Source: Thalassospira lucentensis (GTDB lineage Bacteria > Pseudomonadota > Alphaproteobacteria > Rhodospirillales > Thalassospiraceae). Taken from it: a stretch of 64,000 nt of DNA. Every line of letters starts with the position of its first letter. Position 1 is the first letter of the stretch. Of the stretch, positions 1 to 64,000 are shown piece after piece. The stretch covers positions 1 through 64,000 of the forward strand of contig NZ_LPVY01000020.1 of assembly GCF_001613805.1 (NCBI RefSeq). The letters are read 5' to 3'. Below the pieces are notes generated by a model, which saw only the letters and a program-made list of their open reading frames with translations, searched no databases and was not told where the DNA came from. The translations under genes and the position numbers were made by a program.

Positions 1-116
1 TCCAGATGACCGCGACCCTCATTGCACCGATCGCAATGGACGAAGGTCTGCGTTTCGCAATCCGTGAAGGCGGTCGTACCGTCGGCGCGGGCGTTGTTGC
101 CAAGATCATCGAGTAA
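1..116 (+). CDS. tuf: Elongation factor Tu, C-terminal end (partial)
   Basis: Only the last 38 codons lie in the window, read in the frame that starts at base 3. The peptide has the EF-Tu C-terminal pattern ([20 protein letters not shown], then [14 protein letters not shown] and a stop). This is part of the beta-barrel domain 3 of the GTPase that delivers aminoacyl-tRNA to the ribosome. Its place just upstream of rpsJ is the classic end of the str operon. The identity is secure; the 5' part is outside the window. Confidence 0.95.
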
Positions 117-137
117 TTTTCTCTTGATCTTTGTGAA

Positions 138-162
138 GCGGGCGGCTATGTAAGCCGCCCGC
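138..162 (+). terminator. Hairpin after tuf
   Basis: A perfect 10-bp inverted repeat (GCGGGCGGCT, loop ATGTA, AGCCGCCCGC) lies 22 bases after the tuf stop. It is followed by AACACTTTTG rather than a clean T run. It may be a weak terminator or an mRNA-stabilising hairpin separating the str operon from the S10 operon. Confidence 0.55.
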
Positions 163-234
163 AACACTTTTGCGGCAATCGTCAACTCCAGTTGAGGGGC
201 CGGTGTCCTTTTGAGGGCTCCGGTACATAATTAC

Positions 235-543
235 ATGGATAGTCAGAACATTCGCATTCGCCTGAAGGCGTTTGACCATCGCGTGCTGGATCAGTCCACG
301 CGCGAGATCGTCAATACGGCGAAGCGCACTGGCGCAGAGGTCCGCGGCCCGATTCCGCTGCCGACCCGCATTGAGAAATACACTGTTCTGCGGTCTCCGC
401 ACATCGATAAGAAATCGCGTGAACAGTTCGAAATCCGTACGCATAAGCGTCTTCTCGACATTGTCGACCCGACTCCCCAGACCGTTGATGCTCTGATGAA
501 GCTCGACCTGGCTGCAGGCGTCGACGTCGAGATCAAACTTTAA
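235..543 (+). CDS. rpsJ: 30S ribosomal protein S10
   Basis: 102 aa, against 103 in E. coli. S10 sits in the head of the 30S subunit and also acts in NusB-S10 antitermination. The N-terminus [16 protein letters not shown] and the motif GPIPLPTR are diagnostic. An in-frame ATG at 211 would add eight residues with no match to the family, so the ATG at 235 is chosen. It is the first gene of the S10 operon, 17 bases before rplC. Confidence 0.97.
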
Positions 544-559
544 TCGGGAGTAAGCCGCA

Positions 560-1279
560 ATGCGTAGTGGACTTATTACCCAGAAGGTTGGCATGACTCG
601 CGTCTTCACGGACGAAGGCGTGCACCTTCCTGTCACCGTTCTGAAAGTCGATAACCTTCAGGTCGTTGCTAATCGTACCAGCGACACCGACGGTTACGTT
701 GCTGTTCAGCTTGGCTATGGCAAAGCAAAAGTGAAAAACGTATCGAAGCCGATGCGCGGTCACTTTGCAAAAGCCAAGGTTGAGCCGAAAGCGAAACTTG
801 CTGAATTCCGCGTTAGCGAAGATGCGCTGATCGAAGTCGGTGCCGAACTTTCGGCTGCCCACTTTGTCGAAGGCCAGTTCGTTGACGTTATCGGCACCTC
901 CATCGGTAAAGGTTTTGCCGGTGCGATGAAGCGCCATAACTTCGGTGGTCTGCGTGCGTCGCACGGTGTGTCTGTATCGCACCGTTCGCATGGTTCCACC
1001 GGTCAGTGCCAGGATCCGGGCCGCGTCTTCAAAGGTAAGAAGATGGCTGGTCACATGGGTGCGGCTCGCGTTACCGTTCAGTCCCTGAAAATCGTCTCTA
1101 CCGACGCTGACAAGGGTCTTGTTCTGGTTCACGGTGCTGTTCCGGGTCATGCTGGTGCGTATGTCCTTGTTAAGGATGCTGTGAAACGTGCTGCACCGGA
1201 AGGTCTGCCGTTCCCGGCCGCGCTTAAGGGTGCTGCTGCCCCGGCTGCTGAAGAAGCTGCCGCCGAGGATAAGGAATAA
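560..1279 (+). CDS. rplC: 50S ribosomal protein L3
   Basis: 239 aa, longer than E. coli L3 (209 aa). L3 is an early-assembly protein near the peptidyl transferase centre. The start [14 protein letters not shown] and the central GHRGSHGSTGQ-like segment (here [20 protein letters not shown], about residues 138-157) are typical. The extra length is partly a C-terminal tail rich in Ala and Glu (about residues 222-239), seen in many alphaproteobacterial L3 proteins. It lies 5 bases before rplD. Confidence 0.97.
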
Positions 1280-1284
1280 GCATC

Positions 1285-1905
1285 ATGAAGCACGATATTC
1301 TGAAACTTGACGCGTCCAAGGCAGGTAACATCGATCTTGCAGAAGAGATCTTTGGTCTGGACGTTCGTCGTGACATCCTTCACCGCATGGTGAACTGGCA
1401 GCTGGCAAAGCGTCGCGCCGGGACCCATAAGGTCAAGGAAAAGAGCGAGATCTCTGCGACCACGAAAAAGTTCGTACGTCAGAAGGGTAGTGGCGGTGCA
1501 CGTCACGGTTCCCGGAAAGCCGTACAGTTCCGTGGTGGTGGTGTAGCGCATGGTCCGCGTGTTCGCGATCATTCGCACGATCTGACCAAGAAATTCCGTA
1601 AGCTCGCGCTGAAAACCGCTCTGTCGGCCAAAGCAAAGGACGGTAAGCTTATCGTTCTGGACTCCGCGGAATTCTCGGACGCCAAAACCAAGAATCTGGT
1701 CGCAGTTTTCGCTAAGCTCGGCTGGAAATCTGCACTGATCATCGACGGTTCGCAGGTCAATGAGGGCTTTGCACGCGCTGCGCGCAACATCCCGCAGATT
1801 GATGTGCTGCCCGAGATTGGTGCTAACGTCTATGACATCCTGCGCCGTGACACCCTGGTGCTGACCAAGGGTGCGGTCGAAGCGTTGGAGGCACGTCTCA
1901 AATGA
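1285..1905 (+). CDS. rplD: 50S ribosomal protein L4
   Basis: 206 aa, against 201 in E. coli. L4 lines the nascent peptide tunnel; in E. coli it also represses the S10 operon. The extended loop is visible as [20 protein letters not shown] (about residues 70-89), which reaches into the tunnel. The stop overlaps the rplW start by four bases (ATGA), indicating translational coupling. No E. coli-type L4 leader site was identified before rpsJ. Confidence 0.97.
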
Positions 1906-2204
1906 CGATCATCAGCAAAGAGCGGATGTACGAAGTCATCCGCGCCCCGCATATCACTGAAAAGTCGACGCTGATTTCTGAACACAACGCAGTTGCGTTC
2001 AAAGTTGCGATCGACGCCACCAAGCCGGAGATCAAGGCTGCTGTGGAGGGTCTGTTCGGGGTGAAGGTCAAGGCGGTCAATACCTCTGTGGTAAAAGGCA
2101 AGACCAAGCGTTTTCGCGGTACTGTCGGTCGCCGGAGCGATTTCAAGAAAGCGATGGTTACCCTCGAAGAGGGTCAGTCCATCGACGTGACGACGGGAAT
2201 CTAA
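1902..2204 (+). CDS. rplW: 50S ribosomal protein L23
   Basis: 100 aa, the same length as in E. coli. L23 lies at the tunnel exit and is the docking site for trigger factor and SRP. The segment [13 protein letters not shown] near the N-terminus and the internal [18 protein letters not shown] are typical. The ATG overlaps the end of rplD by four bases, and rplB follows after three bases. Confidence 0.97.
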
Positions 2205-2207
2205 GAC

Positions 2208-3035
2208 ATGGCTTTGAAGAAGTTTAAACCAACCTCTCCTGGTCGCCGTCAGCTGGTTCTTGTCGATCGTTCCGATCTCCACAAGGGCAAGCCGATCAAA
2301 GCGTTGACCGAAGGTCTTCGCAAGAAAGGTGGCCGTAACAACTCTGGTCGTATCACCGCCCGCCGTATTGGTGGTGGTCACAAGCGTCGTTACCGCATCA
2401 TCGACTTCAAACGTACCAAGTTTGATGTCGTCGGTACGGTCGAACGTCTGGAATATGATCCGAACCGCACGGCGTTCATCGCCCTGGTTCGTTATTCCGA
2501 TGACGAGTTGGCCTACATCCTCGCACCGCAGCGTCTTGCTGTCGGCGACAACGTTGTTGCTGCCGAACGCGTAGACATTAAGCCGGGTAATGCCGCACCG
2601 CTGAAGAATATTCCGGTCGGTACCATCGTCCATAACGTCGAACTGAAAGCCGGTAAAGGTGGTCAGATCGCACGTTCGGCAGGCACCTATGTGCAGCTTG
2701 TCGGCAAGGACCAGGGTTACGCCCAGCTTAAGCTGTCCTCCGGTGAGGTACGTTTGGTTCGTGGTGAATGCATGGCTACCATCGGTGCCGTGTCCAACCA
2801 GGACCAGCAGAACACAAACCTTGGTAAAGCAGGCCGCAATCGCTGGCTTGGCAAGCGTCCTTCGGTTCGTGGTGTTGCCATGAACCCGATCGATCACCCG
2901 CATGGTGGTGGTGAAGGTCGCACTTCGGGTGGTCGTCACCCGGTTACGCCGTGGGGCAAGCCTACCAAGGGCAAACGTACCCGCTCGAACAAAAAGACTG
3001 ACGCGCTCATCATGCGCCGTCGTCATAAGAGCTAA
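2208..3035 (+). CDS. rplB: 50S ribosomal protein L2
   Basis: 275 aa (273 in E. coli). L2 is needed for subunit joining and the peptidyl transferase centre. The start [17 protein letters not shown] and the conserved C-terminal block with [19 protein letters not shown] (about residues 222-240) are unmistakable; the latter contains the highly conserved His in DHPHGGG. A GGAGG follows the stop and serves rpsS. Confidence 0.98.
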
Positions 3036-3051
3036 CGGAGGAGGCTAGACT

Positions 3052-3330
3052 ATGGCGCGTTCCGTTTGGAAGGGTCCGTTTGTAGACGGATACCTTCTTA
3101 AGAAAGCCGAAACAGTCCGTGCTTCAGGCCGGAATGAGGTAATTAAGACCTGGTCGCGGCGCTCGACGATTTTGCCGCAATTCGTAGGCCTCACCTTTGG
3201 GGTTTACAATGGCCAGAAGTTTCTGCCGGTACTTGTGAACGAAGATATGATCGGTCATAAGTTCGGCGAGTTTTCGCCGACCCGTACCTACTATGGTCAC
3301 GCGGCCGACAAGAAGGCGAAGAGGAAGTAA
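3052..3330 (+). CDS. rpsS: 30S ribosomal protein S19
   Basis: 92 aa, identical in length to E. coli S19. It is a head protein of the 30S subunit that contacts S13 and the A-site. [18 protein letters not shown] and [20 protein letters not shown] are family signatures. A strong GGAGG ribosome binding site precedes the ATG. rplV follows after two bases. Confidence 0.98.
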
Positions 3331-3332
3331 CG

Positions 3333-3713
3333 ATGGGTAAAAAAGCTGACATCCGTCGGCTGGCGGATAACGAGGCCGCGGCTTCGCTCCGGGCAGTACG
3401 CATTTCCCCGCGTAAGCTCAACCTCGTCGCCGAGTCGATCCGTGGTATGAAGGCAGAGGCTGCTTTGGCAGAGCTCACCTTCTCCAATAAACGCATTTCG
3501 CAGGACGTCAAAAAGCTGCTGGAATCGGCGATTGCTAACGCCGAGAACAACCACCAGCTTGATGTCGACCGTCTCTATATCAAAGAGGCGACTGTTGGTA
3601 AGGCATTCGTGATGAAACGTTGGCGGGCCCGCGCACGCGGTCGCGTTGGCAAGATCGTCAAGCCGTTCTCCAACATGCGCATCGTCGTCTGCGAACGTGA
3701 GGAGGCCGAGTAA
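3333..3713 (+). CDS. rplV: 50S ribosomal protein L22
   Basis: 126 aa (110 in E. coli). L22 contacts all 23S domains and forms the tunnel constriction with L4. The segment [20 protein letters not shown] and the C-terminal hairpin [18 protein letters not shown] are typical. The extra residues are at the N-terminus ([20 protein letters not shown]), which is common in alphaproteobacteria. The stop and the rpsC start share one base (TAATG). Confidence 0.97.
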
Positions 3714-4399
3714 TGGGTCAGAAAGTAAATCCGATCGGTCTGCGCGTTGGCATTAACCGTACCTGGGATTCCCGCTGGTACGCCAACAAGTCCGATTTCG
3801 CTGGCCTTCTTCATGAAGATCTGGCGATCCGTAAATACATCTTCGACCGTCTGAAACAGGCGGGTGTTTCGAAGGTGATTATCGAACGTCCGGCGAAAAA
3901 AGCCCGCATTTCGATCCACTCCGCCCGTCCGGGTGTTGTGATCGGGAAAAAAGGCCAGGACATCGAGAAGCTCAAGAACGATCTGCAGAAACTGACCAAG
4001 TCGGAAGTGCAGGTTAACATCATCGAAATCCGTAAACCGGAAATCGATGCCAAGCTGGTCGCTGATAACATCGCCCAGCAGCTTGAGCGCCGTGTTTCGT
4101 TCCGTCGCGCGATGAAGCGCTCGGTTCAGAACGCAATCCGTCTCGGTGCTGGTGGCATTCGTATTAATGCTGCTGGTCGTCTTGGTGGTGCTGAAATCGC
4201 TCGTACCGAATGGTACCGTGAAGGTCGCGTTCCGCTGCATACCCTGCGTGCGGACGTTGATTATGGCACTTCGGAAGCTCACACCACCTATGGTGTTTGC
4301 GGTCTGAAGGTCTGGATCTTCAAGGGCGAAATCATGGCTCACGATCCGTTGGCTTCAGAGCGTAAAGCGCTCGAGTCGGCTGGTTCAGGTCGTAAGTAA
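3713..4399 (+). CDS. rpsC: 30S ribosomal protein S3
   Basis: 228 aa (233 in E. coli). S3 lines the mRNA entry channel and contributes to helicase activity. [22 protein letters not shown] opens the protein, the KH domain [14 protein letters not shown] is at about residues 75-88, and the C-terminal domain carries [20 protein letters not shown]. The one-base overlap with rplV implies translational coupling. Confidence 0.98.
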
Positions 4400-4411
4400 G
4401 GAGATAGAGAG

Positions 4412-4831
4412 ATGCTTTCTCCAAAACGTACAAAGTTCCGTAAAGCACACAAAGGTCGCCTTAAAGGTGAGGCCAAAGGTGGTACGGAACTTAATTTCGG
4501 CGCTTATGGCTTGAAAGCCTTGGAGCCGGAGCGTATAACGGCGCGTCAGATCGAAGCGGCTCGCCGCGCGATCACCCGCCACATGCGCCGTCAGGGCCGT
4601 GTGTGGATCCGTGTTTTCCCGGATCTCCCGGTATCGCAGAAGCCTGCTGAAGTCCGTCAGGGTAAAGGCAAAGGCTCGGTCGAATATTGGGCGGCACGCG
4701 TAAAACCGGGTCGGATTATGTTTGAACTTGACGGTGTTCCGCTGGATCTTGCACGTCGGGCTTTCGAGCTCGCAGCGGCAAAATTGCCGATCAAGACCAA
4801 GTTTGTCACGCGTCTTGGTGAAGGGGAGTAA
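4412..4831 (+). CDS. rplP: 50S ribosomal protein L16
   Basis: 139 aa (136 in E. coli). L16 helps position tRNA in the A site of the 50S subunit. [16 protein letters not shown] at the start, the central [20 protein letters not shown] and the [19 protein letters not shown] segment are diagnostic. A GGAGA ribosome binding site lies upstream, and rpmC follows closely. Confidence 0.98.
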
Positions 4832-4837
4832 TTAGTG

Positions 4838-5038
4838 ATGAAAATTGCTGATCTCCGCGCGAAAAGCGCTGATGAACTAAAACAGATGCTGCTCGACCTG
4901 CGTAAGGAATCGTTCAATATGCGTTTCCAGCAGGCTTCCGGTCAGTTCGAGAACACTGCGCAGGTCCGTAAGGTCCGCCGTGATATCGCCCGCATCAAAA
5001 CCCTTCTCGGAAACGAGAAGGGTGCTACTGCGGCCTAA
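4838..5038 (+). CDS. rpmC: 50S ribosomal protein L29
   Basis: 66 aa (63 in E. coli). L29 sits near the tunnel exit beside L23. [18 protein letters not shown] and the central [19 protein letters not shown] are typical. A GTG at 4835 directly precedes the ATG at 4838. The ATG is preferred because the family starts with a single Met before the KxxDLR motif. rpsQ follows after 26 bases. Confidence 0.96.
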
Positions 5039-5064
5039 CTGGACACGCATAGGAGTTAAGACAC

Positions 5065-5298
5065 ATGCCGAGGCGTGTATTGCAGGGGACAGTCGTTTCG
5101 ACAAAAAACGACAAGACCGTGGTGGTCCGTGTGGAACGCCAGGTCATGCACCCGCTGTATAAAAAGTATGTGCGCAAGTCGAAGAAATTCCACGCGCATG
5201 ATGAAGAGAACCGCTTCAAGACGGGTGACGTCGTTCGTATTCGCGAATGCCGGCCGATCTCGAAATTGAAGTCTTGGGAAGTAGTGGTCGAGGAGTGA
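5065..5298 (+). CDS. rpsQ: 30S ribosomal protein S17
   Basis: 77 aa (84 in E. coli). S17 is a primary 16S rRNA binding protein with an OB fold. [20 protein letters not shown] and the [19 protein letters not shown] segment are family signatures. AGGAG lies upstream of the ATG. Confidence 0.97.
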
Positions 5299-5332
5299 GT
5301 CCTCAGCCCAACCATAGTCAAGGGGTAAACCC

Positions 5333-5701
5333 ATGATCCAGATGCAGTCCAATCTGGACGTTGCCGATAATAGCGGCGCTCGCCGTGTTCAGTGCATCAA
5401 GGTGCTGGGCGGCTCGAAGCGCAAAACCGCTAATGTCGGTGATGTTATCGTGGTTTCCGTCAAGGAAGCCATTCCGCGCGGTCGTGTTAAGAAGGGTGCA
5501 GTTCACAAAGCTGTCATCGTTCGGACCGCAAAGGAAATTCGTCGTTCCGATGGTTCGGCGATCCGCTTTGACCGTAATGCTGCCGTTCTTATTAATGCGA
5601 ACGGTGAGCCTATCGGTACGCGTATTTTCGGCCCGGTGACCCGTGAACTTCGTTCGCGTGGTTACATGAAGATCATTTCGCTTGCCCCGGAGGTGCTGTA
5701 A
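5333..5701 (+). CDS. rplN: 50S ribosomal protein L14
   Basis: 122 aa (123 in E. coli). L14 forms part of the intersubunit bridge and binds the silencing factor RsfS in other bacteria. [20 protein letters not shown] opens the protein, and [22 protein letters not shown] closes it. Its last base is the first base of the rplX start (TAATG). Confidence 0.98.
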
Positions 5702-6018
5702 TGGCTGCCAAGATTAAAAAGGGTGATCGCGTCATTGTTCTTACGGGTAAAGACAAAGGGAAAACCGGCGAAGTTATCGCCGCTTTCCCGACCGAGAACA
5801 AAGTTCTGGTTTCGGGCATCAACCTGGTGAAACGTCACCAGCGTCCGACCGGTGCTGATGCTGGCGGCATCGTCGAGAAGGAAGCGAAAATCAACGTTTC
5901 CAACGTGGCGATTGTCGACCCGAAAGAAAACAAGCCGACCCGCGTCGGTTTCAAGACCCTCGATGATGGTCGCAAGGTTCGCGTAGCGAAGCTCAGCGGC
6001 GAAGTCATCGACAACTGA
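5701..6018 (+). CDS. rplX: 50S ribosomal protein L24
   Basis: 105 aa (104 in E. coli). L24 is an assembly initiator at the tunnel exit. The KOW motif is seen near the N-terminus ([20 protein letters not shown]), and [20 protein letters not shown] follows. It is coupled to rplN by a one-base overlap, and rplE starts 11 bases after its stop. Confidence 0.97.
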
Positions 6019-6029
6019 GGGACGGAAAA

Positions 6030-6569
6030 ATGACGCGCCTGCGCGAACATTACAAAGAAGTGGTGCGTGACGCACTCCAGAAGGAGTTCTCCTACGAGAA
6101 CTCCATGGAGGTTCCGCGCCTCGAGAAGATCGTGATCAATATGGGTGTCGGCGACGCCACCCAGGATCGCAAGAAGCTGGAAGGTGCGGCAGCAGATCTT
6201 ACTGCCATCACCGGTCAGAAGCCTATCTTCACCAAAGCGAAAAAGTCGGTAGCGGCTTTCAAGCTTCGTGAAGGCATGAACATCGGTTGTAAAGTGACCC
6301 TGCGTCGCGACCGTATGTACGAGTTCCTGGACCGTCTGGTCACTGTCGCGCTTCCGCGCGTTCGTGACTTCCGCGGCCTGAACAAAAAATCCTTCGATGG
6401 TCGTGGCAACTTTGCCATGGGCCTCAAGGAACAGTTCGTCTTTCCTGAAGTCGAGTACGACAAAGTCGACTCGGTTCGCGGGATGGACATCATCATTTGC
6501 ACCACGGCAAAGTCCGACGCCGAAGCTCTCGCCCTTCTCAAGGGCTTTGATCTTCCGTTCGGAAACTAA
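6030..6569 (+). CDS. rplE: 50S ribosomal protein L5
   Basis: 179 aa, the same as E. coli. L5 binds 5S rRNA and forms the central protuberance. [40 protein letters not shown] and the C-terminal [20 protein letters not shown] are typical. GGAGG between this gene and rpsN marks the next ribosome binding site. Confidence 0.98.
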
Positions 6570-6583
6570 CTGGAGGTTGGCCC

Positions 6584-6889
6584 ATGGCCAAGAAAAGCGC
6601 CGTTCAGCGCGAACTTAAACGTGAGCGCCTGGCTAAGCAGCATGCTGCCAAGCGTGCCGCCCTTAAAGCGGTCATCAGCAACCGCGAGACGTCCCCTGAG
6701 GATCGTATCGCGGCTGTGATCAAACTCGCCCAGCTGCCACGCAACTCGGCCCGTATCCGTCAGCGTATTCGCTGCCAGGTTTCCGGTCGTCCGCGCGGTG
6801 TCTATCGCAAATTCCGCCTGTCCCGTATCGCCCTTCGTGAACTTGCTTCGCGTGGTCAGATCCCGGGCATGGTGAAGTCGAGCTGGTAA
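6584..6889 (+). CDS. rpsN: 30S ribosomal protein S14 (zinc-independent form)
   Basis: 101 aa, the same as E. coli S14. It is a 30S head protein. The length and the C-terminal [20 protein letters not shown] are diagnostic. Only one Cys is present, in the segment [12 protein letters not shown], so the paired CxxC zinc motifs of the short S14 type are absent. This is the zinc-independent C-minus form. GGAGG precedes rpsH. Confidence 0.97.
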
Positions 6890-6901
6890 GGAGGACATCA
6901 C

Positions 6902-7300
6902 ATGTCGATGACTGATCCCGTAGGCGATATGCTCACGCGTATCCGCAACGGTCAGCGCGTTGGTAAATCCAGCGTTGCTTCGCCGGCTTCAAAACTGCGT
7001 ACCGGTGTGCTGGATGTTCTCCAGCGCGAAGGTTATATCCGCGGTTACAGCATTAATGAAATTCGCAAGGGCGTCAGCGAAATCAACATCGAACTCAAAT
7101 ATTTTGAGGGCGAAGGCGTGATTAAGCAGATCGACCGCGTCTCGACCCCTGGTCGTCGTGTCTATTCGAAGATCAAAGATCTTCCGAAAGTTTACAACGG
7201 CCTGGGCATCGCAGTCCTGTCCACTCCGAAAGGGGTTCTGTCGGATCAGGAGGCTCGCGAGCAGAATGTCGGCGGCGAAATCCTCTGCAAGGTATTCTAA
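6902..7300 (+). CDS. rpsH: 30S ribosomal protein S8
   Basis: 132 aa (130 in E. coli). S8 binds the central domain of 16S rRNA and in E. coli represses the spc operon. [16 protein letters not shown] near the N-terminus and the C-terminal [31 protein letters not shown] are typical. In-frame ATGs at 6902 and 6908 are both possible; the first has the better-spaced AGGAGG. Confidence 0.97.
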
Positions 7301-7312
7301 GGAGGGCCAACG

Positions 7313-7846
7313 ATGTCGCGAGTAGGAAAAAACCCGGTGGTCGTGCCTAACGGCGTTACCATCACCCTGACCGAAGAACAGATCAGTGCAAAAGGCAAGC
7401 TCGGTGAGCTTCGTCTGCCGCTGACCTCGGACGTAACTGTTTCACAGGATGACAACCAGATCACCGTGAAACCGGCCAACGATAGCAAGCGCGCACGTGC
7501 CCTTTGGGGTACCACCCGTGCCAATATCGCAAACCTCGTAACCGGGGTTTCGGACGGCTTCACCAAGAAACTGGAAATCACCGGTGTTGGTTACCGTGCG
7601 CAGGTCCAGGGCAATAAACTGGTTCTGCAGCTTGGCTTCTCTCATGACGTGGAAATGGAGATCCCCGCGGGTCTTAACGTCGTCGCAGAAAAGCCGACCC
7701 TTATCGCCATCTCTGGCGCAGATAAACAGCTCGTTGGTCAGTTCGCTGCAAATGCACGCGGCTGGCGCGGTCCGGAGCCTTACAAAGGCAAAGGTGTCCG
7801 TTACGAAGGCGAGTATATCTTGCGCAAAGAAGGCAAGAAGAAGTAA
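7313..7846 (+). CDS. rplF: 50S ribosomal protein L6
   Basis: 177 aa, the same as E. coli. L6 lies at the base of the L7/L12 stalk near the factor-binding site. [17 protein letters not shown] opens the protein, and the C-terminal block [23 protein letters not shown] is the family signature. AAGGAGG precedes the start. Confidence 0.98.
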
Positions 7847-7857
7847 GGACTGGCACG

Positions 7858-8211
7858 ATGAAAAACGCGAGAAACCTCTTCGAGCGCCGCAAACGCCGCG
7901 TTCGTTTTGCGATCCGCCAGAAAGCGGCCGGTCGCCCGCGCCTCAGCGTGCACCGTTCCAACGCGCATATCTATGCACAGATCATCGACGATCTGGCAGG
8001 CAAGACCCTTGCCTGCGCATCGTCGGCCGAGAAAGATCTCGGTGGCAAAGGCAGCAATGCCGAAGCAGCTGTGCTGGTCGGTAAAGCTATTGCCGAACGT
8101 GCCGTTGCCGCTGGTGTGAAAACGGTCGTATTCGATCGTGGCGGGTATTTGTTCCATGGCCGGGTGAAAGCTCTGGCCGATGCCGCCCGTGAGGGCGGTC
8201 TGGACTTCTAA
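7858..8211 (+). CDS. rplR: 50S ribosomal protein L18
   Basis: 117 aa, the same as E. coli. L18 binds 5S rRNA with L5 and L25. [36 protein letters not shown] and the C-terminal [27 protein letters not shown] are typical. AAGGAG after the stop serves rpsE. Confidence 0.97.
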
Positions 8212-8222
8212 GGAGCACGACC

Positions 8223-8804
8223 ATGGCACGTAATCAGAATACACAACAGCAGCAGCAGGCGCCGAAAGCCCGTGAAGAAAACGAACTCGTCGACAAGCTG
8301 GTTGGTATCAACCGCGTCGCGAAAGTCGTTAAGGGCGGCCGTCGCTTTGCTTTCTCCGCAATGGTTGTCGTCGGTGACCAGCGCGGTCGCGTCGGATACG
8401 GCACGGGTAAAGCCCGTGAAGTTCCGGAAGCGATCCGCAAGGCTACCGAAGCAGCCAAGCGCAACATGATCCGCGTTCCGTTGCGTGAAGGCCGTACCCT
8501 TCACCACGATGTGCAGGGCCACTTTGGTGCAGGTCGGGTTATTCTCCGTTCTGCTCCGGCTGGTACCGGTATCATTGCTGGCGGTGCGATGCGCGCAGTT
8601 TTCGAAACCATGGGTGTTCAGGACGTCGTGTCCAAATGCACCGGTTCGAACAACCCGCACAACGTTATCCGTGCAACTCTTGACGCTCTGGTCAACGGCG
8701 CTTCACCGCGTCAGGTCGCTGCAAAACGCGGCCTGAAGGTTGGCGAGATCGTTGCCCGTCGCGATAGCGGTTCGGCTGCGGCCGCCGTTCTCGAAAAGGA
8801 GTAA
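8223..8804 (+). CDS. rpsE: 30S ribosomal protein S5
   Basis: 193 aa (167 in E. coli). S5 contributes to decoding fidelity and mRNA unwinding. The core [26 protein letters not shown], then [20 protein letters not shown] and [15 protein letters not shown], is canonical. The extra length is a low-complexity Gln-rich N-terminus (residues 5-14) and a C-terminal extension past residue 170. Both are common in alphaproteobacteria. Confidence 0.97.
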
Positions 8805-8810
8805 TTCGAT

Positions 8811-9005
8811 ATGGCTGCTAAGAAAAAAGCGACCGTACGCGTTACCCAGACGGGTTCGCCGATCGGACGTCCGGCTGATCAGCGCCAGACCCTTGTGGGT
8901 CTTGGCCTGAACAAACTGCACCGGACTCGTGAGCTGGAAGATACTCCGGCTGTTCGCGGTATGATCGCCAAGGTCAAGCACCTCGTCCGCGTGGACGAGG
9001 CCTGA
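8811..9005 (+). CDS. rpmD: 50S ribosomal protein L30
   Basis: 64 aa (59 in E. coli). The segment [28 protein letters not shown], followed by [19 protein letters not shown], is the L30 signature. It is placed, as expected, between rpsE and rplO, with AAAAGGAG upstream overlapping the end of rpsE. Confidence 0.97.
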
Positions 9006-9035
9006 TTGGCCCCCAGATCGAAAAGGTGTTGATTA

Positions 9036-9521
9036 ATGAAACTCAACGAACTTGCCGATAACCCGGGTGCCCGCAAGGCGCGCACCCGCGTCGGTCGCGG
9101 TATCGGTTCGGGCAAAGGCAAAACTTCTGGCGCAGGCCAGAAGGGTCAGACTTCCCGTTCCGGTGTAGCGATCAATGGCTTCGAAGGCGGGCAGATGCCA
9201 ATCTACCGTCGTCTTCCGAAGCGCGGCTTTAAAAATCCGTTCCGGAAACTGTTCGGTGTTGTGAACCTTGGTACCCTTCAGACCGCCGTTGATAACGGTG
9301 TTCTTGAAGAAGGTGCGAATGTCACCATCGAAGTTCTGGTCGAAAAAGGCCTGGCCCGTCCGCAGAAAGACGGTCTGCGTCTGCTCGCCAAAGGCGAACT
9401 GAAAGCGAAACTGAACATCGAAGTTACCGGTGCTTCCAAGTCGGCTATCGAAGCCGTCGAGAAAGCTGGTGGTTCGGTCAAGGTTCTTGCTCCGGTCGTC
9501 GCAGCAGAAACCGCAGAATAA
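9036..9521 (+). CDS. rplO: 50S ribosomal protein L15
   Basis: 161 aa (144 in E. coli). L15 is a late-assembly protein of the 50S subunit. [38 protein letters not shown] and [20 protein letters not shown] are diagnostic. A strong hairpin separates it from secY, the largest structural interruption inside the spc operon here. Confidence 0.97.
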
Positions 9522-9537
9522 GCCTCTATGACTACGT

Positions 9538-9584
9538 GAGGGTCCGGTTCCCAAGATTACGGGACCGGACCCTCCAGTTTTAGC
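9538..9584 (+). terminator. Terminator-like hairpin between rplO and secY
   Basis: Left arm 9538-9552 (GAGGGTCCGGTTCCC), loop AAGATTAC, right arm 9561-9574 (GGGACCGGACCCTC). This gives a 14-bp stem with one bulged T. CAGTTTTAG follows, so there is a short T run about four bases after the stem. It could act as a partial terminator or attenuator lowering secY, or as an mRNA processing site. No promoter was clearly identified after it. Confidence 0.6.
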
Positions 9585-9602
9585 GTATTGGGAGATGAGT
9601 GC

Positions 9603-10949
9603 ATGGCATCGGCCGCCGAGCAGCTTGCCGCGAACCTGAACTGGTCGTCTTTTTCTAAGGCAACCGAGCTTAAAAAGCGTATCTGGTTCACTTTGGGCGC
9701 GCTTATAGTTTACCGTCTGGGAACCTATATTCCTATTCCCGGCGTTGACCCGTCCATTCTTGCTGATATTTTCCAGCAGAATGCTGGTGGCGTCCTGGGC
9801 ATGTTTGACATGTTTGCTGGTGGTGCGCTTGGGCGTATGACCATCTTCGCGCTGAACATCATGCCTTATATCTCTGCCTCGATCATCATTCAACTGATGA
9901 CCACTGTTTCGCCAAGCCTTGAGGCTATGAAAAAAGAGGGCGAGCAGGGGCGTAAAAAGATTAATCAATATACCCGTTATCTGACCGTTCTGATCGCCAC
10001 GATCCAGGCGTGGGGCATTGCCGTTGGTCTTGAAAGCATGAGCGGTTCAACCGGCTCTGCGGTTCATGATCCGGGCATGTTCTTCCGCTTTACCGCGGTC
10101 GTGACGCTTGTTGGCGGCACCATGTTCCTGATGTGGCTGGGCGAACAGATCACCCAGCGCGGTATCGGTAACGGCATTTCGCTTATCATCTTTACCGGCA
10201 TTGTTGCGGGCCTTCCGGCAGCGATTGCGGGTACCCTTGAACTGGGCCGTACCGGTGCGATTTCGGCACTGGTGATCGTTGCGATCCTCGTGCTGGCTGT
10301 TGCTGTCATTGCCTTCATCGTGTTCGTCGAACGTGCGCAGCGCCGTGTTCTGATCCAGTACCCGAAACGCCAGGTCGGCATGAAGGTCATGGAAGGTCAG
10401 AGCTCGCACCTGCCGCTCAAGATCAACACGGCCGGCGTTATTCCGCCGATCTTTGCAAGCTCGCTTCTGCTGATGCCGCTTTCGGTTGCACAGTTCACTG
10501 CCGGTGCGGATGCGCCTGTGTGGCTCAGCACCGTGACAGCACTGCTTGGCCGTGGCCAGCCGCTTTATATCGGTCTGTATATCGCGCTTATCGTCTTCTT
10601 TGCCTTCTTCTACACCGCGGTTGTTTTCAACCCGGAAGATACGGCAGACAACCTGAAAAAACATGGCGGCTTCATTCCGGGCATCCGTCCGGGCAAGAAT
10701 ACCGCCAACTATCTGGATTTCATCCTGACCCGTCTGACGGTCATCGGTGCGGCTTATCTGGCATTTGTCTGTATCCTGCCGGAACTGCTGATCGCCGAAT
10801 GGTCTGTGCCGTTCTACTTTGGTGGGACTAGCTTGCTGATCGTTGTCACGGTAACCATGGATACCGTAGCACAGATCCAGTCGCATATGCTGGCTCACCA
10901 GTATGAAGGCCTGATCAAGAAATCCAAATTGCGTGGACGCCGCCGCTAA
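9603..10949 (+). CDS. secY: Protein translocase subunit SecY
   Basis: 448 aa (443 in E. coli). It is the channel-forming subunit of the SecYEG translocon in the inner membrane. Ten hydrophobic segments are visible. VYRLGTYIPIPGVD near the first one, NIMPYISASIIIQLMTTVSP in the second, QRGIGNGISLIIFTGI and the cytoplasmic loop NPEDTADNLKKHGGFIPGIR PG are SecY signatures. An in-frame TTG at 9588 would add five residues. The ATG at 9603 has GGAGATGAG in front and matches the family better. adk follows after 33 bases. Confidence 0.97.
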   Translation: MASAAEQLAANLNWSSFSKATELKKRIWFTLGALIVYRLGTYIPIPGVDPSILADIFQQNAGGVLGMFDMFAGGALGRMTIFALNIMPYISASIIIQLMTTVSPSLEAMKKEGEQGRKKINQYTRYLTVLIATIQAWGIAVGLESMSGSTGSAVHDPGMFFRFTAVVTLVGGTMFLMWLGEQITQRGIGNGISLIIFTGIVAGLPAAIAGTLELGRTGAISALVIVAILVLAVAVIAFIVFVERAQRRVLIQYPKRQVGMKVMEGQSSHLPLKINTAGVIPPIFASSLLLMPLSVAQFTAGADAPVWLSTVTALLGRGQPLYIGLYIALIVFFAFFYTAVVFNPEDTADNLKKHGGFIPGIRPGKNTANYLDFILTRLTVIGAAYLAFVCILPELLIAEWSVPFYFGGTSLLIVVTVTMDTVAQIQSHMLAHQYEGLIKKSKLRGRRR

Positions 10950-10982
10950 GGCGGCGCCACCAAGACCGTCAGGGGGACGACA

Positions 10983-11627
10983 ATGAACATTATCCTTCTT
11001 GGCCCTCCGGGTGCTGGCAAAGGGACCCAGGCAAAGCGTCTTGAAACCGGACGCGGCATGATTCAGCTTTCGACCGGTGACATGCTGCGCGCAGCGGTCG
11101 CCGCCGGTACCGAGCTGGGGCAGAAGGCAAAGGAAGTCATGGATGCGGGCAAGCTCGTCTCCGACGATCTGATGATCGGTCTGATTTCCGAACGACTTGA
11201 CCAGGACGATACCAAGAACGGTTTCATTCTGGATGGTTTTCCGCGCACCACAGCCCAGGCACATGCCCTGGATGTGATGCTGGAAACCAAGGGACTGGCA
11301 CTTGATTATGTGATCGAGTTGCGGGTTGACGATGCCGCCCTTGTGGCACGTATCGTTGGTCGCTACACCTGCGCGAAATGCGGGCAGGGATACCATGACG
11401 AGTTCCAGAAACCCAAGCAGGACGGTGTGTGCGACGTATGTGGCAGCACCGAATTCAAACGCCGTGCGGATGACAATGCCGAGACGGTCACATCGCGACT
11501 GGAAGCTTATCACAAGCAGACAGCACCGATCATTCCCTACTATGAGAATGCCGGTAAGCTGAAAACAGTTGACGGGATGGCCGAAATCGACGAAGTTACG
11601 CGCGAGATAGAAGCCATCCTGGGGTAA
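10983..11627 (+). CDS. adk: Adenylate kinase, zinc-LID type
   Basis: 214 aa, the length of E. coli Adk. It catalyses ATP + AMP to 2 ADP in the cytoplasm. The P-loop GPPGAGKGT is at residues 7-15; LSTGDMLRAA, DGFPRT and the C-terminal core follow. The LID carries two CxxC pairs (CAKC at about 129-132 and CDVC at about 149-152), so it is the structural-zinc form rather than the Cys-free LID of E. coli. The position between secY and rpsM is standard for alphaproteobacteria and would co-express it with translation genes. Confidence 0.97.
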   Translation: MNIILLGPPGAGKGTQAKRLETGRGMIQLSTGDMLRAAVAAGTELGQKAKEVMDAGKLVSDDLMIGLISERLDQDDTKNGFILDGFPRTTAQAHALDVMLETKGLALDYVIELRVDDAALVARIVGRYTCAKCGQGYHDEFQKPKQDGVCDVCGSTEFKRRADDNAETVTSRLEAYHKQTAPIIPYYENAGKLKTVDGMAEIDEVTREIEAILG

Positions 11628-11747
11628 TTTCCCGGGCAGGGCATTTTTTTGCTGGCGGGTTGGCAGTATTGCTGGCCCGCTTTTGCAGCGCCCCGTCCTA
11701 CCGGATCTGCCGCAGGGTTTGTTAACAGGAAACAGGAGTCTCACACA

Positions 11748-12116
11748 GTGGCTCGTATTGCTGGCGTAAACATCCCGACCGCTAAGCGTGTCGTGATTGC
11801 GCTTACCTACATCACCGGCATTGGCCCGGCGAAAGCTAAAGAAATTTGCGCAAAGGTTGGCATCGAAGCAGCAACCCGCGTTCATCAGCTCTCTGATGAC
11901 CAGGTTCTCAAGGTGCGTGAAGTCATCGACGCTGATTACACCGTCGAAGGCGACCTTCGTCGTGAAACCGCAATGAACATTAAACGTCTGATGGACCTGG
12001 GCTGCTATCGCGGTCTGCGTCATCGTCGCGGTCTCCCGGTACGCGGTCAGCGTACCCACACCAACGCCCGCACCCGCAAGGGCCCGGCTAAGCCGATCGC
12101 TGGCAAGAAGAAGTAA
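11748..12116 (+). CDS. rpsM: 30S ribosomal protein S13
   Basis: 122 aa (118 in E. coli). S13 lies in the 30S head and bridges to the 50S. The family start is (M)[20 protein letters not shown], so the GTG at 11748 is chosen, with AACAGGAG upstream. The longer open frame back to 11649 reads through non-homologous sequence. The C-terminal [27 protein letters not shown] is typical. A gap of 120 bases separates it from adk. No rpmJ is seen there. Confidence 0.96.
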
Positions 12117-12131
12117 GGTAGGGGACAGACA

Positions 12132-12524
12132 ATGGCAAAAGCTCCTCAGACTCGCGTGCGTCGCCGCGAGCGGAAGAACATTACGAACGGTATCGCGCAC
12201 GTAAACGCGACCTTCAACAACACCATGATCACCATCACCGACGTTCAGGGTAACACCATTTCCTGGTCGACCGCTGGTGGTATGGGTTTCCGCGGTTCGC
12301 GTAAATCGACCCCGTATGCTGCACAGATTGCTGCTGAAGACGCAGGTAAAAAAGCTGCTGAACACGGCATGAAAACCCTTGAAGTTCAGGTTAAAGGCCC
12401 GGGTTCGGGACGTGAATCTGCTCTTCGTGCGCTGCAGGCGGTTGGTTTCACCATTACGTCGATCAAAGACGTAACGCCGATTCCGCACAACGGTTGCCGT
12501 CCGCGTAAACGTCGCCGCGTCTAA
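12132..12524 (+). CDS. rpsK: 30S ribosomal protein S11
   Basis: 130 aa (129 in E. coli). S11 shapes the platform of the 30S next to the E site. [30 protein letters not shown] and the C-terminal [15 protein letters not shown] are diagnostic. It is followed by a 120-base spacer containing a GC-rich hairpin before rpoA. Confidence 0.98.
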
Positions 12525-12555
12525 TCGCGCCGATCTGCGGACGACCCCGCGTTTG

Positions 12556-12573
12556 GGCCCGGGCGACCGGGCC
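12556..12573 (+). other. GC-rich hairpin between rpsK and rpoA
   Basis: A perfect 7-bp stem, GGCCCGG, loop GCGA (a GNRA-type tetraloop), CCGGGCC. The sequence after it is TCTTCGCGTTTCTCG, without a T run, so a terminator is not supported. It may stabilise or process the alpha operon mRNA. Confidence 0.5.
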
Positions 12574-12644
12574 TCTTCGCGTTTCTCGCGGGGGCCAATT
12601 TTGTGCCCCCCTTACCATAGGCTCCAGTTGCGAAGGTGGGTCTC

Positions 12645-13661
12645 GTGATTCAAAAGAACTGGCAGGAACTGATTAAGCCGACCAAGCTTGATGTTACTCC
12701 GGGTACGGATGCCAGCCGCATCGGTACGATCGTGGCGGAACCGCTGGAGCGCGGTTTTGGTCAGACTCTGGGTAACGCGCTGCGTCGCATTCTGCTGTCG
12801 TCGCTCCAGGGTTCGGCGGTTACTGCGATCCAGATCGACGGTGTATTGCACGAATTTTCGTCGATCCCGGGCGTGCGTGAAGATGTCACCGACATCATCC
12901 TGAATATCAAGACCATGGGTGTGCGCATGCATGCCGAAGGTCCGAAGAAAATGGCGCTTAAAGCGACCGGTCCGGGTGCTGTCACCGCGGGTCAGATCGA
13001 AACCGGTGCCGACATCGAAATCCTTAACCCGGATCTCGAGCTGTGCCATCTTGATGATGGTGCGACGCTGAACATCGAATTCACCGTTGATAACGGTAAA
13101 GGCTATGTTGCTGCGACCTCGCATCGTTCGTCGGATGCGCCGATCGGTCTTATTCCGATTGATGCAATCTTCAGCCCTATCCGTAAAGTGGCCTACAAGG
13201 TGGAAAACACCCGTGTTGGTCAGGATACCGATTATGACAAGCTGTCGCTGACCGTTGAAACCAACGGCTCGGTCACCCCGGAAGATGCAATGGCACTTGC
13301 TGCCCGTATCCTTCAGGACCAGTTGTCGCTGTTCGTCAACTTCGACGAGCCGGAAGCGGTTGTCGAAGAGAAGAAAGAAGACGAACTGCCGTTCAACCGC
13401 AATCTGCTGCGCAAGGTCGACGAGCTCGAGCTGTCGGTCCGTTCGGCAAACTGCCTCAAGAACGACAACATCATCTATATCGGTGATCTGGTTCAGAAAA
13501 CCGAAGCAGAAATGCTTCGTACGCCGAACTTCGGCCGTAAGTCGCTGAACGAAATCAAGGATGTTCTGGCTCAGATGGGTCTGCATCTTGGTATGGAAGT
13601 CGGCGGTTGGCCGCCGGAAAACATCGAAGAACTCGCTCGCAAGTTCGAAGACCCGTTCTAA
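12645..13661 (+). CDS. rpoA: DNA-directed RNA polymerase subunit alpha
   Basis: 338 aa (329 in E. coli). It is the scaffold subunit of RNA polymerase. The alphaproteobacterial start is (M)[14 protein letters not shown], so the GTG at 12645 is chosen over the in-frame start at 12636. The N-terminal dimerisation domain carries [20 protein letters not shown] (about residues 38-57). The C-terminal domain carries [22 protein letters not shown] and [20 protein letters not shown], the UP-element and activator contact region. It is followed by an unusually long gap before rplQ. Confidence 0.97.
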
Positions 13662-13701
13662 GAACGGATCTTCGGCCTTCGGGTCGGTACTTTGGACTGC
13701 C

Positions 13702-13750
13702 GGGGCAGGCGTTCTGCCCCAACCAGAAACCCGGTTTTCGGAATTTCTGG
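13702..13750 (+). other. Two hairpins in the rpoA-rplQ spacer
   Basis: The 196-base gap between rpoA and rplQ holds GGGGCAG (13702-13708), loop GCGTT, CTGCCCC (13714-13720). It also holds CCAGAAA (13723-13729) pairing with TTTCTGG (13744-13750). Neither is followed by a run of T, so mRNA stability or processing is likelier than termination. Confidence 0.45.
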
Positions 13751-13857
13751 CGGGCTGGTGCCCAAAACCGCACGTGCATGACCTGATTTAATCAGGGTGG
13801 CGGCGCGGTATCACAATCGGTTTCGTGAGCGAAGCCAAGGCAATAAGGAGAGTTCCT

Positions 13858-14289
13858 ATGCGTCACGGTATGCAAGGCCGTAAGCTTAATCGTACGTCGT
13901 CCCATCGTAAGGCGATGTTCTCTAACATGGCGGTTTCGCTGCTCACCCACGAGCAGATCAAAACCACTCTTCCGAAGGCCAAGGATCTTCGCCCGTATGT
14001 CGAAAAACTGATTACGCTGGGCAAGCGGGGCGACCTGCATGCACGCCGTCAGGCCATTTCGATCCTGCGTGACGAGAAAGTCGTTGCCAAGCTGTTCGGC
14101 GAAATTGCTGATCGCTACAAAGAGCGTTCGGGTGGTTACACCCGCGTTCTCAAGGCTGGCTTCCGTTATGGCGATGCTGCTCCGGTTGCTGTGATCGAAC
14201 TCGTTGATCGCAACCCGGAAGCAAAAGGCGCGGAAGACCGTGCTCGCCTTGAAGCAGAGGGCGAAGGCGAAGAAGCGTCTGCTGAATAA
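13858..14289 (+). CDS. rplQ: 50S ribosomal protein L17
   Basis: 143 aa (127 in E. coli). The family start [20 protein letters not shown] is reached from the ATG at 13858, preceded by AAGGAG. The longer in-frame start at 13825 lacks support. The extra residues are an acidic C-terminal tail rich in Glu and Ala (past about residue 122). It is the last gene of the alpha operon and is followed by a clear terminator. Confidence 0.97.
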
Positions 14290-14313
14290 GCAACGTTTCG
14301 GCCTTTAAGATAG

Positions 14314-14350
14314 AAACGGGCGGTGCCAATGGTACCGCCCGTTTTCTTTT
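14314..14350 (+). terminator. Intrinsic terminator of the alpha operon
   Basis: AAACGGGCGGTGCC, loop AAT, GGTACCGCCCGTTT form a 14-bp stem with one G-T wobble, directly followed by TTCTTTT. It starts 25 bases after the rplQ stop and ends the ribosomal gene block. Confidence 0.9.
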
Positions 14351-14484
14351 GGCATTATCGCGCATTGGAAATATTTCGAAATTCATCATATTTCCGCCAA
14401 GGTTGCGCGCAAATCCTGATCACCCTAATTTCTGTCGGGGATCTAGAACCCGACCAGACTGTTTTCCGCCCTGATCGGGGCATG

Positions 14485-14523
14485 TATCCCTTGATACGGC
14501 CGATTTTGTTCTATCAAGGGATA
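14485..14523 (+). promoter_or_regulatory. 12-bp inverted repeat masking the degP ribosome binding site
   Basis: TATCCCTTGATA (14485-14496) and TATCAAGGGATA (14512-14523) are perfect inverted repeats separated by 15 bases. The right arm holds the AAGGG ribosome binding site and ends two bases before the ATG at 14525. In RNA the stem would hide the binding site of a DegP/HtrA protease gene. It could also be an operator on DNA or overlap a promoter. The function is inferred. Confidence 0.55.
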
Positions 14524-14524
14524 G

Positions 14525-16000
14525 ATGCGCTGGCTTTATGAAGAAAAGAGAGAGTTCGACGTGCAGGCACGATTGATTGCGACCGTCATGACCGGGATCA
14601 TGATTGTATCGGGGGCCATGTTTGGCCAGATTGGGTTGGCATCGGCACAGGATCGGCGCCTGCCCGAAAGCCAGACCGAAATAAAGATGTCCCTGTCGCC
14701 GCTGGTGAAGCAAACCGCCCCGGCCGTGGTCAATATCTATACCAAAAAGGTCGTCACCACCCAGCAACGCAGCCCGTTTTTCAACGATCCGTTCTTCCGC
14801 CAGTTCTTTGGCGACCGTTTTGGCGGGGCATTTGGCGCACCGCGCCAACGGGTTGAACGCTCGCTTGGTTCCGGGGTGATTGTCTCGTCGGATGGCACAA
14901 TCGTGACCAACCACCACGTGATCGAAGGGGCCAGCGAAATTCGCGTCGTTCTGCATGACAATCGCGAATTCGATGCCGAACTGGTTGGTTCGGACGAACG
15001 CACCGACCTTGCCGTTCTGCGCCTGCGCGATGTGAAGGATGAATTGCCGGCGATTACCCTTGGCGACTCCGACGCGGTCGAAGTCGGTGATCTGGTCCTT
15101 GCCATCGGCAACCCGTTCGGGGTCGGGCAGACCGTCACCAGCGGCATTGTTTCCGCATTGGCACGTGCCGGTGTCACGGGGCAGGATTACCAATCCTTTA
15201 TCCAGACCGATGCCGCGATCAACCCGGGGAATTCCGGCGGGGCGCTTGTCGATATCGATGGCAAGCTGATCGGGGTAAACTCGGCGATCTTTACCAAATC
15301 GGGCGGATCGAACGGCATTGGTTTTGCCGTTCCGGTCAATATGGTCAAGGTGGTGATGCGCGGCCTGATCAGTGGCGATTTGCGTCGCCCGTGGCTGGGA
15401 GCAGCCGGGCAGTCGGTGACCGCCGATCTGGCATCGTCGCTTGATCTGGATCGCCCGCACGGTGTTCTGATCAACGAAGTACGCCAGGGCAGCCCGGCCA
15501 ATCGGGGCGGGCTGCTGCCCGGTGACGTCGTGATTGCGGTGAATGGTCTGCCGGTCGATAACCCGAACGAGCTTAAATTCCGTATCGCGACGCTGGAACT
15601 TGATCACGATGCGGAACTTTCCGTGCTGCGCAAGGGGCAGGAAGTGATGCTCCGGATGCCGCTTGAAGTCGCCCCGGAACTGCCGGCGCGCGATGAAACC
15701 GAGGTCGAGGGTCGCAATCCGTTCAGTGGATCAAAAATCGCCAATGTGAACCCCGCACTTGCCGATGAAATTGGCATCGATACGCTAAGCAACGGTGTGG
15801 TCGTCCTTGCTGTAAAACGCGACAGCCTTGCGCGGCGGGCGCGCATCCAGCCCGGCGATTATATCGTCGAGGTCAATGGGGTGCCGATTGACACGGTGGC
15901 CCGCCTGACGGAAGTTGTGAAGGCTGGCGAACGCGCCCGTGAATGGTCGATTGCGGTCAAACGCGATGGCAAGGTTCTGACCGCTGAATTCACGCTGTAA
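14525..16000 (+). CDS. DegP/DegQ-type periplasmic serine protease (Do family)
   Basis: 491 aa. HtrA proteases degrade or refold damaged envelope proteins. A short cytoplasmic stretch is followed by a hydrophobic segment (about residues 15-40) ending LASAQ, a likely signal peptide or anchor. The trypsin-like domain carries the triad His131 (TNHHV), Asp161 (RTDLAVL) and Ser237 (NPGNSGGA). Two PDZ domains follow, at about residues 280-370 and 395-485. The ATG at 14525 has AAGGG four bases upstream. A GTG at 14561 would give a more classical signal peptide and cannot be excluded. rarA follows after 39 bases. Confidence 0.92.
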   Translation: MRWLYEEKREFDVQARLIATVMTGIMIVSGAMFGQIGLASAQDRRLPESQTEIKMSLSPLVKQTAPAVVNIYTKKVVTTQQRSPFFNDPFFRQFFGDRFGGAFGAPRQRVERSLGSGVIVSSDGTIVTNHHVIEGASEIRVVLHDNREFDAELVGSDERTDLAVLRLRDVKDELPAITLGDSDAVEVGDLVLAIGNPFGVGQTVTSGIVSALARAGVTGQDYQSFIQTDAAINPGNSGGALVDIDGKLIGVNSAIFTKSGGSNGIGFAVPVNMVKVVMRGLISGDLRRPWLGAAGQSVTADLASSLDLDRPHGVLINEVRQGSPANRGGLLPGDVVIAVNGLPVDNPNELKFRIATLELDHDAELSVLRKGQEVMLRMPLEVAPELPARDETEVEGRNPFSGSKIANVNPALADEIGIDTLSNGVVVLAVKRDSLARRARIQPGDYIVEVNGVPIDTVARLTEVVKAGERAREWSIAVKRDGKVLTAEFTL

Positions 16001-16039
16001 CCGGCCGCCGCAACGCTTACCAAGGATCAAAGGCCCTAC

Positions 16040-17350
16040 ATGGTATCACTGTTTGAAAGTCAGGCATCCCGGCCCTTGGCCGACAGGCTGCGTCCGGCAA
16101 AGCTGGATGAAGTCGTCGGGCAGGGGCACCTGTTTGGGGATGACGGGCCGATCACGCGGATGATCAATACCGGGCGGGTGCCATCGGTGATTCTTTGGGG
16201 GCCGCCCGGTTGTGGCAAGACAACACTGGCCCGCCTGATGGCCAATGTTGCCGATATGGCGTTTGAACCGCTTTCGGCGATCTTTTCCGGGGTTGCCGAC
16301 CTGCGCAAGGTGTTTGACCGGGCACGCGGGCGGCGGGCAACCGGGGCGTCGACCCTGTTATTCATCGACGAAATCCACCGTTTCAACAAGGCCCAGCAGG
16401 ACAGCTTCCTGCCATTCGTTGAAGACGGCACCATTACCCTGATCGGGGCGACAACCGAAAACCCGTCGTTCGAACTGAACGCGGCATTGCTGTCACGCTG
16501 TCAGGTGCTGGTGCTTAAACGGTTGGATGATCAGGGGCTTGAAGAGCTTCTGGTGCGGGCGGAAAAGGAAATGGGGTTCGAGTTGCCCCTGTCGCCCGAG
16601 GCACGGGTCACGCTGCGTGCCATGGCCGATGGTGACGGGCGCTATTTGCTGAACCTTGCCGAAGAACTGTTTCTGTTGCCGCCCAGCGACGATGGCCCGC
16701 TTGGCGTTGCCGAACTGTCGCGCACGGTGCAAAAGCGCATGCCGCTTTATGACAAGGGCGATGACAGTCATTACAACCTGATCAGTGCCCTGCATAAATC
16801 GGTGCGCGGGTCGGACCCGGATGCGGCCCTGTACTGGTTTAACCGCATGCTAGCCGGGGGCGAGGACCCGAAATTTGTCGCACGCCGCATCACCCGCATG
16901 GCGGTCGAGGATATCGGACTTGCCGATCCGCAGGCGCAGCAGATTTGCGTGGGTGCGTGGGAGGCGTACGAACGCCTCGGAAGCCCGGAAGGTGAACTGG
17001 CGCTGGCACAGGCGGTGATCTATCTGGCGCTGGCGCCCAAATCGAATGCCGGTTATGCCGCCTATAAACGGTCATTGAAGGTCGCGCGCGATACCGGGTC
17101 GTTGATGCCGCCGGCCCATATCCTAAATGCCCCGACCAAGCTGATGAAGGATATCGGATATGGCACCGGCTATGCCTATGACCATGATCAGGAAGACGGT
17201 TTTTCCGGGCAGAATTATTTTCCCGATGGCATGCGCCGCCAGAATTTTTATGAACCGGTCGAACGCGGTTTTGAACGTGATTTGAAAAAACGGGTCGAAT
17301 ATTTCGACAAATTGCGCCGGGAACGTCAAAAGCAGCGCGGTGAAGACTAA
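16040..17350 (+). CDS. rarA: Replication-associated recombination protein A
   Basis: 436 aa. RarA (MgsA) is a clamp-loader-like AAA+ ATPase acting at stalled replication forks. The start has PLADRLRPAKLDEVVGQGHL. Walker A (GPPGCGKTT) is at residues 54-62, Walker B LLFIDEIHRF is at about residues 112-121, and TENPSFELNAALLSRC follows. The C-terminal part, with NAGYAAYKRSLKVARDTGSL and PQNYFPDGM-like FSGQNYFPDGM, is typical of RarA rather than RuvB or DnaX. It may be co-transcribed with the upstream protease. Confidence 0.95.
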   Translation: MVSLFESQASRPLADRLRPAKLDEVVGQGHLFGDDGPITRMINTGRVPSVILWGPPGCGKTTLARLMANVADMAFEPLSAIFSGVADLRKVFDRARGRRATGASTLLFIDEIHRFNKAQQDSFLPFVEDGTITLIGATTENPSFELNAALLSRCQVLVLKRLDDQGLEELLVRAEKEMGFELPLSPEARVTLRAMADGDGRYLLNLAEELFLLPPSDDGPLGVAELSRTVQKRMPLYDKGDDSHYNLISALHKSVRGSDPDAALYWFNRMLAGGEDPKFVARRITRMAVEDIGLADPQAQQICVGAWEAYERLGSPEGELALAQAVIYLALAPKSNAGYAAYKRSLKVARDTGSLMPPAHILNAPTKLMKDIGYGTGYAYDHDQEDGFSGQNYFPDGMRRQNFYEPVERGFERDLKKRVEYFDKLRRERQKQRGED

Positions 17351-17469
17351 CCGGCAGGTGTGTTGTTCTCTTTTGGTCAACAATCTGGTGAAAAGACATC
17401 AGATAATCATCGTCATGGAAACTGTTAAAGTCAGGGCAACAGAAACAAACCCGGACTTGGAGAATTCAC

Positions 17470-18075
17470 ATGACTTCGATCCTGCATATCAATGCCTCGG
17501 TTAACGGCGAAAATTCCAATTCGCGCCAGATCGCATCCAAGCTGATCGAACGCATTGTTGCCGCAACCCCGGCTGCCAACGTTGTTGAACGTGACCTGAA
17601 CGATAAATCGATCCCGGCCCTGACCGGCGAGATTGTCGGCGCGTTCTATACCCCGGCTGAAAACCGTTCCGGCGCACAGAAAGACGTGATCGCCGTTTCC
17701 GACAAACTGGTTGCCGAACTTCAGGCATCCGACGTCGTTGTCATCGGTGCGCCGATGTACAATTTCTCGGTTCCGTCGACCCTTAAGGCATGGGTTGACC
17801 TGATCGCCCGCGTCGGCGTGACTTTCAACTATACCGAAAACGGCCCGAAAGGCCTGCTTGAAGGCAAGAAAGCCTATATCGTTGTTGCCACCGGCGGCGT
17901 TCCGGTCAACAGCCCGGCGGACTTCGCGACCCCGTATCTGAAACAGGTTCTTGGTTTTGTCGGTATTTCCGATGTTGATGTTATCGATGCATCCGGTTTT
18001 GCCGTAAATGCCGAGGAAGCCATGGAACGCGCGATTGCCAATGTTGCTGCCGCACCGCTTCCGAAGGCGGCATAA
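17470..18075 (+). CDS. azoR: FMN-dependent NADH-azoreductase
   Basis: 201 aa, the usual AzoR length. AzoR is a flavodoxin-fold quinone and azo-dye reductase thought to protect against thiol or quinone stress. The N-terminus MTSILHINASVNGENSNSRQ contains the FMN phosphate loop (S-x-x-x-x-S). APMYNFSVPSTLKAWVDLIA RVG and the later ATGGVP are AzoR signatures. GGAG lies eight bases before the ATG. It is a single gene ended by a strong terminator. Confidence 0.93.
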   Translation: MTSILHINASVNGENSNSRQIASKLIERIVAATPAANVVERDLNDKSIPALTGEIVGAFYTPAENRSGAQKDVIAVSDKLVAELQASDVVVIGAPMYNFSVPSTLKAWVDLIARVGVTFNYTENGPKGLLEGKKAYIVVATGGVPVNSPADFATPYLKQVLGFVGISDVDVIDASGFAVNAEEAMERAIANVAAAPLPKAA

Positions 18076-18150
18076 CGCACTGCCTGTTGCCCGCGGAAAT
18101 CGATAGTCGCACCCATTCCCCCCCCGATGTGGCTTGCTGGTTTCCAGATT

Positions 18151-18184
18151 ATGCCCGAACGAGTATCTCGTTCGGGCATTTTTG
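18151..18184 (+). terminator. Intrinsic terminator after azoR
   Basis: A perfect 13-bp stem, ATGCCCGAACGAG, loop TAT, CTCGTTCGGGCAT, followed by TTTTGCATTTG. It lies 75 bases after the azoR stop. Confidence 0.92.
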
Positions 18185-18276
18185 CATTTGTTAACTTGAC
18201 GAATTACAACAATTAACCGGTATTTAGGGAGTCCTGCGGTAGAGCAGGTCTCACAAAATGGGAACGGGGAATTTTT

Positions 18277-18804
18277 GTGAAACGCTTGGCGATTGTACTT
18301 GCATGGCTTCTGTTTGTTGGCGGGCTGACTTTTGCGGTGATCCGTTTTAGCGGATTGCTCGACAGTATGCTGGTCGCAGGAGAACCGGCGGATATCAGCC
18401 TGGGCCCGGATATCGAGCTGCCAAAGTCGCCGACCTATTTCCTGATCTGTCCGCTTGAAGCATGTCCATCGACGCATCGGAATGCCCAAAGCCCGGCATT
18501 TGACGCCGCACCCGATACCGTTGCAACCGCCTTGCAGGCAACGGCGGGCGAGCTGGGCATGAAACTGGTTGAAGGCGATGGCCTGTCGCTTGAATTGCGT
18601 TTCCTTGCCCGGACACCAATATTCCGTTTTCCCGACTGGGTTGATGTTAAAGTCATCCCCAGCGAACAGGGGGGCAGCCGTGTCTTTGCCTATTCCCGGT
18701 CGGTTTATGGCAATGACGATTTCGGCCAGAATGAAAAACGTCTGAAATCATGGATGGCGGCAACCGTTGCCCTGATCGGTCAGCAGGCCGTGCCGCAAAA
18801 CTGA
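18277..18804 (+). CDS. DUF1499 family membrane-anchored protein
   Basis: 175 aa. Residues 5-25 form a hydrophobic N-terminal anchor or signal. The rest matches the DUF1499 pattern: ICPLEACPSTHRNAQSPAF early, then FLARTPIFRFPDWVDVKVIP and GSRVFAYSRSVYGNDDFGQN EKRLKSW. No enzymatic residues are known for the family. It stands alone between azoR and crcB; a GTG at 18277 starts the frame, with GGGGA upstream. The function is unknown. Confidence 0.75.
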   Translation: MKRLAIVLAWLLFVGGLTFAVIRFSGLLDSMLVAGEPADISLGPDIELPKSPTYFLICPLEACPSTHRNAQSPAFDAAPDTVATALQATAGELGMKLVEGDGLSLELRFLARTPIFRFPDWVDVKVIPSEQGGSRVFAYSRSVYGNDDFGQNEKRLKSWMAATVALIGQQAVPQN

Positions 18805-18906
18805 GTGTTCCCTTTGGAGCCGGGGCGGCCTGGCGTATTGTTATGCGACCCGCCTATGATGTTTTCACACGTGACTTTTCAAAACCGAAAGACTAGGTTC
18901 CGCGCC

Positions 18907-19299
18907 ATGCAATTTTCACCGTTGTTTATCGCATCCATCGCATTGGGCGGAGCTATCGGGGCGGTTGCCCGATATGGTGTTTCGGCCTTTATGGGGGCGA
19001 TGCTTGGTCACGGTTTTCCCTGGGGGACGTTGACGGTCAATATCGTCGGGTCTTTTGTCATGGGGCTTCTGATCGAGCTTTCGGCGGTCAAGCTATCGCT
19101 CAGTCCTGAAATGCGGGCCTTTCTTGTGACGGGCTTTTTGGGGGCGTTTACAACGTTTTCTACTTTTTCGCTCGATGTCGCGACCTTATATGAACGCGGC
19201 AACCTTGGCCTTTCGGGGCTTTATGTTGCGGTTTCGGTCTGCGTTGGCATCGCAGCATTGTTCGGCGCGATCGCGCTGGTAAGGGGAGTTCTGCAATGA
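18907..19299 (+). CDS. crcB: Fluoride-specific ion channel CrcB/Fluc
   Basis: 130 aa, the usual Fluc size. The family exports fluoride as a dual-topology dimer. Four hydrophobic segments are visible with GGAIGAVARYGV, the pore motif TLTVNIVGSFVMG, and GFLGAFTTFSTFSLD, the phenylalanine-box and central Na site region. The ATG at 18907 begins family-like sequence; the open frame back to 18805 does not. The stop overlaps the next gene by four bases (ATGA). No fluoride riboswitch was recognised upstream. Confidence 0.94.
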   Translation: MQFSPLFIASIALGGAIGAVARYGVSAFMGAMLGHGFPWGTLTVNIVGSFVMGLLIELSAVKLSLSPEMRAFLVTGFLGAFTTFSTFSLDVATLYERGNLGLSGLYVAVSVCVGIAALFGAIALVRGVLQ

Positions 19300-20387
19300 G
19301 TGGTGTCACTCTGCGCAAGGTTAAGAATGATGAAGCCGAAATGCGGCTTGATCGCTGGTTCAAGCGGAACTGCCCGGAATTTACCTTTGGGCAGGTTCAG
19401 AAGCTGCTGCGTGGCGGCCAGATCCGTGTGGATGGCAAACGTGCCAAGGCCAATCAGCGGCTTGAGCCCGGACAGGAAGTGCGTGTTCCACCCGCACCGG
19501 TCATGTCGGGTGGCGGACTGGGGCCGTGGGCCGAAGGCAATTACGATGCGGCCAACGCGGCACAGCATGTGAAATCAGGCCCGTCCAAGTCGGATGCGAC
19601 CGAGGAAGAACTTCAGGCGCTGCGCGATTCCGTCATTTTCTATGACGAGGTGGTTCTTGCGATCAACAAGCCCGCGGGGCTTGCGGTGCAGGGCGGGACC
19701 AATACCGACCTGCATGTCGATGGCATGCTGGATGCGCTGAAACTTGATAGCAAGGAACGCCCGAAGCTTGTTCACCGTCTTGACAAGGACACCAGCGGGG
19801 TTTTGCTGCTGGCACGTTCGGCATCGGCGGCCAATGCCCTGACCAAGGCGTTCAAGGACAAAACCACGCGCAAACTGTATTGGGCGATTGTTACCGGCGC
19901 ACCCGATGAACGCGAAGGCCTGATTGATGCGCCGCTTGCCAAACATGGCGGCAAGGGTGGCGAAAAGATGATGATCGACGAGAAAGAGGGCAAATCGGCC
20001 CAGACGATCTATCGTCAGCTTGCCCGTGCGGGGCGTCGGGCAGCGTGGCTTGCCCTGTCGCCACTGACCGGTCGTACCCACCAGCTTCGCGCCCATTGCC
20101 AGGCAATGGAATGCCCGATCTTGGGCGATGGTAAATATGGCGGGGCCAAAGCATTCATGGATGGTCTGTCAAACCAGATGCATCTGCATGCGCGTGCGAT
20201 TGATTTTCCCCATCCGGTGACCGGCCATCGGGTCGTGATCGAGGCGCCGGTGCCCGAACATTTCAGCGCAACCATCAAGGCGCTGAATTTCGATCCGAAA
20301 ACGCCGACCAAATTCCTGACCCCGGAAATCCACCGGGAAAAGGAAGTAAAGCCAAAGCCGAAGCCGTCGAGAACACGCAAAAGATAG
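19296..20387 (+). CDS. rluC: RluA-family 23S rRNA pseudouridine synthase, RluC-like
   Basis: 363 aa. An S4 RNA-binding domain (RLDRWFKRNCPEFTFGQVQK, about residues 17-70) is followed by the RluA catalytic domain. The catalytic Asp lies in VHRLDKDTSGVLLLAR (about residues 155-170), and LSPLTGRTHQLRAHC is the second signature. The architecture fits RluC (23S positions 955, 2504, 2580 in E. coli), though RluD-like specificity cannot be excluded. The C-terminus is a basic tail rich in Lys, Pro and Arg. It is translationally coupled to crcB. Confidence 0.9.
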   Translation: MSGVTLRKVKNDEAEMRLDRWFKRNCPEFTFGQVQKLLRGGQIRVDGKRAKANQRLEPGQEVRVPPAPVMSGGGLGPWAEGNYDAANAAQHVKSGPSKSDATEEELQALRDSVIFYDEVVLAINKPAGLAVQGGTNTDLHVDGMLDALKLDSKERPKLVHRLDKDTSGVLLLARSASAANALTKAFKDKTTRKLYWAIVTGAPDEREGLIDAPLAKHGGKGGEKMMIDEKEGKSAQTIYRQLARAGRRAAWLALSPLTGRTHQLRAHCQAMECPILGDGKYGGAKAFMDGLSNQMHLHARAIDFPHPVTGHRVVIEAPVPEHFSATIKALNFDPKTPTKFLTPEIHREKEVKPKPKPSRTRKR

Positions 20388-20414
20388 GTGTTCGAAAAAG
20401 CTTTCCGAAACGCG

Positions 20415-20442
20415 AAAAGCCGACGCACTGCGTCGGCTTTTT
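20415..20442. terminator. Bidirectional terminator, rluC / 20479 gene
   Basis: AAAAGCCGACGC, loop ACT, GCGTCGGCTTTTT. The perfect 12-bp stem has A run on one side and T run on the other, so it can end transcription from both strands of this convergent pair. Confidence 0.9.
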
Positions 20443-20478
20443 CGTCCCTGTCAACGGCGTTGATGACAAATGGTTTGG

Positions 20479-20751
20479 TTACGGGCGCGCGACCATTTTA
20501 CCGAAACGGTTAACAAACGCATCGTGAACCCGGCGTAAATGCTGGGCGTGAACCGTGTTTCCCGTGCGTTCGCAGATTTCGGCCTGGCTTTTGATCATGA
20601 CCGCGATCCGTTTGCGGCCACGTGGTGTGTGCACCATGCTTTCGCCTTCCTCAAGGGCGGTGAGAAGGGGGATGTGTTCACACTCGGCAATCGCGAGAAT
20701 TTCTTCTTCGCGCAGATCGCTGAAATCGATGCAGTCCCGAAGCGTGAGCAT
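20479..20751 (-). CDS. Conserved hypothetical protein (90 aa)
   Basis: 90 aa, acidic N-terminal half and basic C-terminal half, no signal peptide or membrane segment. The sequence MLTLRDCIDFSDLREEEILA IAE, then HTPRGRKRIAVMIKSQ, looks like a small family I associate with alphaproteobacteria, but I know no function or domain name. A terminator is shared with the convergent rluC. The upstream side faces a divergent HAD gene across 202 bases. Confidence 0.7.
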   Translation of the reverse strand: MLTLRDCIDFSDLREEEILAIAECEHIPLLTALEEGESMVHTPRGRKRIAVMIKSQAEICERTGNTVHAQHLRRVHDAFVNRFGKMVARP

Positions 20752-20953
20752 ATTTGCCTCCGCAGTTCGCGTGCCAACCCTGTTATCGTATCCCTACCTT
20801 GGGGTGTTCGAAAGCGGGATGAAATTCACCAGTGGTTTCCATTGCTTGCCGCATAGCAAAAAATGCATCTGCGTTGCATCGGCTAGAGACTCGATATTTG
20901 GCGAAGTTTGGAATAATCTCCGGCCCGATATAAACAGAACTGGATGACTTTTG

Positions 20954-21652
20954 ATGGCGAACGATCCGCTCAGGCTTGTGGTATTTGATTGTGACGGCAC
21001 GCTGGTTGATAGCCAGCATGCGATTGCGCATTGCATGGATCATGCCTTTGCCGCACATGACCTTGATTGCCCCGGCCTTGAAAAGACACGTACCATCATC
21101 GGTCTGAGCCTGCCCGAAGCGATCCGCAAGCTTGCCACACCGGGCATGCTTGATGACGCGATTATCGAAGGCGTTACCGCGGCCTATAAGGCGGCATTCC
21201 TTGAATTGCGCCAGACCCCGGATTTTTACGAGCCGCTTTTCCCCGGCGTGCGCGAAATGCTGGCCGAACTTGACACACGCAACTGGCTTTTGGGCGTTGC
21301 GACGGGCAAGGCGCGCCGCGGGCTTGATGCGGTTCTGGCGCGCAACGCGCTTGAAAGACGGTTTGTTACCCTTCAGACCTGCGACAATCATCCATCCAAG
21401 CCCCATCCATCGATGTTGCATGCGGCGATGGATGAAACCGGTGTCGATGCGCCCAATGCGGTGATCATTGGTGATACGGCCTATGACATTGAAATGGGGC
21501 GGGCTGCCGGAATGCTGGCCATTGGCGTCAGTTGGGGCTATCACGATGTTGAAACGCTCAACAAGTCCGGGGCACATGCCGTGATTGATCATTTTGATCA
21601 GTTGCCCGGGCTGCTGGAAACCATGTGGGGAACTGGCCGCGATGCTGCCTGA
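20954..21652 (+). CDS. HAD-superfamily hydrolase, phosphoglycolate phosphatase-like
   Basis: 232 aa. HAD motif I is VVFDCDGTLVDS (about residues 9-20), motif II is GVATGK (about 115-120), motif III includes KPHPSM and motif IV is VIIGDTAYDIEMGRAAG. The cap is of the small helical C1 type, as in Gph. The substrate cannot be assigned. An in-frame TTG precedes the ATG at 20954, which is preferred. The end overlaps the next gene by 11 bases. Confidence 0.85.
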   Translation: MANDPLRLVVFDCDGTLVDSQHAIAHCMDHAFAAHDLDCPGLEKTRTIIGLSLPEAIRKLATPGMLDDAIIEGVTAAYKAAFLELRQTPDFYEPLFPGVREMLAELDTRNWLLGVATGKARRGLDAVLARNALERRFVTLQTCDNHPSKPHPSMLHAAMDETGVDAPNAVIIGDTAYDIEMGRAAGMLAIGVSWGYHDVETLNKSGAHAVIDHFDQLPGLLETMWGTGRDAA

Positions 21653-22127
21653 AGCCGATCACAAAGACGACGATCTGAAACCGATCCGGGTCGAAATTAC
21701 CGTCCCGGTCGAGCCCGAATATGCGTTCGAGGCGTTCACCAACGGCTTTGGCAACTGGTGGCCGACCGACAGCCATTCACTGGCGCGCGAAAACTGCAAA
21801 TCGGTCGAGATGAATCCCGGGCTTGGTGGCAGGATCGTTGAACATGCCAAGGGTCGCGACCCTGTGGTCTGGGGGACTGTCGATATCTGGCAGGCGGGCG
21901 AGCATATTGCCTTTACCTGGCATCCCGGCTGGGAAGAAGGGGCCTATACCCGCATCAGCGTCACGTTCGAGCAGAATGCCTTTGGCCGTTGCGTGATCCG
22001 GCTCAAACACTGGGACTGGAAAAATCTGGGTGAAATCGCCCCGATGGTCCGCGACGGGTATGAAAGCGGCTGGAAATATGTTTTCGAACAGTGCTTTGCC
22101 AATTACCTGACAGCCAAGCGCCACTGA
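21642..22127 (+). CDS. SRPBCC (AHSA1-like) family protein
   Basis: 161 aa. The pattern IRVEITVPVEPEYAFEAFTN GFGNWWP, later WGTVDIWQAGEHIAFTWHPG and the final helix GWKYVFEQCFANYL fits the START/AHSA1-like small-molecule binding fold. The ATG at 21642 is chosen; it overlaps the end of the HAD gene by 11 bases, so the two are coupled. The ligand is unknown. Confidence 0.8.
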   Translation: MLPEADHKDDDLKPIRVEITVPVEPEYAFEAFTNGFGNWWPTDSHSLARENCKSVEMNPGLGGRIVEHAKGRDPVVWGTVDIWQAGEHIAFTWHPGWEEGAYTRISVTFEQNAFGRCVIRLKHWDWKNLGEIAPMVRDGYESGWKYVFEQCFANYLTAKRH

Positions 22128-22147
22128 TCGGCTGACCATCGCACAAA

Positions 22148-22173
22148 AAAGGGCGCCCGGTGTGGCGCCCTTT
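22148..22173. terminator. Bidirectional terminator
   Basis: AAAGGGCGCC, loop CGGTGT, GGCGCCCTTT, a perfect 10-bp stem with A run upstream and T run downstream. It lies between the convergent SRPBCC gene and the minus-strand HAD gene. Confidence 0.88.
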
Positions 22174-22195
22174 GTCATTCTGGTTCGGTCCGCGA

Positions 22196-22810
22196 TTACA
22201 GAAGACCATATTCCATCAGGTCACGGCGCAGGCGGATCGGGTCACGGAACCAGTGGGTGGCAAAGCCCATTTCGCGCGCCTGCTGAATGTTCTTTTCGCT
22301 GTCATCGATAAACAGGGTTTCGCGCGGATCAAGTTTGAAACGTGCTGCCGTCAGATCGAAAATCTGTGGATCGGGCTTGGCCAGTTTTTCCTGACCTGAT
22401 ACCAGAATGCCTTCGAAATGGCTTAGGAAACCGAACCGTTCAATCGCATGCGGCCAGGTATCCGCCGACCAGTTGGTCAGGGCAAACAAACGCACATTGC
22501 CGCGCGATTTCAGTTCTTCCAGGATGTGAACGGTGCGGTCAATCGAGCCTTTCATCATTTCCGGCCAGCGTTCCATCCATGCCGCGATCTGATCGCTATA
22601 TTCCGGATAGCGATGCTGAAGATCGGGGATTGATTTGGCAAAGCGAAGCGCACCCTTGTCATGCAGGAAATTCCAGTGCGGATGACAGATTTCGGTCAGG
22701 AAGCGTTCCATTTCGGCCGGGTCGGTGAAAATCTTGCGATACAGATGCCGGGGGTCCCAATCGACCAGAACGCCGCCCAGATCAAAAAGAACCGTTTCGA
22801 TAGTACGCAT
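22196..22810 (-). CDS. HAD-IA family hydrolase (YihX-like)
   Basis: 204 aa. Motif I is VLFDLGGVLVDWDPRHLYRK (about residues 7-26), motif II is ALTNWS, motif III KPDPQIF and motif IV LFIDDSEKNIQQARE. The GGVLVDWDPR start is typical of the haloacid dehalogenase or alpha-D-glucose-1-phosphate phosphatase (YihX) subgroup. The exact substrate is not assignable. Confidence 0.86.
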   Translation of the reverse strand: MRTIETVLFDLGGVLVDWDPRHLYRKIFTDPAEMERFLTEICHPHWNFLHDKGALRFAKSIPDLQHRYPEYSDQIAAWMERWPEMMKGSIDRTVHILEELKSRGNVRLFALTNWSADTWPHAIERFGFLSHFEGILVSGQEKLAKPDPQIFDLTAARFKLDPRETLFIDDSEKNIQQAREMGFATHWFRDPIRLRRDLMEYGLL

Positions 22811-23090
22811 GATTTCCTCGGGATGAATTGCAGCACGATTGCAGTCGGCTTGTTAAAGCAGGCAAGCGGGGCCGGGGCAAGGGGGCATTTTGATGACAAT
22901 TGCCGCCATGATCATACAAGGGGTTGATCCGTAACGGATTTGGGCGCGTACTCTTTGCGATGACAGGGATTTATGACGCGCGTGTGATTTGCAAATTCTT
23001 CGCATCTTGCGAAATGATGACGCGAAGAGCATCATGCAAAATACAACCTGAAAAAACGCCTGATCGTAACAAGACAGAGGAGGCTTGAAT

Positions 23091-23915
23091 ATGTGCACGC
23101 TTGACGGATGTGGCGTAAACGACCATCTCGGCCCGCCGCCGAAGGCCACGGATGAAGATCGCCGTCTGTTCCTTAAAGGCGCGGTTGCCTTGCCACTCGC
23201 AGTCGTTCTGGCCGACCCGATTTTGGCCCATGCCGCGGGATCGATGTTGGAGCCGGTGACGATCACGACCCCTGGCGGGGAAAAAATGACCGCCGAAATC
23301 GCCATGCCAGCAACCCTTCCGGCTCCGACCGTCATTCTGATCCATGAATGGTGGGGGCTTAATGATCAGATCCGTGCGGTTGCCGCCGAATATGCCAAGC
23401 AGGGCTATATCGCGCTTGCGGTTGATCTGTATGGCAAACCGGCTGCGACCACGCCGGACGGGGCCAAGGCCCTGATGTCGGCGGTTGATCCGGCGATTGC
23501 CACCGAAAAATTGCAGGAATCCGTCAAATTCCTGAAAAATCACAAGGATTCAACCGGCAAGGTCGGAACGGTTGGCTGGTGCTTTGGCGGGGGCTGGTCG
23601 CTCAATACCGGGCTTGCCGCCGATGTCGATGCGGTTGTGGTCTATTACGGCAATGTCAAAAAGACCGCCGAACAGGTCTCGACGCTAAGCGCGCCATTGA
23701 TGGGGCATTTCGGCACGCTTGATAAAAGCATCAACAAGCCGATGGTCGAAGGGTTTGAGGAATCCCTCAAGGAAGCCGGAAAAACCGATTATCAGATTTT
23801 CTGGTACGAGGCCGATCATGCCTTTGCCAATCCGACCGGCGGGCGTTACGACGCCGAGGACGCGATGCTGGCGTGGGAACGCACGATGGGCTTCTTTGAT
23901 ACCCATCTGTCCTAG
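23091..23915 (+). CDS. Dienelactone hydrolase family protein with Tat-like signal
   Basis: 274 aa. The alpha/beta-hydrolase core has the Cys nucleophile in VGWCFGGGWS (Cys164), the acid in GTLDKS (Asp211) and the base in EADHAFANP (His243), the DLH-type Cys-Asp-His triad. The N-terminus has a twin-arginine-like stretch DRRLFLKGAVALPLAVVLAD (about residues 22-41) ending in AHAAG, suggesting periplasmic export. It also has a leading Cys-containing segment before the RR. A TTG at 23085 precedes the ATG at 23091, which follows GGAGG and is preferred. The substrate is unknown. Confidence 0.88.
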   Translation: MCTLDGCGVNDHLGPPPKATDEDRRLFLKGAVALPLAVVLADPILAHAAGSMLEPVTITTPGGEKMTAEIAMPATLPAPTVILIHEWWGLNDQIRAVAAEYAKQGYIALAVDLYGKPAATTPDGAKALMSAVDPAIATEKLQESVKFLKNHKDSTGKVGTVGWCFGGGWSLNTGLAADVDAVVVYYGNVKKTAEQVSTLSAPLMGHFGTLDKSINKPMVEGFEESLKEAGKTDYQIFWYEADHAFANPTGGRYDAEDAMLAWERTMGFFDTHLS

Positions 23916-23941
23916 GCGTCAATACAATCGTCTGCATATAA

Positions 23942-23968
23942 AAAAGGCCGGGGTTTTCCCGGCCTTTT
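23942..23968. terminator. Bidirectional terminator
   Basis: AAAAGGCCGGG, loop GTTTT, CCCGGCCTTTT, an 11-bp perfect stem between the convergent dienelactone hydrolase gene and the ABC permease gene. Confidence 0.9.
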
Positions 23969-23991
23969 GCGTATCTAAGCGGAGCCAGCTA

Positions 23992-24762
23992 TTAATTCGC
24001 AGGATTGCCGCGATTGGCCCATTTGGTCGACCGGCGTTCGATGATGTTAAACAGCTCGTACATCGCAATCCCCATCACCGCGATCACCAGCAACCCGGCA
24101 AATACCAGCGGCATGTTGAATTTCGACGATGCCGACAGCATCAGGTAACCGACGCCAAGGTTCGATGCGACGGTTTCCGAAATCACCGAACCGACAAAGG
24201 CCAGCGTGATCGCGACCTTGAGCGATGCAAAGAAATAGGGCATTGCACGCGGGAAGCCGACCTTGACCAGAATATCGCGTCGCGTCGCGCCAAGGGATCG
24301 CAACACATCGCGCAATTCGGGTTCAAGGGTCGCCAGCCCGGTCGCCACATTGACCACAATCGGGAAGAACGAAATCAGGAATGCGGTAATGATCGCCGGA
24401 ACCGTGCCGATGCCAAACCACATCACAAGGACCGGGACCAGGGCGACCTTCGGGACCGAGTTAAACCCGACCAGAAGCGGATTGGCCGCGTCGTAAACCG
24501 CCTTGCTCGACCCCACCAGCGCCCCCAGAATGACGCCAAACACAACCGCAATGGCAAAGCCCGCAAGCGTTGTATAAAGCGTCTGAAGCGCGTGCATCCA
24601 GATGGCGGCCCGAAATTCCCAGCCGACCATGATGCTTTCGGACGGTGTTGGCAGGACATAGACCGGGATATTGAAAATCCGCACGATCAGTTCCCACAAA
24701 ACAAAAAGCCCGATTGCGCTGAGCCACGGTGTTGCTTTCGCGAAGTCTTTTTTCTTGGTCAT
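23992..24762 (-). CDS. ABC importer permease (SsuC/TauC/ThiX class)
   Basis: 256 aa. It is a six-segment BPD-type permease; the EAA loop is visible as DVLRSLGATRRDILVKVGFP RAMPYFFASLK (about residues 165-195). The start at 24762 (MTKKKDFAKATPWL) has GGAAGG upstream; the open frame extends 12 codons further into the ATPase gene without support. It is the last gene of a three-gene importer with an ATPase and an NMT1/THI5-type binding protein. The substrate is unknown. Confidence 0.9.
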   Translation of the reverse strand: MTKKKDFAKATPWLSAIGLFVLWELIVRIFNIPVYVLPTPSESIMVGWEFRAAIWMHALQTLYTTLAGFAIAVVFGVILGALVGSSKAVYDAANPLLVGFNSVPKVALVPVLVMWFGIGTVPAIITAFLISFFPIVVNVATGLATLEPELRDVLRSLGATRRDILVKVGFPRAMPYFFASLKVAITLAFVGSVISETVASNLGVGYLMLSASSKFNMPLVFAGLLVIAVMGIAMYELFNIIERRSTKWANRGNPAN

Positions 24763-24778
24763 GATGCAAAGCCTTCCG

Positions 24779-25564
24779 TTATGCCGCGCGCACGTCACGG
24801 ATGTGACTGCGCAATTCGTAGACCAGATCGGTGAAAGGCTGCGTGAATGTCGTTTCCTGATCCCGCGGGCGGGGCAGGGTGTTTTCCCGCTGCACCAGAA
24901 TCATGCCGGGGCGCTTTGACATCACATAGATCGTATCGGCCAGATAGGCCGCTTCGCGCAGATCATGCGTCACAAGGATGACGGTAAAGGGCCGCACCAT
25001 CCAAAGATTTTGCAGGATGTCCCAAAGCTCTTCGCGGGTGAAGGCATCAAGCGCGCCGAACGGCTCGTCCAGCATCAGAAGATCGGGTTCATGGATCAGC
25101 GACCGGCAAAGCGATGCGCGTTGCTGCATCCCGCCCGACAATTCCCACGGATATTTGTCTTCATGCCCGGCAAGCCCGACACTGGCCAGAAGCTTTCGCG
25201 CGCGGTCTTCGTATTCGGCACGGTGCTTGCGCAGGCGGTTGCGATGCGGTTTGACGATTTCCATCGGCAGCAGCACGTTATCAAGGGTCGTGCGCCATGG
25301 CAGAAGGGTCGGGTTCTGGAATGCCATGCCAACGATTTTAAGCGGCCCGGAAACCTCCTTGTTATCGACGATAACCGTGCCTTCGCTGGGTGGCATCAGT
25401 CCCGATACCAGTTTCAGCAGCGATGACTTGCCACATCCCGAAGGACCGACAACGGCGATAAATTCGCCCTTGTTGATCTTCATGTTTGTTGTTTCCAATG
25501 CCAGATCGTCACCTTCGCTGTAACGAAGCCGGACATTGTTAAGTTCGACAAAGCTGTTCGACAC
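24779..25564 (-). CDS. ABC importer ATPase (SsuB/TauB class)
   Basis: 261 aa. Walker A GPSGCGKSSL is at about residues 40-49, Q-loop GMAFQNPTLLPWRT at about 79-92, signature LSGGMQQRASLCRSL at about 142-156, Walker B LLMLDEPFGALD at about 159-170, and the switch His in VTHDLREA. It energises the permease at 23992 for the binding protein at 25656. It lies 91 bases after the binding-protein gene, with a hairpin between them. Confidence 0.93.
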   Translation of the reverse strand: MSNSFVELNNVRLRYSEGDDLALETTNMKINKGEFIAVVGPSGCGKSSLLKLVSGLMPPSEGTVIVDNKEVSGPLKIVGMAFQNPTLLPWRTTLDNVLLPMEIVKPHRNRLRKHRAEYEDRARKLLASVGLAGHEDKYPWELSGGMQQRASLCRSLIHEPDLLMLDEPFGALDAFTREELWDILQNLWMVRPFTVILVTHDLREAAYLADTIYVMSKRPGMILVQRENTLPRPRDQETTFTQPFTDLVYELRSHIRDVRAA

Positions 25565-25610
25565 GGCAGTCAGTCCCCCTGCGTATCATTATTTGTGATT
25601 TCTTATGGAT

Positions 25611-25633
25611 CGGGGCCGGTTCGCCCGGCCCCG
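25611..25633 (-). other. GC-rich hairpin between binding-protein and ATPase genes
   Basis: CGGGGCCGG and CCGGCCCCG form a perfect 9-bp stem with a 5-base loop. On the minus strand it is followed by ATCCATAAGAAAT, with no T run. It may protect the upstream binding-protein mRNA from 3' decay, which is a usual way to make more binding protein than ATPase. This role is inferred. Confidence 0.5.
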
Positions 25634-25655
25634 TTTGCGTTGTCTGACGTGCCGA

Positions 25656-26678
25656 TTATTTCAGCATGCGGTCTTTTTCGCCGGGCATGAAGATGTCGGT
25701 GAAGATGTCCGCAACGGTTGGCTTGTTTTCAATGCCAAATGCCAGGCTGACCTGATCAATCGCCTTGTTCATGCGATCGGTCTTGATCAGGCCCATGCCT
25801 TCTTTAAGCGTCACCTCGGTCACAACGTTTTCGTCAATCGTCATCTGAAGGCGCTGCAATTCAAGGGCCGGGTCAATCAGCGGATCGGTTTCCTTAAGTG
25901 CTGCAATGGCTTCTTCGGGGTTGGCAATCGCATCACGCCATCCCTTGACGACCGCACGCAGGAACGCACGCAGTTCTTCCGGATGGTTTTCCATCATGTC
26001 GGGCGATGCGATCATCGCGTTGCCATAGAAATCCATGCCGTAATCGAAATACTTGAAAACGGTCAGGTCGTCCTTGGAAATACCCTGCGCCTGAAGGTTC
26101 AGGATCGATGTGAAATAGTGGCCGGTGATCGCATCAACGTCACCACGCACCAGCATCGGTTCGCGCAGCGGCGGGTCCATGCTTTCCCATTTGACATCGT
26201 CAAGTTTAAGCCCGGTTGCCTGTGCAAAGGCCGGGAACAGCTTGCGCGATGCATCAAATACCGGCGCGCCAAGCGTTTTGCCAATCAGGTCCTCGGGCTT
26301 GGTGATGCCGCTTTTCTTCAGCATGAAAAGCGAGAAGGGCGGGCGGTCATAGACCATGAAGATCGACTTCATCGCACGGTCGGGGTTCGATGCATTGAAT
26401 TCCAGCATCGAGTTGATATCGGCAAATCCGACATCATAGGCGCCGCTGGCAACGCGCGTGATAGAACCGACCGATCCGTTGCCCGAATCAATCGTGACAT
26501 CAAGGCCTTCATCGTCGAAATAGCCCTTTTTCTTGGCCAGCACATAGGGTGCTGCCGGGCCTTCGAATTTCCAGTCGAGTGTGAATTTGATCGCCATCTG
26601 CGCCATCGCGGATTGCGCACCAAGTGCAACGGCAATGCCGACGGTCGCGCCAAGTAGCCGCGCTTTAAGTCTCACCAT
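25656..26678 (-). CDS. ABC importer substrate-binding protein, NMT1/THI5-like
   Basis: 340 aa. A signal peptide (MVRLKARLLGATVGIAVALG, cleavage after AMA) leads into FTLDWKFEGPAAPYVLAKKK GYF, the NMT1/THI5 signature seen in ThiY-, SsuA- and hydantoin/pyrimidine-type binding proteins. The start at 26678 follows AGGAGG; the in-frame start at 26717 gives an unlikely N-terminus. No TPP riboswitch was found upstream, so thiamine precursor uptake is not specifically supported. Confidence 0.88.
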   Translation of the reverse strand: MVRLKARLLGATVGIAVALGAQSAMAQMAIKFTLDWKFEGPAAPYVLAKKKGYFDDEGLDVTIDSGNGSVGSITRVASGAYDVGFADINSMLEFNASNPDRAMKSIFMVYDRPPFSLFMLKKSGITKPEDLIGKTLGAPVFDASRKLFPAFAQATGLKLDDVKWESMDPPLREPMLVRGDVDAITGHYFTSILNLQAQGISKDDLTVFKYFDYGMDFYGNAMIASPDMMENHPEELRAFLRAVVKGWRDAIANPEEAIAALKETDPLIDPALELQRLQMTIDENVVTEVTLKEGMGLIKTDRMNKAIDQVSLAFGIENKPTVADIFTDIFMPGEKDRMLK

Positions 26679-26827
26679 TAATGAAGCCTCCTGTTTCGGG
26701 TCTTTTTGACGACCCATTGACCGAATGATACCCCTGATCGCACAGCAATGCCTGTGCCAAATCCCTTTTTTGTCGGTTTTCCTGATATGAAGGGACTGTT
26801 ACGGGCAGAGTACGGTTGTTTAATAAA

Positions 26828-26850
26828 TGGTCAATGGGGTAAATTGACCA
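26828..26850. promoter_or_regulatory. Candidate operator in the divergent importer / atp12 region
   Basis: TGGTCAA (26828-26834), a 9-base spacer and TTGACCA (26844-26850) form a perfect inverted repeat. A third TTGACC lies at 26717-26722. The layout suits a dimeric repressor controlling the ABC importer on the minus strand. The regulator is unknown. Confidence 0.4.
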
Positions 26851-26943
26851 AAAATTATACAGAAATTCTTGATAATCGCCTTTGAAGATAGCGGTCCCAT
26901 CAAATCGCTTGCACATGGAAACGGATTTGGGCATATCGCCATC

Positions 26944-27663
26944 ATGCTTACAAAATCGATCAACCGTTTTTATAAAAAAGCCGAAGCCGTGCGCGACGAA
27001 GATGCGCAGGGCTGGCGTATTCATCTGGACGGAAGGCCTGTAAAATCGCCGTCCAAGGCCGAATTCGTATTGCCCGCCGAACGGCTGGCGCATGAAATTG
27101 CGGCTGAATGGGATGCGCAGGGCGAAAAGGTTCTGCCGACCACGATGCCGATCATGCAACTGGCCGCAACCGCGATTGACCGGGTGCGCCCGCACCGGTT
27201 TGCGGTGATTGCGGAGCTGACCGGGTTTGGCCGGTCTGACCTGTTATGCTATCGCGCATCTTTCCCCGATGATCTTGTGCGCCAGCAGGCCGAAGCATGG
27301 CAGCCGTTACTTGACTGGGCGCATCATGAACTGGGTATTTCGCTGAAAGTGACCGAAGGCGTCATGCCGATCACGCAGGAAGACGAGGCCCTTCTGCGCA
27401 TTCAGGACGAGATCGAGGCGCTTGATGATTACCATCTGACAGCGCTTCACACCCTGACGACGGTTTCGGGATCGGTCATCATCGGTCTGGCAACCCTGCG
27501 GCGCCGGATCAGTGCCGAACAGGCGTTTGAAGTTTCCCAGCTTGATGAAAACTATTCCATCGAACATTGGGGGGCGGACGCCGAAGCCGTCGCGCGCCGC
27601 GAACGCCATCGGGCCGAATTGCTGGCCGCGGGGCGGTATCTTGATCTGATCGGGCAGCGATAA
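26944..27663 (+). CDS. ATP12 family F1-ATPase assembly chaperone
   Basis: 239 aa. Atp12 binds the F1 alpha subunit during ATP synthase assembly and is confined to alphaproteobacteria and mitochondria. The start FYKKAEAVRDEDAQGWRIHL DGRPVKSP, then PTTMPIMQLAATAIDRV and LLCYRASFPDDLVRQQAEAW QPLLDWA, is the family pattern. The ATG at 26944 is chosen because the family begins just before RFYK. A TTG at 26869 is the only earlier in-frame start and lacks support. No strong ribosome binding site is visible. Confidence 0.9.
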   Translation: MLTKSINRFYKKAEAVRDEDAQGWRIHLDGRPVKSPSKAEFVLPAERLAHEIAAEWDAQGEKVLPTTMPIMQLAATAIDRVRPHRFAVIAELTGFGRSDLLCYRASFPDDLVRQQAEAWQPLLDWAHHELGISLKVTEGVMPITQEDEALLRIQDEIEALDDYHLTALHTLTTVSGSVIIGLATLRRRISAEQAFEVSQLDENYSIEHWGADAEAVARRERHRAELLAAGRYLDLIGQR

Positions 27664-27679
27664 ACATTCGTTGCCCTGA

Positions 27680-28657
27680 TCAATTCATCCATTTCGCGAT
27701 CATTCTGTGCTGTACGGCTGCCTGTGCCGCCATCCGGTAATAGGACAGCAATTCGCGCATTGGTGATGACATCCGGTCAAAGCCGGAAATGAAGGCGACA
27801 ATAATCCCGACCGATGTTTCGCCCTTGATCGCAAGATAACCACCGACGACCAGCACGCAAAGCGGGGCAAGGGCATTCAGCAGATTGATCAGGGTTTTCA
27901 TCCCGAACTTGAGGATGAAAAACCACATGCGGTTGTTATAAAGGTAACTGATGCCGCGATGGATCGGGTCCAGAAGTTCCTTGTGATCGTCATCTTCGCC
28001 GGGGTGGAGTTCGCTTAGCTCGTCGCTGACTTCGCGCATTTTTTCCACGCGCTTTTCAATCAGCCGGTTGATCTGTTTTTGAATGACCGGCACCAGTGCG
28101 ATTTGCGGGATCAGGGCAAGAATGCCGATCAGACCAATGATCGGCTCGACACTGACCATATAGCCGATCCCGAAAATCAGCATCCCGGCATTGACGACCG
28201 GCTGAGAAAGGCCATCGCCCACAAACCCGCCGAGTTTTTCGATTTCTGATCCGATGATCGATACCGCCCGCCCGTTTTCGCCTTCGCCATTGCCAGTGCG
28301 GTCTTCGGCGTAAAGGCGGCTGAGATGGCGGCGGTTATGACGGATCGCACTTTCACTCAGCCAGCCTTCGTAAATCCGAAGCGTGAATTTGGCCGCCGAC
28401 TGCACCAGCACCACCGCCAGATAGATCGCCGCCAGTACGGTCAGAAGCGACATGTCCTGTTTGCTGATCGCATCGTCGACAAGCCTGCGTTGCAGTTCCA
28501 GCGGCACAATGCCAAGAACGGCAACCGATATGGCAATCAGGCAGACAACGATCTGGTGTCGGCCACTCATCAGCCAGATATAACGCCATAAGGATTGCGC
28601 AGGGCGATCATCGCCGGTGGATTTCGGCTCGTGCGGGCGGATGCGAAACAGCTTCAT
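27680..28657 (-). CDS. ABC exporter transmembrane domain without ATPase
   Basis: 325 aa. The sequence has the type I ABC exporter membrane fold: hydrophobic segments near residues 35-53, 72-92, about 153-173, 176-196, and two near 255-290, with the loop SIIGSEIEKLGGFVGDGLSQ typical of exporter TMDs. It stops right after the linker helix (AAVQHRMIAKWMN), where a nucleotide-binding domain normally begins. No Walker A, signature or Walker B is present in it, and no ATPase gene is adjacent. Substrate and partner are unknown. Confidence 0.82.
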   Translation of the reverse strand: MKLFRIRPHEPKSTGDDRPAQSLWRYIWLMSGRHQIVVCLIAISVAVLGIVPLELQRRLVDDAISKQDMSLLTVLAAIYLAVVLVQSAAKFTLRIYEGWLSESAIRHNRRHLSRLYAEDRTGNGEGENGRAVSIIGSEIEKLGGFVGDGLSQPVVNAGMLIFGIGYMVSVEPIIGLIGILALIPQIALVPVIQKQINRLIEKRVEKMREVSDELSELHPGEDDDHKELLDPIHRGISYLYNNRMWFFILKFGMKTLINLLNALAPLCVLVVGGYLAIKGETSVGIIVAFISGFDRMSSPMRELLSYYRMAAQAAVQHRMIAKWMN

Positions 28658-28964
28658 GAAAGGACCGTTCTGGTGGATATCATAAGGCCTTAACGCGCCA
28701 GAACCCGTTTGGTGCCCGCACCGTTCGAAATGCCGGTATTTCCCGACCGGCTTCTAGACTTTAGTCCAGCCCGCCCACACATATCGCAATGACGTTAGGG
28801 AAATCAGGCCTTTGCGGGCCATTTTGTTCCTGTACCAGACTGTGAAAAATAATTGGCATTCCAGTACCGAATAATGCTATTTCAATTCATCATTCAGATT
28901 GCATCACCGGCATGACCATCGTCATGAATGCATTCCGGGCGGCCCAAAATAAGGATCACGCAAT
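28658..28964. other. Divergent intergenic region before pccB
   Basis: 307 bases without a gene between the lone ABC membrane protein (minus) and pccB (plus). The right part is AT-rich and probably carries the pccB promoter. A perfect inverted repeat CATGAC-CATC-GTCATG lies at 28911-28926, about 40 bases before the pccB start, and could be an operator. AAGGATC precedes the ATG. Nothing else was recognised. Confidence 0.4.
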
Positions 28965-30497
28965 ATGCAGGATATTATCGCCAAGCTCGAAGCCAAACGC
29001 GCAGAGGCGGCCATGGGCGGCGGCCAGCGCCGCATCGACAATCAGCATGCCAAGGGCAAACTGACCGCGCGCGAACGGCTTGATGTGCTTCTTGACGAAG
29101 GCTCGTTCGAGGAATGGGACATGTTTGTCGAACATGATTGCGTTGATTTCGGCATGACCGAAAACCGCATTCCGGGCGATGGTGTGGTCACCGGGCATGG
29201 CACGATCAATGGCCGTCTTGTGTTTGTCTTTTCACAGGATTTCACCGTGTTCGGTGGTGCGCTTTCGGGCGCGCATGCGCGCAAGATCTGCAAGATCATG
29301 GACCAGGCGATGAAGGTCGGCGCACCGGTGATCGGGCTTAACGATTCCGGCGGTGCGCGTATTCAGGAAGGTGTCGAAAGCCTTGCCGGTTATGCCGATG
29401 TGTTCCAGCGCAATGTCGAGGCATCCGGTGTTATCCCGCAGATTTCCCTGATCATGGGGCCGTGTGCGGGCGGGGCGGTCTATAGCCCGGCCATGACCGA
29501 CTTCATTTTCATGGTCAAGGACAGTTCATATATGTTCGTGACCGGCCCGGACGTGGTCAAGACCGTGACGCACGAGGAAGTCACCCACGAGGAACTTGGC
29601 GGGGCGATGACCCATACCAGCATTTCCGGTGTGGCCGATCTGGCGTTTGAAAACGATGTTGATCTGCTCTTGCAGACCCGTCGTTTCATGGATTTCCTGC
29701 CGCTATCCAATAAGGAAAAGCCGCCCGCACGCCTGTGCGAAGACCCGATCATGCGTGATGATTTCTCGCTTGATACGCTGGTTCCTGAAAATCCCAACAT
29801 GCCCTATGACATGAAGGAACTGATCACAAAGGTCGTGGATGAAGGCGACTTTTATGAAATTCAGCCCGATCATGCCAAAAACATCATTATCGGTATGGCG
29901 CGCATGGATGGCCGCACGGTTGGTATCGTTGCCAATCAGCCGATGGTTCTGGCCGGTTGCCTTGATATTGCATCCTCGAAAAAGGCCGCGCGGTTTGTAC
30001 GGTTCTGTGATGCCTATAACATCCCGATTGTCACCTTTGTTGATGTACCGGGCTTCATGCCGGGAACCGCACAGGAATATGGCGGCATCATCAAACACGG
30101 TGCCAAACTGCTTTATGCCTATGCCGAGGCGACGGTGCCAAAGGTCACCGTCATCACCCGCAAGGCTTATGGCGGGGCTTATGACGTGATGGCGTCCAAA
30201 CATCTGCGCGGTGATGTCAACTATGCCTGGCCGACCGCCGAGATTGCGGTGATGGGGCCAAAGGGCGCGGTGGAAATCATTTTCCGGGCCGATATGAACG
30301 ACCCGGCCAAGATCGAGGCCCGCACCGAAGAATACCGTGAAAAATTTGCCAACCCGTTTGTCGCGGGGCGCAAGGGCTTCATTGATGATGTCATCATGCC
30401 GCATGGCACGCGCCGCCGCGTGTGCAAGTCGCTTGCGATGCTGCGCAACAAGGACATCAAGAACCCGGCCCGCAAACACGGCAACATTCCGCTTTAA
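28965..30497 (+). CDS. pccB: Propionyl-CoA carboxylase beta chain
   Basis: 510 aa, the usual PccB length. It is the carboxyltransferase subunit that moves CO2 from biotin to propionyl-CoA, feeding the methylmalonyl-CoA pathway. Carboxyltransferase signatures include [76 protein letters not shown] and the C-terminal [23 protein letters not shown]. It forms an operon with pccA 29 bases downstream. Methylcrotonyl-CoA carboxylase is less likely because of the close fit to PccB. Confidence 0.93.
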
Positions 30498-30526
30498 CCC
30501 GCGACGTCAAATTGGGAGCAAACAAT

Positions 30527-32533
30527 ATGTTCAAGAAAATCCTGATTGCCAACCGCGGTGAAATTGCCTGCCGCGTGATCAAATCAGCCCGGAAAATGGG
30601 CATTGCCACGGTCGCGGTTTATTCCGATGCCGATAAAAATGCCCTGCATGTGCAGATGGCCGACGAAGCCGTGCATATCGGCCCGGCACCCTCCAACCAG
30701 TCCTATCTGGTGATTGATAAAATCATTGATGCCTGCAAATCCACGGGGGCCGAGGCTGTCCATCCCGGCTATGGGTTCCTTTCGGAAAATCAGGCATTTG
30801 CCAAGGCGCTTGATGCCGCCAAAATCGCCTTCATCGGCCCGCCGGTCGGCGCGATTGCCGCGATGGGCGATAAGATCACATCGAAAAAAATCGCTGCGGA
30901 AGCCGGAGTTTCCACCGTTCCGGGCTATATGGGCGTGATCAAGGACACCGACGAAGCGATCAAAATTGCCAATGATGTCGGCTATCCGGTGATGTTGAAG
31001 GCATCGGCTGGTGGTGGTGGCAAGGGCATGCGCATTGCGCGCAACGATGCCGAATGCCGCGAGGGGTTCGAGCGCGCCACGTCAGAAGCGGCAAGCTCGT
31101 TTGGTGATGATCGCGTCTTTATCGAGAAATTCGTCGAAGAACCGCGCCATATTGAAATTCAGGTGCTTTGCGATAAACATGGTCATGGCATTTACCTTGG
31201 CGAACGTGAATGTTCGATTCAGCGCCGTCATCAAAAGGTCGTCGAAGAAGCGCCGTCACCCTTTATCGACCCCGAAACCCGCAAGGCGATGGGTGAACAG
31301 GCCGTGGCACTGGCGCATGCGGTGAATTACTGCTCTGCCGGGACGGTGGAATTCATCGTTGATAAGGACAAGAACTTCTACTTCCTTGAAATGAACACAA
31401 GGCTTCAGGTCGAACATCCGGTGACCGAGCTGGTGACCGGCGAGGATCTTGTGGAATGGATGATCAAAATCGCCAATGACGAAAAGCTGACGCTCGCGCA
31501 GGATGACGTCAAGCTGACCGGCTGGGCGATGGAAACCCGCATCTATGCCGAAGATCCGTTCCGTGAATTCCTGCCGTCCACCGGGCGGTTGGTGCGGTAT
31601 CAGCCACCGGCTGAAAACGCATCCGTGCGTGTCGATACCGGCGTGTTCGAAGGCGGCGAAATTTCGATGTATTACGACCCGATGGTCGCCAAGCTCGTGA
31701 CTTACGGCGAAACCCGTGATGATGCGATTGCGGAAATGCGCGCCGCCCTTGATGCCTATTACATTCGTGGTATTTCGCACAATATCCCGTTTGTTGCCGC
31801 CGTGATGGCCAATAAACGGTTCCAGTCAGGCAATATCACCACCAATTTTATCGCCGAAGAATATCCCAACGGCTTTTCTGCCGATGATCTGCCCAATGAT
31901 GACCCGGCGATGCTGGTGGTTGTTGCCGGATACCTCAATCAGCGGGTGGCGGAACGCAATGCGCGGGTGACCGGGCAGGTCAGTGATCATCCGTTGACCA
32001 TCGCCGAAAGCTGGGTCGCGGTATCGGGCGATGATCACACCGCGTTTGATATCGAAATTGACGGTGTTAACAATGACTACATCGTCGCCATCGGGGATCG
32101 CAGTTATGGCGTTTCATCGGACTGGAAAATCGGGGATGCGCTGTTTGTCGGCGAAATTGACGGTGCGCCGGTCTGCGTGCAGATTGATGTCGAGGGTGTC
32201 GGCTATCGCCTGTCGGCCAACGGCATCCAGCGCAGCTTCAAGGTGATGCTGCCCCGCGTGGCCGAATTGCAAAAACTGATGCCGTTCAAGGCGCCGCCGG
32301 ACATGTCAAACTTCCTGCTGTCCCCGATGCCGGGGCTGCTGGTCAAGGTGTCGGTTACCGAGGGCCAGACCGTCCAGCCGGGCGAGGAGCTTTGCATCCT
32401 TGAGGCCATGAAAATGGAAAACGTGCTGAAGGCCGAAAGCAAAGGCGTGGTCAAAAAAATCCATGCCGAGCAGGGCGCGAACCTTTCGGTGGATGCGATC
32501 ATCATTGAGTTCGAAAAAGACGAGGCAGCCTAG
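30527..32533 (+). CDS. pccA: Propionyl-CoA carboxylase alpha chain (biotin carboxylase + BCCP)
   Basis: 668 aa. The biotin carboxylase ATP-grasp domain spans about residues 1-450 (MFKKILIANRGEIACRVIKS at the start, GGGGKGMRIA, then EMNTRLQVEHPVTELVTGED L). The BT linker region follows, and the C-terminal biotinyl domain carries AMKMEN with biotinylated Lys at about residue 629. The ATG at 30527 matches the family; the frame is open back to 30422 inside pccB without support. It works with PccB as a hetero-dodecamer. Confidence 0.94.
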   Translation: MFKKILIANRGEIACRVIKSARKMGIATVAVYSDADKNALHVQMADEAVHIGPAPSNQSYLVIDKIIDACKSTGAEAVHPGYGFLSENQAFAKALDAAKIAFIGPPVGAIAAMGDKITSKKIAAEAGVSTVPGYMGVIKDTDEAIKIANDVGYPVMLKASAGGGGKGMRIARNDAECREGFERATSEAASSFGDDRVFIEKFVEEPRHIEIQVLCDKHGHGIYLGERECSIQRRHQKVVEEAPSPFIDPETRKAMGEQAVALAHAVNYCSAGTVEFIVDKDKNFYFLEMNTRLQVEHPVTELVTGEDLVEWMIKIANDEKLTLAQDDVKLTGWAMETRIYAEDPFREFLPSTGRLVRYQPPAENASVRVDTGVFEGGEISMYYDPMVAKLVTYGETRDDAIAEMRAALDAYYIRGISHNIPFVAAVMANKRFQSGNITTNFIAEEYPNGFSADDLPNDDPAMLVVVAGYLNQRVAERNARVTGQVSDHPLTIAESWVAVSGDDHTAFDIEIDGVNNDYIVAIGDRSYGVSSDWKIGDALFVGEIDGAPVCVQIDVEGVGYRLSANGIQRSFKVMLPRVAELQKLMPFKAPPDMSNFLLSPMPGLLVKVSVTEGQTVQPGEELCILEAMKMENVLKAESKGVVKKIHAEQGANLSVDAIIIEFEKDEAA

Positions 32534-32575
32534 GCCGGATTGTCATCTGATCGGCCATTGACTGAAACGTGATCG

Positions 32576-32606
32576 GCGTCGGGGGAACATTCCCCCGGCG
32601 CTTTTT
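32576..32606 (+). terminator. Intrinsic terminator of the pcc operon
   Basis: GCGTCGGGGG and CCCCCGGCGC form a 10-bp stem with one wobble around loop AACATT, followed by TTTTTGTTT. It starts 42 bases after the pccA stop. Confidence 0.9.
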
Positions 32607-32774
32607 GTTTCATACCTGTTCGATCGGACGGGTTTGCAACCCCTTTCGAACAGTTGCAACGCATATTAAATACAGAAAACGGGGCTTTACGGCGATTTCC
32701 GGCTGACCTATGGTCGCGGATTGAGGCCCGATGCTTTGACATGGCCATCCAATAACAAGAAACGAGGGCTTGGA

Positions 32775-33524
32775 ATGACCTATAAACTGATTGCCTTTGA
32801 TGGCGACGATACGCTTTGGCATAACGAACCGCTGTTTCGTGACGCCCATATCCGCCTGAGTGAAATGCTTTCGCATTATGGCGATGCCGATACGGTCAAT
32901 GATCGGCTCTATCAGGCGGAACTGGCCAATCTTTCGATCTATGGATATGGCATCACTGGCTTTACCCTGTCGATGATCGAAACCGCGATCGAGCTTTCCG
33001 ACAAGAAAATAAGTGCGGCCGAAATTCATGAACTGGCCGAAATCGGCAAATCGATGCTGCGTGCGCCGACCCGCCTTATTGAAGGGGCCGAGGATGTTTT
33101 GCGCCATTATGCCGCCCATCCGGATCGCAAGGTCGTTCTGATCACCAAGGGTGATTTGATCGCCCAGCAGCTTAAAATCGAGCGTTCCGGCCTTGAAAGC
33201 CTGTTTGCCGGGGTCGAGATCGTGTCGGAAAAGGACCCGCTGACCTATCGCAATATCTTTGGCCGCTATGGTGTGGAGCCATCCGAGGCGGTGATGATCG
33301 GCAACTCGTTAAAGTCCGACATCCTGCCCGTCCTTGCGTGCGGCGGGTCTGCGATCCACATTCCCTATGAAATCACATGGGTTCACGAAATGGTCGATCA
33401 GACGGAAATCGATAATGATTATTTCGTCACGGTCGAAAGCATCGCCGAGGTGCCCGAAAGCATCGAAAAACTTGAAGAGGACCTGCCTGCCTATGGCACG
33501 GTCGGGAGTATGGAAAATGTCTGA
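32775..33524 (+). CDS. HAD-family hydrolase
   Basis: 249 aa. Motif I is IAFDGDDTLWHNE (about residues 6-18), motif II is VLITKGD, motif III includes EKDPLTYRNIF and motif IV is VMIGNSLKSDILPVLACGG. The FDGDDTLWHNE form is typical of a family of HADs of unknown substrate widespread in bacteria. AGGGCTTGGA precedes the ATG. It overlaps the DUF1244 gene by 8 bases. Confidence 0.82.
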   Translation: MTYKLIAFDGDDTLWHNEPLFRDAHIRLSEMLSHYGDADTVNDRLYQAELANLSIYGYGITGFTLSMIETAIELSDKKISAAEIHELAEIGKSMLRAPTRLIEGAEDVLRHYAAHPDRKVVLITKGDLIAQQLKIERSGLESLFAGVEIVSEKDPLTYRNIFGRYGVEPSEAVMIGNSLKSDILPVLACGGSAIHIPYEITWVHEMVDQTEIDNDYFVTVESIAEVPESIEKLEEDLPAYGTVGSMENV

Positions 33525-33900
33525 TTGCGCCGGTTCGGAAATGTCGACCGAAGCATCCCTTGCCAATGGCCCTGCGGCAAATCTTGATCCGCAGACCAAG
33601 CTGGAACTTGAAGCCGCAGCCTTTCGCGGACTTGTGCAGCATCTTCAGGACCGCAAGGATGTGCAGAATATCGATCTGATGAACCTTGCGGGTTTCTGCC
33701 GAAACTGCCTTGCCAAATGGTATCTGGCCGCGGCACGTGAACGCAGCGTTCCGATGGATTATGATGGTGCACGCGAAGTCGTTTACGGCATGACCTATGA
33801 TGAATGGAAAGACAATCATCAGGCCCCGGCAAGCGCCGAACAGAAACAGAAGTTTCAGGACACCGCCCATCTGCACGCCAATATCCCCGGCGCGAAATAA
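33517..33900 (+). CDS. DUF1244 family protein
   Basis: 127 aa. The domain is clear: FRGLVQHLQDRKDVQNIDLM NLAGFCRNCLAKWYLAAA, then AREVVYGMTYDEWKDNHQ. The family is common in proteobacteria and has no known function; the CRNC pair could bind a metal. The start at 33517 is coupled to the upstream HAD gene, with GGGAG upstream; a second ATG at 33541 would give 119 aa. Confidence 0.85.
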   Translation: MSDCAGSEMSTEASLANGPAANLDPQTKLELEAAAFRGLVQHLQDRKDVQNIDLMNLAGFCRNCLAKWYLAAARERSVPMDYDGAREVVYGMTYDEWKDNHQAPASAEQKQKFQDTAHLHANIPGAK

Positions 33901-33937
33901 AAGTCGCGAAATAAACATCACACCAAAGGATGTTGTC

Positions 33938-34252
33938 ATGACCACCACCGAACCCGACCCGCAAACCGGCACCGGAAACATTTCCGTGCATGCCCGGATT
34001 GAAGGCCGGGTGCAGGGCGTGTGGTATCGCGCCTGGACGGTCGAGGAAGCGCGCAAACGTGATCTGACCGGCTGGGTGCGCAACCGCGCGGATGGCACGG
34101 TCGAAGCCCTGTTTTGTGGCCCGGTGGCCGGGGTGCAATCCATGATCGCGGCCTGTCATGACGGCCCGACGCATGCCAATGTCACCCGCGTGCATGAAGA
34201 ACCCGGCCTTGAAGACGGGTTCACTACTTTTGAAAAACGCCCGACTGTCTGA
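33938..34252 (+). CDS. acyP: Acylphosphatase
   Basis: 104 aa. It hydrolyses acyl phosphates. HARIEGRVQGVWYRAWTVEE A contains the phosphate-binding loop and the catalytic Arg, and LTGWVRNRADGTVEALFCGP contains the catalytic Asn. AAAGGA lies upstream of the ATG. It follows DUF1244 at 37 bases and ends the operon before a terminator. Confidence 0.93.
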   Translation: MTTTEPDPQTGTGNISVHARIEGRVQGVWYRAWTVEEARKRDLTGWVRNRADGTVEALFCGPVAGVQSMIAACHDGPTHANVTRVHEEPGLEDGFTTFEKRPTV

Positions 34253-34292
34253 CCACTGGCCGCCGGATTGGCGCCTTTATCCAATCGCGTTC

Positions 34293-34336
34293 AAAGCCTT
34301 TTTCCGCCCCGATGCAGAAAAAGGCTTTTTCTTTGG
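34293..34336 (+). terminator. Intrinsic terminator after acylphosphatase
   Basis: AAAGCCTTTTTC and GAAAAAGGCTTT form a perfect 12-bp stem with a 12-base loop, followed by TTCTTT. It lies 40 bases after the acyP stop. Confidence 0.85.
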
Positions 34337-34444
34337 TGCGGTGCGGTGGCATGCTCTTGCAATCCTGTCCGGCTGGTCAGTCCGCTATTTTGCGTATCGG
34401 GTGTGTGCAGGCCGGATCGGGAACCAAACAGGGAGAATACAAAG

Positions 34445-35299
34445 ATGAAATTGACGACGAAATCATTTGGCGTTGCCGTTCTTCTGGCGGGGTCGGCCTT
34501 TGGCGCGTTTGGCGCACAGGCACAGGAACCGGCACAGAATGACGGTCTGAACGCGTCGCTTTGGTATCAGACCTCGGTCGAATACAAAACCACGGCCCTT
34601 TCGGTTTATGCCGGTGCGCAGCGTCTTCTCGATGCCGCGATTGGCGATCATGACTGGACCGCGGCCCTTGAACAGGATGGCAATTATTCGGCCAAGCCGC
34701 CGGCGATCATCCTTGATGTTGATGAAACCGTGCTCGATAACTCGGCCTATCAGTCATGGGTTGTGACGGCCAATACATCTTACAGCTCCAAAACCTGGGC
34801 GGCATTTGTCGAAGATGCGATTTCAACCCCGACGCCGGGCGCGCTGGAACTGACCAAGGCCGCGGCTGACAAGGGCGTTGAAGTCTTCTATGTCACCAAC
34901 CGCAAGGCTGCCGAAGAAGCCGCGACCATCAAAAACCTGCAGGAATACGGTTTCCCTTACGCCGATGCGGACCATGTGATGGTGCGCGGTGAAAAGGAAG
35001 AATGGGGTTCCGCCAAGGCCACCCGTCGTGCGGCCGTTGCGGCTGATTTCCGTGTCATCATGATGTTTGGCGATAACTTCGGTGATTTCACCGACGATAT
35101 TGACGGCTCCATCGACGAACGCCTTGAAGTCATGGACAAATACGCGACCTATTGGGGTGAACGCTGGTTCATGCTGCCGAACCCGACCTATGGGTCATGG
35201 GAATCCGCGGCATTCGGCAATGACTGGAAAAAATCCCCGGAAGCCCGCCGTCAGGACAAGCTCGACGCGCTCAATAGCTGGTCCGGCCCGAAAGAATAA
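34445..35299 (+). CDS. Secreted HAD acid phosphatase, lipoprotein e(P4)-like (class C)
   Basis: 284 aa. An N-terminal signal peptide (hydrophobic residues 8-24, cleavage after AQA) directs export to the periplasm. The mature protein has LWYQTSVEYKTTALSVYAGA and the phosphatase motif IILDVDETVLDNSAYQSWV (about residues 95-113), then FYVTNRK and FGDNFGDFTDD. These match the e(P4) 5'-nucleotidase or acid phosphatase family. Unlike e(P4), no lipobox Cys is seen, so it is likely soluble. The ATG at 34445 is chosen for the signal peptide. Confidence 0.87.
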   Translation: MKLTTKSFGVAVLLAGSAFGAFGAQAQEPAQNDGLNASLWYQTSVEYKTTALSVYAGAQRLLDAAIGDHDWTAALEQDGNYSAKPPAIILDVDETVLDNSAYQSWVVTANTSYSSKTWAAFVEDAISTPTPGALELTKAAADKGVEVFYVTNRKAAEEAATIKNLQEYGFPYADADHVMVRGEKEEWGSAKATRRAAVAADFRVIMMFGDNFGDFTDDIDGSIDERLEVMDKYATYWGERWFMLPNPTYGSWESAAFGNDWKKSPEARRQDKLDALNSWSGPKE

Positions 35300-35320
35300 T
35301 CTTTGGTACATCGTGATATG

Positions 35321-35357
35321 AAAAGGGGTACGTCATGATTGGCGTGCTCCTTTTTTT
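35321..35357 (+). terminator. Intrinsic terminator after the acid phosphatase
   Basis: AAAAGGGGTACG and CGTGCTCCTTTT pair over 12 positions with two wobbles, around loop TCATGATTGG, followed by three more T. It lies 21 bases after the stop. Confidence 0.8.
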
Positions 35358-35420
35358 GACCGCACGGGATCAATGTGCTTGTGTTGGCTTTCACCAAGTC
35401 ATGCATCCGAAAGGGGAGTG

Positions 35421-36335
35421 ATGAACCGCACTGATGCCCCAAATGCGAAGGCCGATAATATTCCGCTTGCGGTTGGGACGATTATCCTCACGGTTCTGGC
35501 GCTGTCGCTCGGTGATGCGCTGATCAAACAATCCAGCACGTCATTCGTGATCTGGCAGATTTTTGTCATTCGCTCATTGATCGCGATACCGTTTCTGGTT
35601 GTTTATCTGGCGATCCGATCCCCGGCATCCCTGCGCCTGAGCGGTGCAGTTAAATGGATGGCGTTGCGAAGCTTCATGCTGGTTGCAATGTGGATCAGCT
35701 ATTATCTGGCCTTGCCCCATCTGACCTTGTCGGTCGCGGCGGCGACCTATTATACCCTGCCGATCTTCATCACGCTGTTTTCGGCTGTCCTTATTGGAAA
35801 CCCGATAAGTCGTATGGGATGGACGGCAGTTTTCATGGGATTTCTTGGCGTCTTGCTGATCCTGCGGCCGACGGCGGACAATTTCAATTTATACGCCCTG
35901 CTGCCGTTGCTTTCGGCGATGCTCTATGCACTGGCGATGATCCTTACCCGTACCAAATGCCGGGCCGAACATCCGATCATGCTTTCGCTGGCATTGAATT
36001 GTGCCTTTGTGATTGTCGGCGGGATTGCTGCGGCTGTTATCAGCACGCTGTCTGACGAGATGCGCCATGGTTTTCTGCTTGCCCGCTGGGCGGTCATGAC
36101 GCCTTCTGACTGGGGCATGATGGCGATGCTTGCGGCTTCGATCCTGATTGGCAGTGTCGGGGCGGCCATTGCGTATCAGAATGGCCCATCCCAGATGATC
36201 GGGACGTTTGACTTTGCCTATGTCGGCTTTTCGGTGATCTGGGGAATTGTCTTCTTTGCCGAAAGCCCGGATGCACTATCGGTTCTTGGCATTGCGATGA
36301 TTGTCGGGGCAGGGGTGATATCGCTTCGGGAATGA
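35421..36335 (+). CDS. DMT-superfamily transporter (two EamA domains)
   Basis: 304 aa with about ten hydrophobic segments, the usual EamA layout of two five-helix repeats. It starts NRTDAPNAKADNIPLAVGTI; the first repeat contains LALPHLTLSVAAATYYTLPI FITLFSAVLIG and the second ends GTFDFAYVGFSVIWGIVFFA ES. It is a likely inner-membrane exporter of metabolites; the substrate is unknown. The ATG at 35421 has GGGGAG upstream. Confidence 0.87.
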   Translation: MNRTDAPNAKADNIPLAVGTIILTVLALSLGDALIKQSSTSFVIWQIFVIRSLIAIPFLVVYLAIRSPASLRLSGAVKWMALRSFMLVAMWISYYLALPHLTLSVAAATYYTLPIFITLFSAVLIGNPISRMGWTAVFMGFLGVLLILRPTADNFNLYALLPLLSAMLYALAMILTRTKCRAEHPIMLSLALNCAFVIVGGIAAAVISTLSDEMRHGFLLARWAVMTPSDWGMMAMLAASILIGSVGAAIAYQNGPSQMIGTFDFAYVGFSVIWGIVFFAESPDALSVLGIAMIVGAGVISLRE

Positions 36336-36351
36336 CCGCAATGCGGCTGCT

Positions 36352-37101
36352 TTATCGCATCGCCCAACGAAAGGCGCGTTTGATCTCCGCTGTGCCGTTG
36401 TGATCATACCAGCGGCCATGCGCCATAATCACCCGTTCCGGTGCCCAGTCGATCATCTGATTTACCGCCTTGCGAAGACTTTCCCTGTGTCCGGCAAAGG
36501 TCATGCGCATATCGCGCGGTGCGCAGCCATCCGGGTCCATCGAGCCAAACATCCGCACCAGCCAGCGCCAGACCGGGCTTTTGATCTTGTGGGCTTCGAA
36601 ATTTTCAATCAGGTCGGTCAGGATCAGGGTGTTTGATTTCGGGTGGTAAAATACCGCCTCGGACAAATAACCGCCGCGCACCATCACCTGTTCAATCTCG
36701 CCCGCCCATTCGTGTTCAACGCTGTCGGCAAGTTCGGCATCAAACGATACCGTCATGCCGACCGATTTTGCCCGTCTGACCACACCGGGCGCACAGAAAC
36801 TTTGCGCCGCCGGATAGGCCGCCTGCCATTCCGGCACCCCGGCATAATGGATGGTGTTGGGCGCAATCAGACAGGCAACTTCGCCCAGTGCATCAACACT
36901 GGCCTTAAGCTCCGCCGTCAAACGGATCGGTGAATGGACAAACAGCTTTCCCGATGCCAGCCGGATGATCGTCATCCGGGTCGGAAACGGCAGTTTCATG
37001 CCCAGATACTGAAACCCGATGACCGGGCCATCCACGATCCAGATATCGTCCCCGACGGCCTTGGGAACGTTTAGCGGATCATAGGTATCAATCGAAAACA
37101 T
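36352..37101 (-). CDS. DUF4336 family protein
   Basis: 249 aa, no signal peptide. The pattern LFVHSPIRLTAELKASVDAL GEVACLIAPNTIHYAG, then YHPKSNTLILTDLIENFE and VIMAHGRWYDHNGTAEIKRA F, fits DUF4336, a metallo-beta-lactamase-like fold family of unknown function. It is the last gene of a minus-strand run tsaC-oxidase-DUF4336, with a 37-base gap after the oxidase. Confidence 0.8.
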   Translation of the reverse strand: MFSIDTYDPLNVPKAVGDDIWIVDGPVIGFQYLGMKLPFPTRMTIIRLASGKLFVHSPIRLTAELKASVDALGEVACLIAPNTIHYAGVPEWQAAYPAAQSFCAPGVVRRAKSVGMTVSFDAELADSVEHEWAGEIEQVMVRGGYLSEAVFYHPKSNTLILTDLIENFEAHKIKSPVWRWLVRMFGSMDPDGCAPRDMRMTFAGHRESLRKAVNQMIDWAPERVIMAHGRWYDHNGTAEIKRAFRWAMR

Positions 37102-37138
37102 CGCGGACCTTTTTGGGATGGGGTCGCTGGGTTCGGGG

Positions 37139-38554
37139 TTATTTCACGATCTTGCCGGGGTTGAGCATTCCATCTGGATCAATCGCGGCTTTGATCGCGC
37201 GCAAAAGTTTCATCTTTTCCGGGCTGGCATAACGGGCCAATTCATCAAGCTTCAGCTTGCCAATGCCATGTTCGGCACTGATCGATCCGCCAAGATCGGC
37301 AACAATGTCATGGATCAGGCGGTTTAACGTTTCCCAGCAATCGAGAAACGCCTGCTTTTCCATCTCGACCGGCTGGGTGAAGTTGAAATGGATATTGCCA
37401 TCGCCGACATGGCCAAACGGGCAGGGGCGAATGCCCGGAATGAAATCACCGGCTGCGGCCATGCCGCGTGTCAGCAATTCCGGCACCCTGGAAACCGGAA
37501 CCGAAACATCATGCTTGATGCTGCCGCCTTCAAACCCTTGCGCCTCCGGGATGCCTTCGCGGATTGCCCAAAGATTGGCGCGCTGGGCCTCGGACTGTGC
37601 CAATGTCGCATCGCTGGCAAGGCCTGCCTCAAGGGCGCTTTCGAGAAGGTCGCTTAGAACCTCGTTCAAATCATCCTTGGGCCGTGACGAGGTCAGTTCG
37701 ATCATCACATACCAGTCCGAAGGGGCGGCAAGTGGGGCGGATAGCCCCGGCAGATGGGCGACGGCCATATCATGGGCAAAGCCGCACAACAGCTCGAACG
37801 CGGCAATCGCATCACCGCTTTCACGCCGCGCAAGCGCCAGAAGATCAAGGGCGGCATCGGGGCTGGGGACGGCAACCCACGCGGTCGCGACATGGCGCGG
37901 CTTGGGAAACAGTTTCAGCGTTGCCTTGGTGATAATGCCAAGGGTGCCTTCGGAGCCGATAAACAGATCGCGCAGATCATAGCCGGTATTGTCCTTGCGC
38001 AGGGATGACAGGCCGTTCCACACGCTGCCATCGGGCAGGACGACTTCAAGCCCCAGAACCAGATCACGCGCATTGCCATAACGGATGACGTTCAATCCGC
38101 CCGCATTGGTCGCGAGGTTGCCGCCAATCTGGCAGGAGCCCTCCGACCCAAGGCTTAGGGGGAAAAGAAGGTCACGGTCGCCTGCCGCATCCTGCACGGT
38201 TTGCAGGATCGCACCGGCCTCAACCGTTGCGGTGAAATCGCGGGCATCGATTTCGATGATCCGGTTCATCCATTTCAGGTTCAGGATCACCTCGGCCGCA
38301 TTTGCAACCGCCCCGCCGCATCGCCCGGTATTGCCGCCCTGGGGCACAATCGCAATGCCATGTGTTGCACAGATCGCGACACATTTGGCGACTTCGTCGG
38401 TATTGGCCGGATAAAGCACCATGTCGGCATCGCCAGCAAATTTGCCGCGGGCCTCGGCATTGTGCGTGGCCAGAATATCGGCCTCCATGCTCCAGCCTTT
38501 CGGGCCAAGGGCATCCTGAAGTTCCTTGATCGCGCTGGCGGGCAGGATGTGCAT
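37139..38554 (-). CDS. FAD-binding D-2-hydroxyacid dehydrogenase (GlcD / D2HGDH-like)
   Basis: 471 aa. The FAD-binding PCMH domain has VPQGGNTGRCGGA and LSLGSEGSCQIGGNLATNAG GLNVIRYGN. The C-terminal FAD-oxidase domain carries CPFGHVGDGNIHFNF and EHGIGKLKLDELARYASPEK. Such enzymes oxidise D-lactate, glycolate or D-2-hydroxyglutarate. No GlcE or GlcF subunit gene is adjacent, which fits a stand-alone D-2-hydroxyglutarate or D-lactate dehydrogenase. It lies downstream of tsaC with a 35-base gap. Confidence 0.88.
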   Translation of the reverse strand: MHILPASAIKELQDALGPKGWSMEADILATHNAEARGKFAGDADMVLYPANTDEVAKCVAICATHGIAIVPQGGNTGRCGGAVANAAEVILNLKWMNRIIEIDARDFTATVEAGAILQTVQDAAGDRDLLFPLSLGSEGSCQIGGNLATNAGGLNVIRYGNARDLVLGLEVVLPDGSVWNGLSSLRKDNTGYDLRDLFIGSEGTLGIITKATLKLFPKPRHVATAWVAVPSPDAALDLLALARRESGDAIAAFELLCGFAHDMAVAHLPGLSAPLAAPSDWYVMIELTSSRPKDDLNEVLSDLLESALEAGLASDATLAQSEAQRANLWAIREGIPEAQGFEGGSIKHDVSVPVSRVPELLTRGMAAAGDFIPGIRPCPFGHVGDGNIHFNFTQPVEMEKQAFLDCWETLNRLIHDIVADLGGSISAEHGIGKLKLDELARYASPEKMKLLRAIKAAIDPDGMLNPGKIVK

Positions 38555-38589
38555 GGGGCTGTTTTCCGCTCGGCTGAGGTTTGGAAAAA

Positions 38590-39585
38590 TTAAGGGGTCG
38601 GATGAAGGGCGCGGGGCGCGCTGGCGCGTTTCATCCGGTCATTGATCGCAAGCCCAAGACCGGTATCGGGGATCGGCGCAATCGCGATCCCGTCAAAGCG
38701 CGGCTGATCGGCTTCGTGCAGCTTGGCAAACAGGTTGGCGGCGGCTTCGCGGTCATCACCGGTTTTCGAAAGCCACAGGACCTTGTCAAACCCCTTGGTC
38801 ACGCAATCCCCGAATGCCAGCAATATTTCATGGCCGTATTTCTTCTGATCTGGTGCATCGGCATTCAGCCGCACCGGAAGGCCGGGTGCATAATGGCTGG
38901 TCAGCATGCCAGGGCTTTTGGGCGCATTGTCATCTGTTTCGGCCATCACGACGTCGCATCCCAGAACTTCCGCCACCTGATCACGCGTAATCCCGCCGGG
39001 GCGCAGCATCACCACCTGATCGGTGGTAAGGTCAATCACCGTACTTTCAAGGCCAACCCCGCACGGCCCGCCATCCAAGATCATGCCAATCGCATTGCCA
39101 AGGGATGCTGCCACATGGGCCGCCGTCGTCGGGCTGATCCTGCCTGACCGGTTGGCCGAGGGCGCTGCAATCGGGCGACCGACCGCACGTAATAATGCGC
39201 GCGCCATGTCATGTGCGGGTACACGCACCGCGATGCTGGGCAATCCGGCGGTGGTCAGGTGCGAAACCGTGCTGTCATCGCGTTTGGGTAAAACAAGCGT
39301 CAGGGCACCAGGCCAGAACGCATCGGCAAGCTTATCGGCACGCGCATCAAAAACCGCATGCTGGGCGGCGGCATCGCGATCAGGAAAATGGCTGATCAGC
39401 GGGTTGAAGCTTGGCCGTTGCTTGGCGGCAAAAATGCCCGCAACCGCATCGTCATTGGTGGCATCCGCACCCAGCCCGTAAACCGTTTCGGTCGGAAACG
39501 CGACAAGCTCGCCCGCGCGCAACTTGGCCGCGGCCTGTGTCAGGGCACCTTCGGAATAGGGGCGGATCGTCAAAGCCGGGGACAT
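38590..39585 (-). CDS. L-threonylcarbamoyladenylate synthase (Sua5/TsaC, long form)
   Basis: 331 aa. It makes threonylcarbamoyl-AMP for t6A37 tRNA modification. The YrdC domain spans about residues 8-205 with GELVAFPTETVYGLGADAT, KQRPSFNPLI, RVPAHDMARALLRAVGRPIA APSANRSG and STVIDLT. A C-terminal Sua5 domain (about 240-320) follows, so this is the two-domain form. The start at 39585 (MSPALTIRPYSEGA) is chosen; an in-frame ATG four codons earlier also exists. It heads the minus-strand trio. Confidence 0.92.
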   Translation of the reverse strand: MSPALTIRPYSEGALTQAAAKLRAGELVAFPTETVYGLGADATNDDAVAGIFAAKQRPSFNPLISHFPDRDAAAQHAVFDARADKLADAFWPGALTLVLPKRDDSTVSHLTTAGLPSIAVRVPAHDMARALLRAVGRPIAAPSANRSGRISPTTAAHVAASLGNAIGMILDGGPCGVGLESTVIDLTTDQVVMLRPGGITRDQVAEVLGCDVVMAETDDNAPKSPGMLTSHYAPGLPVRLNADAPDQKKYGHEILLAFGDCVTKGFDKVLWLSKTGDDREAAANLFAKLHEADQPRFDGIAIAPIPDTGLGLAINDRMKRASAPRALHPTP

Positions 39586-39844
39586 CAAGCATTCCATAAA
39601 AAATATAGCCTTGTGAAATACCTAGCGACGATAGGGCTTAATGACAAGCTGGAACCGACTTTATCGCTGTTTGGATTGATCGAATGATCGTCCCGGTTTA
39701 GGGTGTCGGTCGCAGGAAGAACCCGATGATTGATCCGGGTTCGCACGTGGTGCGTGTCAAAGCCTGCATCGCTGATATCCGGCCTGCTGCAAACACCCGC
39801 CCAGGTCCTCGAAACGGTGTAATCCATCGCAAGGAGGGCCTTTT

Positions 39845-41014
39845 ATGCCTTTGCACATGCCATCCATTCCGCCGAAAATTGCCATACCGCTGGCGCTGAT
39901 TAATCTGGCGTCCTTCGTTTCACAGATAATCCAGATCGGCGTGATCGATACGCTTTTACCCCTGGCACTGACCAATGCCGGGCTGGGGGAACGGCATGGC
40001 GGCATGATGCTGTCGCTTTACTGGATTGCTGATCTGATCGGCGGGTTCTTTGTGGCGGCGGTTTTACGCAAAACCCATCCCTTCGTCCCGCTTCTGATCA
40101 GTGGCCTGTCATTCTTCATCCTGATTGTTGTGGTGATGTTTGCGCCGCAATCGGCTCTTGTCCTGCCGGCAACCCTGTTTGCCGGGGTGGGGTTGATCCT
40201 GCGGTGGGTGGTGTGTGACGGTTTGATCGTGCAACTGGCCCCGCGCGATAAAATGGGCCGGGTGGTTGGTTTTCATGAAACCCTGATGGGGCTTGGCATT
40301 GTTCTGGGACCGATCCTGATTGGCTGGTTTGGGGATAACGCATTCGTCATGTCGGGCATTGCCCTTGCGGCCGCCATCATTCCGCTTTTCTGTGCCTTTG
40401 CCATGCCCCGCATTGAAATGGCATCGACCCAAAAGGGGGCCGGGGCTGTATTCAGGCGCTGGATCGATCATTGGGATCTGGTGCTGATTGCCTTTGTCGC
40501 GGGGTTTGTCGAAATCTGCTTTTTGTCGGTCCTGCCCTTGCAATCGCAACGCGACACCGGGCTTGCCGATGCCGGGCTCTGGATGGCGGCAATATTTGTG
40601 TTTGGCGGCACGATCTGCCAGCCGCTTGTTGGCTATGTTTCCGATAAAAGCGGCCCGATCAAACTGGCATGGCTGTGCTTCGGATTGCTTCTGGCGGGGG
40701 CGGTGCCGATGGCGCTTGCAGGCTACGGCATCTTTGCCGCCGTCATTCAGTTTGCATTGGGGATCGCGGTGGCCGGGCTTTATACCGCTGCCGTCCTGAT
40801 CGCGGCCAGTGGCCGGGGGCAGGGATATCAGGTCGGCGTTCTGGTGATCGTCTCGCAAAGCTATACGCTGGGGGCCATTGTCGGCCCGTCGGCGGGGACG
40901 TCGCTTCTGGTGATGATCGGAAGCTGGGCCTTGCCGATCCTTGTTCTACTGTCGGCAGGCATATCGGTACTGCTTTTGATGATGCGCCGGACCACACCGG
41001 CACCGGGAACCTAG
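39845..41014 (+). CDS. MFS transporter
   Basis: 389 aa with about twelve hydrophobic segments. The N-half has LPLALTNAGLGERHGGMMLS LYWIADLIGGFF and the loop GLILRWVVCDGLIVQLAPRD KMGRVVGFHETLMGLGIVLG PILIGWF, the typical motif-A and motif-C regions of an exporter. No substrate can be assigned. AAGGAGG precedes the ATG. It ends before a GC-rich hairpin. Confidence 0.86.
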   Translation: MPLHMPSIPPKIAIPLALINLASFVSQIIQIGVIDTLLPLALTNAGLGERHGGMMLSLYWIADLIGGFFVAAVLRKTHPFVPLLISGLSFFILIVVVMFAPQSALVLPATLFAGVGLILRWVVCDGLIVQLAPRDKMGRVVGFHETLMGLGIVLGPILIGWFGDNAFVMSGIALAAAIIPLFCAFAMPRIEMASTQKGAGAVFRRWIDHWDLVLIAFVAGFVEICFLSVLPLQSQRDTGLADAGLWMAAIFVFGGTICQPLVGYVSDKSGPIKLAWLCFGLLLAGAVPMALAGYGIFAAVIQFALGIAVAGLYTAAVLIAASGRGQGYQVGVLVIVSQSYTLGAIVGPSAGTSLLVMIGSWALPILVLLSAGISVLLLMMRRTTPAPGT

Positions 41015-41316
41015 CCCCAAACAGCGCAGAGCCGCCATCAAGATGGCGGCTCCATTTTACGCTCTAGCCCGGTGGTCGCTCCGCGGCAGTGACCCGGACC
41101 GCGTCGCCGTGATTCCGGCGGCTATTTACGTCACCTACACTTTGTGTGGCGATGGCGCGATCATCATTCAAATTGCCAAAAATGTCAAGGTTTCTGCGGT
41201 CTGGCATGCATCGTGATATGCGCCATATGCAATGCGGCCTGCCTTTGGTGCGTCGCACAAAAGACAAGCCGCTATGATCGTTCTGTTATTCGGATCGCCT
41301 ACCGCTTCGCGATAGA
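41015..41316. other. Convergent intergenic region with a hairpin
   Basis: 302 bases between the convergent MFS and cysQ genes. A perfect stem GAGCCGCCATC-AA-GATGGCGGCTC lies at 41029-41052, followed on the plus strand by CATTTTACG, so it can terminate the MFS transcript. The remaining about 260 bases have no gene, RNA or repeat that I recognise. Confidence 0.5.
41029..41060 (+). terminator. Terminator after the MFS gene
   Basis: An 11-bp perfect stem (GAGCCGCCATC, GATGGCGGCTC) with a 2-base loop by strict pairing, so in practice the top pairs open. It is followed by CATTTTAC, a short T run. Confidence 0.7.
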
Positions 41317-42138
41317 TCAGGATTGGTAGGTCACCGGCACGGATGGGCTGCGTGCGATGAAGAACGGGTTGCGGAAATCGGCCTTGCCATAGGCAAACCG
41401 AGTCCCGTCCATATTCTCGACCACGCCACCGGCAGCCACCAGAACCGCATGACCGGCCCCGATATCCCATTCCATGGTCGGGCCAAGCCGCGGATAAAGG
41501 TCCGCCACCCCTTCGGCCAGCAGGCAGAGTTTAAGCGAGCTTCCCGCCGGGCGCAGTTCCTTGACCGCAAGATCACCCAGAAACGCCTTCATCGCGTCGG
41601 GATCGCCATGCGACCGTGACCCGACAACCACAACGCCGTCTTCGGGCATGTCGCGCACGGTGATGGCGCGCGTACTGTCGTTACCATCACCACTGCCTTC
41701 AATCAGCTTCGCGCCATCCGGCCCGCCGTAATAAAGCTTTTCAATTGCCGGGGCATAAACCACGCCCAGAACCGGCGTGCCCCCGGCAATCAGGGCGATA
41801 TTGACGGTAAACTCGCCGTTGCGTTTGATGAATTCCTTGGTCCCGTCGAGCGGATCAACCAGCCAGAAGAAATCGGTATCCCCGTTGACATCGGGAATGT
41901 CACCTGCGGCCGCACTTTCCTCGGACACGATTTTGACATCCGGGGTCAGGGCGCGAAGACCGGGCAGGATCACCGCCTCGGCGGCGTCGTCGGCCTCTGT
42001 TACGGGGGATGCGTCATCCTTCGACCGGATTTCGAAATCGGTGTCATAGATTTTCATCATGGCGGCACCGGCACGGCGCGCAATTTCAATCAACCCGTTT
42101 TCAAGGGCACTGGCATCGGCCGGAAGGGCAATCGTCAT
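41317..42138 (-). CDS. cysQ: 3'(2'),5'-bisphosphate nucleotidase CysQ
   Basis: 273 aa. CysQ removes the 3' phosphate from PAP formed in sulfate assimilation and is a lithium-sensitive Mg enzyme. The inositol-monophosphatase fold motifs are present: SPVTEADDAAEAVILPGL, VSEESAA, LVDPLDGTKEFIKRNGEFTV NIAL (metal site WxDPLDGT-type) and MEWDIGAGHAVLVAAGG near the C-terminus. It is a stand-alone gene. Confidence 0.93.
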   Translation of the reverse strand: MTIALPADASALENGLIEIARRAGAAMMKIYDTDFEIRSKDDASPVTEADDAAEAVILPGLRALTPDVKIVSEESAAAGDIPDVNGDTDFFWLVDPLDGTKEFIKRNGEFTVNIALIAGGTPVLGVVYAPAIEKLYYGGPDGAKLIEGSGDGNDSTRAITVRDMPEDGVVVVGSRSHGDPDAMKAFLGDLAVKELRPAGSSLKLCLLAEGVADLYPRLGPTMEWDIGAGHAVLVAAGGVVENMDGTRFAYGKADFRNPFFIARSPSVPVTYQS

Positions 42139-42291
42139 GGCAATCTCGTCTGGTTAATCTTTTTGCGTGCAAAGGGCATAGGGAATTTTGCCCATCACGT
42201 CCAGTAAGACCGTTCCATTATGGCGAGATCACGTTCACTTTCCTGTTCACGTTCATCATCGCCATCGCCTCTCATCAGGCCCTATGCCCGT

Positions 42292-43287
42292 TCACGCCGG
42301 TTGACCGATCCGAAACCGGTTGCGATAGCGGGCCGGGGGCACGTGGGCGATATCGCGAAACGCGATGCGAAATGTTTCCATCGACTGGAACCCGCATTGC
42401 TCGGCAATGTCACCCAGCGGCAAACTGGTTTCTTCAAGCAATTTCATCGCACGCAATACCCGTTCACGCCGCAGCCATTTAAGCGGCGCCATGCCGGTGC
42501 CTTCGCGGAAACGCCGTAAAAACGTTCTTTCGCTGAGTCCCGAAAAGTTGGCCATTTCGCCGATTTCAATCGGTTCGGCCAGTTTGCCGCGTGCCCAGTC
42601 CAGAACGGCTGCAATCGATTTGCCCGGTCGTTCCTGTACAGGTGCTTCGACATATTGCGCCTGTCCCCCATCACGATGGGGCGGCATCACCAACCGCCGT
42701 GCGACCACATTGGCAACCTGCGCGCCATGATCGGACCGGATCACATGCAAACAGGCATCAATCCCCGCACTGCTGCCCGCCGATGTGATGATCTGGCTGT
42801 TTTCGACATATAAAACATCATCGACAATCCCGATATCGGGATACATCGCGTGCAGCCGGTCGGTATATCGCCAATGCGTCGTCGCCCGCCCGTTTGCCAG
42901 CAACCCGCTTGCCGCCAGAACAAACACGCCCGAACAGATGCTTACCAACCGGCATCCGCGGGCATGAGCACGCCTTAACGCATCACAAAGTGCCACATCG
43001 GGCATCACATCCGCCCCGCGCCAGCCGGGGATGATCACGGTGTCGGCATGATCAATCAATTCGATCCCGGCATCGGTCGCCACCCGAAATCCGCCCATCG
43101 CGCGGATTTCCGGGTCAATTCCCGCAATCGAACAGCGATACCACGGAAAATCAAACTCCGGCCGGGACAGGGCAAATGCCTCTAGGGCGATGCCAAATTC
43201 AAATGTGCAAAGCCCGTCATAGGCCAGCACCACAACATGATGCAGGGCGTCGGTTGGTTCGATATTTGCGGCACGATGATCGAGCAT
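42292..43287 (-). CDS. ftrA: FtrA-type transcriptional regulator (DJ-1/PfpI + AraC HTH)
   Basis: 331 aa. The N-terminal DJ-1/PfpI-like domain (about residues 14-180) has DTVIIPGWRGAD and the nucleophile-elbow Cys in LVSICSGVFVLAASGLL. The C-terminal AraC HTH (about 225-325) contains LSERTFLRRFREGTGMAPLK W and the second helix AEQCGFQSMETFRIAFRDI. It matches the GlxA/FtrA class. The start at 43287 (MLDHRAANIEPTDALHHVVV) is chosen. The gene is divergent from a rhodanese gene, the usual FtrA partner, which it probably controls. Confidence 0.85.
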   Translation of the reverse strand: MLDHRAANIEPTDALHHVVVLAYDGLCTFEFGIALEAFALSRPEFDFPWYRCSIAGIDPEIRAMGGFRVATDAGIELIDHADTVIIPGWRGADVMPDVALCDALRRAHARGCRLVSICSGVFVLAASGLLANGRATTHWRYTDRLHAMYPDIGIVDDVLYVENSQIITSAGSSAGIDACLHVIRSDHGAQVANVVARRLVMPPHRDGGQAQYVEAPVQERPGKSIAAVLDWARGKLAEPIEIGEMANFSGLSERTFLRRFREGTGMAPLKWLRRERVLRAMKLLEETSLPLGDIAEQCGFQSMETFRIAFRDIAHVPPARYRNRFRIGQPA

Positions 43288-43421
43288 GATCGGATTTGAT
43301 TCCGTTAAAATGCGGTTTGGCGAAAAATTACCGAATAATGGCATTTTGGCCACTATCACAAAAAATGGCAATCGTTACGATCATCCCATTCCCCATGATG
43401 ATTGAAAACGGAGCCACCCGA

Positions 43422-43823
43422 ATGAAAAGCCTGATCAATGAAACCGCGCCCGCACCGTCGCATATCGCACGTGCCCATTTTGATGCGATGCTGCAATTTG
43501 AAACCGATTGCTGGGATACGCATGCAAGCCTGCAATCCGGGGCCGATGATTTCATCCTTGTCGATGTCCGGTCCCCCGCGCTGTATCACGGCGGCCATAT
43601 CGAAGGCGCGATCAACATCCCGCACGGCAAGATGACCGAACGCCGCATGGCCGAATATCCCGCCGGTAAAACCTTTGTGGTCTATTGCGCCGGTCCGCAT
43701 TGCAATGGTGCCAACAAGGCTGCCTGTCGGCTGGCCGCCCTTGGCCTGCCGGTCAAACTGATGATTGGTGGTGTGACCGGTTGGATCGACGAGGGGTTCA
43801 GCCTGACGGAGCCGGATGCCTGA
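43422..43823 (+). CDS. Rhodanese-like sulfurtransferase
   Basis: 133 aa. A single rhodanese domain: DDFILVDVRSPALYHGGHIE GAINIPHGKM and the active-site loop VVYCAGPHCNGANKAA with the catalytic Cys in YCAGP. GGAG precedes the ATG at 43422; the frame is open further upstream to 43296 without support. It is divergent from ftrA across 134 bases that carry the imperfect repeats AAAATGC and GCATTTT. Confidence 0.87.
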   Translation: MKSLINETAPAPSHIARAHFDAMLQFETDCWDTHASLQSGADDFILVDVRSPALYHGGHIEGAINIPHGKMTERRMAEYPAGKTFVVYCAGPHCNGANKAACRLAALGLPVKLMIGGVTGWIDEGFSLTEPDA

Positions 43824-43909
43824 TTTGACGGTAACCACCGCCCGCCAATATGGGCTGACAGGATCGCTGCCTGTCGGCCCATCGTATTCTTTGCCACCGG
43901 ATCGCACCA

Positions 43910-44392
43910 ATGACGTCATCACCAGTGCCGTATGAAATCCGCACCGCCGTCCCGAATGATCTGCCCCGTCTGATTGACCTGATTGCCGATCACGCGGATT
44001 TTGAACGCCAGAAGGTCAATCGCGCCCATCTGGCCGAAAACCTGCCCCGATATCTGTTTGGCGCGGATGCCCGCCTGAGCGTGATGGTGGCGGGCAGGGG
44101 TGGGGAACTGGTCGGCTATGGTGCGGCCAGTATCGAATTCTCAACCTGGAAGGCCGCCTGCTTCCTGCATCTGGATTGTCTTTACCTTGCGCAGCAAAGC
44201 CGTGGGGCCGGGCTTGGCGCGCGGATGCTGGCCGCGTTTGAAAATCTCGCACGGCAGCAAAACCTTGGCTGGATGGAATGGCAAACGCCCGACTGGAATA
44301 TTGATGCTGCCCGGTTTTATGAACGCAATGGGGCACGGGCCCTGCCAAAGCTGCGCTTTGCGAAAACGCTGTCCCACATCCCTAGCCGGTGA
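43910..44392 (+). CDS. GNAT family N-acetyltransferase
   Basis: 160 aa. The GNAT fold is shown by YEIRTAVPNDLPRLIDLIAD HA, the beta-4 strand LHLDCLYLAQQSRGAGLGAR ML with the acetyl-CoA loop (S-R-G-A-G-L-G), and NIDAARFYERNGAR. The substrate is unknown. It overlaps the convergent DUF2750 gene by 11 bases at the 3' ends. Confidence 0.85.
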   Translation: MTSSPVPYEIRTAVPNDLPRLIDLIADHADFERQKVNRAHLAENLPRYLFGADARLSVMVAGRGGELVGYGAASIEFSTWKAACFLHLDCLYLAQQSRGAGLGARMLAAFENLARQQNLGWMEWQTPDWNIDAARFYERNGARALPKLRFAKTLSHIPSR

Positions 44393-44762
44393 TCGATTTC
44401 TTTAACACGGCCATCAAATCATCATGCAATGCCAAATGCCCCGGCAGGATCGGGCCATCATCGCCGGTCGGTGAAATACCGGGTTCAATCCTGTTTCGGG
44501 CAAGATCGGGCAACAGATTTTCGGTCAGTTCAACCAGGGTGATCGCGGTCGGGACATAGCCGGTTTGCGCAATCTCGTTCCATGTATCCGCATGGTCATG
44601 GCTTGCGAAAAACGGGCAATATCGGGTGCCATCATTGCCGGGGCACAACAGCCAGCCCTTGTCATAAAGCCCCCAAACACCTTCCCACGCGATCACGCTT
44701 TCAATGAAGTAACGATAACGGGCGTCGCAGGCATTGATGTTGTCTGATCCGGCAATGCTCAT
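44382..44762 (-). CDS. DUF2750 domain protein
   Basis: 126 aa. RYRYFIESVIAWEGVWGLYD KGWLLCPGNDGTRYCPFFAS HDHADTW and a later YVPTAITLVELTENLLPDL match DUF2750, of unknown function. Its start overlaps the stop of the Memo-AMMECR1 gene by four bases, so both are translated from one mRNA. Confidence 0.78.
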   Translation of the reverse strand: MSIAGSDNINACDARYRYFIESVIAWEGVWGLYDKGWLLCPGNDGTRYCPFFASHDHADTWNEIAQTGYVPTAITLVELTENLLPDLARNRIEPGISPTGDDGPILPGHLALHDDLMAVLKKSITG

Positions 44763-46246
44763 GGCATCGGGGTCGATTGCTGCCAGAAATTCCTGGGCGC
44801 GATGTCCTTGCCCGATATGCCGCGCGTGACAAACCGTTGGGCGCGCATGCGATCCGACCAGTGATCCGTCGAAAGCCCGGCCTTGCGTTTCAACTGCGCC
44901 ACGAAATCCGCCGGATCGGGCAATTGCTCCCAGACTTGTGGCAGGAACAAGCCACGATGATTGCCATCCGACAGGATGATGCCATCTTCATGGGGTGTCA
45001 GTTTCGCGATCAGATCGGCCTCGTTTTCAAACGGAAAATCACGCGGCGGGGAGAGGACCGAAATCGATAATTCCAGATCGTCATTCAATTCATCCTGGCG
45101 AAGGGCTGGAAAGCGCGGGTCGCCAAACCCGGCCTTGAAGGCATTTTCACACAGATCCGTCGCCAGATCGCGATGCGCCATCACCGATCCGATGCAGCCG
45201 CGAAGCTGGCCTGATTTCTTCAATGTGACAAAACACGCGCCCGGTTGCAGAAGTTCGGGCGATACCGATGCCGGATCAATGCGAAGCGGCCCGCCATGCT
45301 TGATCCCGTGCCAGATCGATTGCCGCGCAAGGTCGATCATCGTCGCCCCGTGATCGGCCAGAAGCTTTTCGGTCGCACCGATGAAACCGCCGGATGATTT
45401 GTTCGTCTTTTCATCCTCGCGCATATCCGCTGACCCCGCATAAACAGCCCACGCGCCATAGCCGACCACGCGCGATTTATCGCCCGTGATATCGCCGGAA
45501 TTACACATGCCAAGTGTCCTGATCCGCATGCCGCGATTGCGCGCCGATATCAGCATTCCGGCAACCGGCAACGCGCCGCACGCATCCCCGCTTGTGATGC
45601 TTTCGGCGTCAAACCGCTCGATCATCATGCGCGTTTGATCATCCATGCGCTTTGCGGTGTCGTAGTCATGAAAATGCGACAGGTCCGATGAAATCACGAT
45701 CAGGGTTTCCGGTCCGCCCCAAAGGGCCTCGATTACCTCATGCACCTGCCGTGCGGCGCACCGGCTGACCAGTAACGGCACAATGCCGATATCGGCATCT
45801 TCGCCAAACAATCGCTGGATAAACGGCAATTCGATCTCAAGCCCGTGCTCTTGCGTGTGCGCCTCGTCCAGAACCTGTACCTGCGGCCATGCAAGGGCGG
45901 CCTGCAACCCGGCCAGATCACAGCGCACATCGCCAAGCGGTGTGGCAAACCCGTCCGCCTTGGCAATCGCAATCCCCTGAAACGCCATGCGATGCGCCGG
46001 ACCAATGATCACGATCCGTTTGACCGTGCCCTTTAACGCCCGAACCGTGGCAAAGCCCAAACCGGCAATCGCGCCCGAAAACATCGAACCGGCATGGGGC
46101 ACGATAATCGCCTTGGGGATTGGCGTATCATTCTCTGTCTGGCTCTCGACCGCCGCATGGATCAACCCGTCAATCTCGCTGCGCAACATATCGGGTGCTG
46201 CGGGATAAAACGTTCCGGCAATGGCGGGAGGACGGATAATCTTCAT
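44759..46246 (-). CDS. Fused Memo-AMMECR1 protein of the AmmeMemoRadiSam system
   Basis: 495 aa, a fusion of two components. Residues about 1-265 are a Memo-like domain (AmmeMemoRadiSam B): RPPAIAGTFYPAAPDMLR, IIVPHAGSMFSGAIAGLGFA, VIIGPAHRMAFQGIAI, EHGLEIELPFIQRLFG and ISSDLSHFHDYDTAKRMDD, with metal-type His residues. Residues about 300-490 are AMMECR1 (component A): GACFVTLKKSGQLRGCIGSV, DPRFPALRQDEL and LELSISVLSPP. The partner radical SAM enzyme is at 48455, on the other strand beyond an ATPase gene. Confidence 0.9.
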   Translation of the reverse strand: MKIIRPPAIAGTFYPAAPDMLRSEIDGLIHAAVESQTENDTPIPKAIIVPHAGSMFSGAIAGLGFATVRALKGTVKRIVIIGPAHRMAFQGIAIAKADGFATPLGDVRCDLAGLQAALAWPQVQVLDEAHTQEHGLEIELPFIQRLFGEDADIGIVPLLVSRCAARQVHEVIEALWGGPETLIVISSDLSHFHDYDTAKRMDDQTRMMIERFDAESITSGDACGALPVAGMLISARNRGMRIRTLGMCNSGDITGDKSRVVGYGAWAVYAGSADMREDEKTNKSSGGFIGATEKLLADHGATMIDLARQSIWHGIKHGGPLRIDPASVSPELLQPGACFVTLKKSGQLRGCIGSVMAHRDLATDLCENAFKAGFGDPRFPALRQDELNDDLELSISVLSPPRDFPFENEADLIAKLTPHEDGIILSDGNHRGLFLPQVWEQLPDPADFVAQLKRKAGLSTDHWSDRMRAQRFVTRGISGKDIAPRNFWQQSTPMP

Positions 46247-46571
46247 GATGCTTCCGATGCTGAGCTTTCTTTGAAAAACATAGCGATCACGACTGGGTTT
46301 TCAAAGAGGAAGCTAGGTCTTGGAGAAGCTGATGGCTGTTGTGCAAATTCATACGAGATTATGCCTGTACTATTTAGATGGCCTTATAATTCTTATGCTT
46401 TTTCAAACTTAGTTCTTGAGAAAATGGATAGTGCCAGACAGAAAGTCGCTTAGTCTAGATGATATTAAAGGTGGAATTTCTGTATATGATATTTATCTCA
46501 TGGTAATCATGAGGGGCACAGGTCATGCAAGGCCAAACTTTTATTACTGAGTTAGATCGGATGAGATCCTT
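46247..46571. other. AT-rich intergenic region before the DUF4435 ATPase gene
   Basis: 325 bases without a recognisable gene. The first part should carry the Memo-AMMECR1 promoter on the minus strand. From about 46300 the base composition turns AT-rich, as in the following ATPase gene, which suggests the edge of a transferred segment. A palindrome lies at 46497-46513 in a TATATGATATTTATC-type stretch that may be the ATPase promoter. No direct repeat marking an insertion was found by eye. Confidence 0.5.
46497..46513. promoter_or_regulatory. Candidate operator upstream of the DUF4435 ATPase
   Basis: CTCATG-GTAAT-CATGAG is a perfect 6-bp inverted repeat 58 bases upstream of the start codon, next to an AT-rich possible -10 region. 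A regulatory role is a guess from position. Confidence 0.3.
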
Positions 46572-48434
46572 ATGCGCATATCTTCAATCAAAGTTGAGAA
46601 TCAACCACCTATAAATTTGTTTGAGGTCGATAATCTGTCTGACCTCGTTGTGGTCGCGGGACCGAATGGCGTAGGAAAGACCCGACTTATAACCTCTCTG
46701 CTGGCTGCGTTTCGTGGTTCCTCGACTGGTATCAAAATGACAATTGAAGCAACGTCGAAGGAAGAGGAGAAAACCTTGGGTGGAAAGTCGATCTCAACTC
46801 CTGAAGGGCAGCAGAGACTAATATCCTTACTTAAAGCAAACAAGTTTCGGCGAAACTACAAAAGTGGAGTTTTATATTTCGAGAGCGGGAGATCTATTAA
46901 AAATGTAAATGCATTGTCATTTGCTTTTGAATTTGATGATCCTTACGATGAAATAGTTTCTTGGGATTTTCCTATGCAAGGATTGGCTGGTCGATGGCAA
47001 GATACACAGCATGCTATATTTAAGAAGATACAAAGCCAAAAAACTTCAATCGCAAACCGTGCTATCGAATTAAGAAGTCAGGGGCGCGATTCGATGAATT
47101 TACAATTCTCAGATCCGCTTGACCCATTTAAAGATGCATTTTCTAAGCTTTTAGGGCCGAAGAAATTAACTCGCGCGGATCTCAGTGCGCAAAAGTTGAT
47201 GTACGAAGAAAATGGTGAAGAGCGCCCAATCTCAACACTCAGTAGTGGTGAGCAAGAAGTTCTCAACGTTACCTTCGATTTTCTGCTGCGTAACCCTAAT
47301 GATTGTATAATATTCTTTGATGAGCCGGAAGTGCACCTTCATCCAGAGCTTCTGATAAGAATGGTTTCTACGCTTCGTACAATCGGCCGCAACAATCAGT
47401 TTTTCTTAATCTCTCATTCGCCAGATCTAGTGAGCAGTTCACTAGAGGATAGTGTTGTGTTTCTTACACCCCGGAAGGCAGATGGCTCTAACCAAGCTAT
47501 TTTAGTAAAACCGGATGATGATACCTCACAAGCGATGCATCAACTTGGTCACTCAGTTGGGGTGCTATCTCTTGGCCGAAAAATCGTGGTGGTAGAGGGG
47601 GCGAGCGCGAGCCTCGATAAGCGTACATACTCACAAATACTAGAAAATAGATATCCAGATCTGGTTTTGGTGCCGGGTGGGGGGCGACGTGTTGTCGAGA
47701 ATTTTGGGCATCTAGTTACAACTGTCTTGGATAAAGCGGTTTGGGGAGTGGAGTTCTTCATGTTGACAGACCGAGATTCTGGACCTGTTAACTCTGACAC
47801 CCAAAAGATAGCCCAATTGCCGCGTTACCATTTGGAAAATTACTTCCTCGATAGCGATTTATTGGCCGAGTGTTTTGAGAATATTGAAGATCACGGATCT
47901 TGGCTACGAGATGCAAAAGAAATTGAAAGGGTATTGTCGGAAATTGCTGTCTCGAATGTCGGTTATGCTGTTGCACTGAAGGTTGCGCACACCTTCCGTC
48001 AATTGTGTGGTAACGTAAGTATCATGCCGAGTGGTGCACACAAACTGGACCGAGAGAGCCTAATTCGGGCGATGGCGGGAAAGGCTGAGGAAGAAAAAGC
48101 TCGCACAGCCCGCTCATTGGAGTTGCAATTTGTTCGTGACGAAGTCGCGAAGACATTTGACGAATTTTTGGCTTCGATTTCTGATGGCACTGGGGATTGG
48201 AAGGTAAACATTCCAGGTAAGTTGATACTGAACACCTTTTGTGGTCGGGCCAATATTCAGATTGGGAGGCTGAAGAACCTTTATCTCAAGTCTGCACAAG
48301 CGCAAGGATTAGATGTATTTGCGGATGTCATAGAGATATTCGATAAGTTTTCAAGCTTTGCTGCGATTCCTTCGGTTGAGGGCGGGGACGTGGTAAGTAC
48401 GTCCGAGGAAGTCGATCTAAGTCCGGCCGGATAG
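46572..48434 (+). CDS. ABC-type ATPase fused to a DUF4435/TOPRIM-like domain; probable phage defence protein
   Basis: 620 aa. The N-terminal SMC/OLD-like ATPase has Walker A GPNGVGKT at residues 30-37, signature LSSGEQEVLN at about 222-231, Walker B CIIFFDEPEVHLHPE at about 246-260 and the switch His in LISHSPDLV at about 279-287. A DUF4435/TOPRIM-like domain follows: IVVVEGASASLDKRTY (about 337-352), VPGGGRRVV, FFMLTDRDSG and LPRYHLENYFLD. The ATPase plus DUF4435 pairing is known from OLD-like nucleases and PARIS (AriA plus AriB), here in one chain. Codon use is much more AT-rich than in all neighbours, suggesting horizontal transfer. Defence is inferred. Confidence 0.75.
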   Translation: MRISSIKVENQPPINLFEVDNLSDLVVVAGPNGVGKTRLITSLLAAFRGSSTGIKMTIEATSKEEEKTLGGKSISTPEGQQRLISLLKANKFRRNYKSGVLYFESGRSIKNVNALSFAFEFDDPYDEIVSWDFPMQGLAGRWQDTQHAIFKKIQSQKTSIANRAIELRSQGRDSMNLQFSDPLDPFKDAFSKLLGPKKLTRADLSAQKLMYEENGEERPISTLSSGEQEVLNVTFDFLLRNPNDCIIFFDEPEVHLHPELLIRMVSTLRTIGRNNQFFLISHSPDLVSSSLEDSVVFLTPRKADGSNQAILVKPDDDTSQAMHQLGHSVGVLSLGRKIVVVEGASASLDKRTYSQILENRYPDLVLVPGGGRRVVENFGHLVTTVLDKAVWGVEFFMLTDRDSGPVNSDTQKIAQLPRYHLENYFLDSDLLAECFENIEDHGSWLRDAKEIERVLSEIAVSNVGYAVALKVAHTFRQLCGNVSIMPSGAHKLDRESLIRAMAGKAEEEKARTARSLELQFVRDEVAKTFDEFLASISDGTGDWKVNIPGKLILNTFCGRANIQIGRLKNLYLKSAQAQGLDVFADVIEIFDKFSSFAAIPSVEGGDVVSTSEEVDLSPAG

Positions 48435-48454
48435 AAGGTGCGGGCAGTGTTTTT

Positions 48455-49558
48455 ATGAAGAGGCATTCTACTTTTGCTCGTCACTGGCACCATCTCGATG
48501 ATGGCCGCATCCAGTGCGATGTCTGCCCGCGCTTTTGCAAGCTGAAGGACGGGCAGCGGGGGCTGTGCTTTGTCCGGGCGCGCGAGGATGATCAGGTGGT
48601 TTTGACCACATGGGGCCGGTCATCGGGCTTTTGCATTGATCCGATCGAAAAAAAGCCTCTTAACCATTTCCTGCCCGGGACCCCGATCCTGTCCTTTGGT
48701 ACGGCGGGCTGTAACCTGACCTGCAAGTTCTGCCAGAATTACGAGATTTCCAAGGCGCGCGAAATGGACAGGCTGGGATCGCTTGCGACGCCTGAAATGA
48801 TTGCCAGAACGGCAAAGCAATATGGCTGTTCGGCAGTTGCGTTTACCTATAACGATCCGGTGATTTTTCTGGAATATGCGGTGGATGTGGCGCAGGCCTG
48901 CCGGGAGGCGGGCATTCGCACCGTCGCCGTCACGGCGGGTTATATCGGCGATAAAGCCCGCGAGGAATTCTTCCGCCATATGGATGCGGCCAATGTGGAC
49001 CTTAAGGGCTTTACCGAGGACTTCTATCACAAGCTTTGTTCCGCCCATCTGGCCGATGTTCTTGAAACGCTGAAATACCTTAAACATGAAACCGGGGTGT
49101 GGTTTGAACTGACCAATCTGGTGATCCCTGGCGAGAATGACAGTGACGTGGAATTTGATGAAATGACGTCATGGGTACATGATGAACTTGGCCCCGATGT
49201 GCCGATGCATTTCACCGCCTTTCATCCCGACTGGAAAATGATGGATCATCCGCGCACCCCGCCCGCGACCCTGATCCGGGCGCGCGAGATCGCGATGAAA
49301 AACGGCATTCGGTATGCGTATGTCGGCAATGTCCATGACAAGGCCGGATCAAGCACCTTTTGTCATAACTGCGGTCACATCCTGATCGGGCGGGACTGGT
49401 ATCAGTTATCGGACTGGAACCTTGATGCAAACGGGGCCTGTACTCAATGTGGTACCCATTGCGCAGGTGTGTTCCAGCCACGCCCCGGCACATGGGGGCC
49501 AAAGCGCCAGCCGGTGCGTCTGGTCGCGCCAACTGCGGGTTCGGCATCATCATCCTGA
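48455..49558 (+). CDS. AmmeMemoRadiSam system radical SAM enzyme
   Basis: 367 aa. The N-terminus has CDVCPRFCKLKDGQRGLCFV R, a Cys-rich lead typical of the family. The radical SAM cluster motif CNLTCKFC is at about residues 87-94, in GTAGCNLTCKFCQNYEIS. A C-terminal Cys-rich segment FCHNCGHILIGRDWY with CTQCGTHCAG could bind another metal. The reaction of the AmmeMemoRadiSam system is not known to me. Only 20 bases separate it from the AT-rich ATPase gene, so it may now be read from that transcript. No good ribosome binding site is visible before the ATG. Confidence 0.9.
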   Translation: MKRHSTFARHWHHLDDGRIQCDVCPRFCKLKDGQRGLCFVRAREDDQVVLTTWGRSSGFCIDPIEKKPLNHFLPGTPILSFGTAGCNLTCKFCQNYEISKAREMDRLGSLATPEMIARTAKQYGCSAVAFTYNDPVIFLEYAVDVAQACREAGIRTVAVTAGYIGDKAREEFFRHMDAANVDLKGFTEDFYHKLCSAHLADVLETLKYLKHETGVWFELTNLVIPGENDSDVEFDEMTSWVHDELGPDVPMHFTAFHPDWKMMDHPRTPPATLIRAREIAMKNGIRYAYVGNVHDKAGSSTFCHNCGHILIGRDWYQLSDWNLDANGACTQCGTHCAGVFQPRPGTWGPKRQPVRLVAPTAGSASSS

Positions 49559-49631
49559 TGGTGTTTTTGCTTCCATTTCGGGCAAAGCAGGCTAAATTGC
49601 CGCCAGTTTCGTTTGGACCCAAAATCACCCC

Positions 49632-50096
49632 ATGAAAATCCGCAAAGCCAGCACCTCCGACGTTAGTGCCATTTTCGCCATCCGAAGCCGGGTGCGCGAA
49701 AACCATCTGTCCGTCGATCAACTGGCCGAACGCGGCATCACCAAGGCCGCCTTTGGCAAATGGATTGTCGATGGCTATGGCATGTGGGTGGCCGATCTGG
49801 ACGGGGCCGCGGCGGGCTTTGCCATTGCCATCCCGCGCGAAGCCACATTATGGGCGCTGTTCGTTGATCCCGATTTCGAAGGTCGCGGGGTGGGCAGGGC
49901 ACTTTTGCGTGTGGCCGAGGAATGGCTGTTTGCCCAAGGCTGCAACGACATATCGCTCACCACCGATGCCGATCCCAAAATCCGCGCGCATGGCTTTTAC
50001 GAAAGCCACGGCTGGCACTGTACCGGCGATGCGGACAAGGGGCAGGTCGAATACATCAAATCCAACCCGACCCTGTCGCTGTTTGATTTTGGTTAG
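49632..50096 (+). CDS. GNAT family N-acetyltransferase
   Basis: 154 aa. IRKASTSDVSAIFAIRSRVR opens the fold, and LWALFVDPDFEGRGVGRALL is the acetyl-CoA binding beta-4 and loop (GRGVGRALL). ISLTTDADPKIRAHGFYESH GW is the typical C-terminal part. The substrate is unknown. It lies 73 bases after the radical SAM gene. Confidence 0.86.
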   Translation: MKIRKASTSDVSAIFAIRSRVRENHLSVDQLAERGITKAAFGKWIVDGYGMWVADLDGAAAGFAIAIPREATLWALFVDPDFEGRGVGRALLRVAEEWLFAQGCNDISLTTDADPKIRAHGFYESHGWHCTGDADKGQVEYIKSNPTLSLFDFG

Positions 50097-50109
50097 GCGA
50101 CAAATCCGA

Positions 50110-50979
50110 TCAGTCGTTTGGCGAAACGGGCGTTTCGCGCCTTAAAATCCCAAGCGCTGCATCAACCACCGGCGGCCTGCGGTCATGGGCATAAAGGCCA
50201 TATTGTACCGTCACGGTATGGGGAACGCCCGCAGGTGGTTTGAACAGCCGCATTGTGGCGGGTCGGATCGCATCGGCGGGCAGCAACCCGACACCAATGC
50301 CATTTTCAACTGCAGCCTGAAGGGCCGTGATGCTTTGGCTGGTCATTGTCATGCGATGATCAATGCCCGCCGCCACCAGACTTTCGACCATGCGCCGCCG
50401 CCACGGGCAGCTTGACGGAAAGGCGACAAGGTCAAGCGCGCGGGAGAAGTCCATGTCATGATCCCTGGCGCAAACCCAGTGCATTTCGATATTCCAGACC
50501 GTTTGCGCATCTGCCGTGGTCACCGACGTTGGCACAATCATCAAATCAAGCCCGTGTTCATCCCAAAGCTGCCCCAGTCCGACGCTGCTTTGTACCGTGA
50601 TATCAAGCCGGATGTCGGGATGGGCACGATGCAACCGGCCAAGGGCCGCCGGCAGGGCGGCCGTTGCGACTTCCTCGGCCAGACCGATGCGGACATTGCC
50701 GCTGATTTCTGTCTGGCGCAAGCGGGCATGGGCTTCTTCGTTAAGGGCAAGAATGCGCGTGGCATAACCCAGAAACAATTCCCCCTCTGCCGTCGGAATA
50801 ACACCGCGCCCGGTCCGCTGTAACAAGGGCCGTTCCAGAAGGTTTTCAAGGCGCTTGATCTGCATGCTAAGCGCGGATTGGGTGCGCCCGGTCTGGGTTG
50901 CAACACGGCTCATGCTGCCTTGCTGGCAAACCGCGACGAAGGCGCGCAAAAGGTCAGGACTGATTTGATCAGATATCAT
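50110..50979 (-). CDS. LysR family transcriptional regulator
   Basis: 289 aa. The N-terminal HTH spans about residues 8-66 (LLRAFVAVCQQGSMSRVATQ TGRTQSALSMQIKRLENLLE). The effector-binding domain starts near residue 92 (VRIGLAEEVATAAL). It is divergent from a quinone oxidoreductase gene, the typical target arrangement. The start codon overlaps a perfect ATATCATGATAT palindrome, suggesting self-repression. Confidence 0.9.
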   Translation of the reverse strand: MISDQISPDLLRAFVAVCQQGSMSRVATQTGRTQSALSMQIKRLENLLERPLLQRTGRGVIPTAEGELFLGYATRILALNEEAHARLRQTEISGNVRIGLAEEVATAALPAALGRLHRAHPDIRLDITVQSSVGLGQLWDEHGLDLMIVPTSVTTADAQTVWNIEMHWVCARDHDMDFSRALDLVAFPSSCPWRRRMVESLVAAGIDHRMTMTSQSITALQAAVENGIGVGLLPADAIRPATMRLFKPPAGVPHTVTVQYGLYAHDRRPPVVDAALGILRRETPVSPND

Positions 50980-51025
50980 GATATTTGAACTCTGTTATCA
51001 TCACTATCAGTCTACAGTGATATCA
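50973..51025. promoter_or_regulatory. Palindromic sites between the LysR and quinone oxidoreductase genes
   Basis: ATATCATGATAT (50973-50984) overlaps the LysR start codon, and TGATATCA lies at 51018-51025. Between them are TTATCA and CTATCA copies. The repeated ATCA/TGAT half-sites over about 50 bases suit binding of a LysR tetramer controlling both divergent genes. Confidence 0.45.
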
Positions 51026-51098
51026 TTGATCGCGCTATATCCCTTTCATGCAAGCCATTCGGGCCCCAGCCGGGCCCGTGACATGAAGGGAATATCCC

Positions 51099-52070
51099 AT
51101 GAAAGCCATTCGATTTCACCGGCATGGCGGGCCGGACGTCCTGCAATATGAAAACATCGAAATCCGCCAACCCGGCCCTGGCGAAATCCGGGTCCGCAAT
51201 CATGCTATCGGTGTTAACTTTATCGATATCTATATGCGGACCGGTGCCTATCCCGTCCCCGAATTACCATTCATACCAGGCAAGGAAGGCGCGGGAGAGG
51301 TTGTTGCGCTGGGTGATGGCGTCGATGAATTTGCCGTGGGGGACCGGGTTGCCTATGTCGAGGCGCCCGGTGCCTATGGCGCGGAACACAATGTTCCCGC
51401 CCGCGTTGCCGTGCATCTGCCCGATGCCATTCCGTTTGAAATGGCGGCATCCATGATGCTCAAGGGGCTGACCGCACAATATCTGTTGCGCCGGACCTAT
51501 CCGGTCAAACCCGGTGACACGGTCCTGATCCATGCTGCCGCTGGCGGGGTGGGGCAGATCGCCACCCAGTGGGCGAAGCATCTGGGGACGACTGTGATCG
51601 GCACGGTTGGCTCAAGGCAGAAGGCAGAACTGGCACACCTGAATGGTTGCGATCATGTGATTGACTATATGACCGAGGACCTTGTGGCGCGGGTGCAGGA
51701 GATTACCAACGGACATGGATGTGACGTTGTTTATGACGGGATTGGCAAGGCGACATTTCCCGCATCGCTCGATTGCCTGCGCCCGTTTGGTTATTTCGTC
51801 AGTTTCGGCACCGCGTCCGGTCCGATCCCGCCATTTGATATCATGACCCTGGCCGCCAAAGGATCCCTGTTTACCACCTGGCCGTTGCTGCCGACCCACA
51901 TCGCAAAGCGCGAGGACCTGATTGACATGAGCCGGGACCTGTTTGACGTCATCGCCAGCGGGGCTGTGAAAATACCAGCACCAAACCGTCTGAAACTGGC
52001 CGATGCTGCTATGGCGCATCATCGTCTTGAAACGCGGCAAACCACCGGGGCGACGATCCTGTTGCCCTGA
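51099..52070 (+). CDS. NADPH:quinone oxidoreductase (zinc-free MDR family)
   Basis: 323 aa. It belongs to the medium-chain dehydrogenase/reductase superfamily, QOR type: MKAIRFHRHGGPDVLQYENI, then GVNFIDIYMRTGAYPVPELP FIPGKEGAGEVVALGDGV and the Rossmann loop AAAGGVGQIATQWAKHLG (about residues 147-164). The zinc ligands of alcohol dehydrogenases are absent. It is divergent from a LysR regulator and ends before a shared terminator. Confidence 0.92.
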   Translation: MKAIRFHRHGGPDVLQYENIEIRQPGPGEIRVRNHAIGVNFIDIYMRTGAYPVPELPFIPGKEGAGEVVALGDGVDEFAVGDRVAYVEAPGAYGAEHNVPARVAVHLPDAIPFEMAASMMLKGLTAQYLLRRTYPVKPGDTVLIHAAAGGVGQIATQWAKHLGTTVIGTVGSRQKAELAHLNGCDHVIDYMTEDLVARVQEITNGHGCDVVYDGIGKATFPASLDCLRPFGYFVSFGTASGPIPPFDIMTLAAKGSLFTTWPLLPTHIAKREDLIDMSRDLFDVIASGAVKIPAPNRLKLADAAMAHHRLETRQTTGATILLP

Positions 52071-52076
52071 AAACGA

Positions 52077-52103
52077 AAAAGCGGGGTTTGATGCCCCGCT
52101 TTT
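52077..52103. terminator. Bidirectional terminator, quinone oxidoreductase / nnrS
   Basis: AAAAGCGGGG, loop TTTGATG, CCCCGCTTTT, a perfect 10-bp stem with A and T runs on either side. It lies between the convergent genes. Confidence 0.92.
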
Positions 52104-52107
52104 GTCC

Positions 52108-53343
52108 TTATTTCACTGGAATGCCGCGTGTCTTTTTCTGGCTTGGTCCCAGCAATATCGGCGCATAACCGATCAGAAACGCCAGCCACCCGCCAATCCA
52201 GCATAAAGTCGCCGCCGCCAGAACCGGGATATAAGCATCCGGGAACTGACCGACCAGAAGCCGCAGCACGGTTGAAATCCACACAAGCCCGAACGCGGCA
52301 TTCAGGGCAAGGCTTGCGCGCAATTCCCGCCCGGTATGGCCAAGGGCGGCCCGCCCGCCAATTGCAATGATCATGCAGGCCATCGCCCCGCCGGTAAGCC
52401 CATGCAGGGCATCACGCGCCGCAATCACATCCGGCCAGATATGGGCAATGCCAAACAAAGCCAACCCGGCCGGTACCCAGAAATAGGCGAAATGCAACAT
52501 CGCCACCAACGGATCACGCAGCGTCAAATGCCCGCGCCAGCGCGCCATGCGAAACCCGTGCAGGGTGGCCGTGATCAGCAATGCCACGCCAAAGATGATG
52601 CCATCCGTATCCACCATCCCGATCACGATGGTGATGGCAAGGGCGGCAAGGCAGGCACCGTCAAAACGCGTAAACATCACCGGCATCGCGGCATCCGGCT
52701 GTTCGCGTTGCAGCCAGTTGCGCGTAAAGGCCGGAATGATCCGCCCGCCAATCAGGGCAATCAGAAGCACAATCAGCAAAATCGCACTTTGGTAAATCAC
52801 CATCGGGTCAAGCGCGATCAGGCCAAGAGCACTTGCGATAAACACCCCGTCAAAGGCGGTGATCAGCCCAAGGATGCCTAAGATTTTAAGGTTGCGGTAA
52901 TTTCGCCCCAGCACAAGCTCCCGCCCGGCAATCACGATAAGGGCGATGAAATAGCCAAGGCCGCCAATGATGGTCAGGGCAGGGGCCAATACCTCGCCAA
53001 AGCCAATCGCCAGCCGCGCGATAAGCCAACAGGCGGCAAGCACCATCAGCAACCCGCCCGAAACCCCCGGCCGCCCCGTCCAGTTGGCGATCGCGGTTAG
53101 CAAGAAGCCGCCAATCGCCGCCCCGCCAAAACCGAAAATCATTTCATGCCCGTGCCAAAGTGATGGCGTACCAAGCGACGGTGTCGCCACCCCATGCGCC
53201 ATCCCCGCCACCCACCAGACCACGGCCACAACCGCAATCAGTCCGGCAAACAGAAACATCGGGCGAAACGCGCCGCTCCAGAATGGATGTGGTGCGGTGA
53301 CAGGTTCGGAGATCGAGATCGGCGTGGTTTTGGCATTCATCAT
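52108..53343 (-). CDS. nnrS: NnrS family membrane protein
   Basis: 411 aa with about twelve hydrophobic segments. NnrS is a heme- and copper-containing membrane protein linked to nitric oxide tolerance and denitrification. APHPFWSGAFRPMFLFAGLI, LWHGHEMIFGFGGAAIGGFL LTAIANWTGRP and GGRIIPAFTRNW are family signatures. The start at 53343 (ATGATG) is chosen because the upstream box and -10 place transcription start near 53364; an ATG at 53373 would overlap the -10. Confidence 0.88.
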   Translation of the reverse strand: MMNAKTTPISISEPVTAPHPFWSGAFRPMFLFAGLIAVVAVVWWVAGMAHGVATPSLGTPSLWHGHEMIFGFGGAAIGGFLLTAIANWTGRPGVSGGLLMVLAACWLIARLAIGFGEVLAPALTIIGGLGYFIALIVIAGRELVLGRNYRNLKILGILGLITAFDGVFIASALGLIALDPMVIYQSAILLIVLLIALIGGRIIPAFTRNWLQREQPDAAMPVMFTRFDGACLAALAITIVIGMVDTDGIIFGVALLITATLHGFRMARWRGHLTLRDPLVAMLHFAYFWVPAGLALFGIAHIWPDVIAARDALHGLTGGAMACMIIAIGGRAALGHTGRELRASLALNAAFGLVWISTVLRLLVGQFPDAYIPVLAAATLCWIGGWLAFLIGYAPILLGPSQKKTRGIPVK

Positions 53344-53371
53344 GGCACCAAGGCAAAGGTTTGAATGCGTC

Positions 53372-53412
53372 ATAATAGTGTCCCACCATCCCGCCGCCTT
53401 GACATCGCGCAA
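53372..53412 (-). promoter_or_regulatory. FNR/NnrR-type promoter of nnrS
   Basis: TTGACATCGCGCAA (53399-53412) fits the TTG-N8-CAA pattern of FNR, DNR and NnrR sites. On the minus strand TATTAT (53377-53372) is a good -10. Together they place the box centre about 41 bases before a start near 53364, the standard class II activator position. Confidence 0.6.
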
Positions 53413-53595
53413 TTCGTGAAAATTGTCGGGGCGACTGTCTTCTCTTTGCAATATCGGTAAAATCCCGCAGGTTTTTGAGCAATAAGCCTTTTCTTCGCCA
53501 TTTAACGCGCTAGATTAGGGAAAGCATTCCAGCATCGGCGGGCTTGCCGGTGCAGACCCCACACATGCCCGAAAACATGACAGGAGCCTTTTTTC

Positions 53596-55065
53596 ATGAA
53601 GATCACGTTTTCTGATCTCGCCATCCCGACCTCGGGTGCTGTGATCGCCTTTGCCACCGATGGCGGCGATCTGATGCCAAGTGCCGTGGCGCTGGACGAA
53701 GCAACCGGCGGTGCACTTGCCAAGGCGATCAAGGGATCGACCTTCAAGGGGAAGGCAGGGCAAAGCCTGCAGCTTCTGGCACCGGTCAATACCGATCTTT
53801 CGCGCATCATCGTGTTCGGGATTGGCAAGGAAGCCGAGTTTGACGTGATCGCGGCCCAGAAGCTTGGTGGCAATGTCACCGTGCGCGCCCTTTCGACCGG
53901 CGAAAAAGACGTCACCGTCCTGTTTGACATGGAAGGCATGGCCTGTGATTTCGCCACCGGTGCGATGCTGCGCGATTATCGTTTCGATAAATACCGCACC
54001 ACCGAAACCAAGGAAGACAAACCGGCCCTGAAATCCATCGCGATTGCCGCGCGCGATCACAAGGACGCGAAAAAACAGTTCGACAGTGCCAAAAAGGTCG
54101 TCGAAGGCGTGTTTCTGACCCGCGATCTGGTGTCGGAACCGGCCAATGTGCTGTATCCCGAAAGCTTCATGAAAGAAGTCAGCGCGCTTGAAAAGCTCGG
54201 TATCGAGATCGACGTGCTTGACGAAAAGGAAATGAAAAAGCTTGGCATGGGTGCGCTTCTGGGCGTGGCGCAGGGTTCGGCGCACAAGCCTTATATGGTT
54301 GTCATGCGCTGGAACGGCGGCAAGAAAAAGGACGCACCGGTTGCTTTTGTTGGCAAGGGCGTGACATTCGATACGGGCGGTATTTCGATCAAACCGGCTG
54401 CCGGCATGGAAGACATGAAATTCGATATGGGCGGGGCCGGTGTGGTTTCCGGCCTGATGAAGGCATTGGCTGGGCGCAAGGCCAAGGCCAACGTGATCGG
54501 CGTGATCGGCCTTGTTGAAAACATGCCATCCAGCACGGCACAGCGTCCGGGCGATGTTGTGACCTCCATGTCGGGCCAGACCATCGAAGTCATCAATACC
54601 GACGCCGAAGGCCGCCTTGTCCTGTGTGATGCGCTGACCTATGTGCAGGAAAAATACGATCCGAAACTGATCGTCGATCTGGCGACGCTTACCGGCGCGA
54701 TCATTATTGCCCTTGGCCATGAAAATGCCGGGCTGTTTTCCAACAATGATGAATTGTCCGCCCAGATCACCAATGCCGGTCTTGCGGTCAATGAAACCGT
54801 CTGGCGTCTGCCGCTTTCGAAGGCCTATGACAGCCAGCTTAAATCCGACATTGCGGATATGAAAAACGTTGGTGGCCGTCCGGCTGGCTCCATCACGGCG
54901 GCCCAGTTCCTGCAACGCTTCATCACCAAGGATCGCCCGTGGGCGCATCTTGATATCGCCGCGATGGCCTGGGCGACGAAGGATAGCGAAGTCACGCCAA
55001 AGGGCGGCACCGGCTATGGTGTACGTCTGCTTGATCGCTTTGTTGCTGATAACTGTGAATCCTGA
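53596..55065 (+). CDS. pepA: Leucyl aminopeptidase (M17, PepA/cytosol aminopeptidase)
   Basis: 489 aa. It is a two-zinc hexameric aminopeptidase. The catalytic domain starts near residue 160 and has VAFVGKGVTFDTGGISIKP, DMKFDMGGAGVVSGLM, PGDVVTSMSGQTIEVINTDA EGRLVLCDAL with the M17 signature NTDAEGRL, and VDLATLTGAIIIALG. AGGAG lies upstream of the ATG. It is followed by holC, the gene order seen in many proteobacteria. Confidence 0.95.
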   Translation: MKITFSDLAIPTSGAVIAFATDGGDLMPSAVALDEATGGALAKAIKGSTFKGKAGQSLQLLAPVNTDLSRIIVFGIGKEAEFDVIAAQKLGGNVTVRALSTGEKDVTVLFDMEGMACDFATGAMLRDYRFDKYRTTETKEDKPALKSIAIAARDHKDAKKQFDSAKKVVEGVFLTRDLVSEPANVLYPESFMKEVSALEKLGIEIDVLDEKEMKKLGMGALLGVAQGSAHKPYMVVMRWNGGKKKDAPVAFVGKGVTFDTGGISIKPAAGMEDMKFDMGGAGVVSGLMKALAGRKAKANVIGVIGLVENMPSSTAQRPGDVVTSMSGQTIEVINTDAEGRLVLCDALTYVQEKYDPKLIVDLATLTGAIIIALGHENAGLFSNNDELSAQITNAGLAVNETVWRLPLSKAYDSQLKSDIADMKNVGGRPAGSITAAQFLQRFITKDRPWAHLDIAAMAWATKDSEVTPKGGTGYGVRLLDRFVADNCES

Positions 55066-55092
55066 TTTCACGGCGGTTTGACCAGAAAACTG

Positions 55093-55130
55093 CGGGGCAG
55101 GGTGACGATCACCTTGCCCCGTTTTCATGT
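55093..55130 (+). terminator. Terminator-like hairpin between pepA and holC
   Basis: CGGGGCAGGGTGA and TCACCTTGCCCCG pair over 13 bp with one wobble, loop CGA, followed by TTTTCATG. It lies 28 bases after pepA and may partly terminate before holC. Confidence 0.8.
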
Positions 55131-55148
55131 TCGCGATAGAAATCGACC

Positions 55149-55604
55149 ATGGCTGACATCTGGTTCTATCATCTGACCGCGTCCCCGCTGGAACGTGCAT
55201 TGCCGACCCTGCTGTCCAAGACGTTGGAGCGGGAAAAACGTGCTGTCGTCATGACCGGGACCGAGGAAAGGATCGAGGCGCTCAATACCCTGCTTTGGAC
55301 CTATGACGCCGCAAGCTGGATGCCCCATGGATCGAAATCTGATGGTGATCCCGAAATGCAGCCGGTCTGGCTGACATCCGATGATGAAAATCCCAACGGC
55401 GCACAATTCCTGTTCCTGACCGACCGCGCGATGAGCGGCAAAATCGCCGATTATGAACGCGTCATCATGCTGTTTGACGACCGCGATCATGAGGCGGTGG
55501 CCGAGGCACGTACCCGTTGGAAAGACTGGAAAGACGCCGGGCACAAGCTGTCTTACTGGCAGCAGACCCCGCAAGGCGCGTGGGAAAAGAAGGCCGAAAG
55601 CTGA
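55149..55604 (+). CDS. holC: DNA polymerase III chi subunit
   Basis: 151 aa. Chi links the clamp loader to SSB. MADIWFYHLTASPLERALPT LLSKTLEREKRAVV, DAASWMPHG and PVWLTSDDENPNGAQFLFLT D, then ERVIMLFDDRDHEAV, match the family. The short GATAGAAATCGACC upstream gives a weak ribosome binding site. A terminator stem overlaps its stop codon. Confidence 0.9.
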   Translation: MADIWFYHLTASPLERALPTLLSKTLEREKRAVVMTGTEERIEALNTLLWTYDAASWMPHGSKSDGDPEMQPVWLTSDDENPNGAQFLFLTDRAMSGKIADYERVIMLFDDRDHEAVAEARTRWKDWKDAGHKLSYWQQTPQGAWEKKAES

Positions 55605-55622
55605 GGGCTTCCGGCCTTTTGT
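55591..55622 (+). terminator. Terminator overlapping the holC stop
   Basis: AAGGCCGAAAGC and GGCTTCCGGCCTT form a stem with one small bulge, loop TGAG containing part of the stop codon, followed by TTGTTTCG. It also lies in front of the convergent GNAT gene. Confidence 0.75.
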
Positions 55623-55640
55623 TTCGTTTCCTGCTTCTGA

Positions 55641-56285
55641 TCAGAACTGCTTGATCAGCAATATCCAGTTTTCGCCGGGATTTTCCCAACCTTCCTTGAC
55701 CATCGTGCGTTTGGCGCACTGGGTATAACCATGCCGTTCATAAAGACGGATGGCGCCGGGATTGCCGTCTGATGCGATGATGCTGATCGCCTGTTTTCCG
55801 GCATTGATCGCATTGCGTTCGGCCGCCCGAATCAGTTCCGATCCGACGCCGCGATTGCGAAATGGTGGAAACACCGCCAGCACATTGATGTACCAGCTTT
55901 CAGGTGCCAGACTTTCAAGTTCAAGCAATGGCACGAACATCGCCGGAATTTCCGCCGGATCAACCGGATCAAACGTATCGGGCTGGGCATAGTCAATCAG
56001 GGCACCCATTACCTGATGTTCGCCGAAGGCAAGCGTGGTATTGCGATAGGAAAATCCGCCTTCATCGCGCCGGGCACGCCGATGCCCGACATCCCAGACG
56101 GTCTCGTCGCCTTCAATCATGTTCTGCCAGAGATAAACCGGCAGGCCTTCACCCGCGATATTGATCAGTTTGGCCATGACATCGGCGTCATTTCTACTTG
56201 CGCGCCGTAAATCCATTGGCGGTGTCGGACGGTCGGTATTCGATTGTGCCAATGGCCGCGCGGCTGGTTTAAAGCTCATATTCAT
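55641..56285 (-). CDS. GNAT family N-acetyltransferase
   Basis: 214 aa. The core INVLAVFPPFRNRGVGSELI RAAERNA is the acetyl-CoA binding region (R-x-x-G-V-G), and GNPGAIRLYERHGYTQCAKR TMVKEGW ends the domain. The N-terminal 25 residues, rich in Pro and Arg, are not conserved; a later start near MDLRRASRNDADVMAKLI (about residue 24) is possible. The substrate is unknown. Confidence 0.84.
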   Translation of the reverse strand: MNMSFKPAARPLAQSNTDRPTPPMDLRRASRNDADVMAKLINIAGEGLPVYLWQNMIEGDETVWDVGHRRARRDEGGFSYRNTTLAFGEHQVMGALIDYAQPDTFDPVDPAEIPAMFVPLLELESLAPESWYINVLAVFPPFRNRGVGSELIRAAERNAINAGKQAISIIASDGNPGAIRLYERHGYTQCAKRTMVKEGWENPGENWILLIKQF

Positions 56286-56315
56286 TGCTCGTGTCCCGTT
56301 TCTTTGTCTTTGCGA

Positions 56316-57275
56316 TCATCCCGCCGCCACAAGATGTGGCAGGGCATGTTCGGCCATGGCATGGACATGGCGATGATCGGTTCCGCAACAGCCGCCAATC
56401 ACCGACAGGTTCGGCAGCAATTCGGCCAGATCGCAATAAAGTCGCCCCAGTTCGTCCGGGTTGCCGTCATCAAGATGTTCGCAGGCATCAAGTTCCGCGT
56501 GGCTCAGGCGTGATGCATTGGCCCGAACACCACAAATGCGGTTCTTCCAGGCGTTGTAGCCATCAAGCTTGTCGCGGAAATGGTCTGGATGGGCGCAATT
56601 GATCATGTAATAAACCGGATAGGCACCGGTTTGCGCATCGACCATTTCAATCACGTCGCCAATGCCTTCGCCGCTTGGCAGCCGGCCGTCGGTTTCAACG
56701 GTAAAGGAAATCACGCAGGGCAAATTGCCATCCTTGCAGGCCAGTGCAATTCCAATGGCTTCTTCGGGATAATTCATCGTGATTGCCGATACCATATCGA
56801 CCAGTGTGCCAGTAAAGGTGCGCACCTGAACCGCGTGATAGTCGCGTGCCTGCTGTGCGGTCATGCGGTCAGTCGGGCTATACCCATCGCCACGCGGTCC
56901 GATGCAGCCACTGATCAGGCAGGGGGTTTCGGTAGTCTGATACCGGTCGCGCAGATCGGTCATCATGCGGATTGATTTGTGATTGATATCCGCCAGTTCG
57001 GCTGCACTGTAACCCATGCGCAGGCCCCAGTCGCTATTGGCGCGCCATGTCGGGCTTTCCAGAACAAAGCCGACCTTGGCCTTACGTGCAATTTCGAGGT
57101 AGCGCGCGTAATAGGCGGCAACGCGGTTGCAGCCGTCCTGCGTTTTTAAAAGGTCGAATGACGCGAAATAGGGGATATCGATCCCGTCATGGAAAATCAG
57201 GGTGGTTTCAAGCCCGCCGTCGGTAATGAATTTGGTTGGCGCGAAAGGGGGCAGGTGGGGATGGCGTGCGGTCAT
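56316..57275 (-). CDS. Homocysteine S-methyltransferase family protein
   Basis: 319 aa. The family fold shows ITDGGLETTLIFHDGIDIPY F near the start, LISGCIGPRGDGY (first Cys ligand), and VIGGCCGTDHRHVHAMA near the C-terminus (the paired Cys zinc ligands). All three zinc Cys positions are present. Substrate could be homocysteine or another thiol or selenol such as selenocysteine. The start at 57275 (MTARHPHLPPFAPT) is chosen over an in-frame start at 57389. Confidence 0.87.
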   Translation of the reverse strand: MTARHPHLPPFAPTKFITDGGLETTLIFHDGIDIPYFASFDLLKTQDGCNRVAAYYARYLEIARKAKVGFVLESPTWRANSDWGLRMGYSAAELADINHKSIRMMTDLRDRYQTTETPCLISGCIGPRGDGYSPTDRMTAQQARDYHAVQVRTFTGTLVDMVSAITMNYPEEAIGIALACKDGNLPCVISFTVETDGRLPSGEGIGDVIEMVDAQTGAYPVYYMINCAHPDHFRDKLDGYNAWKNRICGVRANASRLSHAELDACEHLDDGNPDELGRLYCDLAELLPNLSVIGGCCGTDHRHVHAMAEHALPHLVAAG

Positions 57276-57516
57276 GACTTCAAATTTCACATTTTGGGGT
57301 TTCAAAAATTCTACCCGGACGCTATTCAATCCAGCGAAAGAGCAGGGGGCGAAGTCTCGCTTTGGTTGGGTTTTGCTTCTAGTAAGCACGCGGTGCAGTT
57401 TTTTGGAATTACTGAAAACCGTTTGAAAACAATGGAATAGGGAATTGGCGCGGCTTTCTGGCGCATTCGGGGTTATGCTGTGCGACGGAAAACTGTACCG
57501 CCGGTAGGGTAAAGTG

Positions 57517-58182
57517 ATGAACCAGACGATTGATCAGGCTGCCGATGCGGCATCAGAACAGATCAAGGGCAAGGGGGAACGTACCCGCGACCGTATCCTC
57601 GAAATTGCTGAAAAATCGGTGCTGAACAAGGGATTTGGCGCAACCTCGATCGAAGAGCTCATCTGCGAGGCCGGCATCACCAAAAGTGGGTTTTTCTATC
57701 ACTTCAAGGATAAGAACGAACTGGCGCGCGCCCTGTTGCTGCGTCATATCGAACAGGATGAAAAGATCCTTGATCAGGTGTTTTTGCGCGGGCAGGAACT
57801 GGTTGATGATCCGCTGCAGCAATTCCTTATCGGACTTAAAATCCTTGCCGAACTGGTCGAAGATCTGCCGCAGGGGCACCCGGGATGCCTGATCGCGGTT
57901 TACTGTTATCAGGAACGGCTGTTTGACAATGAAGTCCGGCTTTTGAACCGGCAGGCGGTGCTGGGCTGGCGCACACGGTTCCGCGCCATCATTGATCGGA
58001 TCGTTGATGTTTATCCGCCCAACGAGCCGGTCGATCTTGATGAGCTTGCCGACATGGTTTCAACCGTGGTGGAAGGCGGCATCGTGATGTCAAAGGCGCT
58101 TGGTCGCCCGCATATGCTTGCCAATCAGATCATGCTGCTGCGCAGTTTCGTCAAACTGTTGTTTACCCGGCAACCGGTCTGA
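57517..58182 (+). CDS. TetR/AcrR family transcriptional regulator
   Basis: 221 aa. The N-terminal HTH spans about residues 20-66: TRDRILEIAEKSVLNKGFGA TSIEELICEAGITKSGFFYH FKDKNELARALL. A C-terminal helical ligand domain follows. A GTG at 57514 directly precedes the ATG at 57517, which is preferred. It ends only 12 bases from the convergent end of the deiminase operon. The target is unknown. Confidence 0.9.
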   Translation: MNQTIDQAADAASEQIKGKGERTRDRILEIAEKSVLNKGFGATSIEELICEAGITKSGFFYHFKDKNELARALLLRHIEQDEKILDQVFLRGQELVDDPLQQFLIGLKILAELVEDLPQGHPGCLIAVYCYQERLFDNEVRLLNRQAVLGWRTRFRAIIDRIVDVYPPNEPVDLDELADMVSTVVEGGIVMSKALGRPHMLANQIMLLRSFVKLLFTRQPV

Positions 58183-58194
58183 TCGGATGTGGGT

Positions 58195-58845
58195 TCAAGG
58201 CGTGCCGGTTTTGCCGCTGCCGCCAGTACCGACGCTGCCACCAGTGCTCATGACATCCTCAAACAGGATTTCCACTAGCGCCTTGGTGACGTCATTCTGG
58301 CTCAGTTTCCCGTCCGCCATTTCATTGATCGCCGGGAAACTGTCCGCTGACAGGTCAAACAGTTTTGTCTGGATTTCCGATGCGCGCACCGGCCAGTCCG
58401 GATCGATTTGAGCCAGCCCTAGCAACATCGCACGCGCCATCTGATCGGCATTGCCGCTTTTGATCGCGTCCTGAACCTGCGGAATTTGCTTGGCCTCGGA
58501 CACGGCAACGTCAAGTGTCGCCAAAAGGTCGGCCAGTGCCTTTGCCTGATCTTGAACGACACTGTCATTGTAGCTTTTTTCGATTTCTCGCAGTGGGGCC
58601 ACGGCGGCCGAGGTGCCATATGATGACAGATAACTCAGACTGCCAGCCAGTTGCCAGCTCTGCCATTTTTTCCAGGTGCCAGCCTTGAGGTCACCGGTCA
58701 GGGGGGCAGCAAGTGTCCCGCCAAAGGAATGCAGTATCTGACTGACGGAATTGGCTTGCGGGAAACCGGCAACCCTTGATGCCTGTGCTGTTGCCAGATC
58801 AGCGATTTCCTTGAGTGCCTTTTGATAGTCGCTTTGGGTGGTCAT
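58195..58845 (-). CDS. Unrecognised protein, third gene of the deiminase operon
   Basis: 216 aa, no signal peptide or membrane segment. It is mainly helical and Ala-rich, for example YQKALKEIADLATAQASRV and QAKALADLLATLDVAVSEAK. The C-terminus after residue about 198 is a Gly, Ser and Thr tail (STGGSVGTGGSGKTGTP). I do not recognise a family. The ribosome binding site AAAGGA is present. It lies 30 bases after the deiminase gene and is probably co-transcribed, so it may be a partner, substrate or carrier. Confidence 0.75.
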   Translation of the reverse strand: MTTQSDYQKALKEIADLATAQASRVAGFPQANSVSQILHSFGGTLAAPLTGDLKAGTWKKWQSWQLAGSLSYLSSYGTSAAVAPLREIEKSYNDSVVQDQAKALADLLATLDVAVSEAKQIPQVQDAIKSGNADQMARAMLLGLAQIDPDWPVRASEIQTKLFDLSADSFPAINEMADGKLSQNDVTKALVEILFEDVMSTGGSVGTGGSGKTGTP

Positions 58846-58875
58846 CTCTGAAATCCTTTTTGGATATCCGAAGGG

Positions 58876-61200
58876 TCAAGCATCAACTGCCGTCCACCAA
58901 TCTGTATAGCGTGGTGCGCCAAAGGCGGTCTGCCCATCATAGGGAGTGCGCAGTTCGTTGGTGCCACAATGAATTTCACCATGCGCCACATGATACTCGC
59001 TCCAGTCGTCAATGAAGACGCATGTATGCGTAACTCCGGCTGTGGCGAGCTTGGTTTTCAAATCCTGCTCAAACAGGTCATAGCCGTTTTTATCTTCGTT
59101 TGTTGCGGCAGTCATGTCATGTCCGGGGGCTTCGATCCACGGGCCAAAGGGTTTGGGCACATAGAGGCTGTTGTTGCCAACAAACATGTTGGGCATGTCT
59201 GCTGTCAGTGCGCCGGTTCGGAAACCGTTATTCTTGCCCGGAAGAACGTTGAAGCCATAGTCATCCCCCCTTACGCGCCAGCTTATCAGGTCGTTGATAA
59301 GCGTTGGGCGATATTCCCGGATTTGGTGACAGGGATAGAAAATCACAGGCACACGGATGATATCCGTATCAACAAGGTCAAAGGCATTTTTAAGCAGCCG
59401 GACATTACGTTCGATGACCTCTTCGATGCCATTCAAGTTCCAGTTCCGCAATTGCGCATAGGTGTATGCGACGTTTCCACCGGGGTTTGCCAATGGAGCA
59501 TTTCCGTTACCTAATAGGTCATTGATGGTACAGGCAACGCTGGTGGCCCCAATGCGCAAGTTGGTGTAACCAAATGTGCTCGACCCCGTGTTCCACGTAG
59601 GGCGTTGCATGACCTTTGCCGCGCCATGTGCGCCCTGATTGGTTACCATCAGGTCATAGGCAGCCTTGGGGCTGGCAATCAAAAGTTTCCACTTCTTGAA
59701 CGCATTTGCCCCGGCTGCATATGGCACGAACGTCAGCATTTCATCGACATGCCCAACGGACAGCCAATCGGTATCAAGCGTAATGGCTGTCTGCATGTTC
59801 TGGGCATCGAAAAAGGCCCGGCTGGTGGCATTCACACGGCTGTAAACGTTGTTGCCGTAATAGATGCGACCATAAAGATACTCGGTCGTGCCGGTATTGG
59901 TGGTTTTTTTGACCGGTGGGGTTACGCCGAGATTACCACCTGAATTGCCGTCATTGAGATGATCGTTACTGCCAGCCGCGGGATAGGTGATCCCGACATT
60001 CGCGCTAAGCAGCGTCTCATAAACCCAGTTTTGTAGTGCCCGCAGGCGGAAGGTTTTCATGAAAACCTGCTTTTCCTCGACCGTACCGTTATTTCCCGGC
60101 CATGCCGTGTAGCCTGAGACAATTGTGTCGCGCAACCATCTGTCATCACCGTTGGCAAGCGGGCTGTCGGGGTCATCTCGCCAGGTATTGATGTCCAGAT
60201 AGGGTACACCAGTCGGCGTGGCATTCGCAGGGTCGGCAAGGTTGACCGTAACCCCGTCCGCAAGTGCTGCTGCACCAAGTGCTGTGCGGAAACTAGGATT
60301 TCCGGCATCAGCGACATAAAGGACTGTCGACGTTTGCAGATGATGATTACCAATCCACCGCGCCGCAACGATCCGTTCGCCATACCAGTAAGTCCGCACG
60401 GATGGTCCGGTGACTTCCGGCTGCATAACTTCAAGAACAATACGCGCATCTCCGCCAGTAAAGCGATGACCAGCAAATCTTATGGCTTCCATGCCATAGG
60501 AATTTGTCTGCCCCAGTGTCGAGGCATCGATCACTTTTTCAAAGCCGGTTTCAGGGCCGAGAATTTCTGAGCTGTTATTGGCTACGCCGTCGAAAATGCG
60601 GAAATGTTGATTGGCCGGTGCATTGCCAAAAATATTGTTCTTCAGGCTGATGCGTATTTTCCAGTTTCCCGGAATAGGCGGCGTTGCACCAACCTGGACC
60701 AGTTTGATTTGCAGATGGGCAATGTCACGGTTCCGGTCATTGTTGCCATTTACATTCTTGTCCTGATTGTCGGCAAAACCCGCGGGCAGCGTCGTACCAT
60801 CACGGTTGCAGTTCACAGGAATAATGGCGCCAACGCCATTGGTGCCAAAGGTGATTGCCTGTGGTGTGATGCTGTTGAGTGATCCGGCGGCGACATCGAC
60901 CGTTCCATCGCGGTTCCGATCCGTATGTAGGGTAAAATAGGCAACGGCCTGCGTAATGTCCTTGGCGATATTGTCCCCTGTCGCGCGACCTGTTTCGCGA
61001 TAGGGGACAAACCCCGCACCGGAAATCTGAAGTACCCAGTCACCATCGGAAACAACAAAATTGTGATTTTGCGTTCGTGCCAGTGGGGTGAATGTGGGAC
61101 TCCAGACCTGCTGACGATTATTGTTTGTCAAACTCACTCTTACGCTATCGAACGGATAGTTGCCGTCGGGCGCGCTCAGACGCAGCGAGAATTGTGCCAT
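58876..61200 (-). CDS. Protein-arginine deiminase, animal type (PAD)
   Basis: 774 aa (human PADs are about 663). It should convert peptidyl-arginine to peptidyl-citrulline. Aligning by eye to human PAD4, W355 and D358 in DDRWLRD match W347/D350; H484 and D486 in WLSVGHVDEMLTFVP match H471/D473; C745 in HGEIHCGTNELR matches the nucleophile C645. VPKPFGPWIEAPGHDM and FIDDWSEYHVAHG are also PAD-like. A Ca-site-type stretch VNCNRDGTT (129-137) and a DxNxDG loop (94-99) suggest calcium control. The N-terminal about 90 residues are beta-rich. No signal peptide is visible. AGGAGG precedes the ATG, which directly abuts the upstream stop codon. Confidence 0.92.
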   Translation of the reverse strand: MAQFSLRLSAPDGNYPFDSVRVSLTNNNRQQVWSPTFTPLARTQNHNFVVSDGDWVLQISGAGFVPYRETGRATGDNIAKDITQAVAYFTLHTDRNRDGTVDVAAGSLNSITPQAITFGTNGVGAIIPVNCNRDGTTLPAGFADNQDKNVNGNNDRNRDIAHLQIKLVQVGATPPIPGNWKIRISLKNNIFGNAPANQHFRIFDGVANNSSEILGPETGFEKVIDASTLGQTNSYGMEAIRFAGHRFTGGDARIVLEVMQPEVTGPSVRTYWYGERIVAARWIGNHHLQTSTVLYVADAGNPSFRTALGAAALADGVTVNLADPANATPTGVPYLDINTWRDDPDSPLANGDDRWLRDTIVSGYTAWPGNNGTVEEKQVFMKTFRLRALQNWVYETLLSANVGITYPAAGSNDHLNDGNSGGNLGVTPPVKKTTNTGTTEYLYGRIYYGNNVYSRVNATSRAFFDAQNMQTAITLDTDWLSVGHVDEMLTFVPYAAGANAFKKWKLLIASPKAAYDLMVTNQGAHGAAKVMQRPTWNTGSSTFGYTNLRIGATSVACTINDLLGNGNAPLANPGGNVAYTYAQLRNWNLNGIEEVIERNVRLLKNAFDLVDTDIIRVPVIFYPCHQIREYRPTLINDLISWRVRGDDYGFNVLPGKNNGFRTGALTADMPNMFVGNNSLYVPKPFGPWIEAPGHDMTAATNEDKNGYDLFEQDLKTKLATAGVTHTCVFIDDWSEYHVAHGEIHCGTNELRTPYDGQTAFGAPRYTDWWTAVDA

Positions 61201-62064
61201 TTAATCCTCCTGTCCCGGGACTGTTTCTTGGGATGGGGTGTCAAGGGTGTCAGGGCTTTGTTGCTGCGCCTTGCTTGCATTTAGCAATATCGCCAGCCTG
61301 TCATCGATCGTGCCAAGAGACTTGTCCGCAATGATTTCCTGTGCCCATTGTGGGTCGCTTTTCGGATCAAAAGTTTCAGGCCCGTTAGTGAAATAGACGA
61401 TGGCGTAATCGGTAATCCCGTCCGGCGTCTTTACGCCAAGCTTGATGGCCGCATCCCCGGCCGCCTTGCTGGCAATTGCCAGGCTGTCGGCGTCATATCC
61501 GGCAACCGCATCGGGGATGGTGATCGGCAGATAACCGGGCAGCGACGCGATCACATCATCAAGCGACGGTACCGGTGATGGGCTGGGGCTGGGGCCGGGG
61601 GAGGGCGTTGGCGTTGGTGTGGGTTGCGGTTTGGGACCGCAGGGCGATGTCGGCAGGGCAGAAACCGCCTGTGATTCCTGCATCATCAGTTTCGCAACCT
61701 CGTCGGCAAAGCGTTTCTCGGCCTGAAGGCGGCTGGCAGCGCTCGCATCGAATTTCTGTTTGCTCATGATGCTCAGCGTCTTGAACCGTTCGGCATCCTG
61801 TGCGCCAAATGCAGCGAGAAGATTGCCAACCTGCGGGGCGGCATCGGCAATGCGCTGCGACAATGCCTTGGCATCCTTGCCGCTGCCCGCTGCGATCAGG
61901 GTATCGCCATCGCGGGCAAGGCTCTGGTCATTGCTGATCTGCGCATTCAGGCTTTCAAGCTGCTTGGCGGTGCGAATGTCGATCTTGCTGCCGGTGATGG
62001 TGACACTGGTCGGGTATTGCGCCAGTGTTCGGGCAAGGTCGCTGATCCTGTCGGCATAGGCCAT
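61201..62064 (-). CDS. Unrecognised two-domain protein, first gene of the deiminase operon
   Basis: 287 aa, no signal peptide. An N-terminal helical part (about residues 1-140, YADRISDLARTLAQYPTSVT and ASRLQAEKRFADEVAKLMMQ) is joined by a Pro-rich linker (about 149-170, repeats of PTP and PSP) to a C-terminal part starting SLDDVIASLPGYLPITIPDA. I do not recognise either half. Its stop abuts the deiminase start with no gap, so translation is coupled. A role with the deiminase is inferred only from the operon. Confidence 0.75.
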   Translation of the reverse strand: MAYADRISDLARTLAQYPTSVTITGSKIDIRTAKQLESLNAQISNDQSLARDGDTLIAAGSGKDAKALSQRIADAAPQVGNLLAAFGAQDAERFKTLSIMSKQKFDASAASRLQAEKRFADEVAKLMMQESQAVSALPTSPCGPKPQPTPTPTPSPGPSPSPSPVPSLDDVIASLPGYLPITIPDAVAGYDADSLAIASKAAGDAAIKLGVKTPDGITDYAIVYFTNGPETFDPKSDPQWAQEIIADKSLGTIDDRLAILLNASKAQQQSPDTLDTPSQETVPGQED

Positions 62065-62242
62065 TTGTCCGGTCCCGCTTTGGTGAAGACGTCCTATGAC
62101 GCGGGCAGGCGTGGTTTGTGACGGGCGGGATTAATACAAATATTCCTTGTTGATTATTTCAATCTCATGCAAGCCATGCGTAAATTGCATGCGCATCGGG
62201 ATTGATGAACGGCGTTCGGTTCGCTATACATGTCATATCGAA

Positions 62243-62300
62243 CGCGCCGATTTGCTCCTCAGCTTGCGGGCGCGATAAAAATGCGGCTAAAGCGAGAGGG
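62243..62300 (+). ncRNA. SAM-II riboswitch aptamer
   Basis: P1 is CGCGCC (62243-62248) pairing with GGCGCG (62269-62274). The conserved core follows in order: GATTTG after P1, GCTTGC before its 3' arm, GATAAA after it, then GGCTAAAGCG. These match the known alphaproteobacterial SAM-II (metA) consensus. The 3' GAGG (62296-62299) can pair with CCTC (62257-62260) in the loop to close the pseudoknot. It controls the methionine importer downstream. Confidence 0.85.
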
Positions 62301-62322
62301 CGTGCACGCTCCGACATGTACG

Positions 62323-62354
62323 ACCGCCTCGGGAATAGCCGCGGCGGTTTTTTT
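62323..62354 (+). terminator. Intrinsic terminator of the met riboswitch
   Basis: ACCGCC (62323-62328) pairs with GGCGGT (62343-62348); CGG (62330-62332) pairs with CCG (62339-62341) after a single mismatch. It is followed by a run of seven T. It lies between the SAM-II aptamer and metN, so it probably stops transcription when SAM is bound. Confidence 0.85.
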
Positions 62355-62377
62355 ATGTTCGGAAAAGGTTGGGATCC

Positions 62378-63178
62378 ATGATCAGGCTCTCGAACGTCCA
62401 GAAGACTTACCCCGCACGGCGCGGAAGCCCGGCGCATACCGCGCTGCACGGCATCAATCTTGATATCGCAGCCGGTGAAATCGTTGGGGTTATTGGCAGG
62501 TCTGGTGCGGGAAAATCCACACTTATTCGCTGCATCAACCTGCTTGAAGTCCCGACAGCGGGCAGTGTCATTGTTGATGGCACCGATGTGACGCAACTGG
62601 CAAAACGCGATCTGCCGCTGTTTCGCCGTCAGCTTGGCATGGTGTTCCAGCATTTCAATCTGCTGTCATCGCGCACGGTTTACGACAATATCGCCCTGCC
62701 GCTTGAACTGGCCGGGGCCAGCAAGGCGGAAATTGCCGCGGCGGTTGATCCGTTGCTGCCGCTTGTCGGGCTTGAAGACAAACGTGATCGTTATCCCGCC
62801 GAACTTTCCGGTGGTCAGAAACAGCGCGTTGGCATTGCGCGCGCGCTGTCAAGCAATCCCAAGGTCGTTCTGTGTGACGAGGTCACATCCGCCCTTGATC
62901 CGGAAACCACCCGCCAGATTCTCAGCCTGCTGCGTGACATCAACAAACGCCTTGGCCTGACCATGGTGGTGATCACTCATGAAATGGCCGTGGTCAAACA
63001 GCTTTGTGACCGGGTGGCGGTGATGGATGGCGGCGTGATTGTCGAGGAAGGCAAGGTTGACGCGATTTTCGCCAATCCGACCCACGCCACGACGCAATCG
63101 CTTCTGGCCGATGAATTCCTTGATTACCCGGCGCGGCCGAATGCGGCTGCGAACGCGAATACCGGGCAGGAGGTTTAA
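62378..63178 (+). CDS. metN: Methionine ABC importer ATP-binding protein
   Basis: 266 aa. Walker [11 protein letters not shown] is at about residues 40-49, [15 protein letters not shown] at about 88-102, signature [15 protein letters not shown] at about 141-155 and Walker [16 protein letters not shown] at about 159-173. The [13 protein letters not shown] segment is MetN-type. A TTG at 62369 precedes the ATG at 62378, which is chosen. It is directly followed by metI, and the unit is under a SAM-II riboswitch. Confidence 0.93.
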
Positions 63179-63180
63179 TC

Positions 63181-63840
63181 ATGTTTGCAACACTTGCACC
63201 GATCCTGCTTCAGGCAACGCTTGAAACCTTTTCGATGGTGATTTCGGCCCTTGTGCTGGGCACGACATTCGGCTTGCCGATCGGGGTGATCCTGGCGACA
63301 TCCGGGCGCGGCGAACTGTTCGAAGCCCCGCTGTTCCAGAAAATCATTGGTCCGATCGTCAATGCGACCCGGTCCGTCCCCTTCATCATTCTGGCCGTGG
63401 CGATCATTCCGTTCACCCGTCTGGTGGCGGGGACCTCCATCGGTACGGCAGCGGCGATTGTGCCCCTGACGGTGGCGGCCATTCCGTTCATCGCACGCAT
63501 CATCGAAGGCGCTATCCGCGAGGTTGATGGCGGCCTTGTCGAAGCCGCCCAGGCCATGGGTGCACGCCCGTTCCAGGTGGTGACCAAGGTGCTGCTGCCC
63601 GAAGCCCTTCCCGGCATCATTCACGGCCTGACCTTAACCGCGGTAACCCTGATCGGTTATTCGGCGATGGTTGGCGCGGTCGGTGCTGGCGGGCTTGGCG
63701 ATCTTGGCATTCGTTACGGTTATCAGCGTTTCCGCCCCGATGTGATGGCGGCGGTTGTCATCACCCTGATTGTGGTGGTGCAGATGGTGCAAAGCCTGGG
63801 TGACTGGCTGGCGCGCAAGGCTGATAAACGCAATATCTGA
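63181..63840 (+). CDS. metI: Methionine ABC importer permease
   Basis: 219 aa. Five hydrophobic segments, with NATRSVPFIILAVAIIPFTR LVAGTSIGTAAAIVPLTVAA IPFIARIIEGAIREVDGGLV EAAQAMGA, the MetI signature with the EAA loop. It works with MetN and MetQ to import D- and L-methionine. The ATG starts two bases after the metN stop, with GGAGG upstream. Confidence 0.94.
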   Translation: MFATLAPILLQATLETFSMVISALVLGTTFGLPIGVILATSGRGELFEAPLFQKIIGPIVNATRSVPFIILAVAIIPFTRLVAGTSIGTAAAIVPLTVAAIPFIARIIEGAIREVDGGLVEAAQAMGARPFQVVTKVLLPEALPGIIHGLTLTAVTLIGYSAMVGAVGAGGLGDLGIRYGYQRFRPDVMAAVVITLIVVVQMVQSLGDWLARKADKRNI

Positions 63841-63909
63841 TCACTGTTTTTTGTTTCTTCATCTTCTTTGAATTCCCGCAAAACACCACAGTAAACAAGG
63901 AGTTTTACC

Positions 63910-64000
63910 ATGCGGTTTCTGCTTAAACTGACGGCTGCTGCCGTTCTGGCCGCCGCCCTGACCGGTCAGGCGCTGGCGAACGAGAAAATCAAGATCGGCG
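63910..64000 (+). CDS. metQ: Methionine ABC importer binding protein, 5' end (partial)
   Basis: The first 30 codons are in the window, up to its right edge. MRFLLKLTAAAVLAAALTGQ ALA is a signal peptide, then NEKIKIG, the start of a mature NlpA/MetQ domain. No lipobox Cys is seen, so it may be a soluble periplasmic protein rather than a lipoprotein. AAGGAG precedes the ATG. Identity rests mainly on its place after metNI. Confidence 0.8.
   Translation, partial: MRFLLKLTAAAVLAAALTGQALANEKIKIG

Follow-up and report, generated by a model that had tools for sequence, protein, structure and literature searches.

A compact, divergent fused AriAB-like gene in a variable Memo-amrS spacer of Thalassospira lucentensis

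The window that we analysed, a stretch of 64,000 nt of a Thalassospira lucentensis contig, carries a single long ORF between the divergently oriented genes Memo-AMMECR1 and amrS, both belonging to the AmmeMemoRadiSam set (Table 1). The gene amrS starts 20 bp past the stop codon of this ORF on the same strand, and the two are probably co-transcribed. Compared by eye with the empty spacers of relatives, the left junction of the insert lies just past the old amrS start codon (46331) and the right junction close to codon 10 of amrS in its present form. On the Memo side lies an inverted-repeat element, TTTGAAAA...TTTTCAAA, which is probably the native promoter region and possibly a regulator site. 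Judging from position, our guess would be that the native promoter on the amrS side drives transcription and that amrS is reached by read-through from the inserted gene; a promoter scan returned two sites (shuffled mean 3.7), none of them on the plus strand. Neither tRNA genes nor Rfam matches were found in the 64 kb window.

Table 1. Features of the locus, with positions in the window
Feature	Position	Strand	Basis
Memo-AMMECR1 (AmmeMemoRadiSam B/A), left hotspot border	44759..46246	-	Profile matches
Inverted-repeat element TTTGAAAA...TTTTCAAA, intergenic, Memo side of insert	46270..46306	.	Also in most relatives' empty spacers
Approximate foreign insert	46334..48484	.	By eye against empty spacers
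Fused AriAB-like gene, 620 aa, stop included	46572..48434	+	ORF coordinates exact; PADLOC profiles
N-terminal ABC/OLD-type ATPase domain, ~aa 1-309	46572..47498	+	Pfam AAA_21/AAA_15; VIA-align PtuA, AriA
Walker A GPNGVGKT, aa 30-37	46659..46682	+	G30, N32, G35, K36 invariant, n=15
ABC signature LSSGEQ, aa 223-228	47238..47255	+	S224, G226, E227 invariant, n=15
Walker B and catalytic Glu IIFFDEPE, aa 246-253	47307..47330	+	D250-E253 invariant, n=15
Putative TOPRIM/DUF4435-like domain, ~aa 336-440	47577..47891	+	PADLOC AriAB/AriB with C-terminal part alone
Glu342, aligned with AriB Glu26	47595..47597	+	Alignments
Asp400-Arg-Asp402, acidic DxD of TOPRIM site	47769..47777	+	D400, D402 invariant, n=15
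C-terminal helical region, ~aa 441-595	47892..48356	+	AF2 model, ten-residue blocks pLDDT 76-94 up to residue 590
amrS (AmmeMemoRadiSam radical SAM), right border	48455..49558	+	TIGR04337, 647 bits

The protein scores well above the Pfam cut-offs for AAA_21 (57.2 bits; cut-off 27) and AAA_15 (55.6 bits; cut-off 32.1), and the motif residues of this half are invariant in a 15-member alignment, as is His 282; the description in the earlier note of an OLD/SMC-like ATPase with intact motifs is thereby borne out. The C-terminal half bears VVVEG and TDRD motifs, and the putative TOPRIM residues E342, G343, D400 and D402 are invariant in the same alignment as the ATPase motifs.

Searches with defence-system profiles placed both halves together. 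The best match was the PADLOC AriAB profile PDLC02981 (212.2 bits, E 4e-63, aa 159-582), followed amongst PADLOC systems by PtuA (97 bits) and GajA (50 bits), and this match to a fused AriAB profile agrees with the earlier claim that an ATPase and a nuclease-type domain are joined in one chain. Using the C-terminal half alone against 5027 defence models, we obtained AriAB (1.9e-25) and AriB (7.6e-4) only at E≤0.001; the Old, GajA and ATPase-Toprim profiles of PADLOC gave no match to this part at that limit. The score of 212.2 bits exceeds the cut-offs of 80 and 20 bits used by Rousset et al. for their own two fusion profiles (PMC9122126), which may differ from that of PADLOC. AriAB was described as a single-gene fusion by the same authors in 2022 (PMC9122126) and PADLOC profiles for it exist, and as such the single-chain architecture is not new. 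From its sequence we assign the gene to the fused AriAB of the PARIS kind, of which it appears to be a compact and divergent member.

The earlier note had also placed a DUF4435/TOPRIM-like domain in the C-terminal half. The acidic residues and the AriAB and AriB matches speak for this part of the claim, but Pfam DUF4435 itself matched neither the whole chain (E≤1) nor the C-terminal part (E≤10), for which no Pfam match of any kind was found. Rousset et al. called the two-gene form of PARIS using DUF4435 (PF14491) at ≥27 bits (PMC9122126), a score that the protein does not reach, and a DUF4435 search of its own genome found no match. Amongst homologues the picture is graded: L082 (599 aa in its open frame) reaches 606 bits with AriAB and shows DUF4435 in the corresponding region, where both it and L043 fall just under the Pfam cut-off (25.5 and 24.6 bits versus 27); L049, L050, L057 and L077 exceed it, and L047 has no match. 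Of six aligned sequences, four matched DUF4435 at E≤0.01, the Thalassospira protein not being one of them. When profiles were compared with each other on a small scale, the match to DUF4435 members was weak (E 0.039, probability 1.3%). Furthermore, a C-terminal profile of 11 sequences aligned with solved AriB at E 0.1 and 0.25, values that are not significant alone and are preceded by an unrelated chain at 0.028; in this alignment Glu342 falls on AriB Glu26 and ENYF on ENYF (E 0.1). The probable relation to DUF4435/TOPRIM is therefore built on the PADLOC AriAB and AriB profiles, the DUF4435-matching homologues and the register match to solved AriB.

An AF2 model built on 15 sequences reached a pLDDT of 73.8 and a pTM of 0.61, against a pLDDT of only 34.5 for a single-sequence prediction. 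By our reading of its secondary structure, from which the domain borders are taken, the ATPase extends to approximately residue 309; an alpha/beta stretch then runs to ~440, and the part from there up to residue 595 is helical. Using VIA-align, whose rows cover mainly aa 1-333, we found the ATPase half to resemble PtuA (Z 20.0) and AriA (8v45_C; Z 16.8, rmsd 3.1 over 245 residues, 21% identity). The best whole-model Foldseek matches were the retron Eco8 effector (E 2e-14) and GajA, not AriA or AriB, although in the solved PARIS structures AriB forms a chain of its own; the first seven rows had TM-scores of 0.32-0.41 and rmsd values of 16-21. No AriB chain was among the Foldseek or VIA-align matches listed.

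The nearest relative found (L212, 611 aa) shares 44% identity over 605 aligned columns and lies on a viral contig, ~2 kb upstream of a gene with recombinase and recombinase zinc-ribbon domains. Ten plasmid records were listed for this relative, and in three of them the protein under the match is annotated as DUF4435. One Paraburkholderia sabiae plasmid (L218 880-5155) carries a two-gene AAA ATPase and DUF4435 pair and, immediately after it, another DUF4435 protein of 573 aa, the latter matching L212 from aa 218 to 500. A protein search with the AriAB-like protein alone gave no match in genome contigs, viral contigs or phages, and a plasmid search returned seven records, all with less than 80% query coverage. 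At class level a match was present in 1/385 genomes, and in an alignment search at phylum level in 1/398, in both cases the genome of origin itself; as up to three candidates were scored per genome, relatives can have been missed in these searches. At E≤1e-10, PDLC02981 matched 70 of the 398 phylum genomes (two candidates scored per genome), a loose limit at which 5/14 control genomes matched likewise; the genome of origin (1.3e-51) and one other (G427, 8.5e-109) stood out, the next value being 1.2e-21. Four further AriAB proteins that were aligned (L043, L163, L169 and L176) are longer, their extra residues lying mainly in the N-terminal half.

The AriAB-like gene has a GC content of 44.9% and a GC3 of 41.8%, compared with GC3 values of 66.9% for Memo, 63.6% for AmrS, 63.6% for QOR and 69.0% for GNAT2; the AT-rich codon use remarked on previously thus holds (0.42 versus 0.64-0.69). 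Absence from the equivalent locus in relatives, which had been proposed as a check, was likewise found, with the gene missing from 28/28 other Thalassospira genomes and present only in its own (1/29; up to 27 candidates scored per genome). A genus search with the protein itself gave matches at E≤0.001 in 10/29 genomes, the nine others being partial ATPase matches of 18-26 bits. The same-species genome G007 has a different gene in the Memo-amrS slot. Twenty-two loci had an AmrS identity of 80-96%, 21 of them from Thalassospira and one from a Rhodospirillales MAG. Because its GC3 deviates and it is absent from the 28 other Thalassospira genomes, we consider the gene foreign. Most likely it is a single-gene cassette that was recently gained through horizontal transfer and lodged in the spacer from which Memo/AMMECR1 and amrS diverge.

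AmrS is present in 29/29 Thalassospira genomes, and we measured the Memo-amrS spacer in 27 other genomes, in G004 separately and at the AriAB locus (46247-48454). The spacer was empty in 13 genomes (99-165 bp), held a gene-less insert in one and contained one long AT-rich ORF in the remaining 15 (GC 0.35-0.45, 168-620 aa). By blastp at E≤1e-3 these ORFs fall into nine families: an AbiJ-like family of three, a family of four, a family of two and six singles, AriAB included. The AbiJ-like cassette matches AbiJ_NTD4 (34.9 bits; cut-off 34), DUF7014 and PADLOC PDC-S32 (4e-9). For the other seven families, none of Pfam, PADLOC and NCBIfam gave a convincing match (ten representatives in the first two, nine in the third). 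The earlier statement that the gene stands alone is accurate for its direct neighbours, which are Memo/AMMECR1 and AmrS, but roughly half of the genus has some other single foreign gene in the same slot. Additionally, an own-genome N6_Mtase search gave two weak matches (24.3 and 23.3 bits; cut-off 20.4) and no strong type I restriction methylase.

Several details of individual spacers were recorded. The gene-less insert (L033 1119-1507), a stretch of 388 bp in the spacer upstream of amrS, has terminal inverted repeats and appears MITE-like by eye. Two cassettes, L020 724-1440 and L035 784-1458, are distant relatives (27% identity, E 6e-11), and both show hydrophobic C-terminal stretches by eye. 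In G004 (L073 5601-5699, 6959-8011) a degenerate second copy of the amrS 5' end, identical at 80/90 bases and containing a stop codon, lies left of the insert. By eye, some inserts lie between Memo and the promoter element and others between this element and amrS, and in some cases the whole spacer is replaced. Integrase- or tRNA-linked insertion was considered and rejected, as no tRNA is present in the window and the junctions differ between genomes; the route may be recombination in the core genes on either side, with breakpoints that vary.

As a control we compared neighbouring spacers. With reference L088, Memo-amrS exceeded its minimum by >300 bp in 11/22 loci, compared with 0/10, 0/10, 1/15, 4/14 and 1/18 for the next five gene pairs. 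With reference L085 the amrS-GNAT2 spacer was variable too (14/22), partly owing to a gene that some genomes have at this place, and with L097 variation was also seen in one more pair, which is on the Memo side but not adjacent (16/20). Thus, the Memo-amrS slot is strongly variable, but not unique. Outside Thalassospira, 42/58 amrS loci had a Memo match, with gaps of ≤329 bp in 38/42 and of 480-2193 bp in 4/42. Two Rhodospirillaceae MAGs from outside the genus (L132 and L133) have enlarged spacers of 1306 and 2193 bp. A limited literature search found no description of this hotspot, though one may exist.

Split PARIS consists of an AriA hexamer with three AriB bound to it, which a trigger such as Ocr sets free (PMC11455837); freed AriB is reported to dimerize and cut tRNA (PMC11455837; PMC12409363), and cleavage is described as absent for AriB E26A (PMC12409363). 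This hold-and-release cannot transfer unchanged to a fused chain, and a review leaves open whether fused AriAB activates its nuclease without release (PMC10568477). The sequence shows the ATPase and TOPRIM motifs, AriAB profile membership, a foreign composition, the lack of the gene in relatives and the hotspot; the following course is our inference. The ATPase halves would oligomerize and keep the TOPRIM domains inactive until a phage protein altered the ATPase assembly, a part played for the PARIS of E. coli by anti-restriction proteins such as Ocr. In a fused chain, activation would have to consist of undocking and pairing of still-tethered domains, not of free AriB release; the paired domains would cut RNA, probably tRNA, by two-metal chemistry via Glu342, Asp400 and Asp402, and the infected cell would then stop growing. 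A fused chain has one effector for each ATPase, and tethered pairing would be the simplest scheme for it; the most likely function would be abortive defence against phage through cleavage of tRNA. Overall, we consider it likely that the gene encodes a recently gained AriAB fusion of compact size and divergent sequence, with PARIS-type action by a tethered nuclease.

Other explanations account for parts of the evidence. Class 1 OLD proteins also have ATPase and TOPRIM in one chain, and the gene might specify a stand-alone, DNA-cutting enzyme of that type, PARIS-like in sequence and not guarding anti-restriction proteins. Its domain order, its single-gene setting and the OLD-type character of the best whole-model Foldseek matches agree with such an action, yet the C-terminal part matches AriAB and AriB only at E≤0.001, and AriAB outscores GajA by 212 to 50 bits; we regard it as rather unlikely. 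Alternatively, the gene could be defence cargo that no longer works, is kept by chance or serves competition between mobile elements and not phage defence, as might be suggested by its occurrence in 1/29 genomes and by the contig of the only close relative found, which is viral or otherwise mobile; the frame is, however, open and the ATPase and TOPRIM motifs are all intact, and this appears improbable to us.

A functional tie to the flanking AmmeMemoRadiSam genes would fit the proximity and probable co-transcription with amrS. The slot is nevertheless empty in 13/29 genomes, holds a gene-less insert in one and unrelated genes in 14, and on the empty sites we rejected such a link as hardly credible.

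The 620-residue, single-gene AriAB is a handy test case: can a PARIS sensor activate a nuclease that stays tethered to it, or does the fusion behave as a class 1 OLD enzyme? The hotspot is the newly reported part of this work and provides a shortlist of foreign single genes, most of no known family, at one defined chromosomal site of marine bacteria, with many of the genes coming from cultured strains. For discovery it matters more than AriAB itself. More speculatively, Memo-amrS might be a one-gene defence slot without a visible integrase, whose seven unnamed families would include new anti-phage proteins, with the compact AriAB activating without nuclease release; this we consider possible, if somewhat doubtful.

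Amongst known systems, class 1 OLD, GajA and the retron Eco8 effector share the order of ABC ATPase then TOPRIM, with a Foldseek match to the Eco8 effector (E 2e-14), but differ in that the C-terminal sequence here matches AriAB/AriB only (E≤0.001) and in that no helicase or reverse transcriptase is a direct neighbour. The two-gene PARIS of E. coli has in common the ATPase fold (Z 16.8 to 8v45_C), the placement of E342 on AriB E26 and the ENYF stretch (at the solved-AriB E of 0.1), whereas the Thalassospira protein is fused, has an ATPase half of ~310 aa in comparison with the 464 aa AriA chain and lacks a separate effector for release. The nearest counterpart is fused AriAB, the single-gene PARIS of PDLC02981: the Thalassospira protein is shorter (620 versus 685-697 aa) and its C-terminal half lies under Pfam DUF4435 detection, but both join an AAA_15/AAA_21-type ATPase to a putative DUF4435/TOPRIM half in one chain.

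What the first reader, a model, noticed from the sequence alone, without database searches (positions are those of the whole stretch)
58876..61200. A complete animal-type protein-arginine deiminase in an alphaproteobacterium
The 774-aa product has the vertebrate-type PAD C-terminal domain with every catalytic position filled when aligned by eye to human PAD4: W355, D358, H484, D486 and the nucleophile Cys745 in HGEIHCGTN. It also keeps a calcium-site stretch (VNCNRDG at 129-135). It differs from the short agmatine-deiminase-like enzyme of Porphyromonas. Bacterial homologues of animal PADs are known to exist, but their role in bacteria is largely unexplained. Here it has no visible signal peptide, so cytoplasmic or non-classically exported targets must be considered.
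Basis: partly seen in the sequence, partly recalled or inferred. Interest (0 to 1): 0.85.

Follow-up and report, generated by a model that had tools for sequence, protein, structure and literature searches.

The report
Swappable protein-citrullinating enzyme cassette
A marine bacterium carries an intact relative of the human enzyme that converts protein arginine to citrulline, in a three-gene cassette whose centre is swapped between strains like a weapon or defence gene and which has lost human-type calcium ligands at its active site.

Summary
Window 58876-61200(-) encodes a 774-aa protein-arginine deiminase (Pfam PAD E 1.7e-59, PAD_M 9.5e-8) with every catalytic residue in place and no signal peptide. 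The host is Thalassospira. Such bacterial PADs are published, and this one resembles the fungal/actinobacterial type rather than the animal type. PAD is the middle gene of a three-gene operon (up 61201-62064, PAD, dn 58195-58845) that is present all-or-none in 17 of 29 Thalassospira genomes, always between holC and metN. The module is a swappable allele. Against a same-species genome the flanking genes are 97-100% identical (dS <=0.10), while PAD is about 55% identical with saturated dS. Divergence starts sharply inside up and ends inside dn. Distances of up-C-terminus, PAD and dn correlate with each other (rho 0.79-0.92) but barely with the core genes; the up N-terminus follows the core genes (rho 0.8). 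PAD dN/dS is about 0.1. Catalytic residues are invariant in 17 alleles, yet human calcium-1 and -2 ligands are replaced by invariant Arg357 and Lys382. No type VI secretion accompanies the module. Best reading: a polymorphic conflict enzyme with co-swapped partners and a calcium-decoupled catalytic domain. Target and deployment are unknown.

The parts
58876..61200 (-). PAD gene, 774-aa protein-arginine deiminase, middle gene of the cassette
   Evidence: ORF; Pfam PAD 1.7e-59 and PAD_M 9.5e-8; human PADs in PDB; found in 17 of 29 genomes of the genus
60931..61200 (-). PAD residues 1-90: N-terminal beta domain, not matched by PAD_N, absent from the two Streptomyces PADs read here (these carry hydrophobic, signal-like N-termini instead)
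   Evidence: strands predicted at block pLDDT 78-89; no PAD_N hit; alignment with Streptomyces
60454..60933 (-). PAD_M domain, residues 90-249, with calcium-type loops D94/N96/D98/D102 and N130...D134, D144, D147
   Evidence: Pfam; conservation in 17 alleles
58936..60153 (-). PAD catalytic domain, residues 350-755: D358, H484, D486, C745 invariant; R357 and K382 invariant where human has calcium ligands Q349 and D369
61201..62064 (-). 'up' gene, 287 aa, first gene of the cassette, no family match outside low-complexity sequence; TAA abuts the PAD ATG
61651..62064 (-). up residues 1-138: constant N-terminal domain, inherited with the core genome (rho 0.84 and 0.79)
61552..61650 (-). up residues 139-171: proline-rich linker of variable length, near which allele exchange begins in one pair (G012 vs G023)
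61201..61551 (-). up residues 172-287: variable C-terminal domain that covaries with PAD and dn
58195..58845 (-). 'dn' gene, 216 aa, all-helical (weak HEAT/armadillo-like signal), arginine-poor, covaries with PAD

Best explanation
The locus is a polymorphic three-gene protein-citrullination module. PAD is a working protein-arginine deiminase that converts arginines in proteins to citrulline by the usual Asp-His-Asp-Cys chemistry. Its active site no longer depends on the human-type calcium-1 and calcium-2 ions (invariant Arg357 and Lys382 stand at ligand positions), so control has probably passed from calcium to protein partners. dn, a helical arginine-poor protein, is the likely cognate binding partner or restrainer. 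up is a two-part adaptor: a constant N-terminal domain, a proline-rich linker, and an allele-specific C-terminal domain that covaries with PAD and dn. The unit up-C/PAD/dn is exchanged between strains by homologous recombination at a fixed site, which fits a role in conflict (phage, competitor or predator) rather than housekeeping. Because no protein has a signal peptide and the main injection machines are absent, action inside the producing cell, as defence or damage to an invader's proteins, is slightly preferred over export. Shown: anatomy, co-occurrence, allele exchange, purifying selection, residue losses, absence of type VI secretion. Inferred: enzyme activity, calcium independence, partner roles, conflict function.
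For: Catalytic set invariant in 17 alleles as diverged as 42% identity. dN/dS 0.07-0.18 wherever dS is measurable. Strict co-occurrence: PAD, up and dn in the same 17 of 29 genomes. Clean absence of the cassette in all 12 other genomes, 4 of them with holC and metN adjacent. Allele swap: same-species G007 flanks dS 0.03-0.10 versus PAD saturated, with sharp breakpoints in up near codon 240 and in dn near codon 107. The reverse also occurs: G012/G003 and G023/G024 have flank dS of about 0.4-0.9 but PAD dS 0.12-0.14. Mantel: PAD-dnN 0.92, PAD-upC 0.80, PAD-core 0.13 (not significant), upN-core 0.84/0.79. Calcium ligands: Q349->R357 and D369->K382 in 17/17; E353->V/F/I in 17/17; E351->T359 in 17/17. 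Type VI secretion in 0 of 17 carriers; contractile sheath in 1 of 17. dn is arginine-poor in every allele (R/(R+K) at or below the 13th percentile).
Against: No activity, toxicity, binding or expression data exist here. The structure model of the PAD core is poor (mean pLDDT 48.9), so replacement of calcium by Arg/Lys is read from alignment only. Low arginine content is also seen in periplasmic proteins such as MetQ. PAD_M calcium loops are kept, so some calcium dependence may remain. Exchange at a locus can also reflect selection on immune or surface recognition rather than a weapon. Type I, II, III and IV secretion and vesicle export were not excluded. Covariation of PAD, dn and up-C could be plain linkage within one exchanged block rather than binding.
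Confidence: 0.5

Rival explanations
1. Exported effector: PAD leaves the cell by a non-classical route (lysis, vesicles or an unrecognised transporter fed by up) and citrullinates proteins of competitors or eukaryotic neighbours in calcium-rich seawater; dn protects the producer.
For: Retained PAD_M calcium loops; Streptomyces PADs read here have hydrophobic, signal-like N-termini; up has a proline-rich linker; allele exchange fits competition.
Against: No signal peptide on any of the three proteins; no type VI secretion in any carrier and a contractile sheath in only 1 of 17; the up N-domain is not shared with any other protein of the genome.
Confidence: 0.25
2. Self-modification enzyme: PAD citrullinates the bacterium's own proteins for regulation or surface masking, with dn and up as dedicated substrates or adaptors.
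For: Cytoplasmic location by sequence; purifying selection; stable chromosomal site.
Against: Absent from 12 of 29 genomes, nine of them with nothing in the cassette's place; a regulator is not expected to be swapped to about 55% identity within a species.
Confidence: 0.13
3. Catalytically silent scaffold, like human PADI6, which lacks the calcium ligands; the PAD fold serves as a binding platform.
For: Calcium-1 and calcium-2 ligands lost, as in PADI6 (the PADI6 comparison is from general knowledge).
Against: D358, H484, D486, C745, W355 and R385 invariant in 17 diverged alleles, R387 in 14 of 17.
Confidence: 0.08
4. Nutritional or arginine-catabolic enzyme acting on free arginine or peptides.
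For: Deiminase chemistry could release ammonia (general knowledge; no tool result supports it).
Against: Full PAD_M-PAD_C architecture aligns with protein-directed PADs; no catabolic genes in the cassette; allele swapping unexplained.
Confidence: 0.04

Closest known systems
Animal/late-cyanobacterial three-domain PADs (human PADI1-4)
   Different: No Pfam PAD_N, calcium-1 and calcium-2 ligands replaced by Arg/Thr/Val/Lys, D388 switch variable (N/D/K/G), operon with two unique partners, hypervariable within a species
Fungal/actinobacterial/proteobacterial two-domain PADs (Cummings et al. 2021, PMC8826395)
   Same: His-His connector motif, N/D changes in calcium site 6, loss of calcium sites 2 and 4
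   Different: The paper finds calcium site 1 conserved in fungal and actinobacterial PADs; it is lost here. An extra N-terminal beta domain stands where the two Streptomyces PADs read here carry hydrophobic, signal-like N-termini
Porphyromonas gingivalis PPAD
   Same: Makes peptidyl-citrulline; same superfamily of guanidine-modifying enzymes (general knowledge)
   Different: PPAD is agmatine-deiminase-like, secreted, calcium-independent and acts on C-terminal arginines; no PAD_M domain (general knowledge)
Polymorphic toxin-immunity and other variable-cassette loci
   Same: Constant part plus swapped variable part plus co-swapped downstream partner at a fixed locus
   Different: The swapped part is a whole enzyme gene rather than a toxin tip; no known trafficking domain, no known immunity family, no secretion system found

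Membership tests
Protein-arginine deiminase family (PF03068) | Significant match to the PAD catalytic domain over its curated cut-off | tested here: met
   202.2 bits against a cut-off of 25, E 1.7e-59
Protein-arginine deiminase family (PF03068) | Catalytic Asp, His, Asp, Cys | tested here: met
   D358, H484, D486, C745 in 17/17 alleles
Protein-arginine deiminase family (PF03068) | PAD_M domain | tested here: met
   32.3 bits against a cut-off of 24.8
Protein-arginine deiminase family (PF03068) | Makes peptidyl-citrulline | not testable with these tools
   Needs an assay
Animal/cyanobacterial three-domain PAD clade | PAD_N domain | tested here: inconclusive
   No Pfam PAD_N hit at E<=1, but a confident 90-residue beta domain sits at the same place and structural alignments to human PADs run through it
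Animal/cyanobacterial three-domain PAD clade | Calcium-1 ligands Q349, E353, E411 | tested here: not met
   R357 (17/17), V361 (V/F/I, 17/17), G425 (E in only 4/17)
Animal/cyanobacterial three-domain PAD clade | Calcium-2 ligands and D388/389 switch | tested here: not met
   T359, K382, L386; N401 in the window, D in 7 of 17 alleles
Fungal/actinobacterial PAD clade | Triple-His connector motif | tested here: inconclusive
   N-H-H in 16/17 and S-H-H in 1/17, against H-H-H in Streptomyces KN37 and Q-H-D in NBC_00984
Fungal/actinobacterial PAD clade | Placement in a tree with animal, fungal and actinobacterial PADs | not tested
   Only Streptomyces PADs from outside Thalassospira could be fetched here
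Polymorphic toxin system | Variable region with co-varying downstream partner and constant upstream part | tested here: met
   PAD-dnN rho 0.92, PAD-upC 0.80, upN-core 0.84/0.79, PAD-core 0.13
Polymorphic toxin system | Known trafficking domain or secretion system | tested here: not met
   No signal peptide, no type VI secretion in carriers, contractile sheath in 1 of 17, no family match for up or dn
Polymorphic toxin system | Partner neutralises toxicity | not testable with these tools
   Needs co-expression

The most novel reading that the evidence does not exclude
A bacterial conflict or immune system whose weapon is protein citrullination: a calcium-decoupled PAD controlled by two allele-matched partner proteins and diversified by cassette exchange.
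Probability: 0.3. Interest if true: 0.88.

Novelty: new variant of a known kind. Interest (0 to 1): 0.63.

Why it matters
What bacterial PADs do is largely unexplained. An allele-swapped PAD with two dedicated, co-exchanged partners gives a concrete handle: a conflict role is testable in a culturable marine bacterium. The natural loss of the calcium-1 and calcium-2 ligands, with catalytic residues kept, would if active give a calcium-independent PAD, of interest for how the human enzymes are switched and as a tool enzyme.

Tried and rejected
Type VI secretion delivery: TssB found in 4 of 29 genomes, none a carrier. Contractile-sheath delivery: 1 of 17 carriers. Phage origin: no PAD in phage records or IMG/VR contigs. 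Plasmid carriage: only Streptomyces PADs at about 25% identity; dn not on plasmids. Known defence families: none for the three proteins in PADLOC. dn as a ribosome-inactivating protein: weak Pfam RIP scores (best member E 0.00059; window protein 12.8 bits against a cut-off of 21), covering 68 residues of a helical protein; judged chance. dn fold: Foldseek gave nothing significant; VIA-align rows are mostly armadillo/HEAT-like at Z 5.5-8.6 over residues 1-115, but the model is low confidence (pLDDT 58), so only a hint. up relatives outside the genus: class-wide hits cover only the linker and its neighbourhood, judged low complexity. PAD core structure: poor because only 8 related sequences could be used; active-site geometry therefore not tested by structure. 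An early reading of the D369/N373 columns was off by one and was corrected with the column table.

Full report
Observation. The ORF at 58876-61200 on the minus strand is real and complete: 774 aa, ATG, its start abutting the TAA of the gene upstream with AGGAGG in front. Pfam gives PAD at E 1.7e-59 over residues 350-755 and PAD_M at 9.5e-8 over 90-249, with no PAD_N. Human PADs are found by sequence in the PDB. There is no signal peptide. The genome is Thalassospira.

Is it animal-type? PADs in bacteria are published. Cummings et al. (PMC8826395) report them in 69 proteobacterial species and separate an animal/late-cyanobacterial three-domain clade from a two-domain fungal/actinobacterial/proteobacterial type. 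The window protein has the His-His connector motif of the latter and lacks calcium sites 2 and 4. It is still unusual. That paper finds calcium site 1 conserved in fungal and actinobacterial PADs, and one of the two Streptomyces PADs aligned here keeps Q349, E353 and E411 (the other keeps only Q349). All 17 Thalassospira alleles have Arg357 for Q349, Val/Phe/Ile for E353, Thr359 for E351 and Lys382 for D369 (ligand assignments of the human sites are from general knowledge of the PAD2/PAD4 structures). The PAD_M calcium-type loops D94/N96/D98/D102 and N130...D134, D144, D147 are kept. A 90-residue N-terminal beta domain (block pLDDT 78-89) takes the place where the two Streptomyces PADs carry hydrophobic, signal-like N-termini. 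Whether it is a degenerate PAD_N is open: structural alignments to human PADs run through it, but the profile does not match.

The operon. PAD is flanked on the same strand by up (287 aa) and dn (216 aa), neither with a known family. Across 29 Thalassospira genomes the three genes occur in exactly the same 17. They always sit between holC and metN. All 12 other genomes lack them at that site: four have holC and metN directly adjacent, five carry only a gnat-hmt-tetR block, and three have about 2.4 kb of other DNA, read as a chemotaxis receptor gene in the two examined. dn was found in no other genus among 317 genomes of the order. In broad samples of the class and phylum, no PAD outside Thalassospira passed the family cut-off.

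Allele exchange. Relative to the same-species genome G007, flanking genes have dS 0.03-0.10, up 0.31, dn 0.86, and PAD is saturated. Identity along the DNA is 90-99% up to about codon 240 of up, about 50-78% across PAD, and over 90% again in the last third of dn. G012 versus G023 shows the same with a breakpoint near the proline-rich linker of up. The opposite pattern also occurs: for G012/G003 and G023/G024 the flanks are diverged (dS about 0.4-0.9) while PAD is nearly the same (0.12-0.14). This is horizontal exchange of alleles by homologous recombination, not fast mutation. PAD is under purifying selection (dN/dS 0.07-0.18). Mantel tests show that the up N-domain follows the core genome (rho 0.84, 0.79) while up-C, PAD and dn follow each other (0.79-0.92) and PAD does not follow the core (0.13, p 0.09-0.14). 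Within PAD, pairs such as G028/G007 are mosaics: 49-85% identity in the first half, mostly 90-98% in the catalytic half.

Mechanism. Invariant catalytic residues with purifying selection argue for a working enzyme. Loss of calcium-1 and -2 ligands with invariant basic replacements argues that the switch of the human enzymes does not operate; that an Arg/Lys pair stands in for the ions is inference. Co-exchange of dn and of half of up with PAD suggests allele-matched contacts, though plain linkage could also give it. dn is arginine-poor in every allele, which would fit life beside an active deiminase, but some periplasmic proteins are equally poor. No carrier has type VI secretion and only one has a contractile sheath, so injection by these machines is not the general route. 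I therefore prefer a conflict module, slightly favouring action inside the cell, with dn as restrainer and up as adaptor, at 0.5. Export, self-modification, a silent scaffold and nutrition are the rivals, in that order.

Novelty. A member of the PAD family, but a distinct variant: swappable, operon-bound, and without human-type active-site calcium ligands. No paper found in the searched library connects Thalassospira with PAD (the four papers holding both words only mention them in passing).

Noticed in passing
L030:7189-7320 (G003) and L079:14202-14441 (G021): Partial 3'-end copies of holC lie beside the cassette (G003) or beside a gnat-hmt-tetR block (G021), like footprints of integration or recombination at the holC 3' end; no integrase was seen in the cassette.
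   Followed up: partly
window 55641-58182: The gnat / homocysteine-methyltransferase-like / tetR block is a second, independent presence/absence module at the same holC-metN site.
   Followed up: partly
L084:3552-5282, L086:3717-5408: In G009 and G017 the same holC-metN site holds a methyl-accepting chemotaxis protein gene, so the site is a general insertion hotspot.
   Followed up: partly
L080:5218-7125, L081:5110-7095: PAD genes on large linear Streptomyces plasmids; their N-termini look like secretion signals by eye.
   Followed up: partly
L002:8001-10511 (G011): This PAD allele carries long insertions (837 aa in all) in loops before and inside the catalytic domain.
   Followed up: no
G022:C19:256304-256912: The tetR homologue beside the cassette has an in-frame TGA inside the match and may be a pseudogene or frame artefact there.
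   Followed up: no
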